Assembly (NCBI GenBank): GCA_025399215.1 | Contig: MU621130.1 | Span: 30,664 to 94,663 of the forward strand | DNA length: 64,000 nucleotides | Source of the DNA: Globomyces pollinis-pini | Lineage: Eukaryota > Chytridiomycota > Chytridiomycetes > Rhizophydiales > Globomycetaceae | Direction: 5' to 3' | Shown: positions 1-64,000 of the stretch, piece after piece | Layout: every line of letters starts with the position of its first letter | How positions within the stretch are numbered: position 1 is the stretch's first letter | Program-made: the position numbers and the translations under genes | The notes under the pieces: model-generated | Database searches by the model: none | What the model saw: the letters and a program-made list of their open reading frames with translations, nothing else | Told to the model about the DNA's origin: nothing

Positions 1-2582
1 CCAATTTTTGCATTGCTAGAGACTGGGATGCTAATACGTGATCATGAGATGCAATAGTAAATATAGACCCAATAGATGTTAGTAATGACTGACAAAAACT
101 ATCTACAATAGACGGATCTTTATGACAACTCGTTACAATACATGAGACTACCAAATGCCAAACTCTCACAAACTTCCTAAACAATTTTCCTCCTTTCAAT
201 GATTCCACTTGGCCCACAACTGCAATACAACTTTCCACCAATTTTTGAAGAGGATACTTGTATGATGAGTGGTTATTAAGATCTTCTAATAGACGCTTTA
301 GTTGAGGAGTAAACCGTTTATCCAACATGATTCCGAGATAAAATGTAAAGCACTGAAAGACATCTTCCTGAACTGGTACCACTATATCAAATAATTTACC
401 ACCTTGAGTTGAATCCATTTCATTAAACATATCAATGAATGAATGAAATAATGGACGGCTAAAATTGACGATTTCCATTTCTCCCACATTTTGAAAATTA
501 AGCAACACTTCCTTCATTGGGCTTCGATTAAATGCCCCAGTTCTTTTCCAATTGATTAAATTTGAAAGATGAATATCTTGAGTAATGAATGAAGAAAAAA
601 CCGATGTAATAACTGTCAATGTATGTTCAAGTGCTGGTAATTTAGATAGGGCATCAGCACCATCTGAAATAGTTGTAATTGATGATGCTGATAAATGAAC
701 CGGTACTATTATATTCGGTCCAGCAGAAAAGCTCAAGTAAATATCCGGTCTCGCTAGGCTTTCTTGGTATTTATACAAAGTTAAACAATGAGATGCATTT
801 TGTATCATTACATTTTGTCCCTGTACCTTTAAAAGTTAATCAAGAATCATTTACCAAAGGAAGAAAAGCAAAAGCGAAGATATTTTCTGGAGAATCATCC
901 ATTAGTTTTAATTTCCCAAAGTTTCGAAACGTAAAAAACAAATGACATTGCTGCATCATTGATGGTGGAAGATCAACTTTAATGGATTCATGCCAGATGG
1001 GATTCGTAACCTTATTAAATATAATGGAGTGATATCTATCCATAGGTTCAATACCATAACCTCTATGAATACAATTTGGAATGAACTGCCCATTGGGAAG
1101 TCTCACTTGGCACGAAACTTGAATAGCATAATTGGCAGACTTTGATGTTATAAATTTGCCCCGTTCAATGGTTATGTAAATCACATTAGTATCATTAGGT
1201 GGAATAACGGTATTAGCGGTACCATTTCTTGGAATATGCAAACTATCTGACCATTTTTCAATACAATCCCTTTCAAGATTTTCGGTAATAGTAATTTGAG
1301 TGATAATTTTGGTATCTGATTGTCTGTGATTGACTTGTGCAACTTCATACTTGGAAAAATCAGCATCATCTGGGGTAAGATTAACAGGAAAAACAACTTC
1401 GGTTGACTCTAGATGTGTTCGATTATTGGTAGAACTTGATCCGAAAGTTTTGAAAAATCTGAAGAGAGGAATTATGGAATATCCAATAGGCCGCCGAGCA
1501 GTGACACTAGAAGCTAAATTTTGTGCTGATAAATGTACTGTTTTACGTCGTACGATGGAATTGAGTTCGTTCCCTTTGATCTCAGCTAATAAACCTTCCA
1601 CATTGCAGTTTCTCGTCAATCGACTAGAACGATTAATGATTTCAAGTTACCATAAAATATAGACACCCTGTTGCTGTGCCACGGATAGGTTAATAAAGGT
1701 AGCGGATACGGCCTTAGGATTTACGGGGTTACCATTGCGGTTGATTGTAACAATGAATTCTTCAGACAATGCTTGATTTGTAGATCCATCAAATATACAG
1801 AAATTCAGGTCAATTGTGTCATTGATATCTTCGCTGAATAGGCCAACAAACGCGGTAAACTGAATACATACTTGAAATTTAAGATCTTCATCTACATCTT
1901 GGTTTATGGATGAAGATTTATTGCAAGCTTGGTATTTTTCTAATAAATCGATTGGGGATTCTGCTTGTCCAGTTATAAGATTTCCAACTTCATCAAAAAG
2001 GTAGCAATCAAGATTAAGTAATGCATTGGTTGATTGAATAGTTGAGATTATTAATTTTCGATATTTCGATTGCTCTTTTTTGGTAAGAAGGTTGTCCATT
2101 AACACACGTCCTTTGAATGAGACGAAATGAATGGCGGAGGAAACAGTGTTCAAAGTAGTCGGTTCTGAAGCTTTTGAGACCAAGATTTTAACCCAGTCAT
2201 GTAATGCCGCAGCTATAATATCGAAAAAAGGGTCTTTGCTTCCTGCAAGTGAAAGGAATGGTGGAATTGAATTGTTTGGTAATTTAATGTTGGACTTTGA
2301 ATTCACAGCATACGAATCCAATAAACATACTTGATCTTTGTCGATTACAATAGTATCCTTCAAGTATTCATGAGTGATAGGTTGAAAACAATGACATTGT
2401 AATGATTGAGATGATTCTTTAATGACTTGTACCAGAGATCCAGTTAGTATATTTTCATTTGATCCTGTTACTATTCCGAATTGAATGGGATCCATATCAA
2501 CAAAATCTTCCATTGTCATTAGTGATCTGTTTCTAAATTGGTAAATAAAGAAATACGCCTCAAAGAACGGAACTGCGATCAT
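1..2582 (-). CDS. DOCK-family Rho/Rac guanine nucleotide exchange factor, 3' end outside window
   Basis: This is the N-terminal part of a dedicator-of-cytokinesis protein. The coding sequence starts at 2582, crosses a 27-nt intron (1624-1650) and a second short intron near 831-858, and stays open to the window edge. The third exon (about 1-830) carries the helical region that follows the C2 domain. Around 1190-870 the protein reads as a DHR-1/C2 domain: VIYITIERGKF, then YHSIIFNKVTNPIWHESIKV, then a FTFRN...FAFLPLV ending. This order is diagnostic of DOCK proteins, whose C2 domain binds phosphoinositides at the plasma membrane. The catalytic DHR-2 domain lies beyond the left edge, so the target GTPase (Rac or Cdc42 type) cannot be judged. 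It is divergently arranged with the ankyrin gene at 2820. The family call is firm; the subfamily is unknown. Confidence 0.9.
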
Positions 2583-2819
2583 GAATGGAGGAACGATAAT
2601 GGAATCATTTGTACTATTGGATTTATGGTACTAGTTACTGGTTTATTATACTAACAAATTGTTATATATTTCATTTAATATAGGTTGAATTTCATTCACT
2701 TTAATTCATGTTGTTACATACAATAATGATAGTAATTAGTTTGTTTAACAACAGTTGAAGTTGTGGACATAAACAAATGCTATTGATTTGTAGCGCGTTA
2801 TTTTTAACTAATTTTTATC

Positions 2820-3380
2820 ATGGTAGAGGTCAAGGTAAGACTATATCATAACACTAAACATTCAAGGATCTTTTTCTAGGTAATTCTACTTGATATTCAA
2901 TAACTCTATAGCTATAAAAACTTCACAGAATGAAGTCGTTCGTCAAATACTATTGAATGAGAAATCACTAGCTTGTGAAAAATTTAAATCAGAAGATGCA
3001 AAGTTTGATCCAGAAGTGGAACTGGATGCTTACAAATTTCTGGGGGCTTATCTAGGATCATTAAATGCTCTTCATTTCGCTATTTTACTAGGTCAAGATG
3101 ACATTGCAAAGGATATCATTGAAAGATTGTATAAGGAAGATTTAGATGAAACGTTTGGAGTAATTGATTAGATCGATTAACTTTAGGGTGGAAATTCAGC
3201 ATTACATTTGGGTATGATAAATATCTAACAATATTAGCAACTTTACTAGGCGCGTATGAAATAGTTAAACTTCTTCTAGAACGTGGAGCCAATAAATCAT
3301 TAAACAATGCAAAAGGTTTTGCACCAGTAGATTTATCGGATCTACCAGAAATGCGAAAGCTATTCGCTGAAGCAAAATAA
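2820..3380 (+). CDS. Small ankyrin-repeat protein
   Basis: Splicing out four very short introns gives a protein of about 147 residues that starts at ATG 2820. The first coding exon is only 15 nt (MVEVK), followed by a 13-nt exon. Two of the introns are 3160-3186 (27 nt) and 3212-3237 (26 nt). The product has about three ankyrin units: LNALHFAILLGQDDIAKDII, GNSALHLATLLGAYEIVKLL followed by LERGANKSL, and KGFAPVDL. It consists of little else, so it is probably a protein-binding adaptor. No enzymatic domain or signal peptide is visible. Partners cannot be deduced. The 237-bp region upstream is shared with the divergent DOCK gene. Confidence 0.82.
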
Positions 3381-3525
3381 AGGTTAGTTGAATAAAATCG
3401 AGTATTTCTTGTTTAAAGTCACTCATGTTGCTATATTCTATTGATTATATAAAAATTCTTATAACGGAACTTGAATGGTTATAGAGCACAAATTCGTCAT
3501 GGTATTAAAACAAATGGGATTATAT

Positions 3526-4672
3526 TTAAGCAATAGTGACTGTAGAAGTTTCAGTATTTGCAGGAGCATGGACTTCATGTACTTGCCCATATCGGTATTG
3601 TCCATACCCAAAAATCAGTATTGCTCCAACAACAGCCAGCCAGAAACAAACCAAAAACGGCATATAAGATGAATATCCTCTATCATTCACCAACATAATG
3701 CCAAGATAAACATTGACGATTCCCAACACAACTAAAGCACGTCCCAGCCACCAATGTGCTTTATCCCACCAAGGCACACTTTTGCGATTAGGACTAAACC
3801 ACTTATCAGCGACTATACCCAGTCCCGTCTGAATAAAACTGATGAGAAACACAGTCAATCCTATTTTGGCATGTGAGGTTACAAAATAAGGTCCAGCACT
3901 GCTTTCATTAAACAAAAACATAAAGGTTGAAGCGGCTATTGTAAACCCTACGGTTGCAAAACCCATCAACATCATATGCAATGTAAACCATTTGGGACCA
4001 AGGGTGAGTTTCAAGAATCTGGCAATAAAGATTCCAATAGTTGGTACAACCATCCAGGCTATAAACATCATAATCCCATGTATCAATACAACCGCTTCAA
4101 AAGAAAAAGATGATGAAGTTTGCAGAAAGTTTGTTGGTTTTTTGCTGCCTTGGATAGAATTGGAAATGAAATCAAAATCAAAAGTACCATAATCAGAATC
4201 ATGATACGCAAATTTTGCTTCTTTGGTATCGATGTTTCCAGTAGGGATTTTTGAGCCAGAAGCATAGATATAGCTAAGTGGTGATGCAGTTGGTTGATTG
4301 CTTTGACAGAAAGAGTACGATATCTTGGCAAATGATGGTACCGATCGAACGGCTACTGGAGTAGCCGACTGAACAGACTTCAAAGCTGGCATTACACGTC
4401 CAGATGCTTGTCTATTGGACAATGTAACTCCGTTTGTACTGTTTTTCCAACCAATTACAATATCTGCACCCGTCATGGTTCTACTACCAAATCCAATTGC
4501 TGCCCATCTAACCGTTAGTTGTTATAATATTGTACCCTTCCGTTGCGCTATGAATAGTCCAACACCGTCCAGTTGTTGATGATTCGCTGTCAATACAAAA
4601 TCTATCTGGTACAGGGCAAAAAGATACTGAAATAACGGAAGAGACAAAGATTGAGAAATACCAAAAATTCAT
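3526..4672 (-). CDS. DOMON and cytochrome b561 membrane protein
   Basis: The start at 4672 gives a signal peptide (MNFWYFSIFVSSVISVSFC). After an intron of about 28 nt comes a DOMON-like extracellular domain (TEGWAAIGFGSRTMTGADIV). The C-terminal half has five to six hydrophobic helices typical of cytochrome b561/ferric reductase-like proteins. They include VVLIHGIMMFIAWMVVPTIG, FTLHMMLMGFATVGFTI, SHAKIGLTVFLISFIQTGLG and KAHWWLGRALVVLGIVNVYL. Histidines in LIHG, TLHM, TSHAK and KAHW fit the heme ligands of the family. Such proteins carry electrons across a membrane, for example to extracellular ferric iron or a heme domain. Substrate and membrane are not determined. The upstream region holds a repeated GGCGTTTTTC motif and a TTACGTCA site. 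Confidence 0.87.
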
Positions 4673-5048
4673 TTTATGCTACACGTTAGAATAAGCTCAT
4701 TTATATACGCGATATTTTTCCTCTTTGTCAGAATTTTCCCCTCGGCTGAGGGCGTTTTTCTCCACCTGCCTCCACAGTACACATCCACATTACGTCATAG
4801 GCGTTTTTCAAACAAAGAAGTACTGGAAATGGTAGGTATCTCTTTAAGTAAAAACCAAGTTAGTGGGCGTGATTGTCAGTACTATTAATTGATATTATTG
4901 ATATTTTTAAAGATTCAATTATTTACGCGAATTGTTTGTATTTACCAATTCAACAACAATGCTAAAACTTGAAGAAAAACTCAATCAAACTGTTACAAAG
5001 ACAGATATTGGACAAGTATGTTGGATATTATATATCAAAATGAATAAA
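4673..5048. promoter_or_regulatory. Intergenic region upstream of the cytochrome b561 gene
   Basis: This gap holds no convincing gene. It contains an exact 10-bp direct repeat, GGCGTTTTTC, at 4751-4760 and 4800-4809. A TTACGTCA sequence, which resembles an ATF/CREB-type site, lies just before the second copy. A TATATA element near 4699-4706 is suitably placed for the gene starting at 4672. The regulatory role is inferred from position and repetition only. Confidence 0.4.
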
Positions 5049-5645
5049 CTAATAACGATCCCAGTAATCCCCATCCTCACTTTCAACTTCACTCTCTTTC
5101 TGTTTCACTTCCGTGGATTCATCAATAGCATCATCCGCGAAATAAGAATTCCAATAAGTTAATTCTTCTTTATCAATACGTCCATTCATTTTATCTTGCA
5201 TAGGTTTGAGTTTGGACTCTTTTATATCAGTAAACCAATTGTATTCCTGCCAAATATCATCCACCATCAAATCATGCAATGACCAATTCAAATCCGATTG
5301 CAATAAAATCATATACAAATCATTTGAAATTTTAATGGAGGCCCAAGTTGTTGAACTATCCAAAGTGGTGTACATTGGTTTCTGAGTTGTTTCTAATAGA
5401 ATTGATAAATCAATATTTTCAATTGAATGAACCACTTTATCAGTAGAAGTAGAGTTCCATATGAAAGAATTCAAGGATACTGAATGAGTGTGTAATAAAT
5501 TGATTCTGTTTTTGATATCATTAGAACAAAAATTGTATAGTGACTGATAATCATTGTTTTTTAAGAGAGAGAGACATAGGATTGACAATTGAATTGGGTT
5601 TTGAAAAGTGCTGGTATTTCGTAATTCATAATCCTCCAAATTCAT
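5049..5645 (-). CDS. Hypothetical protein with acidic C-terminus ending DGDYWDRY
   Basis: This is an intronless reading frame of 198 residues starting MNLEDYELRN at 5645. I do not recognise the family. The body is mixed helix/strand-like without membrane segments or a signal peptide. The tail is strongly acidic (ESEVESEDGDYWDRY) and ends in an aromatic-rich motif. Such a motif at a free C-terminus often serves as a short docking peptide, but that is inference. The gene lies 95 bp downstream of the F-box gene on the same strand. Confidence 0.6.
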   Translation of the reverse strand: MNLEDYELRNTSTFQNPIQLSILCLSLLKNNDYQSLYNFCSNDIKNRINLLHTHSVSLNSFIWNSTSTDKVVHSIENIDLSILLETTQKPMYTTLDSSTTWASIKISNDLYMILLQSDLNWSLHDLMVDDIWQEYNWFTDIKESKLKPMQDKMNGRIDKEELTYWNSYFADDAIDESTEVKQKESEVESEDGDYWDRY

Positions 5646-5740
5646 TAAGTATTTTGTGCCACTACTTTAATTACAAAAGTGAAGTGTTTATACAGAAAAC
5701 CAATTTATTATCTTACACTGTTAAATATCAACAAACATAT

Positions 5741-6630
5741 TTAAACTCCTATATACCGCATATATGCATTCAATAACCCTCCACTCAATTCGTGTTCATT
5801 CAACTTCCACAATTTGGTAGTCACCGCTGGTAGTTCTGTGTTATATCCCGTCACTCCAACTATACTCCTAATTGTCACTGAGACGTGTCGTTTTGGATGT
5901 AGTTTATAGGTGTACTCCAGTTTACTTTCGTCAGCTAAAATTCCATGTACAAATTCGCTTCGTATCACGGTTTGACTGTCATAGTGCTCGCATTCAGGGC
6001 ACGAATGTTCTACTCTGATCCCACCAATTGGGGAACTTGAAATACCTAAAGTAGGAGGAATAGTTCCATTAGCCATTCTTGTACGAACATCGTCAATGTA
6101 ACAAGGTAGTCGTTCTCTATGTTCAAAAAATTCACTGAATTGTTAAAATTTTGAGTCAATATTTACCATGTCACTTTTCCAGTATTTGAAACTACCAATG
6201 ACACACCACCTAAGTAGTCATATTGTTCCAAGAACGTTCTATGAATAATACATGAACTTTTTTGATCATTCTTGAACCATTCAGCAAATATTATTTGATC
6301 AAACTGACGCAAGGTTGTATCTAGATAAGCTTTCGTTGTTATAATATCAGGAGATAGTAAATGAAAGTGATTCCAGGATGATTTTGAATCCAAGACATTT
6401 CTAAAAAACCGACAAGTTTGACGCAACTTCATGCAAGTCATAAATCCTGAAGACATTGCAATCATCGTAAACAATTCAATGGGAAGTGTTTGTAATGAAG
6501 GGGTGTTCTCTGCAGACACTGTTGAATCAAAAAGAGTTGCACAAGAGTCAGAGTTCAACAACGGGGACAAAAAAGTTGGATTTTTGGAAATTGAAGACAA
6601 GTCAAGGATAGAGCTTAGCTTTTCATTCAT
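5741..6630 (-). CDS. F-box protein
   Basis: Two exons are separated by an intron of about 32 nt near 6134-6165. Removing it joins SNTGKVT to CEFFEHRERLPCYIDD in frame. Near residues 46-90 there is an F-box: LPIELFTMIAMSSGFMTC followed by MKLRQTCRFFRNVLDSKSSW. F-box proteins link SCF ubiquitin ligases to substrates through Skp1. The C-terminal half is a beta-rich region with a short Cys pair (HSCPECEHYDSQ). It is probably a substrate-recognition part but matches no domain I know. The start at 6630 precedes the F-box by about 45 Ser/Leu-rich residues. It is divergent from the SWIRM gene, with about 295 bp between the two starts. Confidence 0.72.
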
Positions 6631-6925
6631 TTCAAAGGTTTAAAGAAATATGTGAAGTAGAGGCTTTCGATCAAACAGAGTCAAAACACAGACATGAAAC
6701 ATAGGATACAAACACAGTCGCGAAAGATCAAGAAATAGAATGAGAGAGATGATATTGTATCTTAGAAAAGCAGAAGACTGGTCATTGATGTAGATACTCA
6801 CGACATTTATTATCATTATCGTCAAAGTCCGATGGTCATGAGTTTTCAAGGAACCTGATTGGCTGGCAATGTCTAAGCGTTAGTATAAACAACATCATCT
6901 TCACATTTAATTTCTTCAATTGATT

Positions 6926-7862
6926 ATGGATAGATCTGTTATTTATGCTTCACCCGACTCTTCCACCACCTACTCCCCTAAACTACCCCTAGAATGGAAG
7001 TTTGACAAGGAAAATGATGCGACTCTGATCAATAATGTACATGTAAATTTGACTCAGGCAAGCATCACTTTCAACAAGTCAAAAAGAAAGATGAAAATCC
7101 CCCATAGAGCCATTTGCCCTCCTGTAGATCAAGTAGATAGATCCTTCCAGAAAATGTAATTTAATTTGTGTACTGATCACCAATCCATAGTATCACCCTA
7201 GATGTATATACTGTTTTTAAAGAAAATCCTTCTCAATTGTTGAATCGTAAGCTGTCAGTGGATGAAAATTCCGACTCTGACATATCCATCGAAACCTTGG
7301 ATTCTCCAACTTCATCGCAAAGTCCAAAAGAGACTAAGAAATCATCAAGTCAGACTTCACGAATATCTCGTCCCGACCTGCCTGATTTCATTACTAGAAA
7401 AGAACCGTTAAACTTAGATTTAGATCCCTTTAAAGATACCAGAGGCGCTCCTGGTGTATCATGGAAAGGTAATGCATTCATGAATTTATGGTATAGCTGG
7501 TTCCCAACCATTACCCATCACCAGAGACATGCCCGATTTCAAATCCTTGACATCAGAAGAAGTCAAGACTTGTGGTGTACTCAGAATCTCACCACAACAA
7601 TACATGGAAATCAAGCGAACTATGCTAACAGCCGTTCAATGCTATGGACCCTTCAAAAAACGCGAAGCTCAAACTTGGTTCCGTATTGACGTTAACAAAG
7701 TATTATTTATGTATTCTAATGCTCTTTTTCAAGATTTGCATTATTTATGATTGGTTTAAATCATTAAAGTGGATTCCAAACACCGAAGATTGGGCTGTGC
7801 CAGACCAAACTAGACGAAATAGTGTTGATCAACCTCGAACAAAGAAAGTCAAACGCCGTTAA
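6926..7862 (+). CDS. SWIRM-domain protein (Fun19/Laf-like)
   Basis: Four exons are joined by three short introns near 7156-7190, 7468-7496 and 7699-7732. The start at 6926 gives MDRSVIYASPDSSTTYSPKL. A long Ser/Thr/Pro-rich, acidic N-terminal region leads to a C-terminal SWIRM domain. That domain reads LTSEEVKTCGVLRISPQQYM, EIKRTMLTAVQCYGPFKKRE, TWFRIDVNK and YDWFKSLKWI. SWIRM is a compact DNA/histone-binding helical domain of chromatin complexes. Fungal proteins with this layout (Fun19, Laf1/Laf2) associate with histone-modifying complexes. The product ends with a basic stretch (TKKVKRR) that could be a nuclear localisation signal. The domain call is good; membership of a given complex is inference. 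Confidence 0.82.
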
Positions 7863-8053
7863 GCTATTCCCATGTACATACTCTATTATGGGCATTAAAT
7901 TAATTTGATTCTTAATACTAATATACTTATCCCCTTTAATAATACTATTCTCATTTCCTTTTTCATTTCAATTAAATCTTCTTAACGCTTCTTTGGTCAT
8001 TCTAAACATAATAACACGTAATAGTCACACCTCTTCAGTTTATTTTCATAGTA

Positions 8054-8857
8054 TTAATCAATTAAATCTTGTACTTCTAAATCATCTTGTTTCAGCGTTC
8101 TATACAATTCAAATAATTTCTCCCTTGTTTGAAATTGTTCAATCTGCATTTCTGCAAGTGAGTTGAGATGTGATTACCTTTTGATTGTAAAAGAAGTCTA
8201 CATTTCCGATGTTCCTTTGAGAATTGTGATGATTTATTTTCGTACCAACGAGATTGTGCTGGACGTACTTGTTCCCATCTATCTCTCCATTGATTTAATA
8301 GTAAATATTTCTAATCGTTATTAGCACGTTGATATACTTCTTGCGCTTTCAATACTTGCAGTTGTTCCGATATTGATAATTCTGGTCGAAGTCCTGTTAA
8401 TGATTCTGGTATCAGTATTGGATATTCATGTGTTTTGCTTTTTCCAAAATTGTGTAACCGTCTTTTTTCAATAGACCCTTTGATGTCCTTTGGAGGTTCA
8501 TGGGGAATCAGATGGGTCCTGTAATTTAATGAAATATTAAGAACCTAAACCAAACATCAGTCGTTTGTTTTGCGAGATCATCCAATTCTGTACTTTGAAC
8601 ATTGTCATGTTCATTATTGACCATCTATTGGAAGTTATTCAATACATGATAGTTACTAGGTTTCGACACAGTTCTTTCACTTCTTTGTAGGTGGTTGTGC
8701 CTTCACTGTTATCAGAAGATACTAGTGAAATGACTGAAGTCTGAGACTCTTGTTTTGTCACCTCTGCTGGTTTCTTATTCACTGCAGTTAAGATCTTTGT
8801 CCCTTTAATTTCTAACTGGATTGTATCTTTAACTCTGCCTTTGGTTGACGTTCTCAT
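8054..8857 (-). CDS. Unrecognised charged helical protein
   Basis: At least five exons are supported by short introns, including 8311-8337 (27 nt, with a GCTAATAAC branch-like site). The spliced product contains KKPAEVTKQESQTSVISLVS, then TTDVWTHLIPHEPPKD, then LRPELSISEQLQVLKAQEKY. A basic/aromatic helical segment follows (NQWRDRWEQVRPAQSRWYEN). The C-terminus is predicted coiled coil (MQIEQFQTREKLFELYRTLK). I do not recognise the family. The 5' end is uncertain. An upstream exon starting MIRWTEEKN at about 8996 joins out of phase, because its donor follows a run of seven A's. The start given here is the first ATG in the open frame. Confidence 0.6.
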
Positions 8858-9056
8858 GTATAATTTCGATGCTAAGTCGAATACGTCATCAACGGGAACA
8901 CACCTTTGATAGAATTAAAGGTTAAAAGATATTCAGAAATCAAAAGAATAGTGTACTAATGGACATACATTTTTTTCTTCAGTCCATCTTATCATGTTAA
9001 CCGTTCTGAATAGATATCATGAAAAACGCACAAGCGTTTATTGTGGAACAAAATAG

Positions 9057-9980
9057 TTAAGTAGCCTTCCAAGTACCATAGATTTGTGCCAATGCAGCTA
9101 AGGTTCCGAAAAAGCCGACACCAACTGTCCAATTAGGATTCAGACAAATTTACCATCAGGGAATGAACTAGTTTCTAATGACCAATGAACCGTTAGTGGA
9201 AAGTAGCATGAGTTCACAAATGCAGATAATAACCATCCCTTTCGTTCTTCATCCAATTTGCGTAACTCTTCCTTTAGAGTATCAGGATCAGAGTCCGATT
9301 TTTTGGCTAGAACAGCTTTGTATTTAAGTTTACGTAAATTTCTTTCTTCCCATAATTGCCCAAAGCTTTTAAATCAAAACTATAATACTTACTAGAAAAT
9401 CACGTAAGCAGCCCAGAACCGACAACTCCAAGTTCCTAGTACATTAGTTCCACTCAAACGATACCAATTTTATTTCGAGTTGCTTCAGTCATTGGTATCA
9501 CTTGATGTAATGCTAACCAGTAAGTATGTTCCAATGGATAGTAAAGAAACTTGAATTAAGATCAACCGAATACCATCATGAAATTTTGCAATCTTTCCAA
9601 AGTTTTCAAACGAGCATTAGGATATTTCTTGTTTTCGCAATCAATGGCGTATTTAGTCAATGGCAATAATCCTAAGTATAATCAAAACAAAGATCAATGC
9701 AAACCATAATAACGTAGTAAAACCCTAAAGTCTGATACAGGACCTGCTAGATTAGCGATTCTACATGCTAAAGGAGAAGAAGGATTCATATTTCGTAAAT
9801 GCCAAGTCATTAACTTTGAAGAGTATTGAAAAAACATCAATGCTTTATCAGTTCCACTTGATATCAATCTACTGTTTCTTTTACCGTACGGAATCAAAGA
9901 ATCTACACAATCGTTCCAATTCCACCATTTGAAAATGAAAAATTCATCTCCTTTGTTTTTTGATGTCCATACTCACTCAT
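9057..9980 (-). CDS. PEX11: PEX11-family peroxisomal membrane protein
   Basis: The start is a 4-nt exon (ATGA, 9977-9980). A 26-nt intron with a perfect GTGAGT donor (9951-9976) follows. The next exon reads RDEFFIFKWWNWNDCVDSLI. Features of PEX11C/PEX11-like proteins appear in order: GTDKALMFFQYSSKLMTWHL, then ACRIANLAGPVSDFRVLLRY, then YYPLEHTYWLALHQV. A basic charged linker follows, and the C-terminus reads VGFFGTLAALAQIYGTWKAT. PEX11 proteins bend and elongate the peroxisome membrane and promote its division. Several more 25-30-nt introns are needed for the full product (about 250 residues). The call rests on motif order and the terminal helix, both characteristic. Confidence 0.83.
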
Positions 9981-10208
9981 GAAATCAATAAGTAATGAAT
10001 TGATATATGCATGTCGTTTAATACAAGAGTATGCTTTCTTACATTTAAATTATTGAATTTCGAATCATGTCCTTACACTCAAATGATCCATTCAAATCTA
10101 CTGCATGCTAGGCATACAACTACTGCATACATGATCCATTCAAATCTGCTGCATTTAAATAAAAACATTGTATTTTGCTCTAGATTATTGACTTTTTCTT
10201 TTTTTCAA

Positions 10209-12244
10209 ATGACAATCGACAAATTAAACCTTTGCTTGAATCAACTGGAAGAAGCAAAATCTGATGAACAAGTCCTAATAGGATTAGCACTTTTACCTAA
10301 ATTATTGGACCCTAATGATCTAGAAGCAATGAAACTAGCATTCAGTTCAATTCCTTGGAAATTCATCCACAGATTACTCATTTCTCGTACGTTTCTATTG
10401 ATATTAATAGTAGCATTGGAACACGATGGATTGATGCAGATGATTGCACTACAGATTTGGTCTGGTTTTGCTATTCCACCATTCTGTAATTCAAAACGAA
10501 TTTATCGTCGAATCGAACCAATCTCTTCACTTCTAGCATCAACAATTGATAACGACATCAAGGAATTAGTTTTAAAAACATTTATTAGTTTACAAGCTGA
10601 AGAAGTATTTCAAAAACTTTGTGCACCACTTGTCCTAGACAATATTGTGAAGGTTAGATCTTCTCATCCAGAATTATTACTACAACTTATGAATATATTC
10701 ATAGATCATGTCAACGCAAACTCTTCAACATGTATGGTGAATATAACAAACCATTTTTTGGAGACTTGTATCTTTCTATTACAACAAGACAATATCACCA
10801 AATTTGAATCACTGACCACTATAATTAAAATAATATCAATGGTAATTTTATATTTTTTGACATTAGGATCATTGTGTAAGCTTATTTTTCCATAACTCTA
10901 GGATTCATCAATTGTGATTAAATATTCTTACAATTTAAAATTAGCATGTAGAGAACTGTTTCATAGTAAATTGTCAAAAAAGAACTCACAAAGTGTGCTT
11001 ATTTTATGTGCTTTGATGGCTAATCTTACTGAAAACACTTTTTTGCATCCTCAACCAGACGTTGACAATTTAACAACTTCATTTTCCACACAATCATTAG
11101 AAGAAAATAAATCTAAAGAAAAAGATACAAAGTCAGCTGTTAAAAAATTATCTGATATTCAATTTTTGGTGATGATCACTCATTTAGCTGGAGCAGAGAT
11201 CCGTTTTATACTGGATTCCACTAAAAAAGATATTTCGGAAAACGATAACGAAAGTTTACCACTCCTTTATTCATTACTGGAAGGTGTTGTTCAATACTTG
11301 GTGGTTGAAGACTCTGTTCAATTGGGAGAGAAGGTACTGGAATCCCTAAAAAATGCTCTGTATGAAACTTATTTAGCAGTAGCCTCTTTCTTGTCTGAGC
11401 GCTGGGTATTTTAATGTTTTTTCTCTAACATTAGGATGTTTATCAAATGGCCCAGGATAAAGGAGCTATTGACAATATGACCACCCTGTTCACCATAGGT
11501 GCTTACTCAAGATGGATTGCGGAAGAGACGTCAGTGACTCCCGAAGAAATGGAAACTTTAGTCCCTCTTATTGTGTGGGTTTTGGAGCAAAAGTCGTTTG
11601 ATTCCCTTCAAACAGATCCATTCAACTTAATTGCAGAGCTTTTAGCTTTCATCACTTCCGAAACTGTCACTTTGGATGCGTTTTTGAAATTGGAGGGTCT
11701 AACGTTTACTGTCTCTCATTTTAAAACTGCTGAAACTGATATCCAACGATTAGAAATTGCTGCTATATTGCTAAACATTGTAGTTTCAAGTGATGTGAAC
11801 ACTTTGGAGCGATATGGTGAGGTGTTACGAGAATTATTTCCTATTTTAATCAATTTGATGACATCAGGTAATCTCCATTAATTAATCCGTTACAGACACT
11901 TTGGTTGTTCTTACTGCCCATTCAGTGGTGCTATACTTGTTTTTATATAGATTGTCAAACAAATTCCAGAGATATCCATTGCCACTTAAGGCAGTTATGT
12001 CTTTTATCGGTTCAAAAGCACATTTGGAGGAAGTACATGAATTGTGGTATCTCTCTGTTTCTGGTATGTACTTGCTTCTTACATTTCTTTAGCGTTAATT
12101 GAGTGTCCGATCGAAGGCGTTGATTTTCGATTAAATAACGAAGCTGTTAATTCACTTCTTGTACTCAAAAGCAATTTAATTGAAAATGAAGACTTATTAA
12201 TTGTTACTAAATTGTTGGAAAAACTTCAAAGAACTATACTATAA
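10209..12244 (+). CDS. Neurochondrin-like helical-repeat protein
   Basis: ATG 10209 opens MTIDKLNLCLNQLEEAKSDE, followed by QVLIGLALLPKLLDPND and FSSIPWKFIHRLL. This is the typical N-terminus of the neurochondrin family. About five short introns (for example near 10386-10410) link the exons, ending at TAA 12242-12244. Later hallmarks are a helical armadillo-like body, LEIAAILLNIVVSS, MSFIGSKAHLEEVHELWYLS and a C-terminal LLEKLQRTIL. Neurochondrins are soluble alpha-helical scaffold proteins; in animals they affect neuronal signalling and SMN-related RNP traffic. The ancestral fungal role is unknown. The neighbouring PEX11 gene is divergent, with only about 230 bp between starts. Confidence 0.82.
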
Positions 12245-12369
12245 TAATAAAATGTATTCATATCTATCTATAAGATTGTCATTGAATTTTTTTCTTTAGA
12301 GGCCCGTGTGATGTTTGTTTTTGTGTTTGTTATTCAACTCTATTACGCGTTTTTAATACTATTCTGTTA

Positions 12370-15300
12370 ATGCCAATGGACGATATTCCAGCGTTGAATC
12401 TTCGGTCAAGTGTTAAAAACAATCCATTTATCAAGGACCAAAAACTGTTACGATCAGATTCTATATCATTAGCAAAATATAAACTATTGGAAAGAAATAA
12501 AGACAACAAGAATGTTGAACAAATCAAAGTAACTGAACTATTCAAAAAAACTGTAACCCATCGAGATGTTGAATCCAAAATCAATGATAAAGAGCAAGTG
12601 AACGATAATATGGTAGATAGTACCATTAATGAAAATCAATCAACTATTGAAACTCCATCAATTTCTAATATTTCCGTCAATCCATTCAAACAAGCCGATA
12701 TCAAGCAAGTTAAACCAAAGGTATTTTAGTGAGTTTATATTAAACACGTAGGGTGATGAAATCATCAAGGGACATTTGAATCAACATGGAAAAAAAGCAG
12801 TCAATATGCTAGATATCCTACGTAATTTTGATTCAGTAGATCGAAAAGAACAGGTTCTATATCGATCATCAGAACGTCAAACAAAAACCAATACAATCGA
12901 ATCCGTTCCAAAAAGGAAAGAAATGGTGATTGCTAGTCATACTGTTAAAGAATTGAATGAGCGGTCGAATCCATTGGAAACTCATGTCGATAGAGTTGAA
13001 ACTTCAATTGAAAATCGACTCAAAATGTTTGAAAACTCACCAACTTCAAATATCACTTCAAAACTAAAAGCCTTTGCCAATCACGTTAAAGAATCTGTAA
13101 ATGAAAAGAAATGTGTTGGTAAAGAATTGGAACATATGGGTGATAATATTTCAAATCGTTCCAAAGTTTTTGAAAATGGTCAAGATAATATGATTGATGT
13201 TGAAAAGAAATCCCAAAATGGGTCTGTGAAGATTGTAAAAAGTTCGGAAATCGTTTATGAAAATAATGGTACTACATCTGATCGACGTAAACGTTTTGAA
13301 CATGATAAAATCCCTAAAATCCCAATTGCTTCGTTTTCCACTCCCGTTACCGAAAAGGATCTTCAAAACAAAAAGGTACCCCTTTAATCGTGCAATTCAT
13401 TTTTTGTAGAGTATTGGTGACAAAAGACAGATGAATCTTAAAAAAGAAAAAACTCACATTGAAAGCTCTGATTTGGTCAAATCAACAAATATACATTCGA
13501 CCAAGGCGTTTGATCAACACCAACACCATGATGGTGATGAGTTACGTCAAAAACTGGAAAGAAGGTTGACTAAGATTGCGTTGAAGACTGACGAAAACGA
13601 ACAAACTACTCAAGAGGAAAAACTTGTAAATGCTCAAAAGACTATTGAAAACGTCCAAGAAGAAGTTGAGCAAGATGCAGAGAAACCAGATGTCCACGAA
13701 GAGTTGAACATGAATGTAAGTATCGATAACATTTCCTGATCTCGTTAGATTCCAAAAATCGATTTGGGAGATATGTTTGATGAAAAAGATCAATGGATAT
13801 CATCTTTATGGATGGAAGATACGGTGTCGAACATTGGAATGATGAAATTGGGTCACGCTACCGAGGAATCAATATCTGCAGCAACATCGGAACAAGTAAA
13901 GACTCAAAACTCCCCAGATGTGAATGTTGACACAGAAATTGTTATTAAAGATGCCGATAACGAAGAAATTGGTGTCTTTTCGGAAACTGAAGTGTTGGAA
14001 AGTATTGCAGAAGTAGAGGAACCAAATCATGAGCCTTTTGAAGATCAATCAGAACAAAATGATAACTCATTGGAGGCTGAGAACGATGTTATGTACCGTG
14101 ATAACAATCAAGCAGAACTTTCAACTGATACCTTAACTGAAAATGCAATTGTAAACGAAGATGAAGTGGATGTTAAAACAAAATCATTGGCAGATCTGTC
14201 ATCAAAACTTAAAAAGTCGGTCTCTTTTGGAGTAACATAATACTTGAACTAAACTTGAAAGGTTGCATGGAAGGGAGAACTTGAAAAGAAAAGGATTATT
14301 CCATGCGAAAATCTATATTCTGAACTACCAATTGATTCAGTTGGGAAATTGCTGTTCAAATTTAATTCTATCGATAACATTTACCAACAAAACCATTATG
14401 CAAATCGTACAGTTGAAATTGAGATTATTCATGGCTATCAATCAACCATTTTACCAACTCAACAGCTCAGTTGTGATGCAAGTTCACTCAATTTAGATTG
14501 GGAGCCTTATCTGTAACCTTTCAAACTCATTTTTAGATATATTATTCCTAATGAGCCTATTGTCATTAATTTAAAAGTAACAGAAATACCTGTGAAGGAT
14601 GACACAGTTCCTTTACGACAAGTCCATACCACAGCTGGAATGTTAAGACATGGACTCAGCACATTTACATCAAAATTCAGAAAAAGTTTCTCTAGACCAC
14701 AACATCCTAGTCATACATCTGAAACAGTTGAATCCAACCTCCCACATTCTTCATCATATTCTTCGTTTTCTTCCGTGTCTTCATCCTTAGCATTTAACCT
14801 AAAGCCAATACCTGCTCAAAAGCCAGGTACGATGCGAGTGGGACACTATTCAATCACTGACGTTGCCAGTTGGGTTTCTAATTCCAAAGGACATATTAAT
14901 CAGGAAACTATTGAAATGTTTGATAATGACTGGGACAAGTCCAAGAAATCATATAGGAAAAAAGCAACTATGATCTCTGTTGGCAGTCTATCAATTCAAA
15001 CGCTTTATATGCCTCTTACAAAAACCATGGTATGATGAATGTTAATAATTTGTAGACCACTGAATTGTTACCACTGACAATATCAGAATATCGAGACGAC
15101 TTGCTGGTTATTAAATTACACGAGAAAGTTTGGAAAGAAGGGTATTTACTTCAACTGGGAGGTGATTGTGATGTAATTGAATCAAATCATTAATCAATAG
15201 ACTTGGCGAAGAAGATACTTCAAACTAGTTGGTGACGTATTGATTGCATATCATGAAGTGGTATGTCTTGTGAAATTTTTAATGCTTTAGACTCGGGATT

Positions 15301-15539
15301 CAAGGTCGAGAATAAATCTTCAAAATTTGGATAAAATCCAATATGGATCCATTACATGCGAAGGAGAATCACCAGACTTTATTCTTGAATTTTCCGATGG
15401 TAAATCCATCTTATTCAAGCTTTGTGATGATGTTGATGATAGTGGGTATATCCGAGACGGATGGATAAATTCGATTGATGAATCGCGTCATATTTTAAAA
15501 GTCAATTCTCTCCCTGGATGGTATGGTTGCGATCTTTAA
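12370..15539 (+). CDS. Anillin/Bud4-like protein with C-terminal PH domain
   Basis: ATG 12370 (MPMDDIPALNLRSSVK) begins a product of roughly 970-1000 residues in about nine exons. The first 600 residues are charged and low-complexity, with repeated short motifs such as ENRLKMFENS, SNRSKVFENG, DRRKRFEHD and LRQKLERRLTK. These resemble the Bud4/anillin disordered region. Around 14275-15035 lies an anillin-homology-like beta region (VEIEIIHGYQSTILPTQQLS; GTMRVGHYSITDVASW). The C-terminal PH domain reads KVWKEGYLLQLGGDCD, TWRRRYFKLVGDVLIAYHEV and LEFSDGKSILFKL. The GGDCD-WRRRYFKL segment is characteristic of Bud4. Such proteins scaffold septins and actin at the division or budding site. Confidence 0.85.
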
Positions 15540-15619
15540 GCAGTTTATTCATAATATAAAATTGTTTGATTTTGTCAGATTAGATTTTCTCACGTGAAAA
15601 TTCTTAATCAAATTTCCAA

Positions 15620-16075
15620 ATGTCCAATAACAAATCAGAGTTATTGAACAATGGAAGGATAGAGAAAACATTGGAGAATATCCCAAGACAAAGCAGCAGT
15701 AAATGTGTGAAAGGAGAGGATTTGATTCAGGACTTTGTCAGTGCTGGGAGTATATCAGCATTCCCACAACTCAATTTAAATGGAAATAAGTGGGCAAATG
15801 AATTTCAGTCCAACAAACTGAATTCATCTTCATTGCATGCTATTGGATTAGATAATTTGTATGATTTAGGTGAAGCTGGTGAACAAATATATGACCAACT
15901 GGGAACCAGAAGTGAATGGGATTGGGAAAAAGCCTTTGGGGCATCACTCGAGCAGCAAATTCGTAACAACAAGCAGGTAGATCCTGTGCAGTTAAAGGAA
16001 AATGCCAAACGTCGTTTAATGAATCTGTTATCACAACTAAAAAAACAGAATCAACCTGATTCTAACCTAATATAA
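15620..16075 (+). CDS. Small WxxxF-motif protein, possible PEX20/PEX5 N-terminal-like peroxin
   Basis: This is an intronless 151-residue protein. It has a Cys in a conserved-looking context (SSKCVKGEDLIQDFVSAGS) and a canonical Pex14/Pex13-binding-type motif, KWANEF. A second WxxxF occurs within EWDWEKAFG. A basic helical tail follows (LKENAKRRLMNLLSQLKK). No TPR repeats follow, so it is not a full PEX5. The layout resembles PEX20/PEX18-type PTS2 co-receptors, which pair with PEX7 for matrix import. The match is motif-level only, and the Cys is about 28 residues from the start rather than near residue 8-10. The alternative is an unrelated helical protein. Confidence 0.5.
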   Translation: MSNNKSELLNNGRIEKTLENIPRQSSSKCVKGEDLIQDFVSAGSISAFPQLNLNGNKWANEFQSNKLNSSSLHAIGLDNLYDLGEAGEQIYDQLGTRSEWDWEKAFGASLEQQIRNNKQVDPVQLKENAKRRLMNLLSQLKKQNQPDSNLI

Positions 16076-16153
16076 CACGGATAAAATATCTTCAATTAAT
16101 CATCTAATAGTCGATTGTGAACCGTCACTTTGAGTTTAAATATTTTTTTCAAT

Positions 16154-17068
16154 ATGAATTCAAATAATCAAAATCAGCAGGGAAAGTCCAACAAACAAAA
16201 CGCTAAAGGAAATGCAAATACTAAAGATAATCGAAGAAAGATATTCAAGTATACGTTGGATTCTCCTTTTGTTTACCAATGGTATGACAGTGTCGGTTAA
16301 TGGTAGGCCAACAATCAATGAAAAACAAGCATCAGATATCATTTCAGAATTGAAATTGATTGTCTCTAAGAATTCCAACTGTAAATCAAATGTCATTTTG
16401 GGATTACAAAATGTCACTAATACCCTACAGAAAATGATCAATAACAAGGATAAATCATTAATTAAAGTAATATTCGACTTTCTAATGTACATCAGTGTGT
16501 ATTCGTATGTAAAGGTGATGCTTCTCCTCCACAATTATACCAGCATTTACCTACATTGGCGTATCTTGCCGGTTCAATCATGATATGTCCCTTACCAGCT
16601 GGGTCTGAAATGATTATTGCTAAACTTTTTGGACTGAAAAGAGCTTTGGCATTCGCTATTACTGTATGCTATTTCTAGTTTGACACGTAGAATTTGGAAT
16701 CATTTAATATGGTTTCTAATTTGGTAGAGGGAATGATCAGTCCACCAAAGATTGATTGGATAGATCCAGCTACAATTAGCTATTGTCCAGCCAACATTAA
16801 AACAGTTGAAATCCTGGCGCCTGTATCGAAAAAAACCCAGAAGGCGAAAGTTGAAGTATCTAAGAATTCATCATCAGATACCAAAGAACACTCAACTCAA
16901 AAAAATCCCACTGAAGAAAAGAGTGCTAAAGGAGCAAATCTACAGTACGAATCAAAAAATGGACATCCCGGCAATTCGTCCTCAAACAAAAACCAGTCAA
17001 GCAAAAGGAAATCCGATACATTCAATAATAACAATAAGAAATCAAAGTTAAATAAAGATATCTCTTGA
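16154..17068 (+). CDS. POP3: RNase P/MRP subunit POP3 (Rpp38-like)
   Basis: Four exons are joined by short introns (about 16285-16310, 16468-16496 and 16664-16690). The Asn/Gln/Lys-rich N-terminus leads to RKIFKYTLDSPFVYQW. An L7Ae/Rpp38-type core follows: KCVFVCKGDASPPQLYQHLP, TLAYLAGSIMICPLPAGSEM and IIAKLFGLKRALAFAI. This order (VCKGD-SP, LA, PLPxGSE, LFGLKRALA) is the signature of POP3/Rpp38. The protein binds kink-turn RNA in ribonuclease P and MRP, which process pre-tRNA and pre-rRNA. The C-terminus is a Lys/Ser/Asn-rich tail with a nuclear-type basic end. All neighbours from 10209 to 18019 are on the same strand. Confidence 0.85.
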
Positions 17069-17103
17069 GTTGGTCCGAATCATATTTTTTTTTTATAAAA
17101 CGA

Positions 17104-18019
17104 ATGGAAGAAACTATATCCGCGACTTCAACTTTTAATATTAAATATGCAGAGCTTTCAAAACTTTGGGATGACAGTGGATTAAGTGGCCATTCATCTG
17201 GAAGAAAGTCCAGAGCAATCCCTACAATAGTTTCTAATATTTCCAACCTAATCAAACTGGCGAATAAGAATCCATGTAAGGGCCAAGTAGAGCATAGGTC
17301 ATCAGCTAAGGAAGTGATAAAACTAACCAAAAAACAAAAGAACAAGAAATCAATTTTAAATACAATCGAGTTAATTCAACCGGAACACAGTTCAAAACCA
17401 ATACGCTGTGATATTAAGGAAACACTGGAATTCAATGCACTAAAAACTGAAATGAAATCAAAAAAGCTGAAGAAATCAAAGAAACTAAAAATACCAGATC
17501 CAACCACATTGAAAGTCGACACATTATTAGCTTCGAAGGCAAATGATGATGGGAAAGCGATAATAGAAGTAAATTATGAATGAATGGTTGACATAGAAAT
17601 AGGGCATCCAGACATCATACACGACCATTGTGAATCAAAACATTACCGAACTTAATAATGAAAATGTTTGTCAAATCAATTCAAAGTTCAGTACCAAAGA
17701 TCAACCCGTTTTGATTAATGTTACAAACCATGGAGGAAAAATGCCTCAGATAATTCCAGATACCGACTCTCTCAACGAATGTGCAATTTTTAAAACTAGC
17801 AATGAATTACAAGTCCATCCAACTAAAAAGGCCAAAAAAATGAAGCGGAAACAACTGCGACTTGTGGAAAATGAAGATATATCTACAAGATTGAATCCAC
17901 CACCCGATTCCAAGAAAATGAAAAAGAAGAAACGTAGACTCTTAGCGAGTATAGCAAGTAATGTAGTAGTACCCGGTGAAAAAAATCTAAGCGAGGTCAC
18001 TAACTTATTGCTACAATGA
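17104..18019 (+). CDS. Lys-rich hypothetical, probably nuclear protein
   Basis: Two exons are joined across an intron of about 35 nt near 17572-17606, which removes the TGA after EVNYE. The product has about 290 residues. A short N-terminal segment (YAELSKLWDDSGLSGHSSGR) is followed by dense lysine clusters: KKQKNKKS, MKSKKLKKSKKLKIP, KKAKKMKRKQLR and SKKMKKKKRRLL. Multiple bipartite-type basic clusters suggest nucleolar or nuclear localisation, possibly ribosome biogenesis. I recognise no domain. It begins 36 bp after POP3 and converges on the CEP164 gene 68 bp downstream. Confidence 0.62.
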
Positions 18020-18087
18020 GCAGATACTTCTAGTTGGCTTAATAAATGGATATATTATTCTAAAATGTTTAACTAAATAGGATTCTC

Positions 18088-21000
18088 TCAAAATATATCT
18101 CTTTGCTTCTTTGAAAAGTTTTCCAGCCATTCTTGGTGTTCTGAGAGGGAAGCTTTAGACCTGCTCTGTCCAGATGACCATCCTTTTCGATCCCTCGTAT
18201 GGAAAGACACTGGGTCAGGGTCAAAATGCCTTTCATATGACCTAGATGGTCTTATGTAGTCAACCGACTTATAATCATACCTAACTGTCAGTAAATTCAA
18301 ATTACTTGGATTTGGGGGATGTCAATACTTTACGATCTTCTGTCAAAACCTTCATCAGCTGGTCCAAATCTCGGTTTATATCATCAAGTTTGCTAACAGG
18401 TTTCTCATATTCACTTGAATGTCGTTTTTTAGGTTCTCTGGATGCTTTCTCGCTTCTCCTACTCTCATGGGTAGGCGATCGGGATCGCGATTGTACATCT
18501 TTCTTTCTGTAAATTTTCTTTTTCGATTTGTAATCTTCAGTGGATGATTCTGATTCTGATTCTGCATCATAAAACTTTTTGGATTTCTGTGATTTTTGAA
18601 TCTGCATTTAAAAATAAATAGTTATACCTTATATCGTTCTTCATCTGACTGAATGGAGGTTGAGGTATAGTGGTCTAAGTGTTGACCAGATTGTATTGCT
18701 TGACGCTGAGCATTCAAGTAACTCTTTGTTTTGTTCATATTTTCTTCTTCTTTTTGCATTCGAAGTCGTATTTGAGCCATTGTTGAGTGTCCATTGATGT
18801 ATTCAGTTGGAGCCCTACCATTATTATGATAAAATTACTCAATGTTGGAATCATCTTGATCGCTTTGATGGTGAGATTTTCCTTTCGATTTATGGTACTT
18901 GCCTATGTGATTAGCAAAAATGCATTACTATGTTTACTAGAGCTATCGCTTAAATCAGCGGCAGACAAATCTTTCTGATTGAATTTTTTCCCTTTGGATA
19001 CGTGGTGGCTGTCTGAGGAATCGGACTGTTCCTGTCGACTAAATTTCTGTATAGTCTTTGATATTGACTCATGTTTCTGTCTGGATGGAGATTGAACAAT
19101 TATTGGTTGATCATATCGATCAGGAGATGGTGAACGATAAGATTTGGATCGATCATCATCCACAAGTTTGAGTTTAGTTTCCCAAGCATTTTTGGAATTT
19201 GCATATCGATTTGCCATCTCTATATCTAAATCTCTAAGTTTTTGACTTTGTTCTTTAATTTGAACACGATATCTATCCATCAATGCCTCCAACTGTTCTT
19301 TTAGTTGCTGCTCATTCTTTTTGTATTCCATTTCATGATGGGTCCTCAAATCCTTCAATTGCGTATCAAATGTTTTGTTCAATTGCTTGATTTCTTGATC
19401 AAAATGTCCTTGATTCTCAAATTCGTATTTTTTAAGTTTAAGTTGATCTTCATTAGATAACTGGGATTTCACCAAAGATTTCTTAGTTTCATATGTGTAC
19501 GATAAAGATTTCCACATACTGAGAATATTCTCTTCAAATTTCAATCTGTAATCTTCAAAACTATTGGATAATTCTCTGTAGTCTGTCGTTAATCGTTTTG
19601 GCATAATCACGACAGGACCAGATTCATATACATTTACTTTAAGACCATTATGAATCAAATCGGTTTCCTTTTTGATCAATGACATTGATTCATCTTCGAG
19701 ATTTTGCAGTTTTCTTTGGAATTTTTCTTGAATCTTCTGAGCATTAAGTTTATATTCATGCTCTTGCATTTCTTGAAAGAGTTCCAACTTTTTAGCATAT
19801 TGTGAAACCGAATCAGACCTATGATGTTCATACTTATGTGCTGACTCTATATCATTGTTTTTAATCTTTTCTGAACCCCTATGTTTATCTTCCTCCAATT
19901 GAGTTTTATGGGATCTTGGTGACGTTTGTGATTCTGAATACTCGTCTCGACTATAGGTCCTTCCATTTCCATTTGTTTGCGATAAATTTTGCTTTGGAGT
20001 CAAGATGTTGGATTTTGCTTCATTATATCTAGTTTCATTGATATGATTCTGAGGAGACAAAATCTTTTGTTCTTGATTATCGAAACGTTCATATTGGTCT
20101 TTAAGATCCTTACGATCCTTTTCGATATTTTTAGGGGCGTTATAAATACTACTACCACCCATCATACCATTCACTTGCTGATTGTTTGAAATAGGTTTTT
20201 TCTTTTTGCAAAAGTCAGAATCACTGTCAGAGTTATTATTACGATTCTCTTTTTGAGCTGGCTTAGAAGTTCCAATATTCATCTTTGTATTTTGCCCATC
20301 TTTAGGACTATTCGATAGATTTTTCTTCTTACCAAAATCAGAATCACCATCAGAATCATCTTTGCGATTGTCTTTGGTAACTGGTTTAGAATTACCAAAA
20401 GTAGATTTCCCAGCATTGATATTNNNNNNNNNNNNNNNNNNNNNNNNNNNNNNNNNNNNNNNNNNNNNNNNNNNNNNNNNNNNNNNNNNNNNNNNNNNNN
20501 NNNNNNNNNNNNNNNNNNNNNNNNNNNNNNNNNNNNNNNNNNNNNNNNNNNNNNNNNNNNNNNNNNNNNNNNNNNNNNNNNNNNNNNNNNNNNNNNNNNN
20601 NNNNNNNNNNNNNNNNNNNNNNNNNNNNNNNNNNNNNNNNNNNNNNNNNNNNNNNNNNNNNNNNNNNNNNNNNNNNNNNNNNNNNNNNNNNNNNNNNNNN
20701 NNNNNNNNNNNNNNNNNNNNNNNNNNNNACTCTTCTTCTTACCGAAATCAGAATCTCCATCAGAATCATCTTTTCTGTTATCTTTGGTAACTGGTTTAGA
20801 ATTACCAAAAGTAGACTTTCCAGCATTGATATTCGATTTATCATTACTCAACACTCTGTTGTCTGTATTCTTCTTTTTACCAAAATCAGAATCATCATCA
20901 GAATCATCTTTTCGGTTGTCTTTTTGCACTGGTTTTGAGTTACCGAAAGTAGATTTGGCGGTATTGATATTCGATTTATCATTACTCAAACCTCTGTTGT

Positions 21001-23556
21001 CTGATTTCTTCTTTTTACCAAAATCAGAATCGCCATCAGAATCATCTTTACGGTTGTCTTTTTGCACTGGTTTTGAATTACCGAAAGTGGATTTCCCAGC
21101 ATTGATAGTTGTGCTGATATTCGATTTATCATTATTCATCCCTCGGCTGTCTGTACTCTTCTTCTTACCAAAGTCTGAATCATCATCAGAATCATCTTTA
21201 CGGTTGTCTTTTTGAACTGGTTTAGGATTTCCAAAAGAAGTTCCTCGACTGTCTTGAAAAGTATTTTTACCACTTGAATTTAACTCAGGTTTGTTCGGTA
21301 AGGCAGGTTTGAAATTACTTTCTTTAGCATCGTCTTTTTTCGCTACACTTGCATCCTTTTGATGATCTTTGGTTGGTGGCCCTACCAACTGTCCTTTAAC
21401 CCCAGCTACTTGTGAGCTTGGAGGGGAATTGTTCATTAATTTAATAGATTTGGATTCTGGTGACTTTTTGGAATAATTAGAATCAAAGTCGCTATCATCA
21501 CTATCGAATCCTTTTGCCTTCTGCTTATTTGAATCCTGTTGTTTTGACACTGTAGAATTTTGATTTTTCAAATAGCTACTGGATTTCATGTTGTTTGAGT
21601 CGAATTTATCAGAAGCAGAAGTTTCCAACCTACTGTTACTGTTGCCTTTTTCTAATTTTGCTTCATTTTTCACAGCTTGTGTAATTGTTTTTGTTTCACT
21701 CATCTGGTTTGTATTTTTAGAACGTGATGGCGGTGAATCACTATCATCACTATCATAAAGCTTATTGCTTTTGTTTGTATTCTTTGCCAAAGTGTTTTGT
21801 GGTACGTCAGAATTTTTAGCGTTTATGTTGTTATTTGCATTGTTCCCATTCTTCACCCCTTTGGAATCAGATTTTTCACTATTGGATTGATTAAATTTAG
21901 AGAGGTTGTCATTTTTAATGCCATTAGAATTCTGCTCGTTTGGTTGACTCCTAGAAGACATCTTATTTGATTCTTTCTTGGAATGGGTCGAATCAAAGTC
22001 ACTGTCATCACTTTCAATCCGTTTACCGAGTTTGCTTGACGGAAGTTGATTGTTGTTTAAAGAATTCACTCCATCAGGTTTCTTTGGTCCGTTTTGACTT
22101 TTCATGTAATTATTGGTATTGGAATTGAAATCAGTTTTGTCATTATTTTGCGAAGTTAGTTTGGATTTGCTATCTGTTTTCTCCAGTGGATTTAATTTTG
22201 ATTTACTATCAGTCTTCTCAAGCTTCGACCCATTTAAAGCATATTGTAAGCTGAGAGGCTTGTTATTTAAAGCAGCATCTGTTGATTTCTTGGAATGGGT
22301 TGAGTCAAAATCACTGTCATCCATTTCAGCTTTCTTTCCCATCTTGAATTGTTGGGGAAGATTGTTCTGTTTATTGGTTATTGATTGAGGCTCTTCGTTG
22401 GTTTGATTCTTCAAATACGAATTGTTTTTTGAGTTGTCAGCACTGGATTTACCATACTCCCCAAAAGAGACTCTACTTTTACTATCAGACTTCTCCAGTT
22501 TGCTTTCATTATTGATTTGCCTTACTGACTGTGATTTACTGTTGCTATCTGAATCAAAGTCATTTCTCATTCCATTTGTCTGTCTTCCAGGTGTTGTTTT
22601 TCCAATATCGTTAGATTTCTGTAATGAATTCTTATTATCAACAAACGAGCTGACTTTATCTTGGTTGGGTTGCTTAGACGTATCTAAAATTTTATTGTCC
22701 CCTTTTGTATTCTTTTGGTCCACTGATTTCAAAGAGTTGAGTTTTGGTGGGTCAAGAGGTTTCGTTGTCTTTGATAAGTTCTTTCCAGTCCCATTTGTGA
22801 TATCCTCAATTGATCCAGAGGACAATTCGAATTCATCTTCGATTTCGATACCCAAATTATCATAATTTGGTCTTGCTTTTGAATTTTGAGTGGATATAGG
22901 CTTGTTTTTACTGCTTCCTGGAGACGATGAACTTGAAAGAGATGATTTGTCTGTGGAAGCTGTTTTTGAAGTTCTTGAGGGTTCAATGGGAAGGCGATTT
23001 GAATTTTGAGATACTTGGTTATTGGTCTTCATTGCTGTTTGTGCCTTCTTCTTTTCCTGCTCTCGCTTAAGATATTCTTCAGAGGATCCGCCTTTAGCTT
23101 TTACTTCTTTATAAAGATTTCGATAATATTCATCACAAGGCTATAAAAGTTGAGACGATCAAAAATCATACATGGTCCCACATGGATTCACCACTTTTGA
23201 AGTTGAAATAGTAAATGTTTCCCTCTGCTGTTTGGCTAAGATTGTTAGATATGACGATTGAATGGCATTTGTGGTGATTGATAGTCACTTTGAAGTAGTA
23301 TTAACTTACCAAGGTTTCCAATCAGCAGGAAGGGGAGCTTTTAATGATTCTCTAGCGATCCAAAAGAAATTCTTTTCCTTCTTCACATCCATACCCAAGA
23401 ACTGAGCATATTCAATAATTTCTGTCCAAAGTAAATTTAAACCATTGTTGTTTACCTTCTTCGGTTGGTTCATAATCCTGATCATATCTAAAAAAGAAAT
23501 TTAAAAATTGATCGATTTAGTTACTCTTCCTCCAGGATCTTGCTGTTGCCAGACAT
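18088..23556 (-). CDS. CEP164: CEP164 homologue, basal-body distal appendage protein (interrupted by gap)
   Basis: Spliced exons from 23556 give MSGNSKILEEEYDQDYEPTE, then EEIIEYAQFLGMDVKKEKNF, then a WW domain. The WW domain reads [30 protein letters not shown] and EYYRNLYKEVKAKGGSS. That is the exact layout of the CEP164 N-terminus, which recruits TTBK2 for ciliogenesis. A very long Ser/Asp/Lys-rich disordered region follows, with acidic DDSDFDS-type motifs and 46-residue repeats. A long coiled coil (about 19850-19150) and a Ser/Arg-rich tail complete it. Short introns at the 3' end (around 18282-18306 and 18609-18634) all restore frame. The 305-N gap breaks the frame artificially. The gene implies a centriole/basal body and a flagellated stage. 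Confidence 0.9.
20215..21250 (-). repeat. 138-nt (46-residue) in-frame tandem repeat within the CEP164 coding sequence
   Basis: Repeat landmarks (TCAGAATC on the plus strand, or its close variant) start at 20215, 20338, 20748, 20886, 21024 and 21174. The spacing is exactly 138 nt for the clean copies, 150 nt for one with a 12-nt insertion and 123 nt for the diverged last copy. Each unit encodes a KSTFGNSKPVQKDNRKDDSD core followed by GDSDFGKKK, NRGLSNDKSNIN and similar variants. The copies are nearly identical at nucleotide level, which suggests recent unequal exchange or gene conversion. The assembly gap lies inside the array. Confidence 0.92.
20424..20728. other. Assembly gap (305 N) inside the repeat array
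   Basis: This run of 305 unknown bases falls within the tandem repeat. The flanking landmarks at 20338 and 20748 are 410 nt apart, which is not a multiple of three. Three full 138-nt units would give 414 nt, so a true gap of about 309 nt would restore the frame. Confidence 0.97.
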
Positions 23557-23885
23557 CTGCAAGTTTATTGTCAACCTTTTTGGGTCTGTTTACGCGCGTG
23601 GAATGCAAACATGGAGATTATTGAACAAGAACCCAATGCCAACTACAAATATTTACAATATAATTGACTCAATGAAGTTTGTTTGTAGTTTTGCCCAATC
23701 CATTAAGGGGATTGTAAAAGGTGGGATATGATTACCAATGTCTATCAGTATTGTTAAAAAACCCCAACGTTTAACCCAATAAATCATAACTAATAGAAAG
23801 ATAAATCTAAAAATCATTTATTAAATTGTTAATGTAAAAATGGGAACATCTCAAAGGGTGTCCTTGAAGAGTTAGTCTAATAAAA
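23557..23885. other. Intergenic region between CEP164 start and RUN gene end
   Basis: No gene is seen here. The region is the presumed promoter of CEP164 and 3' flank of the RUN-domain gene. A short open frame on the plus strand overlaps CEP164 exon 1 in antisense and has no coding features. Confidence 0.5.
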
Positions 23886-24926
23886 CTATACTTTATCAAC
23901 TAAAGATACAGGAGAATTATCATGGGATGAACTTTCCAAACCATTAGCTTTCAAGACATTTCTTAATTTCAAGATCTCCATGTTTAATCGTCTCAATTCT
24001 TTATCTCTATTCATTTTAAGTTGCATCAATTCCACTTCCAATCCCAGTTTTTCTTTATGTTCTTGTTCATATTTGTCTAAATTTTTCTGGTTTTCTTTCA
24101 CTAGTTCCATTAGAGTCGCTTCTAATTTTGATATTTGAGCTTCAGATGCGTTTCTATAGTTATATAAAAGATAGTTACAATCCTGGCGATTTATTCTCAT
24201 GATGTGATAGATATTCTACTCCTGTAGTAACAGTTTCAATAGCTTGTGTCTGGATGTGTCCTATGGTATCCTTGGTGGCCTGGAACCCTGTTTGTATGGC
24301 TGATTCACCTTTGCTGATTAGCGCTGTCCCGAAATCAGAGATAGATTTCATATTTAAAAGCCGGCTACTACTAAATAAAGATGACATGTATTTTACGTTG
24401 GTTCCTTTTGCTCTTTGATGAATAGGTTGAATTCCAACTTGTTTAGCCCCTGAAGTAATCCTATAGTATAAGAAATAGCAATTGATTTACCCAATATTGC
24501 AGGTTTAAGATCCGGGTCTCTTAGGATAGCTGTTGGTAAATACCATTCATCCAACAGTTTCTCATCACCAAACATAAAGCTTGTATGAGTGCCAAGGCTT
24601 TGTTGCATCAGAGCAATTTGAATGTAAACCGATACTCTTGATTCTGGAGAGTATTCCGTCAAAGACAAGACATTTTTGATAACATCAGGAGTATCTAAGG
24701 CAATACATATAAAATCCCAGACAGTTCGCCTCTTTTGGAACAGTGTCTTTTTATCAATAAATCCATGATTTAAAAGCAATTCAGTAGCCTTTGTTAGTTT
24801 TGATACATCATGAACTTGAGGGTCAGCCTTCTTGTTTTTTGGATCTGTAGCGTCGTTAATAATTTGCCCGATGGCCTCTCTAAATCCAAGATACAGAGAT
24901 TCTTTATCGTCAGTCTGCTCTGTCAT
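23886..24926 (-). CDS. RUN-domain protein with C-terminal coiled coil
   Basis: Three exons are joined by introns of 26 nt (near 24360-24386) and 25 nt (near 24152-24176). The N-terminal about 175 residues form a RUN domain: ATELLLNHGFIDKK, FQKRRTVWDFICIALDTPD, SPESRVSVYIQIALMQQSLG and GLLQGLNKLEFNLFIKEQ. RUN domains bind Rab/Rap-type small GTPases and motor adaptors. A Ser-rich linker with amphipathic helices follows (ISDFGTALISKGESAIQTGF). The C-terminal coiled coil of about 90 residues contains EAQISKLEATLMELVKENQK. The product is about 340 residues and is likely a vesicle-trafficking effector. The start at 24926 directly precedes the RUN domain, and 284 bp separate it from the divergent SETD3-like gene. 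Confidence 0.8.
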
Positions 24927-25210
24927 TCCACGTTGTTGTTTGTAGAAAAGTGAAGATATTTCAAACCAAGGTGAGTATTAATATAATCACAACACGTAAT
25001 TGACTCTCTAATAATTAAATTATCCAGATTCAAATGTTAGTTTGAAATGGAAACTCTGGCATATTTGTAAACTGTTCTTTGAATATTGAGTGGTCTAATT
25101 GATGGCTACAAAGCAAATGATTCAATCCAAGTAAAGAATTGAATATTTAATTATCATCAAATATTCATTCTCTGGTGTATTTTTGAACGTTCTGTCTCTT
25201 TACTTTTTCA

Positions 25211-26962
25211 ATGACGATGATCAGTAACAGATCCCCAAAAACAACGATGGACATTGAAAAAACTCATGAAATGCTGATGAAATTGGGTAATTGAATATGT
25301 CTGAAATTTGAAAGTAATGAACAAGTCGTCCAATTATGATTTACCAAATTTTAAAGCTTTGTATGAATTAACAGCGACATTAAGAGAGTTACAATCAGAT
25401 TATAATCAAGTTCATGATAGGCAAAAGAATCAACAGTCTCTGGATGCCTTTTTAACTTGGCTCCAAGAAAATGATGTTGGAACAACAGACTTGGTTATCA
25501 AAGAAACTTCAAATACAGGATTTGGAGTATTTGCACAAAATGAAATTCAGATTAACAAAACCATTGTTCAAGTTCCACTCTCAATGATGATCACCTCAAT
25601 ACCAAGCACTCCAGTATTAGGTATCGCGAAAGTCTAACGATCAATAGAGAATATAGTAAAGAGTGATATGTTATTATCGTCTGTACCTATGAATACGTTG
25701 ATTTTGCAATTGTTGATTGAAGATAGTAATCGCGAATCGTTTTGGCGTCCGTATTTGGATATTCTACCTGAACAATTCACTCTGCCAATGTATTTCAACC
25801 CAGACCAAATGAATCTATTGAAGCATTCATCAATACTACAAGATGCGATAAAAGACAATTTCAATAGCGTTAGACAATATCTTCATTTTTCTAGGTTACT
25901 CTTTCTTGTAAATATTAACGACTGTTTAGGTAATTCCACGTTATATATTGAATTCCAAGGTTATTACAAGTACTCTGTTTAAAATCTGAAATTATAGAAA
26001 TACAAACTAATAGCAAATCCACATTTCACATTTGAACGTTTTCAGTGGGCCAGAGCAATATGCCTCACTAGACAGGTAGAAATGATACACATAACAGTAG
26101 AATCCAATATTTAGAAGCAATCCAGAAAATCAACAAGAGTCACACCTTGCATTAATTCCCCTATATGATATGTTCAACCATTCCAATGTACGATAAAGTG
26201 TGATAATATTAGGGTACTGTGACATCGTTTTATGACATGAATAACTCTATGCTCGAAATGAAATCCCAATTTGATGTTAAAATTGGTGATGAGATATTAA
26301 TGACATATGGAGCAAGATCAAACCAAGAGTTGTTTCTTTATAGGTAATTCAAATCAAAAGTTTATGATACAAGTGGATTTGTAGATCAGGACACAATCGA
26401 AAACGACTACATTAAGCTATCAGTAATTCATTTTTTCGGGTTTAATCCACAGGTGATGATTCCAGCGAACGACACTTGTGCACAAGATCGAAAAGATCTT
26501 TTATCTAAGTTTGGGCTGACCATTGGTGAGAAAATCAATCTACGTCATGGGGAACCATTGACATCATCGCCAAAACTTTTTTCATTTCTGTACGGTTTGC
26601 TTATTGGAAAGGAAGAGTTAAAAAAATCATTAATTGATAAAAGTTTTACAGCCAGTGACTCCTTGAACCAGAAATGCAAGACTTGGTTGATTATCAAGAT
26701 CAGGGTTATGCTAAAAGGACTTAAACAAATGAAGCTGTTGTGTTGTGAATTGATGGCTTCTAGTCATTTGAGCAAATCGAATTGTCAGGTGGTGTGTAAA
26801 GGAGAAGCCTCTGAGAAAACTGACAGTAAAAAAGCGAATATGGAAACCCTTGTTTCAAAGGAGACGAACTTGGAGACAGGATGTATCAAGTTGATTCATA
26901 GTTTGGCCAAAGTGGAAATACAATTGTTAGAAACCTTTCTTTTATCACTAAATAAAGCTTAA
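25211..26962 (+). CDS. SETD3/RLSMT-type SET-domain methyltransferase
   Basis: Several exons run from ATG 25211, joining KTHEMLMKL to VMNKSSNYDLPNFKALYELT. The split SET domain can be followed: LVIKETSNTGFGVFAQNEIQ, an insert with ESFWRPYLDILPEQFTLPMY, then RFQWARAICLTRQ. ALIPLYDMFNHSNG follows, with the catalytic NH, then VKIGDEILMTYGARSNQELF with the substrate/SAM tyrosine, then GFVDQDTIEND. This matches SETD3 and Rubisco-LSMT-like enzymes. Animal SETD3 methylates actin histidine 73, but the substrate here is unknown. The C-terminal Rubisco-LSMT-like helical domain continues to 26962. Confidence 0.82.
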
Positions 26963-27150
26963 TTCGTAACTGCCTAGATCAAATCATCAGTGCTCTTGAA
27001 ACGGGCACAGAATGATGGTATCATTTAACGTTCTGATGGGTGTGTGAATGTGACCATGGAGCCGATGTTTTGGAATTTTATTTTCATGATGAAACAGAGC
27101 CGACGATTGTATATAAAAGAACTATAGTTGACGTGTTTTCTTTAAAAAAA

Positions 27151-28734
27151 ATGTCGAACATTTACGGGTACTTAGTGTCCTTTGCTGCTGCAACTGGTGG
27201 TTTGTTATTTGGTTATGAAATTGGTGTTATTGGACAAGTTCTGTCTTTAGATACCTTCAAGTATGATATGGGTATTCTTCACCTTCCACTCCAAAAGAAT
27301 GATAAGGGAATTATTGCCTTCGACGAAGGTGCGAAGAATTTTGTTGAATCTCTCACAACCTTTATTTTCTTGTTTGGTTGTGCTAGTGGTGCAATGATTG
27401 TATCTGGTCTAGCCGATTCCTTGGGACGTAAGAGAACCATTTTACTCGCCGGGATTTTGTTCCTCGTCGGTGCTATTGCACAAACATTTGCTCCTATTGG
27501 AGGTTTACTGAAACCAATGTTTTTTATCGGTCGTTTAATTGGTGGTTTGGGAATTGGGATGGCGTCAATGTGTGTCCCACTGTACATTGCTGAAACAGCC
27601 CCAACTGAAATCAGAGGAAGAATGATTACCATCCAACAACTGATGATTACCATTGGTATTCTCGTTGCTTCCATTGTCAATGCTGTTATCATCAGTTTAT
27701 CCGAACCATCAATTGACGGATTCGCGTTGACTGATTTCCCAAAGAGTAATGAATGGAGATTCTGTCTTAGTGCTCAAATGGTTCCTGCTGCTTTTCTAAC
27801 TATCATCATGTTCTTTATGCCAGGTAAGATTTAAAACGTATTTTATTAGCAGAATCACCTCGTTGGTTAGCCATGAAAGACAGAAATGATGAATGTGCAG
27901 CAACTTTAGCACAATTGCATCAAGTTGATCAATCTGACTCTAAAGTTCAATCTGAATACAAAGAAATTCTTGAAAATGTTCAACATGAAAGATCTATTGG
28001 AAACGGAGGTAATGCTGTTCAGTTGTATTAATATTTTCTTAGGTTGGGATGAAGTATTCTCTCCTCAAATCAAAAGACGTACCTTTATCACCTTTATGCT
28101 TCAATTTTTCCAACAATGGACTGGTATCAATGTTATTTTCTATTATGGGCCTTCCATTTTGATGAATATGGGATTATCAAAACATACTGCTCAAGTTCCT
28201 GGACCAATCGTTAATAACTTTGTCAATTTTATCTCTACTTTCCCCGGAATGTACTTTGTTGAAAAATATGGTCGTCGCCCATTGTTCATCTTTGGAGGAA
28301 TTGGTATGTTTGTATCCCAATACATAATGACCATTTGCTTATCGGTTGGACAACAAAAGGACAATACTTTGAATACAATTGCATTGCTGGCTATGGCAAC
28401 CTTCACATTATCTTTTGGTTCTACATGGGGACCTTGTGCTTGGGTTTATCAATCCGAAGTTTTCCCACTTCGAGTTCGTGCAAAAGGTACTGGATTGGCC
28501 ACTTTCTCCAATTGGGCTAATGGTGCTTTAGTATCTTTCCTCAATCCTTTTATGCAAACTGGAATTCCTAATCAGTTGTTTGCCGTTTATGGTACTATGG
28601 ATGTACTTGCTACCATCTTTGCTTATTTCATGGTTCCAGAAACTGCTGGTAAATCATTGGAAGAAATGGAAGAAATATTTGGTGGTAGTGATGGATCTTT
28701 GTCAGGTGCTCGACTCGAAGCTGGCAAAAAGTAA
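27151..28734 (+). CDS. Sugar (hexose-type) transporter, major facilitator superfamily
   Basis: ATG 27151 follows a TATAAAA element near 27111. Two introns (about 27823-27850 and 28009-28042) leave a product of about 505 residues with twelve membrane segments. Sugar-porter signatures are all present: GGLLFGYEIGVIGQV, DSLGRKRTILLAGILF, GRLIGGLGIGMASMCVPLYI followed by ETAPTEIRGRM, QQWTGINVIFYYGPSI, EKYGRRPLFI and PETAGKSLEEMEEIFGG. The substrate is probably glucose or a related hexose. The PETAG variant and QQWTGIN resemble fungal Hxt/Rgt-like and quinate-type porters, so a different monosaccharide cannot be excluded. The gene converges on DSC1, ending 117 bp from it. Confidence 0.9.
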
Positions 28735-28851
28735 GCTAAACCAAATTCTTTATAATATACTTTTTAAATTGAATAATCAATTGACTGTTTTTACAAGTAG
28801 AGTTGGTGTTTAATGCTTCATGTACAAAAAATCATTTATTGATGTATAAAG

Positions 28852-30978
28852 TTACGGTAAAGGAATACCATTACGACATATAGGACACTAAGAAATGTTA
28901 TAATAATATAACAAACCTCAAATCGTACTTCCATCCATTGCTCTAAACAGCTACTATGGAATATATGCATACTTGAAATAAGATCAGCACTCACTTACCA
29001 TGGGGTTATCATATAATCTTCACTATTCATACTATTCAGATCCATACTCACAAAACATATTGCACAGTCACTATTCTGAATACCTTCCATTTGTGGGATA
29101 GAATGATAATCATACATCCTAGGCAGTAACTAAAATAGTTAATCATACAAAAACATACTTGGTGAGGTATATATGCCCTACTTAGTCAGTAATATAGAAG
29201 TAGTTACCTGGGACCATAGTTTTGTTGAATATAGAGTATTGTTAATTGTGCACTAGTAATCAGTAACAGCATAACAGGCCAAATAGGAGAGTAAGAGAAT
29301 GAAATGCGATGAACTGGACAACACCATATAGACAATGGTAATAATGCACGTGTGACTGTCTGAACAACAATAAAAGACCAAGTGAATGGTGTTTTAGTAT
29401 TTCGCAGAATATTTCGAACTATTTGAGGTATCCAAAAACAAGATAACACCAAAATACCCAAGTTGATGAAAAAGGTATACTTATAAATCATCATCAAGGT
29501 CACATTAGCACCACCTACATATATCATATCTGTTGTTAACATGTAAATATTACATATTTTGGCTTGTAGGAGAGGAGAGTCTAAATCAGGGTCATTTCGA
29601 TGTTGAGATTTAATGATGGAGAAAATAAAGCGGATTTCAAATAAAGCAAACATCACCAGTTTGAAAAAAACAATAGTAGCAGCTTGTAGAAATAGGTTTG
29701 CTAATTGTCTAATTAAATCATTCACTTACAAAATGATAATCCAATGACAAGCAGCATAGTGCACACATAGAAATCAATAAACCCAATCTAAGTTTAGATA
29801 GTTGGAATATGTCATACCTATTCGATTAGAGCAAGATTTTATACCATTGAGATAGTAAGTGCTGATATCTTGGATCTGGTCTATCAAGATATTTAATTCC
29901 GACTCTAACTTACTGATTGTGACGTGCATTGCTGCATCTGTAAGGCTATCAGGACTAGTTCTAAACCACTTGCCAACTGAAAGAAAATTAAGGACCAATG
30001 ATAATTTTGATGGTTAATTTTCATCAAAATGACGTCCATATCTCCTTTAAATGTCAAGTTACAATTTTTAGAAAGAATTAATGCAGAGGCAGTTAAATGT
30101 GGTGGTCTTATTGTCGAAATCCCTTCATCATTGTCGAGCTCTGATAATTGTTAATTCAATATGATAAACCATTTTCAAAAACTTGGATTGCTTCCCTAGA
30201 TTCCAAAAGATGATCCAATTGTATAAATATATCAAATGAACAGTTTGTATGTACATTTGGTGCAACTAATCGTTACAAAGAAAGCCAATACATTTAATCG
30301 TTCCATTGACATCTGCATCCAACTGGGTATTTAAACGATGTAACTTATTCTCGTTGAATTCCAATAAAATGTTCTTACTTTGATTGAATATTACTGGATC
30401 AGGAAGTAAATCTAAGCCTGATAATCCACTCTCCCTAATGACATTGAGACACCACAAAATACCAATGTCGTGATGAAGTTTGCATAACTATTGAACCATT
30501 TGCGGGAAAATGAAATCCTGAGCAATAATAATTCCAAGTATTATTCGACAACTTTAACTGCATATCTCCTTCTGTGAAGAATATGTTTGGACTAGATTTA
30601 TTGGTATGTAGATAGAATTTCATTGTATCTGATTCAGATGTATCACTAATGGTTCCAGAATCATTTTGTATTGAGTTGTTTGAATTGTACGATGATATTG
30701 ATCCATATAAATATCCAGTTACATTCTGATAAAAGTGATAGAATGGAGACCTTGGTTTAAATAGTTGAAGATCATTTAATAACTTTGAAGAATTATAAGA
30801 GTATTGTAGCTATGTATTAATGACGTACAATTGGTACTTGATTGATATTGTTGATTGCATTTTGACGGAGAGATATAATTTCAGATAACTTTATGGATTG
30901 CTTATCTGTGATTTCAACGTAGTAGATGATGCTAAATAGAAACCAAACAATGATGGCAACAAAAGTCAGGTTTGACAT
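28852..30978 (-). CDS. DSC1: Transmembrane RING E3 ligase Dsc1/Tul1
   Basis: The start at 30978 gives a signal-anchor (MSNLTFVAIIVWFLFSIIYY). An ectodomain follows, with ALILSKNCNLTFKGDMD and SYNSSKLLNDLQ regions. Multiple membrane helices come next: VFFKLVMFALFEIRFIF, YKYTFFINLGILVLSCFW and WPVMLLLITSAQLTILYI. The C-terminus is QNYGPRAYIPHQ, LLPRMYDYHSIPQ, then a RING-H2: DCAICF, MHIFHSSCLEQWM and CPICRNGIPLP. The GPR-(F/Y)-IP...YDYH motif and C-terminal RING are characteristic of Dsc1/Tul1. This Golgi/endosome E3 ubiquitinates membrane proteins and, in some fungi, activates SREBP. Around eight introns of 25-40 nt are needed. The ectodomain exons are less certain than the C-terminal half. 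Confidence 0.85.
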
Positions 30979-31099
30979 GAAGTGCGGAAAACATGACTGA
31001 CGGCCAAAACATGGTAACTTTAGATGCTTCTAAAGTAATTGAATTCAATGAATGTGGTGATGGGTCATACTATCGTCAATAGATATCTTGGATTCCAAG

Positions 31100-31120
31100 C
31101 GTTTCCAAGACTTGGAAACG
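31100..31120. repeat. Perfect inverted repeat, 10-bp arms with 1-nt centre
   Basis: CGTTTCCAAG and its exact complement flank a single A. The 21-nt element lies in intergenic DNA upstream of the secreted-protein cluster. It could be a dimeric transcription-factor site or a hairpin. Function is not known. Confidence 0.85.
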
Positions 31121-31193
31121 ATGACTATTAACAGGCATTACTTACCAGTACATTATCGAATACTTATTTGGTATGATCACTACTAGTTTGGCG

Positions 31194-31229
31194 AGTACTT
31201 GCCCCAAAATCCATTTTGGAGCAAGTATT
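31194..31229. repeat. Imperfect inverted repeat, 16-nt arms
   Basis: AGTACTTGCCCCAAAA (31194-31209) pairs with TTTTGGAGCAAGTATT (31214-31229) at 14 of 16 positions, across a 4-nt loop. It lies 74 nt from the preceding palindrome. Confidence 0.75.
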
Positions 31230-31478
31230 TGGACCAAATCTAAATGGATTGGATTAATCGTATGCAATACAATTTGCTGACAGTTAAACTCAAGAGGGAA
31301 AATGAAACTAAACATTACAGAAGAACACTAGCATACATACGTTTCTTCAAAACTGTACAACGAATGAGATCCTAACTGAATAATGGATATATAGACACGA
31401 TGCCAACATGTGGTGCTGAAGTAAATATTTACAATTCTGTAGCATGCTTAAAAAGAAAGGAATCTATTTTGTCGTAAA

Positions 31479-31560
31479 ATGAATTTCTTCACTCTTGCTG
31501 TTTCGTTAATGGAATGTAGGTCCTAATGATCATCTTCTTGAAATTACAGTTACTGTTTTT
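31479..31560 (+). pseudogene. Decayed leader of a third secreted-protein paralogue
   Basis: The stretch starts ATG AAT TTC TTC ACT CTT GCT, matching the MNFFTLA leader of the two intact paralogues. It soon shifts frame and reaches TAA after about 15 codons. It then continues with GATCATCTTCTTGAAATTAC, which corresponds to the DHLLEIT segment of the copy at 31687. Similarity ends near 31550, and no mature domain follows. The promoter-like module of the intact copy begins directly after it. This is best read as a partial tandem duplicate that has degenerated. Confidence 0.82.
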
Positions 31561-31686
31561 GTATTTATATTGATCCACAATACATAGTGGATTTACATCC
31601 ATCTTGGTTTGTTTACATCCAATCCACTCTCGACATTTAAATAGATAGAAAATATCGTAAGAAATCACTCAAATAACTTATTGAAA
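31561..31686 (+). promoter_or_regulatory. Upstream module of secreted paralogue A
   Basis: The region holds TTGATCCAC, two copies of TTTACATCCA (near 31590 and 31612) and a terminal block GAAATCACTCAAATAA immediately before ATG 31687. The same elements in the same order precede paralogue B at 32790. A shared regulatory module is inferred from this repetition. Confidence 0.6.
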
Positions 31687-32349
31687 ATGAACTTCTTTAC
31701 TCTTGCCGCTTCTTTGATTGGATTGGTTGCTGCCGATCATCTTCTTGAAATCACACTTACTGTCGATAACGCGTACTTCGTTGAAGTTACAGGCCAAGCG
31801 ACACAATTTGGACCAGGAATTCCTGTTGGTACACCCAATGCACAAACTGGTGAGTGGGGAACAGTGCAAACCAAAACATTCACTCTTCTTGGTGATGGTC
31901 CATGGGTAGTGGGAGTTGTTGGGGATGACTGGGGGGTAACTTCTGCTTTCATGTATGGCTAAATTATTACTAATTCTATCAGGGGGGTTGTTAAACTTAA
32001 CGGCGGGCTATTAGCTGTTACTGGTGATGGTTCTTGGGATGTCAAGGAAGGCTCCTCAGTTGCAAACGAATTGGAAGTTCCAGCAGGATGGTTAGACCCT
32101 GATTACGATGCTAATGCGAATGGATTTGTCACCGCAGGATACGACTCTGTCTGTCTCAATCAAGGTGCTTACACTAGTGTCAAAGCGCAAATTGGCAACA
32201 ATGTAAAGCCAATCTGGAGAAAAGGTGGTGTTAACACCTGTGCCAGTTACCAGCCAAATGCACTCCAAAACTATCATTACTACAATTACTTCCGATTGGT
32301 CATTCCTGCTGTCAACGGACAATGTAACGTAGACGTTGTTGATATCTGA
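31687..32349 (+). CDS. Secreted beta-sandwich-like protein, paralogue A
   Basis: ATG 31687 encodes a signal peptide (MNFFTLAASLIGLVAADH). The mature protein has about 190 residues in two exons. The intron, about 28 nt (near 31956-31983), splits an ATG codon in SAFMGVVKLNGG. Seen in the mature part: LTVDNAYFVEVTGQ, GDGPWVVGVVGDDWGVTSAF, GDGSWDVKEGSS, PAGWLDPDYDANANGFVTAG and VKPIWRKGG. The pattern of an early VDN-aromatic strand, a middle GVVxDD segment, PxGW-xxxYDA and xIW resembles galactose-binding-like beta-sandwich modules. That fold is inferred and I do not recognise a named family. Identity with paralogue B is high in the leader and moderate in the body. Confidence 0.85.
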
Positions 32350-32659
32350 TTTCAATAAATCTGGTTCAATTTACATTCTTTATTAGATCTAAATACAGTA
32401 TTTCATTTAGAGATTTATTCTTTAGTTGTATCTTAACAGTAATAATCAATCAATACTTTAACCAAATCCCCGTAATTTACACGGAAACTCGTCTATCTTA
32501 TTGTATGGATGCCATTCAACAAATGTAATGTGTAAAGTTACATCACCGTATCAATCACATTCCACGAAAAATAGATGTATTCCAATGGTCAATGAATTTT
32601 AATCCATTTCCCCTGTATAGCAAGTGAATTTCACTCCACGATAAGTGGTGAAAAAACTT
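32350..32659. other. Intergenic region between the secreted paralogues
   Basis: No coding sequence is seen. The stretch contains scattered TCCAC and ATCCA motifs, such as TTCCACGAAA, AATCCATTT and ACTCCACGATAA, like those in the adjacent upstream modules. Confidence 0.5.
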
Positions 32660-32789
32660 AAATATGGATTTTGATCCACGATAAATAGTATATTACATCC
32701 ATGCGTACTTCTTGGCGTATTTACATCCATCCTTGATGGTTAAAAAGAGAGAGAATGAAGTATGAAATCACTCAAATAATTTATTCCAT
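32660..32789 (+). promoter_or_regulatory. Upstream module of secreted paralogue B
   Basis: The module has TTGATCCACGATAAATAG, two ACATCCAT boxes (TTACATCCAT and TTTACATCCA) and the block GAAATCACTCAAATAATTTA just before ATG 32790. It mirrors the module at 31561-31686 in content, order and distance to the start codon. Confidence 0.6.
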
Positions 32790-33438
32790 ATGAACTTCTT
32801 TACTCTTGCTGCTTCTTTGATTGGATTGGTTGCTGCCGATCACACTATTGAACTAACCACTTCTGTTGACAACGCGTTCTACACTGATATCACTGGGGGA
32901 AATATCCAATACGGTCCAGGAAATCAAGTTGGAACATTCGGACCTACCGGGGACTGGACCCAAGTGCAAACTAAAACATACCAAGTTACTGGTGATGGTC
33001 CATGGGTTTTAGGAGTTGTTGCTGATGATTATGGTGTTACTGCTGGTTTCATGTAAATCTATTGAAGGTTGATTTTTTAGGGGTGTTGTCAGACTTGATG
33101 GTGAGGTGATCGCTGTTACAGGAGATGCTGAACAGTCTTGGCAAGTCAAGGAAGGTTCTTCAAGCCCAAATACTTTGCAAGTCCCACCAGGCTGGTTGGC
33201 AGTTAATTACGACGCTGCTGGCAATGGTTTTGTTCCTGCTGGGTTTAATAGTGCATGTCTTAACCAAGGTGCATATGTCAATGTGAAAGCTCAAATTGGA
33301 CAAGGAGTTAAACCAATCTGGCAGAAAGGTGGTGTAGCTGATTGTACCAGTTATCCAGATGGTTTGCATTACTACAATTACTTCCGTTTGGTTATTTCAC
33401 TTCCTCCTGCCAAATGTGAAGCTCCAGAAGATATCTAA
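32790..33438 (+). CDS. Secreted beta-sandwich-like protein, paralogue B
   Basis: The leader (MNFFTLAASLIGLVAADH) is identical at protein level to paralogue A. The mature part has about 190 residues: TSVDNAFYTDITGGNIQYGP, GDGPWVLGVVADDYGVTAGF, GDAEQSWQVKEGSSS, PPGWLAVNYDAAGNGFVPAG and GVKPIWQKGG. A single intron near 33051-33079 sits at the same codon and phase as in paralogue A, which confirms duplication. Cysteines in the C-terminal part (SACLNQG, ADCTSY and PAKCEAP) are conserved or shifted only slightly. The protein is presumably exported to the wall or outside the cell. Function is unknown; carbohydrate binding is one possibility. Confidence 0.87.
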
Positions 33439-34034
33439 AATTGAGATTATTTACTTCAATAAAGTTCTTCATCATGAAAATTCTTTTTATTTATTTCATC
33501 ACGAATCCCAAGTTTAGCAACAGTTCAATATGAGAGTGTAAATATGGATACATTTGCTTATTTATCCTTGATGTAACTTGATGAGAGAAGCACGTGAGTC
33601 TTCCCATTGGCGTTTTGTAATCAAAAAGACTTTAGGATCTTAGGGGAAAGGGACTCGTTGCTGAACGCTAAATTGAAATTAGTAGCTTAAATCTACTTAT
33701 ACCAATGTGTTGTAATGAAATTAGTTGAACCTTGTAAAACTTTACTTATTTATAAAAGGAAATACCATTAATATGACTGAATTTTGCATCGTGTGATTAA
33801 CTCAGTTGAATATTCTAAATTTACTACAGGGTTTTCTTTGAAACAAGATTTATGTATACCACAACGCGACTGTAATACAACCTTCACTATCAATAGCTAC
33901 AACAACATAATACATTCACTCATACATGCAAACCAAAACATTTTTCAAGTGATTGTAATGATTTTGGTGTTAGTTCTACTTTAGGCGTTTATCAATTCTT
34001 GGGTGGCGTTTGAAGTTTTCCCTGAATTTCTTCA
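33439..34034. other. Intergenic region
   Basis: I see no gene with exon-like structure here. A CACGTG hexamer lies near 33591 and a TATAAAA-like element near 33750. An open frame at 33784-33984 is low-complexity and lacks coding character. Confidence 0.5.
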
Positions 34035-35416
34035 ATGGCTTCAAAGGATGAAATAATTGATCTCACTTACAAAATTATACAAGGAATGTCGGAAATACTA
34101 CAGACGGCAAAGGGAAGAAACTCATCAGCACTGGATCCGTAACTTTGTTGCCATTGATTTCATAGTGTTATTCAAACCATTTCCATTCATTTACCTACCA
34201 TTCAGAGACTGGCTAGAAATATGGAAGATCAAATAGAATATTATAATTCAGAACATTTTGTTAAATCATTGGAATTACACTTGGAAGTCATCAAGGGACT
34301 GTTATATGTTGTAAAACAAATGAAAAATACAAATGCATTTGGTATCCATATTTATTCAATATACTGATCTAATTAGGTACTTGGACCTCTCAACTGATCC
34401 CTAGTTCAAATCTTTAAACAAGCTCAAACAAAAAAGAATTTATCTCTATTGCTAAGTAAATTCCAAACCTCTACCGACAATCTTCAAATCGGAATTAAAT
34501 TTGACAACAAAATGCAAAATGCTGTGGAAAAGAACATTGAAGTGGCCAAAGTTGAATCAACTAGGCCTAGCACTTGTAATTCAAGAGTTTTTATTTATTG
34601 TTAGCTCAAGGACAAGCTGTAAAAGCAAGTAGAATCAATAGTGGATTAAGTGGTGTTCTTGATAAATTCCAAAGTCAAGCAACCATTGAACGGATCGATG
34701 AAGGTATGGGTATTCATTTTAATTCTCAGGAACAACCTCCACTACAGAAGAAGAGCATGATGTGGCAGCTACTAATAATGAGCTTGAAAGCATCTTGAAA
34801 GTTTTGAATACCAGAGTTGATGCATATAATTTATCAGTGTTTCAATCGAAGGTATGACCGATTTACATCTTAATATGTTTCCTTAGGCTAATCCTGCTGG
34901 GAAATTGTCACTTAGAGAAATTTATTTACGAGGATATAGTTTGTTTTATGCAGCCATACCTGATTATGCTGGTGCGTTCGATATGTTTAAAGAATCGGTA
35001 AGAATTGAATTATTTCTAATAGTAGAAATCGTTACCTGAATCAAAGTATGGTTTTATACATTCTAATGCTAGATACTTTTTGGGCATTTGCTACACATAT
35101 GGATATGGTACTTCTACAGATTTTTCAAAAGCAAAGGCATATTTATTAAATGCATGGAACGCAGTAAGCAGTCTAATAATTAAATACCTAGGGAACTTTT
35201 CCAGGTGCTATGTTGGAGTTGGGACGTATATATGAATTTGAAAAGAATATGATGGAAGCATTCCGTTATTACCTTACAGCTGCCGCTTTGGGGCAAGCCC
35301 GTGCATGTGAGAAGTTAGCAGAATGCTATGAACGAGGTGATGTTGTTTATGACCTAGAGGAAGCCCAGCATTGGAGAATCAAAGCTGATCGATTAAACTT
35401 TAGAGGCGGTCCATAA
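34035..35416 (+). CDS. Sel1-like repeat protein with N-terminal helical region
   Basis: Exons from ATG 34035 give MASKDEIIDLTYKIIQGMSE, then VIQTISIHLPTIQRLARNME and KSLELHLEVIKGLLYVVKQM. Further helices follow, interrupted by short introns. The C-terminal 150 residues are Sel1/TPR-like: REIYLRGYSLFYAAIPDYAG, FLGICYTYGYGTSTDFSKAK, GAMLELGRIYEFEKNMMEAF and RACEKLAECYERGDVVYDLE. The GYGT-DF-KA and A-LGxxYE patterns are typical Sel1 units. Such proteins are adaptors, for example in chitin synthase activation (Chs4/Skt5) or ER quality control. The exact role is not assignable. Exon boundaries in the middle (34370-34900) are less certain. Confidence 0.75.
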
Positions 35417-36336
35417 TTGATAATAAATCATCAATTCATACATAGTTTTTCACAAGTGTTGAATCGGTGGATCCTATACCAACATGGACCATTTGAATTG
35501 ATCTTGTCTACTAGAATTTTATTGATATTTGTGTAGTTTTGAAGGTTTCAGACTAGTATTTGTTGATAATTGTGTAAGAATGTCCATATAGTGTTGTCTA
35601 TTTGTACAAAAGAACTTTCCAACTTTTGTTGAGATATCCAGAAGTACAAATCAAAATAGAATCTCACTGCAGGGTTGCGTGACTAGGTTCCAATTGACTT
35701 GAGATCCGGGCCTCCTTCGAGATCCCGGTTCTGTCGTTGTGTGAGTCTCTAGCTTATTGCCAAATGGTGATTGTATTAAAAACAAAACACAACCACACCA
35801 ACTAAGATGAATATATTAAAGTAAATCATCATATATGTTTGTTTAATGCATTTTGTCGTTAAAACAAAGTTAGTATCACAAACTAGAAACTATTACATTT
35901 GATCAATCAATTCTTTGACTGTTCATCTATTGCAAACACATTCCCATAGTTCGTATCCCTTCAGCCCAGGATATACCGCAGCTGCTATTTTTTTTGCTTC
36001 TTTTTAATATAGTTCGTGTGATGAAAAAGGATCAAATGTTGCTTGTATCTCACGTCTCATGGTAGTACAAAATGACAAATGATAAAAGGGCCGTCAAACC
36101 CTGTTGAATTACGAACTGCATGTGACGAATTCAACAGGTACTAAGGCCTTCAATGTACAGTTTTAATGGCTTCTAACGGTAGATAATTGTCTTAATCGAG
36201 GATCACTATGGGGGTCGATTGGTAATATAAAATTTATCACAAAAGGACTTGAATCGAAATCAAATATCGTGCCGAGGCTATTATGTGTTACCACACTATT
36301 ATCCGCTTGGTGATATTTAAACCCCAAGAATATTTA
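35417..36336. other. Longest intergenic region, with GC-rich patch and inverted repeat
   Basis: No gene is visible over 920 bp. At 35671-35745 there is a GC-richer patch with a direct repeat of GAGATCC-GG. At 36100-36138 there is an inverted repeat with 11-nt perfect arms. Neither fits a tRNA or 5S rRNA. The 3' part is the presumed promoter of the carboxylesterase. Confidence 0.55.
36100..36138. repeat. Inverted repeat with 11-nt perfect arms
   Basis: CCTGTTGAATT (36100-36110) and AATTCAACAGG (36128-36138) are exact complements separated by 17 nt. The element lies about 200 bp upstream of the carboxylesterase start and may be a dimeric binding site or a hairpin. Confidence 0.8.
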
Positions 36337-38211
36337 ATGAATTTCATTACAATGCTTGCATCTTTAATTGGTTCACTCGTACTTTCGCAAGTTCAAGGAA
36401 TCCCTGCCAAATGTCATGTCGAAACTAATCTGCCAATCGTGATATCAACCACTTCGTCACATATTGACATTGTTCCAACTTTGGGAGCATGTCCTAGAAC
36501 TCCAGGATCGTACCCACCGGTGTATCCTGACCTTCCGGTATATACTCCAAAGCCAGTCTACACTTACGGAAGTGGTCGATTGACAACCTCCAAGTTGGAA
36601 TCCACAGTAACAACCACACCAACATCAACAGGTACGACAACAGAGTTGTATTCAAGCTCGACCAGTGTACCAACCGGTCCCACTGCTACCAGCAGCTCCA
36701 TTGCTTCCACCACAGTATCACCAACTGCATCACCAATCCCTGTTGAGGCAATTGTCGATTTAGGCTATCAAAAATTCCGTGGTTTAGTAGAAGAAAAGAC
36801 AACCTCTTTTCTAAACATCCCATATGCTGCACCACCAATTGGTCCCCTACGATTCAAACCGCCTACTGCCCCTTTAGTAAATGCTACTACCGGAGATGCG
36901 ACAACGTTTGGTAATGGATGCTATCAACTTGTCAATGGAAATGGTTTGCAAAGTGGAAGAGGGTTAACATTATCTGAAGATTGCCTAAATTTGAATGTTT
37001 ATGCACCTCGGAATGCTAAAAATCTTCCAGTAATTGTCTATGTATTTGGTGGTAGTTTCACTTCAGGATATGCATCTAATCCACTTTATGATGGTCGATC
37101 CATTATCAAACAAGCTCCTGATGTTGTTATTGTGACCATCAACTACCGTTTAGGTGCTTTAGGATTTATGGCGGGTGTTGAATTGGCTAAAGAAGGATCA
37201 TTGAATGTTGGATTATTAGATCAAGCAAGTGCATTTCAATGGGTTCGTGAACACATCTCTAAATTTGGTGGTAATCCCAATCTAGTGACCGCCATGGGTC
37301 AATCTGCGGGAGCAATCGCAGTCGGTGACCATATGATTGCAAATGGCGGATCTCAGAAATTGTTTGATAGAGCTATTTTACTATCTGGTGCTCCTGGTCT
37401 TGTCATGCAAACTCCATTTTCCAGTGAACGTATGTTTCAAGGCATTGCAAAGAACGTTGGTTGTTCAGGACCAAGTCATTTAGAGTGCTTAAGAAATGTA
37501 GAACCAATGGAACTTGTTAAAAAATCTTTAGGTGCCAATTTCTTCCCTGTTGTTGATGGGAAATACATTCAATCACAAGCACTGGATTTGTACTCGAAAG
37601 GAATTTTTAGCAAGATCCCAGTATTGATGAATAGCAATTCCGATGAAGGAACAGTGTTTACTTTTAATTCTGTGAAAACTGAACAAGATGCGTTCAATTT
37701 CATCCTAGGTTATGCACCATTCTTGAACAAAACTGAAATAGCGAAATTCTATCCATTTGATAAATATCCAAAGGGACCTTGGGATGCTGCTGGATCCATT
37801 TTCGCCGATGCGTTGTTTAACTGTCCACAAACATCAATGGCACAAGTGTATAGTATGGCTAAAGTACCAGTTTACAAGTCTCTTTTCAACCACATTCCAT
37901 TAATTTCACGATTTAACGACACTGCAGTGTTGGGTGCATATCATGGTGCTGAACTGCCTTTTATTTGGCAAGCTACTCCTGTCATTGCAGAATCTGAAAT
38001 GGGTTTATCAAAACGGATGTTGAATGATGTTTTGGAGTTTGTAAAAGGAAATTCACCTGTTGAATGGCCAATTTATTCTTCAAATCCATCAGGTTCCGTG
38101 ATTAACTGGGAGTCTAAAATAACTGCTTTGGATAATTCAAGAAAGATTCAATGTGAATTTATCATTGGGAGTATCTTGAAGTATTTCAGAGAACAATCCG
38201 GCAAAAATTAG
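36337..38211 (+). CDS. Secreted type-B carboxylesterase/lipase with Ser/Thr-rich linker
   Basis: This is an intronless frame. The start at 36337 is preferred because it gives a signal peptide (MNFITMLASLIGSLVLSQVQ); an in-frame codon 54 nt upstream would bury it. A Pro/Thr/Ser-rich, probably O-glycosylated linker (residues about 35-140) precedes the alpha/beta-hydrolase domain. Carboxylesterase signatures are GLVEEKTTSFLNIPYAAPPI, SEDCLNLNVYAPRNAKNLPV, YVFGGSFTSGYASNP and the nucleophile elbow GQSAGAIAVG (Ser). NSDEGTVFTF supplies the acid and AYHGAELPFIW the His. GQSAG replaces the more common GESAG. The leader resembles that of the secreted paralogues at 31.7 and 32.8 kb. The product is an extracellular or wall esterase of unknown substrate. 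Confidence 0.92.
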   Translation: MNFITMLASLIGSLVLSQVQGIPAKCHVETNLPIVISTTSSHIDIVPTLGACPRTPGSYPPVYPDLPVYTPKPVYTYGSGRLTTSKLESTVTTTPTSTGTTTELYSSSTSVPTGPTATSSSIASTTVSPTASPIPVEAIVDLGYQKFRGLVEEKTTSFLNIPYAAPPIGPLRFKPPTAPLVNATTGDATTFGNGCYQLVNGNGLQSGRGLTLSEDCLNLNVYAPRNAKNLPVIVYVFGGSFTSGYASNPLYDGRSIIKQAPDVVIVTINYRLGALGFMAGVELAKEGSLNVGLLDQASAFQWVREHISKFGGNPNLVTAMGQSAGAIAVGDHMIANGGSQKLFDRAILLSGAPGLVMQTPFSSERMFQGIAKNVGCSGPSHLECLRNVEPMELVKKSLGANFFPVVDGKYIQSQALDLYSKGIFSKIPVLMNSNSDEGTVFTFNSVKTEQDAFNFILGYAPFLNKTEIAKFYPFDKYPKGPWDAAGSIFADALFNCPQTSMAQVYSMAKVPVYKSLFNHIPLISRFNDTAVLGAYHGAELPFIWQATPVIAESEMGLSKRMLNDVLEFVKGNSPVEWPIYSSNPSGSVINWESKITALDNSRKIQCEFIIGSILKYFREQSGKN

Positions 38212-38328
38212 TCGTTGAGAACGTATCATCTTCATATTTAGAATAAAATTTGTTCATCAAACGCGTCATTTGGAAATATAATTAAAAGAAGCTAACTAAA
38301 ACTATATTAAAACATGTTCAAACTTGCA

Positions 38329-39571
38329 TCAATGTGCTCTTGCACTTTGAATTTTAGCCTGGATTTTGACCATATCAGGTACACCCATCTCACTCTATAT
38401 AATCAGCATTCAAAGACTTACTTCTGTTTGTGAGATATCTGCAAGACCGGTCAACTGGCAACGATAATAACCACATAGCCCATTATCAAATTTTCCTAAA
38501 CAATGCCTTACGTAAAAAAATAATTTCTTACCAACAGAATTTATGACCACATAATCCACAATCGACTTTGTTACAACCCTCTTCACGATTGATCAATACT
38601 TTACACTGTGGACACGCTTTGCTATTCTCAATTTTCCAATTTAAAGTCGCAAGGAATTCAGAAGTGCCCTGCTTGGTGTTTAATATGTAGGTCATATGTT
38701 CTATACAAGTTGAATCTTCATGGTATGGAGTCGAACCGCAACCAAAACAACAATTTTGTAAACAATTTGAACTAATGGTTAAAATAAAAAGTGCACCATT
38801 CGGCCTTTGGAAACATGGATATATGGCAAAACTGAAGCTCTTTCCACTTTTGGGATGACAGTTCTAACGACACAAGCAGTTTTGATATTTCAGCCAAGTT
38901 ATGTCTTTTTAAGTATACATTATTTCTAAAATGAGATGGGAATCATATACCCAATAGTTACAAATCTTTCTAAATCATTCATCAATTTATGATAGATGGT
39001 ATGAATTTCAACGTTCCCACCACGCAAATGGATATGAGAATCGGCATAAAAACGATTCAAGACAGCAAACCCATTCGCATCAATATGATTGCCTTTAACC
39101 ACAATACTCGAAATCAAAATCGATATTTGTTCAATGGTTCTGGTAGAATTAAATGAGATCACAAATTAACTTTTTGCGGTATAATTTGCACATATTTGGC
39201 AAGGGAGTAGCAAGGATATCATATTTACAGTCTTCGCATGTTCGAGTGAGTGACCTAAAGTCGTTTTTGTAGTGGTTGTACATATCGACGATGCCTTGGT
39301 CAACAAACTACGATAAATGGTAATTGTATTTACATTTCCCCATTCTCCAATCGTTAATTGACTTCTACAGACTGGGCAGGATATCGGCTGCACAGTTCCC
39401 CAAGAATTATGAACCTGTTCTTTCACATAACGTTGAAAGCAATCGCTACAAAATTGGTCTTTAAATGAGCGTTGACGACGCTGTACCTCTACACCTCGGT
39501 AGACAGAAATCCAACTGATTATCAAAGCATATACTGCACTTCGACAGTAGTGCTTCGTATTCGTATTCCAT
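38329..39571 (-). CDS. RBR (RING-between-RING) E3 ubiquitin ligase
   Basis: The start at 39571 reads MEYEYEALLSKCSICFDNQL, then DFCLPRCRDQFCSDCFQRYV and ISCPVCRSQLTIGEWG. This is RING1 at the very N-terminus. The middle (IBR) includes CLQNCCFGCGSTPYHEDSTC. The C-terminal Rcat/RING2 reads KACPQCKVLINREEGCNKVD, then CGLCGHKFCWHCLGKFDNG. The Cys in EEGCNK is the expected catalytic thioester residue. The Rcat most resembles the RNF14/Itt1 type. No RWD or UBA domain precedes RING1, so the protein is a short RBR of about 340 residues. Six or more introns of 25-35 nt are needed, and those between 38770 and 39170 are only partly resolved. Confidence 0.82.
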
Positions 39572-39946
39572 TGTTTTGTGGGAAGAATTCATGTGGGGCA
39601 GCAAATGTCGTGATGCTGTGATATGATTGGTCGATTGTCTTTAATCAAAGGCTATCAATCAGCTGGATAACAAGCCAACACGCACATGATGATCACGAAA
39701 GTTGTTTGTTGTTGTTTGAAACAACCTTAATTAGACTGTTGTTGATATATAAGTCTCTTGTGTTTTAAGCTAATTTAAGCTATTTCGAAATTCGAAATTA
39801 GCTCCACTGATCGAATACCAACCGTTCTTTTTCAAAATTACTTATTTAATCTTAGTAATATTCATACTAACACTGCTTATTCTATCTAGTTAATATCAAA
39901 AGCAGTTGTTTTTATATTTCTAAAAATTTACATTAAACTGACATGA
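39572..39946. other. Intergenic region
   Basis: No gene is seen. The stretch contains an AT-rich inverted repeat near 39769-39805 (AGCTAATTT...AAATTAGCT around a near-palindromic TTTCGAAATTCGAAA). It is the 5' flank of the RBR gene and 3' flank of CFAP69. Confidence 0.5.
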
Positions 39947-42900
39947 TCAAGTTAATAGACTCTGTCTCCAAGTATGAATTCTTGGTTTTCGGGGAGGAAA
40001 TGGTTCTGGGATGTTTTCTTTCTTCCATTCGTTAAAGAATGTTGTTTCTGATTTTTGTAATACCTAACCATAAAAACTTGATACAATTTACCTCGTCATT
40101 TTTTGATGCTATATCGGATTGGCGCTCAATCACTTTTTGAACTTTAGTTTGAATCACTGCATTGACAGATTGTAGACAATCTATATCTGGAGATATTGGT
40201 CGTATTCGATCATACTTTAACTCTTCCGTGATTTCAGCCCAAATCTCACCAATCTTGAAATCTAAATATTTTGATATAAGCGTTAATTTGATTTTTTCAT
40301 CCATAGAGAGCGTGGCGGAAAACTGTTCAAAGCCAAGTTTGCAGAAAATAGAATATATTTTCACCTAATCTAATAAGTGTGCAGTATAACCTTACTCTTA
40401 AATTCTCTTGCAATTCTGGTATCACTGAACCTTCCAATAAATAGCCATTTTGAATGATATTGACCTAAAAATATAAAATTCAAACCATCATTACAACTGG
40501 GACCTTTTCTCCGTGAAGAGGATTTTTGATTTCCAATGGGATGGAACCATTGGGCCCTTGTCGTACTGTTGTTAGTAATTGTGCATTTACCTCCTATTCG
40601 ATCCTCCTCCTCATTCCAGATGGCGATCAACAGATTTTCAATCCCCTTATGCACATCTAATTTCATTTTCCATTGTAAAACGTGATTAACAGCCTAGCTA
40701 TTTAATATAAAAATCGTTACCTTTGGGTTTTCGAGTAAATCCAACACACATCCTAACGCATGTCTTTTTATTTGAACACTTTCTTTTTCTAACAAATCCA
40801 GCATTTTAAATATTCCTGTAATTGAATTGAAGTAATTTTATACCATCATGGTGAAGAAATAAATCTTCATATTGCAAGCATCCACAAATGGCACCCCAGA
40901 TACATTCTACCGCAGCTAAAACCACCGTCTCTTGCTCTTTGGGATCTGCTGATGTAAATCTACTTGATTAATCTTCCAAATCAATACTGAAGATATTTAA
41001 TTGCTAAAGGTACCCCACCAGCAAGCCCAAAAACCTGTCTATTAAGTTTATAACTATGACACAAAGATGAGCACAAAACCAATGTGTTGGACCATATCGT
41101 AGGTGTTTGAGAGTCATCATCAAGAATTTCTAGGTTTAATAACATTTTTTTTGTACTCAACAAATGTGGAAATGTTTCCAACTCACCAAGTATTTTTTTG
41201 GAAGTGGGCCCAGTTTCTGCATATGTCAACAGACACAATAATGTGGTTTTGATTAAATTTACATACAGTCGAACTAAATCAACTCGTTTACGATCAAGCG
41301 ATTTTTGAGTTTCTAAACTTGATTCTAAAAATTTGACCAAGTATAAAGGACCATTAATTGATCGGAAATCTTTTGAAGTTTTTGGAATAATACTAATCAA
41401 CAAGCCAAGTACCTAATATATGAATCATTGGTAGTATTACCAATATTTGAATGGAAGTTAGTTGAATTTCAGTCCAGTTAGTGTATGCAGGGTTCTCGGG
41501 ATCTGCGCATAGGTAGATACAACAAAAATACAAGATACCATCATTTACAAGTATAGTTCTACTTGTAGCGTCACTACAAAACTTTTGCATTAGGGTAATA
41601 AGCATCCGTTTCAACTCAAAATCATCTTCTTTGTTTGTCTAAGATTAGCTTGAGATTTATATGAAATACCATCCGTAACTGATTGTTGATATTTTCAGTC
41701 AATCCAAATTCAGTTTCCGTGAGTAATTTGAAAGCGACATCAAAGAATCCAATACTTCGTAGAATATTGATTGATTCCGGAACTAGTTCTGTGATCCGAT
41801 GGATAAGCATTAAAATTTCATTGCGTTTCTGTTTGTCAACTTGTCGAATACCATTAACAGTCACATCAACAAAATCAGTCTTCAACAACATCAATGGTTC
41901 CTAATTTTCAAAATATTTGTGTTTACTGTTGTTGAAAGATAATCCACCGTTAGCTTTCCAACCTCTGTTACATCCAACAGGTTCCAAATAGTTTGAATAC
42001 ACAAAAAAACAATAAAATCATCTTTATTGCACTTTTTCATTGTTTGCAATAGCAGTTGAACACCGTTTGCTATTTTTAAATAGGACACGAACTACCTTCT
42101 AATGCCAACTGTGCTAATTCTTTCGATTGTGTGAGTTTCTTTAGGCACTTTAAAGTCCCTAAACTAGCAACTTTGTCTGTACTTGAAATATGTTTTAAAA
42201 GGATGTTTAAAGTAAGACTGTACACGATTTATAAGTAGACAATTCAGAATACCTTTTTGAAGCAGCTGTGAGTAAAAAGTCTGATACTTCTATTTCATTT
42301 GACTCACTTGATGGTTTAAATAGTAGATCCTGTTTCAGTGAAAATTCTTTAAAATGAATTTTAATAGTATCCTGTGTAGTGGAGGATGAATCAATTCCTC
42401 CACAAAGATGATATAGAGTCTAAGTTGAGCAATAAGATTCCAATACTTGGCAAACGCTGTGTATGAACTCTTCATTATTTGTGTTAATCGTCAAGAAATT
42501 GGAAATCACGTCGATCAGTGTGGTTGCGTTACTGGAAAGTATGTCCTTTTGCTTGCATCCCATTGATGCTAAAGTTACATCTTCTGCTCCATTTCTAAAC
42601 GGAAAATATCTACGTTGGCTAAGTACAGAGAATATTTTTACCTTAATATATCAATCAATTTAGACAATGGAGATAACAATTTCGAAGCAGATGGATTCAT
42701 CACAAGTAGATATACATTCTGTAATAATTCTGCAATATTCGGAATTTTATCAAATGGCTAAAATTTAGGCAATATCATGTTTACAACACCGTCTTTGTAG
42801 ATATGGGCAATTCGCGTCAATACAACAGTTTGACGGTCATGATATGCTCGAGCATGTGGTTCAGTGAATAATCGATTTGCTGAACGAAAGTTAATTGATT

Positions 42901-43042
42901 TTACATCTTCTTTGCGAAAGGAAGGAATTATTTTATCTAATTGAGTCTGTGTGATTGGTGGTATCTGTGATTTTAACCGACTCTTTGGACGTATTGCTTC
43001 TTGATTATTTCCTAGGATTGCTGTCACTGTTTGTCCTGTCAT
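39947..43042 (-). CDS. CFAP69: CFAP69 homologue, cilia- and flagella-associated armadillo protein
   Basis: The start at 43042 gives MTGQTVTAILGNNQEAIRPK. A long series of armadillo-type helices in about 14 exons follows. The most diagnostic part is near the C-terminus: LTLISKYLDFKIGEIWAEIT, then EELKYDRIRPISPDIDCLQS. This closely matches animal CFAP69 in motif and position. The last exon (39947-40049) ends KKENIPEPFPPRKPRIHT. Other matches include FIVFLCIQTIWNLLDVT and IRSIGFFDVAF-like segments. CFAP69 is an axonemal central-apparatus protein needed for motility. It supports, with CEP164, a motile flagellated stage. The product is about 850 residues. Confidence 0.85.
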
Positions 43043-43504
43043 TCCTTGTTTTTGTTGGAAAATTTAGATGACGCAAACTTCTTGTTGTAGAAAGTTGCCT
43101 ATCAGATTAAACCCACTTTCAAAACTCGATTTCAAACATTGTATTATTTCTCACATTAAACGAAAGCGATAATAATTTCGATTATCAGGTAGAATAGAAT
43201 GAAGCTAATTAAAATAATGTGTTGGTGTTAGGATATCATCCAAAATTTTAATTCAATATATTATTGGTAATCTGCTACTAATTGACTCTATTACCAAATT
43301 GACTTTTTTAACTTTCTTATCAAGAAGCGTGTTTTACGTCACAACTTACAACAATGCGACAAGCCATCCAATCAACATCTTAGTGTGGATTCTTTATTTA
43401 CATTTATTTCTTCACTGCCCTTCATTCCAAATTCGGACTGTGAAACCAAGAATCCTTATTTTTGCACCAACTTTTGTGAAACCACATAAAAAAACTGAAT
43501 CCAA
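43043..43504. other. Divergent intergenic region between CFAP69 and hydrolase 1
   Basis: No gene is seen over 460 bp. A plus-strand open frame at 43299-43526 is hydrophobic but runs into the hydrolase start in another frame. It is not supported as coding. Confidence 0.45.
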
Positions 43505-44896
43505 ATGTTTGTCCATTCAATTATGAAGGAATCTTTGCAAAAACGATTTAGCAGCTCTGAATTTTATTTTTATCGATATGGACTGGAAGCAAGTTTGATT
43601 ATTATGGCAATCTATATACTTGGATGTGGATTATCTTACTCTTTTGTGCCGATAGAGTACTTTCATATTGCCATTGGATGTACATTCATATGGGTTATCA
43701 TGGAGCTGTGCTTCTTTGCTTGGCTGACGTTCTATTTATATTATCAAGGAATTCCTGTTGATCATATCCCATTACCAACCCCAAAAGAGCATCAGCTTTT
43801 CTTATCCGAGTTACAAAGTCCAAATTCTATAGAGAATTTAGAAGAGTATCTTTCAGGTTGGTTTTATGATAATGATATCAAACAAGTCTCTAAAAAGGAT
43901 GTGTTGGATTGGATGTCTGTCATGTTGTATCATTGCCAATTCCATACGCTAGAGCAAAAATCACAAATGGTACAGATATTGAACTTTGTAAATCAACTTG
44001 AAATACGATTGCAGCACAAATTTGACGTGTCTACCATTACGCAAAACAACAAAATGTTGATGACTGTAGACCGGATCGAAATTTCATTCCGACCATTACT
44101 TTTTTATTTATCCATGCAGATAGTAGCAAGATGCAGTGGATTTCTGTACACCGCCTATGGATTTGAACGAAAAGTGGACGATAATATGATATCCTACTAT
44201 CGAAAAGGAGATACCACCAAACCTTCTATCGTGTTCTTTCATGGAATAGGCATAGGCTTGTCTGCTTATACTCGTTTCATAATAGCATTAATCAGTCAGT
44301 TTCCCGATAGGACAATCATCCTTATGGAAATGCCCTCCATTGCCATGCGACTTGATTTATCCCACTGCGTCCCAGAAGAATTCGCCAATTCGGTCGCGCG
44401 AAGGCTCGCTGAAGTGAATTCAACCGAGAACATATTTATTGGGCATAGTTTAGGAACAGTATTACTCCGTTGGATTGACTACTTTCATCCTGAAATAGTC
44501 ACATACAGAATATTTATCGAACCTATCTGTTTTTCTTTATGGACAGCGGATATTGCATATAACTTTGCATATAGAGGACAAGATCGTAACCATATACGAA
44601 CGGCAATCAAGTCCTTTGCTGCCATGGAGGTTGGAATAGCATTATACCTTCGCAGATGGTTTGTTTGGTATCAAAATACGTACTTCACCGATACCTTACC
44701 TGAAAACTGCAAGATATATCTGTCTGAATATGATGGGATAGTCAACTCTGAATATGTCGGCACCTACTTGGCAAAGAACGCACACCACAGTCGGAAAGTT
44801 GAAATAATAGGGTCAGTAAACCATGGAGATTTGCTAATGTTTGGTGACCAGAGTAGAATCTTGGAGGATATTCGTCGATTGGACAAATATAATTAA
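43505..44896 (+). CDS. Membrane-anchored alpha/beta hydrolase, paralogue 1
   Basis: This is an intronless frame of 463 residues. The start could also be ATG 43523 (MKESLQKRFSSS). Two hydrophobic helices come first: EASLIIMAIYILGCGLSYSF and IAIGCTFIWVIMELCFFAWL. A helical linker with SPNSIENLEEYLSGWFYDND follows. The hydrolase domain has the oxyanion region FFHGIGIGLSAYTRF, the nucleophile elbow IGHSLGT (Ser), a candidate acid in LSEYDGIVN and the His in SVNHGDLLM. Substrate is unknown; such enzymes act on lipids or esters at membranes. Hydrolase 2 downstream is a tandem paralogue, similar over nearly its whole length. Confidence 0.83.
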   Translation: MFVHSIMKESLQKRFSSSEFYFYRYGLEASLIIMAIYILGCGLSYSFVPIEYFHIAIGCTFIWVIMELCFFAWLTFYLYYQGIPVDHIPLPTPKEHQLFLSELQSPNSIENLEEYLSGWFYDNDIKQVSKKDVLDWMSVMLYHCQFHTLEQKSQMVQILNFVNQLEIRLQHKFDVSTITQNNKMLMTVDRIEISFRPLLFYLSMQIVARCSGFLYTAYGFERKVDDNMISYYRKGDTTKPSIVFFHGIGIGLSAYTRFIIALISQFPDRTIILMEMPSIAMRLDLSHCVPEEFANSVARRLAEVNSTENIFIGHSLGTVLLRWIDYFHPEIVTYRIFIEPICFSLWTADIAYNFAYRGQDRNHIRTAIKSFAAMEVGIALYLRRWFVWYQNTYFTDTLPENCKIYLSEYDGIVNSEYVGTYLAKNAHHSRKVEIIGSVNHGDLLMFGDQSRILEDIRRLDKYN

Positions 44897-45136
44897 TCAC
44901 AACAATAATATTGTTTTACATTCAATGAATCGCGTGTATTTCATAAACTGAGCATCGCCAAAGGCAGCTTTGCCAAGTCGGCCAATAAAATATTAGAATT
45001 AATTTCTTTCAGTGTCTGATCAAGGGATCAAAAACTCCCAAATCGGCCGGCTTGATGTCGGCCGGCTTCTCTTTTTTCCAGGTTCGGGTCATTAAATAAT
45101 CCACGTCGTTTCAACCAATTTCACAAAATAAATTCA
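44897..45136 (+). promoter_or_regulatory. Upstream region of hydrolase 2 with TCGGCCGGCTT direct repeat
   Basis: TCGGCCGGCTT occurs at 45043-45053 and 45058-45068, 15 bp apart. A related GTCGGCC occurs at 44977-44983. These are GC-rich islands in AT-rich DNA, and the CGGCCG core is palindromic. They lie 70-95 bp upstream of ATG 45137. A transcription-factor site, for example for a zinc-cluster regulator, is inferred. Confidence 0.5.
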
Positions 45137-46552
45137 ATGGGAAGCGACGCTCTTCAAAAACCTCGGCATTCAAAAACTTTGGAGTTATTTAGGATTTCTA
45201 GAAAGAGCATTGGAACGTACTTGGTGTTCACCTTGAAAGCTATCTTTAGTTTGGCTTTATGTTATGTCATCTATTTTGTTCCTGTTCTGAAATTCTTACC
45301 TTCCGAATGGCAGGATATTGTCATTCCATGGACTTTGATTTGGGTAACCATCGAAGTCGGTTTCTTGCTTGCAGTACTGGTGCGGGTTTATTATTGCTCC
45401 TCCATTGACCATTTACCAACTTTAAATGCAAAGGAATTCAGACTCTTTCTTGCTGAAATTCAAAGTCCTCGTTCAATCGAGAATGCTGCAGAGTATCTCA
45501 AAGGTTGGTTCTATGGTTCTGATATTGGCAAAATTGGTAAGCAAGATATAATGCAATGGTTATCAGCATTACTTTACAATCAAATTCAAGAAAACATGAC
45601 GGTATCTCAAATCTCAAATGTTTTGGTGTTGATGAGGAGTCTAGAAAAACGACTTGGAATCAAATTTGATGATGTTCCCAATCCAAACACAAAGAAAATG
45701 ATGTTGACTCATGATCCAATTGAAATTTCATTTCGTCCATTGATATTCTATGCATCTATGCGATTTGTGGCAACTTCTATTCGATTGATTTATTGGAGAC
45801 ATGGATTTCAACGAAAATCAAAGGGAAGTATGGTTTCTTATTATCGTGCTGGAACTAGTTGTGAACCATCACTCGTTTTCTTTCATGGGATTGGAATTGG
45901 ACTTGGGTCATATACTAGATTCATTTTGGCATTGGTAAAGAAATATCCAACTAGAACGATTGTACTTTTTGAAATGCCATCGGTAGCCATGAGATTATCG
46001 TTAACTCATTGTCTTCCTGAAGAGTTTGCAAATTTATGTGCTGAACGATTACTTGAAGTGGGATCCACCGACAATATTGTTATTGGACACAGTTTAGGAA
46101 CGGCCCTGGTTCGATGGATGGATTATTTCCATCCAAATCTCGTTCAACATCGGATTTTTGTTGATCCAATTTGTTTTTCCCTTTGGACAAGTGATGTTGC
46201 ATACAATTTTGTTTATCGATGTCCTGAAAAAAGTCAAGCCATGTTTTTGATGAAATATTTTAGTGCCATGGAACCTGGAATTGCATTGTACTTGCGTCGA
46301 TATTTTGTTTGGCATCATAACACATATTTCACTGAACATTTACCAAAAAATTGTAAAATTTACTTGTCAGAACGTGATAGTATTGTCAATACCAATTATG
46401 TTTCCGGATATTTAGAGCGTCATCCGCATGATACCAGAGAAGTGGATATTTTGAAAGGATTGGCTCACGGTGATTTCTTACTTGGCGGCAACTACAATTG
46501 TATCTTTAGTGATATTTCAAGAATGGGTTGGGTACCCAGTGATACTGTCTAG
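45137..46552 (+). CDS. Membrane-anchored alpha/beta hydrolase, paralogue 2
   Basis: This is an intronless frame of 471 residues from ATG 45137 (MGSDALQKPRHSKTLELFRI). It shares with paralogue 1 the two N-terminal helices, SPRSIENAAEYLKGWFYGSD and IEISFRPLIFYASM. It also shares VFFHGIGIGLGSYTRFILAL, MPSVAMRLSLTHCLPEEFAN, IGHSLGTALVRWMDYFHP and GLAHGDFLL. The Ser of GHSLG and the His of AHGD form the expected catalytic pair. Tandem arrangement and lack of introns in both copies suggest duplication after intron loss or from an intronless ancestor. Its own GC-rich repeat lies upstream. Confidence 0.85.
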   Translation: MGSDALQKPRHSKTLELFRISRKSIGTYLVFTLKAIFSLALCYVIYFVPVLKFLPSEWQDIVIPWTLIWVTIEVGFLLAVLVRVYYCSSIDHLPTLNAKEFRLFLAEIQSPRSIENAAEYLKGWFYGSDIGKIGKQDIMQWLSALLYNQIQENMTVSQISNVLVLMRSLEKRLGIKFDDVPNPNTKKMMLTHDPIEISFRPLIFYASMRFVATSIRLIYWRHGFQRKSKGSMVSYYRAGTSCEPSLVFFHGIGIGLGSYTRFILALVKKYPTRTIVLFEMPSVAMRLSLTHCLPEEFANLCAERLLEVGSTDNIVIGHSLGTALVRWMDYFHPNLVQHRIFVDPICFSLWTSDVAYNFVYRCPEKSQAMFLMKYFSAMEPGIALYLRRYFVWHHNTYFTEHLPKNCKIYLSERDSIVNTNYVSGYLERHPHDTREVDILKGLAHGDFLLGGNYNCIFSDISRMGWVPSDTV

Positions 46553-46644
46553 GACTAGAAATAATAATATATAGCAATAATGATACATTAGTCAAGTTTG
46601 AATTGTATGTCCGTTTAGATGAGATAATTTTATTTTATTTTTTT

Positions 46645-48767
46645 CTATGGTTTAAGTGATAATTCCGTAAATCGTCTCAGTGTATTACGTTGTCCAATTT
46701 CAACAGGAGTAAAATTAGATTTGGCAAACACATTTGAACTGGAACTACCATCACCAAAATCAACATTGAAAAAGTTCTGTAATAGTTCATATGAGGCCAA
46801 AGTAACTCCGAATTGAGGTGAACTACGAAGAATACGAGCGATACCACCCTTGAAGAATGCACGTGGACCTTCTTCTCGCAAAATTTTGGAAAATGCATCA
46901 GAAATTCCGGAGTAGGTGGTTTCACCTTTACGTGCAGCGACTTGCAATCTGGTTTTGATGACATCGGCAGGAGTTACAAGATATGCAGCTGGCATACCAG
47001 CAAGTGCCCCAGAAATCAAAAGCTAACATTTAATAAATATTACAATTACTTCAGGAATAGACAGTCTTTTACCATTAATCCCTTCATGGAAAACGTCTTT
47101 TTTAAGATGCGCATAAACTGGGAAGAAAATTCCAGAGAATGGAATATCACGCAACAAACAAGCACCAACACCTTTGTAGAGACCAAATAAACCTAATTGA
47201 CGAACAATTCCAATGGCACCCATTCGTGGGGGAGCGCCTTCAATTCCAGACTTGGCAACTTCTCCTTGAACTATCGCATTAGATCTCATGTTCAAGTTTA
47301 CCTTGTAATCGAATTTTCACGATTTCAAGAGGATTGGTGAACAAAACTTGACTACCTCCGGCAGTCATACCTGCCAAAACTTCTGCAGCTATAGGAATCT
47401 CGCCGGTTTCTTGGTTCTTCATTCGACTACGTACCAAATCATTCATGGTCAATTTAATGGCTTTTTCCGGTGCAACTAGGGAAAATAAATAAATTAAAAA
47501 CCATACCACCGACTAATTGAGGTAATAACCCAGAGTAAAGACCCAATACACCTTCATTTCGAATAACTTTTTTGAAACAATCAAATCCATTCTTATAAAG
47601 AACCTGTCCAACAACTTGTGAACGTTGATTTTGCATTCTAGTTTTCACCAAATCTAGAATAAACACTAAAGTTCAAGGTACCAATAGGATAGACGGCAAA
47701 GGCACCAAGAGCACCAGCTATACTTCCAAGAGAAAAGTTATAGACACTCTTCAACGTTTCCATAGCGGCTGAAAGACGAACTTTGTTCTGTGGTGTAGAT
47801 GGAACAAAGGTAGGATTAAATAATGGTTCAAAAGCAGTAGCAGGCAAAACAGAGTTTGTTCCAACCAAGTGGAATAACATAGCAATCTCTAAACCAGAAA
47901 ATGATTCGTAAGAAAGACTTGAGGCAGCTGTCTTTGTAAAGTTTTGCAAATCAACCGTTTGATTGTTATGTTTAGCAACTTCACTGGTAATTTCCTTTAT
48001 CACATCCTAATATGTATAAGTAAAATACTTGATCAGAATACGAGTTTAGAGAGGACATTTGAAAGAGCCACGAGTTCAGGATAAGTAATGGCAGTATTGT
48101 TGACAGTCAAGTGTTTAGCCACGGGAGAAGTGTTTGAATAACCCCCCAAAGAGTACAAAATCTTCATGGCATCATCAGGAGAAATACGACCAGTTTGTTT
48201 AGGATCATGATACTTGAAGAATGATTTTAATTTTTCTTCACGAATTGATTTGATAAATTGACAAAACTCTTTGTAGAGTACCGTCTTTTTACCAGAACCA
48301 ATTAATAATTTAACTTGTTCCGAATTGAAATCAATTGGATTTACGGATGAATCAGACTTTAAAAAAAATTGTTTGATTTGGTCAGCTGTTATGGTAGATT
48401 TCCCATTGTACCCAATCAGACGTGAAATGACTAAAATTAAGAATTCATGGAAAGGTACCTAAAGGATGAAATAAATTGGGATGAAAATCTTACCTTTATA
48501 CTCAGCATCAGGGGCCAATAGAAGTTGTTCAAAATCCACAAAGTCTTGGTTAGTCAATACACCTAATTTTCCAGAGTCAGCAGAACGAAAGAATAAATCC
48601 ACATGGTCTTGTGAGATGGGATAAGTGGTATGAGTAGCTTTAAGGATATCCGAGAAAGCATCCTTTGTTAAAATACGATTTCCATTGACCACGGTAGAAT
48701 GTTTATCAAATAAAGCTTGAAAGTTTTCCTTAGGACTCAGTCCTAGCAATGAGTTTATGGAAGGCAT
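46645..48767 (-). CDS. AGC1: Mitochondrial aspartate/glutamate carrier with EF-hands (aralar/citrin/Agc1)
   Basis: The N-terminal half has calcium-binding-like EF-hands: [60 protein letters not shown]. The C-terminal half has three mitochondrial-carrier repeats, with [31 protein letters not shown] and [20 protein letters not shown]. Also present are [39 protein letters not shown] and [19 protein letters not shown]. This fusion defines the AGC family, which exchanges aspartate for glutamate across the inner membrane as part of the malate-aspartate shuttle. Five introns of about 25-35 nt separate the exons. The start at 48767 ([20 protein letters not shown]) is typical. Confidence 0.92.
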
Positions 48768-49161
48768 CAGCGGGATAATTTTTTAATTCACGACGATGAG
48801 AATTTGATAAAAAAACCAAAAACGCCAAACGGACAACGGACCCATTCTTGAATGTTAAACTTGAATGGCCTTGCTAGTCGATGCTGTAGTGCATTCATTA
48901 GTCGTAGAAGCTATACACTTGAATTATTATTTTACTTTGCGCGACTGGCATATGGATGTCTATGGTAAAGGACAATGGACTAAAACAATTCCAAAATCGT
49001 AAAACTTTTATATATGATTGTATCCTTTACATATTTACAAACCTGTCTCTTAAATATATGTTTTGCTGGTTAATGTCCAAGCAGTCACTCAAATAACCAA
49101 CATGAACGAAAATATCAAATTAATATTTATAAGATATATTCGCTATGATACTTTGATCCAT
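48768..49161. other. Intergenic region between AGC1 and OPT genes
   Basis: No gene or clear repeat is seen. The region is the presumed AGC promoter and OPT 3' flank. Confidence 0.5.
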
Positions 49162-51537
49162 TCAATTGAAGCTGGATCCTAGACAATAGTAATCGGCGCT
49201 GACACGTGCTTCGTTGGGATTCAAAGGGGAAAACCCTAAGCCTTCTCCTTCGCCCACCATTCGCCAATAGACAATCATCAGAACAGATACTGCCACGCCA
49301 GAGTCTAGTCCACAAGATAGTATGAAATTGTACTTGTCCCACCACGATCGATATCGTCGATAGATTAGAAAGTTAAATATACACGATATTAAAAATGGCA
49401 TAACAACCATAGCTTGGTTCCTACCAGGCGCTACACCAAGTGTTAATAATGGTATGTTGATCAACTTCCAGAATTTTGCTGGCCTGATTCGATTACATAA
49501 CCATGGGATAAACGGTAAGGCAAAACCAATAGGAAACCCTAGTAGTAATATATAATATGGGGATCCAGGACCGAAAAATCGAAGTGGGCCAATTGAGCCC
49601 CATATAGCACCAGCATTTACAAATGTAGAATACGTAGTTGCGCTCCATTCTCCACCAAACTCCAAAAGTTCCTCTTTAAATACACGCAAGCACCAAAATA
49701 AAGTAGTTGCATTAAGAACTGCCCCAATTAAGGTTCCAATCAGCTGAGAGGCAACCATAGCAATTGGTGATATATGCATATAATGAGATATTTTCAAATC
49801 ACGAATAAGTGACAATGCTTGCATCATGACATTAAACCCTAAATAGTGTTAGAAAAGGAATAAAATTACCTAATGACTTGAATGTCATAACCGCAACAGT
49901 GTCACCTGGAATCAATAATCCAATCAAGAACTCTGTCAACACATTCAATCCCATTTGCACACCAGTAATTGCCTGAATAATACCAATTGGAATAGTAAGT
50001 ATACTTCCGAGACCCACTGCCAAAAGTGTAGCCCATATAGGCATGCGAAATGGAGTAAATTCACATACAAGGACTTGGATGACGACAAAGACACCAAAAT
50101 ATGCCAGGTAAATCCAATCCGGGATATCCCTATAGGAGCTCATCAAATTGTTATGCAAATCTGTCAACTTCTTCGCTTTAGCATATGAAAAAGCTTCTTT
50201 TGCTTGACGATATATAGTTGATCCATACCACAACCACACATGGGAGCACACTGATGCAATATTTAAAAATGAACAGAAATAACTAACGGCAAATGTTGCT
50301 GACAGGTAAAATGGTGCATGTGCTTGATACTTGGATTCATCGAGTTTCATTGATGGAAAGAATACAAAAGAGAGAGGTTTTACTTCTGCGCCAGATTTAT
50401 CGTAAATTGCATTGGAGTTTATAGGTGGAAAAGAGTCTTCGGTATTGTTTTTTCCGTCCCATCCATATGGACCTTGAAGTTTAGGAGTATTAAAAAAGTT
50501 AATGGAATGCACTAAGGGCACGACAATCCAACCCCAAAACACAGACTGGACAAATATGTTGATAGATGCCCAGAAAGGTGAAGTCAATGGTCCCATCATG
50601 GCGAAAACCGACCAATCAAAAGATAAAGTCAAAATACCAGGTCCTTCAAAAGCATCTCCTGATCCCAAAAGCCTTAATGTTCGATTACTAGAAAATAGGC
50701 ATAATAATGATACTAAGCCAATTGCTGGTGTAAAATAGCCTGGCAACCAATGGTACAGAAAGACAATACCAAATACCAACCAGAAAAAGGTGAATCTAGA
50801 CATTCTATGTTTGGAAGAATCTCCTGCAGTTTCGGCTTCATGAAAAGATGTGTACAGGGCGATATCAGGCAGCACCGTTGGCCAAATCATTGTTACTGGT
50901 TTAACCAAAAATCGTCTGCAAACGCCTGCAAGTCCAAACCCAACCATTTGTGAAGAAACGATCCAAAGAATTGAGTTGAGGTAGTTCACATTTTTATCAT
51001 TCTAGATATCAGTTGAAGTTATGTGTAATACCAGAAACTGATCCGCATATTGACCCACCACATTGTCAGCGCCGTATGGATCATCACCGGCTGCAGCTGC
51101 AAGCATGACTATCAGTACATGTTCTTTGACATTGAAAGGGCCAGGATTCAGTATTCCTTTAGGTAACGTTACTTCCATGAATAATCCCATTGAATACGCC
51201 AATAAAACTACAATTGTACTAGGAATTCCAAATGGATTTTTGCGAAAACTAACGATGAGGTGCATCAACAATACCTAAAAACAGTATTTGCAACAGCTAA
51301 AAACGATGCCCACAAAATGCCCAAGAAGAGCACTCTGAAGGTAAAAGCGGGAGTCGATGGATCATCAGTATTGGGAGCGACTGATTTTGACCAAGCATGT
51401 TCACTCTCTGGATCCAGTAAATGCTCCTCATCCTCTTCCCCCATCAGAGTATTTGCATCTGAATCTGGGATCTTCATCTGCTTTAATTCAATGTCGTTAT
51501 TTGTCGTCCCTCTCTCGTTCACTGGTAAATACGACAT
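49162..51537 (-). CDS. Oligopeptide transporter, OPT family
   Basis: The first in-frame ATG is 51537 (MSYLPVNERGTTNNDIELKQ). A negatively charged N-terminus precedes about 14-16 membrane helices. Family signatures present are FTFRVLFLGILWASFLAVAN, NPGPFNVKEHVLIVMLAAAA and GDDPYGADNVVGQYADQFL. Further on are GPGILTLSFDWSVFAMMGPL, KLTDLHNNLMSSYRDIPDW, LIGLLIPGDTVAVMTFKSLG and LKISHYMHISPIAMVASQLI. The NPGPFNxKEH and SPYYILLLGFPIG motifs are characteristic of OPT/Isp4. The protein imports small peptides or glutathione with protons. Four exons are visible, with introns near 50990-51001, 49828-49870 and 51265-51290. Confidence 0.9.
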
Positions 51538-52008
51538 TTGGGTAAACTCTGAAAAGGCTGAGGTGAGATTCAACACCGCAGATTCCGCCTTCAATCGTTC
51601 AGCCAAAAAAAATCAAAAGATTTGAAAGATAGAAAAGCTGTTTATTTATGAATCTTAGTTTGTTGAAAGGGAGTGGGATTGTATTCGGGTGATTGGTTGA
51701 ATCATTTCAACTCTTATCGAGATCTCAATGTGGATTCCCATTAATTTGTTGAACCTTTGCCATGTATCTAGCAAATGGTAGTAATGTTGAGGATTCCCAC
51801 CATAAGTCACTGTTCATCCTTTAGTTGTGCAATACCAATTTTCATAGAGTAGAAAAACAGTGATTAAAGTTACTTCAACAATCATAAGATAAATAGCACT
51901 ATCAATGATTATTATTTTTTTGTGTTTAAGGAAAGAAATGGTGAACAGGGAGAGAAACGCGACTCATGATGTCACCATCAAACAAACATAATCTTTCATT
52001 TTTCATAT
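51538..52008. other. Divergent intergenic region between OPT and ARM-protein genes
   Basis: No gene is seen over 471 bp. An in-frame extension of the OPT frame to about 51606 lacks an ATG and is treated as 5' leader. Confidence 0.5.
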
Positions 52009-54299
52009 ATGAATGGAATAGAACCAGACTGGAATTGTTTCGAACAATCTGAAATAGAAATAAATGGATCTTGCTCGCGTAGAAATCAATTATCTCCAAA
52101 GGAATTACCTGCTATATTTAACCCATTGAATCTGATGGACTTGTATATACACGTCAAACGTGTCATGGCATCTGATACTGCCGATGTAGAATCGATTCCA
52201 GTTCATAATAACAGCCATAATTATATTTATAACTTTCTAGCATATTTCATCAATGTGCGTAGTTGTAATTTCCATTCAATAACTTTTAGATATACAACAT
52301 GAACAATTATTTAAACAACAAAAAGAAACCATAGAATTATTATTTAGACATATCCAATCGGTATCATTAGAATTAATTAGAAAAATATCCGTCATTCAAC
52401 GGTCAAAATATGTAATCACGTTAACGATGAATTAAATGTGCAGATTGAAGATTTACTGTTAATCGTCATGCAATTAATTAGAATATTTTCTAGACTAGAT
52501 GAAATAGCAGAATTAATAGGAAATGAAGGTGGAATTGATTTAATTTTCAAGTCAATGAAAGCTCTTCCACTATTTATTCAATTACAAATTAATTGCTCTG
52601 CTTGCTTGGCCAACTTGGCCACTGTGGGTAATTTCTAGTACCATTGATTGTGTTGATAGAATCTAATAGAAAATTGATGTTGACTGGTGGATGCATTGGT
52701 CATGTATTAGAAAATATGTTGAAATTCATGAAATATCCAGCTGTTCAAGCTGAAATATGTGCAACCTTAGCGAACCTGGCCTGTCACAAACTTCCTTCTA
52801 CATTTATTGCTGCTAATAATGGCACGGAGTTGATTTTAAAGGCACTCCGAATTCATATCGACAAGGTAAAAGAACAAAGTTGTATTTAATAAAAGGCTGA
52901 TCTTCAGATACAAGGTTTCCATGCTTTTGCATCTCTAGGAAAAGAATGTGTACCTGCATTAGAGCGAGAAGATTTTCTCAAATTGGCAATCAAGAGTATG
53001 GAATTGCATGCTGATAACGTGGACTTAGTCTCTGGTAAGTATTATCTTGATTTCATATCTAGCGGCGTGGCATGCACTTGGTTCCCTCTCAAATAACGGT
53101 AAATATAACTCCCATTTAATCACTAGGATTGTCCATAACTGTGAATAAAGACAGACTATTGGAATTAATATTTACTTCCATGAAAGTTTACCAAAATAAC
53201 CCTACATTTCAAATCACGGCGTGTTTTGCCTTAGCCCATATGTTTTTCAACAATAGTATTTCACTTTAAAACATTGATTACTAGGGGATGGTGATGAGGA
53301 AGTGTCTGTTGAAAAATACCAAGGAATAGAGTTCATTTTAAATACCATGAACAAGTTTAAAACACAACAGTCACTCCAAACCACTTCCTTGTTTGCGCTT
53401 GGATCAATAGTGATGAAGAGTGGTATTTCAATGATGTAATTTACAATTAGATGTTCATCGAAAATCAATTATCAAGTATAATGGAATTGATACCATTTTA
53501 CATTCAATGATGAGAAAGTATACAACAGATGTTAGTGGTATGTTTACCAAATAGATTAACCTGTTAGCTGATGAGAAATCAACCCCAGAACCTGTCTTGT
53601 ATTCCAGAGGAAACTCTAAAATCCAATGTTCAAAACCCCTATTATTACAACTATTTGCATCGGTATGTTTGCTGAACCTTAGTGAATGCAGTAAGTTAAA
53701 GTATATGTCTTATTTCAAGCCAAATGTCGCGATATAATTGTCAGTAAAGGTGGGATACAGGCAATAGTTGAGGCATCCAAAAAAGTTAGGGAACACAGTG
53801 ATCTATGGTTTATTGTCTATTATGTAGCTTTTTTTTTGTAACTTACAAACTAGGTGTTCACTAAATTTACTAAATGTGGTGATACGCGAATGGTATTTCT
53901 AAAATCAAAAAAGTATCTATACATCCATACGTAACAATTAGATTCCCAACGCTAAAGGAATTGACAAAAACTGCCATTGTTGGCCAAAATTTACCTGTGT
54001 TGCAAACTCAAAAGGGAAAAGATTTCAATTTGGACACATACAGACAGATATTATATGAAGCGGTGAATTCTCCTGTACTGTTATCAGATCTGAAATGGGA
54101 GATATCCAATACTGAACCCTGCAAGTTCTGCTACAGTGGTTGCTACGAAGGGGAAGTTGTTGGATATGAAATACATCCAGCACTATCCAGAACTTCAAGT
54201 GCATATAGATATTGCTCAATAGAATGTGCAAAAAAAGAAGAAAAGTTTGCTGATAAAAAACTGTTCTATTATTCCGAGATTGTTTGGGAACAATATTGA
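52009..54299 (+). CDS. Armadillo-repeat protein with C-terminal Cys-rich tail
   Basis: About ten exons from ATG 52009 are joined by 26-35-nt introns. One example follows YFINV and resumes HIQHEQLFKQQKETIELLF; another precedes IEDLLLIVMQLIRIFSRL. Armadillo-type units are clear: GGIDLIFKSMKALPLFIQLQ, INCSACLANLATV, GCIGHVLENMLKFMKYPAVQ and AEICATLANLACH. FHAFASLGKECVPALEREDF, AAWHALGSLSNNG and GIEFILNTMNKFKTQQSLQT continue the series. The C-terminus (53961-54299) holds CKFC...YCSIECAKKEE, a MYND/treble-clef-like Cys cluster. I do not recognise the full architecture. A ciliary or scaffold role is possible given CFAP69 nearby, but this is inference. It ends 17 bp from the convergent TBC1D7 gene. 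Confidence 0.72.
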
Positions 54300-54316
54300 A
54301 TTAAATAAATTTCTGA

Positions 54317-55410
54317 TCATTTTAATCCCAAATTTCGTTTGGTTTCGTGATTCATTTTATCCAGTAATGGTTTTTCCCATATATCAACTGATGTCTGAGC
54401 AACAGCATAAAGATCTACATGTTTCGAAATATTGTTGGTGATATTGTAAACATCTTTATCCGATTTACATGCCAGGAGTTTTCTACTGCAAGCTAGGAAT
54501 AAAGATAGTGCAATATAAGGTAAAATTGCACTTTCTCCTCCAATAATAATATCAAAAATTCTATTTGTTATTCTTTCTAATGTTACCCTTCCAGTGATTG
54601 ATAGTTTAGGACACCACAAAAGTAAGACTTGTACCACGGAGTTGTTATTTGAGAAAGGGGTATATTTAGCTTTTTTAGATGATTGCATAGTTCTGTTGAA
54701 TGGTAGTTGAGGAGGCTCTGTAAATCATAAATATCCTAAAAGACCAAAATTGGAATGAAACATTCAAACCTTGTACTGGTCATCTAATGGTACCTTAAGC
54801 TTTACTATAAAGCCAAGGTACATCCAAAACGCATCTACTTCATCCAAATCATCACATATCTCCAGAAACGTTTTTGCCATACGAATTAAGTGCTCTGGAG
54901 GGTTTGATTCTAGAATCTAGAAATATATATAAGTGAGCTTTTTGTCGCAACCTGTAAAACATTGTAAGCTGAATCTGGTTGTAATTCCACAATAAGCATA
55001 CAAGCTAAACGTTTTGGTGTCAATTCCTCCTTCATCCTACCAATTCAATACAACATTTCAAAATACATTTTTGGATCATTTAACAAAATTGATGTTGCTT
55101 CCTTGATTAAATTATATTGTTCCTTCCGTTGATTTGATACATAACTCCAGGCCTTTGTGCTTACAGGTAATATTCCCAACAAAACTTTCCAAACTATTGG
55201 TCGATACATATGTGGAATTCGTATCCAGAGACATAGTTGCTGAATTCTACAATCAATTGACTTGATTTTTTATACCGTTCTGGTACCAACACTTCCCCTT
55301 GGAGTGAACTCTCCACCGATACTCTCACATCAATCGTCTTTACTCCCAACGATCTAGAAACTTGTTAACATTTTGAAGCTAAACCCATAATAATTTTTTC
55401 TGAAATTCAT
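54317..55410 (-). CDS. TBC1D7: TBC1D7 homologue, TSC-complex subunit with TBC (Rab-GAP) domain
   Basis: The start at 55410 gives MNFRKNYY, then across an intron GSLGVKTIDVRVSVESSLQG and EVLVPERIQQLCLWIRIPHM. YRPIVWKVLLGILPVSTKAW and NQRKEQYNLIKEATSIL follow. The segment IPHMYRPIVWKVLLGILP is the hallmark of TBC1D7. The last exon (54317-54688) gives the LLLWCPKLSITGRVTLERIT region and a final helix DLYAVAQTSVDIWEKPLLDK. TBC1D7 is the third core subunit of the TSC1-TSC2 complex, which restrains Rheb/TORC1. Like the human protein it lacks obvious catalytic Arg/Gln fingers in what I can read. Several exons between 54690 and 55100 are only partly resolved. Confidence 0.85.
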
Positions 55411-55512
55411 ATCGTTAAGGAAGAAATTTGAATGCGACCATCACTAACAGAATCAAACCAAAATAATTGTACAGTTAACAAAATCTATTAATGGATACGA
55501 AATATAAATTAT

Positions 55513-57973
55513 TCACATGGTACGAAATGTTGTTTTAAGTTTATCTTTGACATCTTCAAAGGTTTTCCCATTATCGGAGAAGTCTGGAATGGTAAAGATC
55601 ATCGTTCGTGGGATTCTTTTAATCCTTGGATGTCTACTTAATTCATTAAAAACTCCTTTAGCCTGCTTAAAGATCATCTCTGATGTTTTAGATATGCTCT
55701 TGCGATGATTGTTGGCAAATCCCATGGGTGATATCAAGGATGATATATTGCATAAGTGACACATTTCCAATATGGAACGATACCCCGTAATCATAGGTGA
55801 CCTACTGGTCATATCTATCTTTGTTAAAAGAGCAAGATACCTTCATCATTTCCGCAGATTAAGTGAAATATTACGTGTATAGAGGATATGTTTGAATGAC
55901 GAGTGATAAAAAAATCACCTATATTTAGCTTAAACACGCAAAATGTATACCTTCGTTAAATATTGGCGTATTTGTATCATTCTTTGGAAACTCTTTCAGA
56001 CAACCATCTATTTGAGTTTGAATGCAATCAAAATGAAGTTCAGGATTATACGCACAATATTCAAACAAATCTAAATAATCAATTAGCTTTAACACTTACC
56101 CCAATTTTCGGCGGACCCTTTTCCATAGTTAAATAATGTATTAATATTCACAGGAACAATCATTCCCGAGATAGAATCGGAATAAAGTGATTGGTAAGAC
56201 GATCCTTTCATTGCAATGAACTGTGCTCTATCTTTTTGGATTTGTAAGTGTGACGACAAATCAGAAACTTTTAATTGTAAGTTATACATCGTTCGGACTT
56301 GTTGGGATCCACAATAGACAGTGAATGATTCAGACATGTTCGCGAAATCTACAACTGACTCTTCATTTTGAAATCTCCTTGAACGTTAATCCTATAGGGA
56401 CTTACATTTCATAACCATCATCTTCCACAGTAAATGCGGCCCTAGCTTTCTCAAAAAACTTGCCAAACATCGAACTTGTTGCTTTAAGTGAAGATGCTAC
56501 ATCATCATGTTTTACTTTGGACATTGACAAGGATCGTTTACTGGCTAAATCGGATTTTTCTGACTACAACTTTAGTTATTAGTTCTTACTGTGGATGAAT
56601 GTCGGCCATTTTCAGTTATGTTAAAGAATGAGCTTGATTTTTTCATAAGTACTGCAGGTTGCCGTTTCTTTGACATCAATTTTGATTTTGAATGTTCCTT
56701 AACAACATGAGGCTTTTCCAATAGCAATGCTACAGCTCTTTCCTTTGAAAAGTAAAATTTTGGATCTATTACCATATTATCATGAGTAATTTCTAAAGCA
56801 CTGTTTGAATCCGACAAATCAAATCCCATTTGCATCAAACTGGAGGCTTTCTCAGTTGGCATCTCCTCTGTTTCTTCACGCTCATCGTTTGAATTTACTT
56901 CAAGAACCTCATTAAGCATTTTCTTGTCGGGTTTTTCTGTTGCTTCAACTGATTGTTCAATCTTTTCTTCTCCAACATCACTGCCACCTTCTACTATTTC
57001 ATCATTTAAAGTCTCCATTTTGTTGCTTGTTGGCGATTTTTCAACCTGATCAAGAGGAGTGATTAAGTTTTGATATTGATGCAGTACATAAGCTTGATAT
57101 TCTAATTTTTGAGTTTCTCGAAGAGTTTCTAATTGAGGAAACCATGATTTAAACATTGATTCAACTTCTTCTACTTGTTGCTGTTTTATTTCTGGTGATT
57201 CATTGACATAGTTCAACATATTTAAATGACTAACGTTAGAAATATTTCCATACCATTCATGAAGATCTTTCATTGCTGTTGTAAATTGACGTGCAGTATC
57301 GTTCATTGTTGACTTGAATGTATCTTCTTGTTCTATTAAAGCTTCAAAGACTGATTGAGATGCTTTACAGGTTAAATACTGAAATGCCAGTGGAAATATT
57401 GGCTATTCCATTAAAATGATATATCTAACCTTTTCATCAATACTGTATTTAACACATGAACTTTGGAACCAATCCGACCATTCATTTAAACCATCGTTGG
57501 GTAAAACAGGTAGTTCTGTGGGATGTTTTAATGATTCCAAAGTTTCTTTTGCAGCTAATAAACTGGTTTCTAGATAAGCTGGAAGTGGTGTAGATTCGGT
57601 CATTTCTGTTAACTGTCCATCTTGATTGTAACTGACTTCCATCAATAGAAATCAAATGTAAAAAATTTACGTGTTTCTGTTGAAGGTTGATTGGAACGAT
57701 TTCGTTTGATTGAATCGTTGTAATTGAAAGCAATAGATGGTGAAGAGAGATGATCAAACGAATTATTAAGGAAACAATTCTTGAAAAAGATGGTAGATCC
57801 ACTCCGCAACATGATACTAGATCCACTCAGTACAAGTTAAAATATATTGGATTTGTGTAAACTAACCAACCGTCGAAATACTCTTCAAAATACCAATTTT
57901 ATAAAACTTCAGTCTCACCTCGCGTATTAGTCACACGGCGATATTTAATCCCTTGAATAGGAGAATTAATCAT
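55513..57973 (-). CDS. C12orf4/FERRY5 homologue (FERRY complex subunit)
   Basis: The C-terminal third is unmistakable: EGDFFITRHSNISSIHVIFH, then LICGNDEDMTSRSPMITGYR and SILEMCHLCNISSLISPMGF. MIFKQAKGVFNELSRHPRIK, RTMIFTIPDF and KLKTTFRTM complete it. These match the human C12orf4 GEFYITRHSNLSEIH, GLRNILKVC and CVKGFMMEM regions. A central coiled part contains VEEVESMFKSWFPQLETLRE, then TQKLEYQAYVLHQYQNL, also as in C12orf4, followed by a species-specific acidic insert. N-terminal exons run to ATG 57973 (MINSPIQGIKYRRVTNTREY); this start is less certain. FERRY links early endosomes (Rab5) to mRNA transport in animals. Confidence 0.82.
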
Positions 57974-58195
57974 CCAATAAATACGTTCTCCTTGGAAAGG
58001 GTAGAGTGTACAACATCAGTTCTTCAAAAGTTGTTTTCCATAATGAATACACGAATCACTTGAACACCATGAAAGAACGAAAAAACACAGCACCAACTGA
58101 TATATAACCAAAACAATCAACAGTTCATTAACAAATATATCCTCTCTTGATTTCAATCGACATATCCAATCCATAATAACCAAAAAAGTGATTCT

Positions 58196-58605
58196 TTATT
58201 TCGTAATCTGTTCAGCTAATTGTTGAAACTTGACCAATTCATCAAAATCTCCAGAAAAATTGGTAACATTCAAAATCCTTTCCATCAACATTTTGTTTTC
58301 TTCCAAACTACTTGAAATCTTCAAAGCAAGATCCTAATCATGATCAAATTCCGATGATTTTAAATACCTTCTTTTGTATTTCAATCATCTCTGCTGTTTC
58401 TTTGTATTTAATCATATTATTTTGTATTCTATGGATAAATAATTTGAAAGAGTTACTTTTCTATTCTGGAAAGTATATTTGCTGGATTGATTGATGCTGG
58501 ATATAATTCTTTATGTAATTCAATGCTTTGACTTTCCAAATTCAGTATCTGCTTTTCTGTTTGATCAAATGCTATTTGTAAATTATTCACTGCATCGGAC
58601 AACAT
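58196..58605 (-). CDS. SKA2: SKA2 homologue, spindle and kinetochore-associated protein 2
   Basis: Three exons are joined by introns of about 28 and 34 nt and give a helical protein of about 115 residues: MLSDAVNNLQIAFDQTEKQI, LNLESQSIELHKELYPASIN, PANILSRIEKIQNNMIKYKE, TAEMIEIQKKDLALKISSSL. Length, all-helical character and the order (VNNLQxAFxxTEKxILNLE, NPxNILxRIxxI, AEMIExQKK) fit SKA2 of the kinetochore SKA complex. Dikarya use the Dam1/DASH complex instead. The match is from family pattern, not alignment. The alternative is another small coiled-coil protein. Confidence 0.62.
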
Positions 58606-58774
58606 GAAAAAAATGGAAAGAATTCAATCACTCTCTTATCTACCACCTCTTATAATTCTCAATAGAAAATTGTCTAGTACAAGTATAACGCGATGCTCAA
58701 TATATTTGACAAATCACAAATACTCGTGGTGAGATACAACAGAACAACAGAGCCAAACTGATATCTCAGATTGG

Positions 58775-61700
58775 TTACTCAAAATCGTTTGGTTGTGAAT
58801 GCACACCGGAATTAGACCATAATATTCGCGTTCCTCTGGTACGCCTTGTTCCTCGAAGAGTATTGGTTGGAGCTTGAATCAATTCTATTCATGAGTATAT
58901 CATTCTAAACCTGTTGGTTGTTCTGCTTGCAATCTCTCCCTTTCCTCATAATTAAGGACAAGTTCCTTTAATCGACCCCTTTCCTCCTGTTCAGCTTGTT
59001 GTTTGGAAAGTGTTCGAATAGCAAAAGAACTATTGGAAGGAAGTACCATTTGTTTCACCTGTAATTAAAACCAAGAAATGATTACTTGTTGCTTATTTCC
59101 TTTTCGAGTCAACAAACTAAAAGTAACTCCTTCTTGTGGACTGGTTTGACTCTCTTCAATTGCTTTTCTTGTCGGAACAGGAGCATCAAACATCACAGTT
59201 TTTCGTTCATTTTTACGAGAATCAATTGATTGTTGCATCAACCTTCCAAATTCTCTAGCAAAGAGCTCATCTTCTTCTTCTTCCGCAGCCTGTTCTTTCA
59301 TATGCACCACAGCATCTTGGTCAACTTCCTCTTCTTCCTCATCATCATCTTTTTCTTCTATCACATCAGGATCACCATCCTCTTCTACAACATTCTCATG
59401 TGCCATTGTATCATTTAAATCATTGTCATTATCATCATCAGGTTCAACATATTGTTGTTGTAATTGAGATCGTGCAATTGAATTCACCATATACACAGCT
59501 TGTTCATAATTTGAAATAAATTCCATTTTAGGTCGAAGCATTTCAATAGTTTCCATGACAAAAAATTCAGTATCAATTGGAACTGGGTCTTTTGTAAATA
59601 TATACATCTACAATTAAATTTAAAACAAAAGGTTTACTTGCATAAATACCAACCAATCATCAAGTTTTTTCGCAAGTGATCCTTTTCGGAAACAAGCACC
59701 ACAGGCATCCAATAATGTACAAGCAAGACGAAGTCTGAAAAAATCATCTGGTGCATCTAAAGGACTATAAACATTCGGTAATGGTATTCCATTCTCTAAA
59801 AATAAAATTCAATATTGATTTCAAAATACCATGTCCAAATCGAATCAAAAGATATAAAGTTTCAAAAATAGTTGTGGAATCCACCATTCGATAATTATAA
59901 AGTTCACCAAGAAACTTCATGGATGCCAATCTTCGTTGATTGTGTTTAAATTGATTATGTTCCAATCCAATACGGATAGATTCTAAAGTGTTATCTACAA
60001 CACCTATTCCAAAATCCGGATAGTAACGTGATAATTCTGAAACTAGAAAGGCCATTAAATGTAAATTTGAAAATTTGATCTTCCACGTTTTAAAAAATAG
60101 TTTGTTTAGAATGATTCGAATAGAATCATCATTCCAATCCACTTTGCGAAGCAGTTTCAATACAACGTCAATAGTGCTGCGTGATAAATCTTTGTATACC
60201 AATTTTCGAAGAAACAATTCGATAGGCTCTCGATGTTTTTGAACCATTCCAGAAGTTTCAGGAGGATTACACTGGAAAAGTTTAAAAAACAAAAAAGCAT
60301 TACTTCATATACAGCATTATCAATCATAAAGGCATACTTTGGATCCATATTCAAAACCGTTTTTTTGCGAAGTAATATATCCTAAAATATCAACTCACCA
60401 CACATCATACCAAAAAGTTAGCAGTTCTCACGTTAGTCTCGGGGTTAAAGTATAAAAATCGTCCACATGTTTCCAATAGAGAACAAGTTATTTCAACATT
60501 ATGGAAATTGAAATCTTCAAGTAATACTTTTAAGCAATGAAAAACGATATGACTGGGTGTGACCTTGAATTTAGTTAATTCACCAATAAATCGGATATTC
60601 TAATGTTATGTTATATATGCCACCAACCTTGAGTTTTTCTTCAATAAACACTTGCTCTTTCTTTTTTTGATGATAGTGAAAAGATCGTTCCAACTATGAC
60701 TTTAGTAAAACTATTGCAAACCTCAGCAACAACAGTGGAGCCAACATCAGGAAAATATGGATTTAGAGTTGCAATCAATCTTGAATAGTACGGTAATAGA
60801 TCTAGTCTCTGTCTACTGACACCCAAAAGTGCTTGAATCAATTGCTTTCTAGTTCCTTTGTTGTTTACAAAAGCGAATTCAACGGCTAACGAATCAATAG
60901 CTTCACGATTTAAAGCATTCAACATCCTGTTTACTATCCCAGTAAATGTTGCTTGTGTGGATTCTCCTTTTATTTCAGGTACATCCGTGTCTAAATCCTC
61001 CTTTAATTCACCATCCTCTTGTGCTGGGGGTAACTCTGAAGCGGCAACTTCTTCAGTTTCATTCACCACAGGTGTCTCCACATCGGCATCAATGATATCT
61101 TCTACTTGTACAGACGCTTCTTCGGATTGTTTACTTTCGTCATCATTCTTTTTTCCCAAAAGAACACCTGGTACTTGATTAGCAAGATCCAAAATCTGTT
61201 CATAAAAGACTTTCATTTCTTCGTTTTCCCATGCACCCAAATTTCCTTCCTATCCATTACTATACCATAACCAAACCTTTTCCTCTTTCCCAGAACGTCC
61301 ATCCACAATACCAATGGTCATTCGAGTTGTTTCCTCATCTTTAGGTAACTCTGGCATTTCCAGAAACAGATAAGTGGATAACGATTGAGTATTGATTTTG
61401 AATTTTTCATAAAGTTTCAATCGTTTTTCGTAAGCTTCTTGTCGATCCTCTGATATCTCACCACCTATACAATGTTAATCATATGATATTACCTAATCAT
61501 TAAGTAAACTTCATAATTACGTGCAATGAAAGATTCTTGATTAGATTTTTCTTGTTTTTGTAATTTCTAGTATAAAAAAATTGAAGGGTATACTTGGTGT
61601 TCTTTAACAAGATGATTTTTGACGGTATTAAAGTATAAATTCAAGATCCGATTGGTTTCATTGATGATTGGTTCAGTAACAAAAGGTTGACGCAATTCTA

Positions 61701-62531
61701 TTAATTGAGAATCTTGATTATTTTCAATTAAAATCTCATCAGGTAGGAAATAGATGCTAAAAAACTTTACAAAAGTCACCGCCAAGTTGATATTTAAATG
61801 TTCTTTGTCTCTTGCCAACTAAACTGTTAATTTTATCTTTCAAATGAGTTGATATTGAAATTTTATCGTTCAAATGAGTACACAATAAAGAGTTATACAA
61901 CAAAAAGTAAAGTATACAATTACCAATTCAAATAACATTTTAGGAATCAAAGCTTCTTTTAATTTGGCACCATCATCCAGTAAACCCACTAAATATAATT
62001 CAGTGAATAAACGAATGTTTGAACGTTCCTTTACAATTCGAAGTTGTTCCTCTTTTTCTTTTCCTTCCATATTGATTCCATTTGCCAGAGTTGAAATGGA
62101 TTTCAATAGATGAGGTTTTAGTAAATCCATAAAATTCTCAAATCGATAATGTAACATTGAACAGATTTCTACAGCAGTCCATACATCAGCAGAAGTTTTA
62201 TAGGTTCCTTCAGCAATTGAAGAAGCGACTTCTTCCAAATACTTTTCTAATTTCAAAGACAATAAATCCTTCTTTAATGAATTTGCTTGAACAGCAGTGA
62301 TACCGGCTTTAATTTTCTTTATGAATCCAGTATTTTTTTTAATTGAACCATCCAAATTTGATAAAGTAGAAGGATCTTTAAGGTTAATGAACCAAGGATA
62401 TACCAGGTCTAGTTGGATTTGTATTAGCTGATCTTAATTTTAATCTTTGATTCAGTTGCTCTTTTGATTCGATTGAGAATAAGTTTTGATATTTGTCTTC
62501 ATTTACATCTGGTTCAAGTGCTGGTGACATT
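58775..62531 (-). CDS. UPF2: UPF2, nonsense-mediated mRNA decay scaffold
   Basis: The start at 62531 reads MSPALEPDVNEDKYQN. After an intron comes the first MIF4G region (SLKKDLLSLKLEKYLEEVAS, VWTAVEICSMLHYRFENFMD, RLFTELYLVGLLDDGAKLKE). A second region follows (IVNRMLNALNREAIDSLAVE, NNKGTRKQLIQALLGVSRQR), then a third (PIELFLRKLVYKDLSRSTID and NQRRLASMKFLGELYNYRMV). An Asp/Glu block lies at about 59275-59450, and the C-terminal UPF1-binding tail contains RKAIEESQTSP and VKQMVLPSNSSFAIRTLSKQ. Domain order is that of UPF2, which bridges UPF1 and UPF3/EJC. The product is about 1,080 residues in many exons with 25-35-nt introns. Confidence 0.9.
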
Positions 62532-62637
62532 GGTAAAAAAACAGAAAATCAAGAAAGAAATTCGGAATTCAATGGAATTTGAGGAATTTAAATCCGTCTT
62601 ATTCATGGGTTGAATTCTTATCAATTTGTTATGGTAT

Positions 62638-62689
62638 GGAACGAATTGGAACGAATTTGATCGAATTTGTTCCAATTGGAACGAAATTA
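62638..62689. repeat. GGAACGAA(A)TT repeats upstream of UPF2
   Basis: Copies of GGAACGAATT start at 62638 and 62648, and a variant (GGAACGAAATT) starts at 62678. An inverted AATTTGTTCC lies at 62664-62673. The cluster sits about 110-160 bp upstream of the UPF2 start and downstream of MIA40. It could be a multi-copy factor-binding site for UPF2. Confidence 0.6.
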
Positions 62690-62803
62690 GAATGAAATGG
62701 TTTGATTTCTCAGTTCATTTGATATCAATAAACGTATGGAATTCATCTCTTACAAAATATCGTGAAATTCATCCTTTAGAAATGAAATTCTTATATATTA
62801 AAT

Positions 62804-63231
62804 TCAATCATCATGTTTGTTTTCGCTGTTGGAGGTTTGACTGACGTGCTCCTCTACTGCCTCTTCCTCTTCATCATCTTCATCATCATCATCATCATCA
62901 TCTGTTAGTTCAGCACCGTAGATATCTGGATTTGCTTGAAAACATTTCTGCATTTCTCTAAATTGTTCTACACAATCAGCACCTTTTGGTTCTTCCTTTG
63001 AGTAAACAAAACATGAGAAAGCTTCTTTGAATTTTTCACCACAAGGAGGTTGAACCATAGGACCGAGACAAGGACAATCCCAATTAACTATAATTTATGA
63101 ATAAATTTAAAGATATTACTTTCACCAGTTTCTGGGTCATAAGCTTCAGCTTGAGCAGCTTCTGTTGAGGTTTGTTTTGATTCAGGGGAGTCGTAAAGTA
63201 TAATATCTTTCTCATCATCATTGGTACTCAT
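62804..63231 (-). CDS. MIA40: MIA40/CHCHD4, intermembrane-space oxidoreductase
   Basis: Two exons with an intron of about 38 nt give a protein of about 132 residues: [20 protein letters not shown], then [20 protein letters not shown]. The rest is [38 protein letters not shown] and an Asp/Glu-rich tail. The redox CPC motif followed by the twin CX9C pairs is diagnostic for Mia40. It oxidises and traps small Cys proteins in the intermembrane space. There is no N-terminal presequence or membrane anchor. It is thus the short soluble CHCHD4-like form rather than the long anchored form of yeast. The start at 63231 is the only ATG upstream of the CPC. Confidence 0.92.
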
Positions 63232-63481
63232 ATTGAAGAATTGAAATTAAAATTTTTAATTTTTTTTACCATTTAAACTCAAGAATTCAACCTTTGAGCG
63301 GAAAATTAGAAAGATGAGAATCAGAAGAATGGATTTGATTTGGTTGGTTGTTGGTAAAAGAAACGCGATTAGTTGATGGTTTAATTACTAAAAGAAATGG
63401 AATTTACGTGAATTCAAAAGAGAAATTGATACTGGAAAGAATACATTATTATAGTACTTGTTTTTTTTATTATTTACACAT

Positions 63482-63733
63482 TCAAGCTATAGTAATATCC
63501 TCAGGTCGTTCAGAAATATCACATCCAGAGTCCTTCCTTCCTTTAGAATCTTTGGTAGGAACTGGACTCATCAAACAATCTGTCATATAACTTCGCATTT
63601 CAATCTTAATATGCATCAATTCAAGCATATCAGTATAAGACAAACGAGCAACAGGACTAGCAGTTCTATCATATTCATCCGGACTGTAGGTTTCGTTAAC
63701 TAGCACTGGTTCCCAAAATGTAACTGAATTCAT
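63482..63733 (-). CDS. Small conserved-looking hypothetical protein
   Basis: This is an intronless 83-residue frame from ATG 63733: MNSVTFWEPVLVNETYSPDE, then YDRTASPVARLSYTDMLELM and HIKIEMRSYMTDCLM. Then comes a Ser/Pro/Lys-rich tail. The aromatic start (FWEPVLVNETYSPDEYDR) looks like a conserved module, but I cannot name the family. No signal peptide or membrane helix is seen. It lies between MIA40 and another small gene on the same strand. Confidence 0.5.
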   Translation of the reverse strand: MNSVTFWEPVLVNETYSPDEYDRTASPVARLSYTDMLELMHIKIEMRSYMTDCLMSPVPTKDSKGRKDSGCDISERPEDITIA

Positions 63734-63798
63734 TAAATGATTAATGAATAATACTTCGCGATTTCATTACTTTAAATACAACGCCATTTATGGAAGGC

Positions 63799-64000
63799 TT
63801 AAGTTGTAGCTTTGAGCCTCATTTTGTCCATGCGTTTCTTGCTTTTATCGTGGTGGAGTTTCGGCAAGCTTCTAGGCACTTGAATTACAAAATCCTTAAT
63901 ATTTGGAACGTTCCCATTAAATTAACTTTTTATTTCAACAATCGCGTCTATCATCACAACGAATTGCAATCTGTAAAACACACTTATGACTCAACCATCC
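63799..64000 (-). CDS. Basic protein fragment running to the window edge
   Basis: The frame ends at 63799 with LPKLHHDKSKKRMDKMRLKA followed by TT. The Lys/Arg/Met-rich C-terminus suggests an RNA- or ribosome-associated small protein. Upstream, an exon reading MIDAIVEIK could be joined by an intron of about 48 nt near 63882-63929, giving a protein of only 35 residues. Otherwise coding may continue beyond the window. Boundaries are tentative. Confidence 0.35.

Follow-up and report, generated by a model that had tools for sequence, protein, structure and literature searches.

Two adjacent genes of the chytrid Globomyces pollinis-pini (Rhizophydiales, Chytridiomycota) are deposited as encoding hypothetical proteins, and the locus raises the question of what these proteins are and how the cluster that holds them arose. 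We analysed a stretch of 64,000 nucleotides (contig MU621130.1, positions 30,664 to 94,663 of the forward strand), called the window below, and searched the organism's own genome (18.5 Mb, 459 contigs) as well as protein, domain and structure collections. Coordinates are those of the window and residue numbers throughout are those of copy 1.

The gene pair and its relic

The cluster comprises the following features:

31476..31556 (81 nt), + strand: relic of a third copy, consisting of the leader and some ten mature codons and broken by a frameshift (alignment, shuffles, genome DNA search)
31567..31682, + strand: promoter-like block in the 5' flank of copy 1, directly behind the relic (similarity to 32668-32785)
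31687..31952, + strand: copy 1 exon 1, with the leader (residues 1-16) and the first half of the mature core (D27 N28, W57, D81)
31953..31982, + strand: copy 1 intron, 30 bp, phase 2 (the spliced product is the deposited P0002)
31983..32349, + strand: copy 1 exon 2, with T-G-D-G-S-W, P-A-G-W-L-D-P-D-Y-D and then the C-terminal IW...YFRLVI
32668..32785, + strand: promoter-like 5' flank block of copy 2
32790..33052, + strand: copy 2 exon 1
33053..33080, + strand: copy 2 intron, 28 bp, phase 2, at the same codon as in copy 1
33081..33438, + strand: copy 2 exon 2

Copy 1 (31687-32349, + strand) and copy 2 (32790-33438, + strand) are both intact and carry one intron apiece, in phase 2 and within a Met codon following Phe (split after AT, before G). 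The spliced products, 210 and 206 aa long, match the deposited Globomyces entries BC833DRAFT_563490 (P0002) and BC833DRAFT_582737 (P0001), respectively, without a difference, and this verified the two tandem paralogues with an intron at the same codon and phase that a sequence-only reading of the locus had described. The two proteins are 65% identical in the alignment and 63% by BLASTP. Their mature parts (from residue 17) are 194 and 190 aa long, with masses of about 20.6 and 20.1 kDa, a pI of 4.23 in both, three cysteines each and no N-x-S/T site in either. Residues 3-16 of the leader are hydrophobic (mean Kyte-Doolittle value 2.21) and V-x-A precedes D17, so that secretion of both proteins, as had been claimed, is plausible from the sequence. 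A carboxylesterase gene (PF00135) at 36337-38211 has a leader, MNFITMLASLIG, that resembles that of the gene pair; at the DNA level this likeness is borderline, a score as good being reached by 1 of 1000 mononucleotide shuffles.

The broken leader that had been noticed at 31479 proved to be a genuine third copy. In a local alignment with the head of copy 1 the segment 31476-31556 scored 76, whereas 1000 dinucleotide shuffles reached 32 at most, and the 5' end of copy 1 (31640-31763), used as a DNA query against the own genome, led to three places only: its own position, copy 2 (3.4e-30) and the relic (1.5e-11). Translated from its own ATG the relic reads MNFFTLAVSLMECRS, followed by a stop, and its ten or so mature codons lie in a different frame from the leader. 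Since the sequence passes after these codons into the flank block at 31567-31682, the body of the relic is missing and not merely mutated. That block and the corresponding one ahead of copy 2 (32668-32785) align with a score of 81 (maximum 35 in 1000 shuffles), and their position suggests a promoter role; the region farther upstream (31250-31478) did not clearly resemble the region between the genes, since 38 of 1000 shuffles aligned equally well. In the post-leader part the relic has 27/29 nucleotides in common with copy 1 and 19/29 with copy 2, the same number as copies 1 and 2 have in common with each other, while its leader matches copy 1 at 24/29 and copy 2 at 25/29 nucleotides. We read the relic as a probable later duplicate of copy-1 type that lost its body by deletion.

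Searches of the own genome with the mature DNA returned two places and those with the protein returned the pair only, within the reach of a search whose first step is strict, so that distant paralogues could escape it. The sequence TACATCCA is found twice ahead of each intact gene (31594, 31614, 32694 and 32722), these four sites being among eight occurrences on the + strand of the window. A 22-nt pattern taken from both 5' flanks occurred with up to 3 mismatches at 19 places genome-wide and its reversed control at 5; as all but the two source places differed from it by more than 1 mismatch, no regulon is claimed.

Other features of the window were recorded in passing. A DUF2921 transmembrane domain (PF11145) is encoded at 29204-29725 on the - strand, upstream of the gene cluster. 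At 43499-46552 lie two adjacent alpha/beta-hydrolase-like tandem paralogues, identical at 229 of 468 columns (49%), the second of which gave weak matches to Abhydrolase families, below the cut-offs. Long reading frames at 18903-23140 contain repeated DSDSDFGKKK-like units around a stretch of N, possibly an assembly gap in repeats; the window contains 305 N.

Age and selection of the pair

Divergence of the two intact copies was estimated by the Nei-Gojobori method. All 204 codon pairs together gave a dS of 0.93 and a dN of 0.27. The 186 pairs that begin with residue 19 gave about 1.07 and 0.31 (dN/dS about 0.28), and codons 1-18 gave 0.18 and 0. Given the values of the mature part, purifying selection acts on the pair, which cannot be called young. 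The duplication of the intact pair is old or fast-ageing, and the earlier description of the cluster as young fails for it, only the leader being nearly identical between the copies (52/54 nt).

This likeness is local. Among codons for identical amino acids, 16/18 are identical in the leader and 69/114 in the mature part (Fisher p 0.019), and 4 of 187 windows of 18 codons had as few synonymous differences as the leader. Nucleotide identity between the copies is 53/87 in the distal and 36/47 in the proximal flank, 141/212 in mature exon 1, 14/30 in the intron and 234/373 in exon 2. The best block of 100 nucleotide columns was reached in none of 2000 column permutations and the longest run in 4 of 2000. 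The likeness of leader and proximal flank reflects either gene conversion or constraint, which two copies cannot tell apart.

A nearly identical leader joined to a divergent mature part, in a tandem arrangement with a relic, is also what a young, fast-evolving, effector-like cluster under diversifying selection could look like. The mature dS and dN/dS given above argue against such a cluster; moreover, a strain of the species came from pine pollen (PMC9381765), and the results name no host. This explanation is highly improbable. Birth-and-death evolution, which had also been proposed, fits the one loss and the copy-1-like duplicate, three places being a thin basis for a regime.

Probable relation to POL-type lectins and CBM67

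The statement that no named family is recognised agrees with direct searches: Pfam, NCBIfam and PHROGs gave no match for the pair, the Pfam search of both proteins, run at E up to 10, returning 0 families, and neither reached the curated cut-off of PF08531 (Bac_rhamnosid_N). Among 5.8 billion proteins searched with copy 2 and with the pair, only the two window proteins were confirmed (2 of 312 and 2 of 2952 candidates, respectively). Because this search requires shared exact words, the absence of relatives holds at that sensitivity only; the exact-word search reached 30% identity when relatives of the Pleurotus ostreatus lectin (POL, PDB 6kbj/6t0q/6t1d) were collected. In prokaryote and viral contigs 160 and 19 stretches matched a pattern and none was confirmed, and copy 1 found no relative in plasmids and phages at E up to 1. 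Sequence searches of the PDB gave 6 weak, scattered matches for copy 2 (best E 0.0011, chain Scone-R; no stretch passing alone) and 3 for the pair (best E 0.49), and the AlphaFold models of both proteins are of low confidence. At the sensitivity of these protein searches, "lineage-specific" thus stands for the sequence; for the fold it probably does not.

A galactose-binding-like motif order, written as a consensus, matched POL (6t0q, 4.4e-38) and the rhamnosidases 3w5m (6e-9) and 2okx (9.8e-7) in the PDB. Run against the own genome, this consensus and pieces of POL gave no match, in searches that had no positive control. The consensus route is biased, since the consensus was written after the window proteins had been seen, and the later tests use real POL relatives only. 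Forty-eight were collected, and the POL profile was built from the 39 of them that are 300-430 aa long, 9 shorter ones being excluded. Profile-profile comparison of the mature pair with the 39 relatives gave a score of 40.4 (P 2.6e-5, probability 74.6), which was reached in 0/600 column shuffles (maximum 31.4) and 0/300 block shuffles (maximum 29.0); the reversed profile scored 13.7 and the best of 48 other six-frame ORFs of the window (at least 120 aa) 20.9. Known relatives scored 136 (CBM67 of 3w5m) and 78 (N-terminus of 2okx). The relation at the profile level comes mainly from copy 1, which reached a probability of 83.1 alone; copy 2 alone reached 1.7, no better than the best control. The probability for the pair was 90.8 with POL domain 2 and 37.0 with domain 1. 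BLASTP with the Amanita relative P0042 aligned both copies in one register (E 2e-6 and 1e-5 for copies 1 and 2, respectively); as P0042 is the best of 48, multiplication by 48 brings these values to about 1e-4 and 5e-4. Copy 1 exceeded a z of 3 with 16 of the 48 relatives (60 shuffles each). Direct HMM scores were low (4.3 and 1.8 bits), and comparison of the pair with the single CBM67 and 2okx sequences gave no match (16.6 and 18.4).

The pair and the POL-type mushroom lectins share motifs in a common order: D-N/D, aromatic 57, T-D-x-x-W and P-x-G-W/F. In an alignment with 21 POL rows, during the making of which the window proteins were included, Asp 27, Asn/Asp 28, aromatic 57, Trp 107 and Trp/Phe 125 are found in 21/21 POL rows each, and Thr102, Asp104 and Pro122 in 20/21 each; both window copies agree with the POL rows at all eight positions. 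The Asp-Asn pair at the calcium/sugar site (Asp27, Asn28) is thus kept in both copies. At three further positions the pair has Thr35, Asp81 and Thr85 where 20/21 POL rows have Asn, Asn and Pro, so that the Pro of the site is Thr85 in both copies. Through the POL alignment, Asp179, Asn180, Trp203, Asn228 and Pro233 of 3w5m (numbers being the sequence index counted in the alignment) correspond to 27, 28, 57, 81 and 85, and Fujimoto et al. are said to have found in 2013 that these five residues bind calcium and rhamnose.

From this combined evidence the pair is very probably related to POL/CBM67-type domains, mainly via copy 1, and the galactose-binding-like beta-sandwich that had been suggested is probably right. 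Could the match be chance or motif convergence on an unrelated orphan fold, aided by a choice of family made after the fact? The failure of copy 2 alone to exceed the best control points that way, as do the poor models and the missing matches to Pfam and to single CBM67 sequences. Such a fold is nevertheless quite unlikely, as the profile score was unmatched in all three sets of controls (0/600, 0/300 and 0/48), both copies match P0042 in one register and the aligned motifs are ordered alike, VDN, then TGD-SW, then P-GW.

CBM67 is calcium-dependent and has been observed with L-rhamnose bound (PMC4690510); likewise, a calcium-dependent module of CBM67 type has been described for POL and Shictin, the site of which has two neighbouring Asp residues and a Pro/Val (PMC11512411). 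We infer secretion, fold, calcium and sugar binding and a biological target as follows. Each mature protein (about 20 kDa, pI 4.2) would fold as a beta-sandwich (jelly roll), in which calcium would be held by Asp27-Asn28 and perhaps Asp81, and a sugar would be bound via the calcium ion outside the cell, for example on pollen or the wall of the fungus itself. The reading as a secreted calcium lectin is in keeping with the leader, the kept Asp-Asn pair and the species, of which one strain came from pine pollen (PMC9381765). In Rhizophydium megarrhizum, called related by its authors, carbohydrate-binding proteins of other families are expressed more in a presumed zoospore fraction (PMC13391722). 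A published link between CBM67 and chytrid lectins did not turn up among the papers listed by our literature searches. The two proteins are probably secreted, single-domain, calcium-dependent glycan-binding proteins, very remote relatives of POL lectins and CBM67.

The same fold might serve another job, in protein-protein contact or as a structural protein of wall or matrix, with a defunct sugar site. In favour of this, Thr35, Asp81 and Thr85 depart from residues that are otherwise conserved in or near the site, and the proteins carry no enzyme domain. In the own genome neither PF08531 (E up to 10) nor PF05592 (E up to 1) was found by searches that were positive in 3/14 and 2/14 control genomes, respectively. 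Against this reading, Asp27-Asn28 and aromatic 57 are kept in both copies although about a third of the positions differ, and Asp in place of Asn could still hold calcium. As Shictin, described as a sugar binder, has Val at the Pro position (PMC11512411), Pro is perhaps not required there. We regard another job as rather unlikely and favour glycan binding.

Layout of the domain and possible circular permutation

CBM67 of alpha-L-rhamnosidase is an enzyme-linked module, whereas the pair proteins are without an attached enzyme and do not match the CBM67 sequence alone directly (score 16.6). POL lectins consist of two tandem domains, each opened by WIW and FRK segments (WIW...FRK), whereas the pair has one mature domain, with the core first and IW...YFRLVI last, longer inserts and no PF08531 match; the FRK strand that begins a POL domain may thus have its counterpart at the C-terminus of the pair. 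Because of the single mature domain with IW...YFR at its C-end, the pair was not filed as POL lectin. In a crude motif scan, an FRK-like segment lay ahead of the core in 40 of the 48 POL relatives; the remaining 8 had no recognised segment or, in one fragment (P0043), the core first.

With the tail placed ahead of the core, the score rose for both POL domains: from 30.0 for the core alone to 45.5 with domain 1 (equalled by 0/400 tail shuffles), and from 44.1 for the core alone to 49.9 with domain 2 (3/400). The tail alone matched the opening segment of domain 1 (0/400 shuffles equal) and had no clear match with that of domain 2 (27/400), and a longer tail alone gave P 0.011 against full POL. 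The segment of POL from core 1 to strand 2 should include the tail; against it the pair scored 29.6, no gain over 30.2 with domain 1, and the local alignment stopped before the tail. Circular permutation is a fair possibility on these alignments. Alternatively, PIW may correspond to the P-W-G that closes the same domain, which is where MAFFT places it, and only YFRLVI would be permuted.

The layout proposed for the pair is shared by P0050, a metagenomic protein of 154 aa with the core first and, by eye, WIW...YCR near the C-terminal end; the crude motif scan missed its core. P0050 scored 124 with the segment from core 1 to strand 2 and 109 with either canonical domain, in an alignment that ends at WIW. 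Copy 1 matched P0050 with a score of 54 (0/500 shuffles equal; BLASTP E 0.010), copy 2 failed with 34 (135/500 local and 23/500 global shuffles), and hhalign gave the pair a probability of 1.7; no relatives of P0050 were confirmed in viral contigs. A wider picture is possible and can be offered only tentatively: the pair may represent circularly permuted, single-domain CBM67/POL calcium lectins with a P0050-like layout in an early-diverging fungus, POL and the permuted lectins would be two cuts of one ancestral repeat, and the cluster would have been shaped by tandem turnover and by gene conversion of leader and 5' flank.

In conclusion, an orphan pair of hypothetical chytrid proteins becomes a pair of testable lectin candidates. 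The results suggest that the calcium-lectin modules of mushrooms and bacterial rhamnosidases extend to the chytrids, in forms too remote for family libraries to detect, and that a shift of the cut point may connect a tandem-repeat lectin with a permuted single domain.
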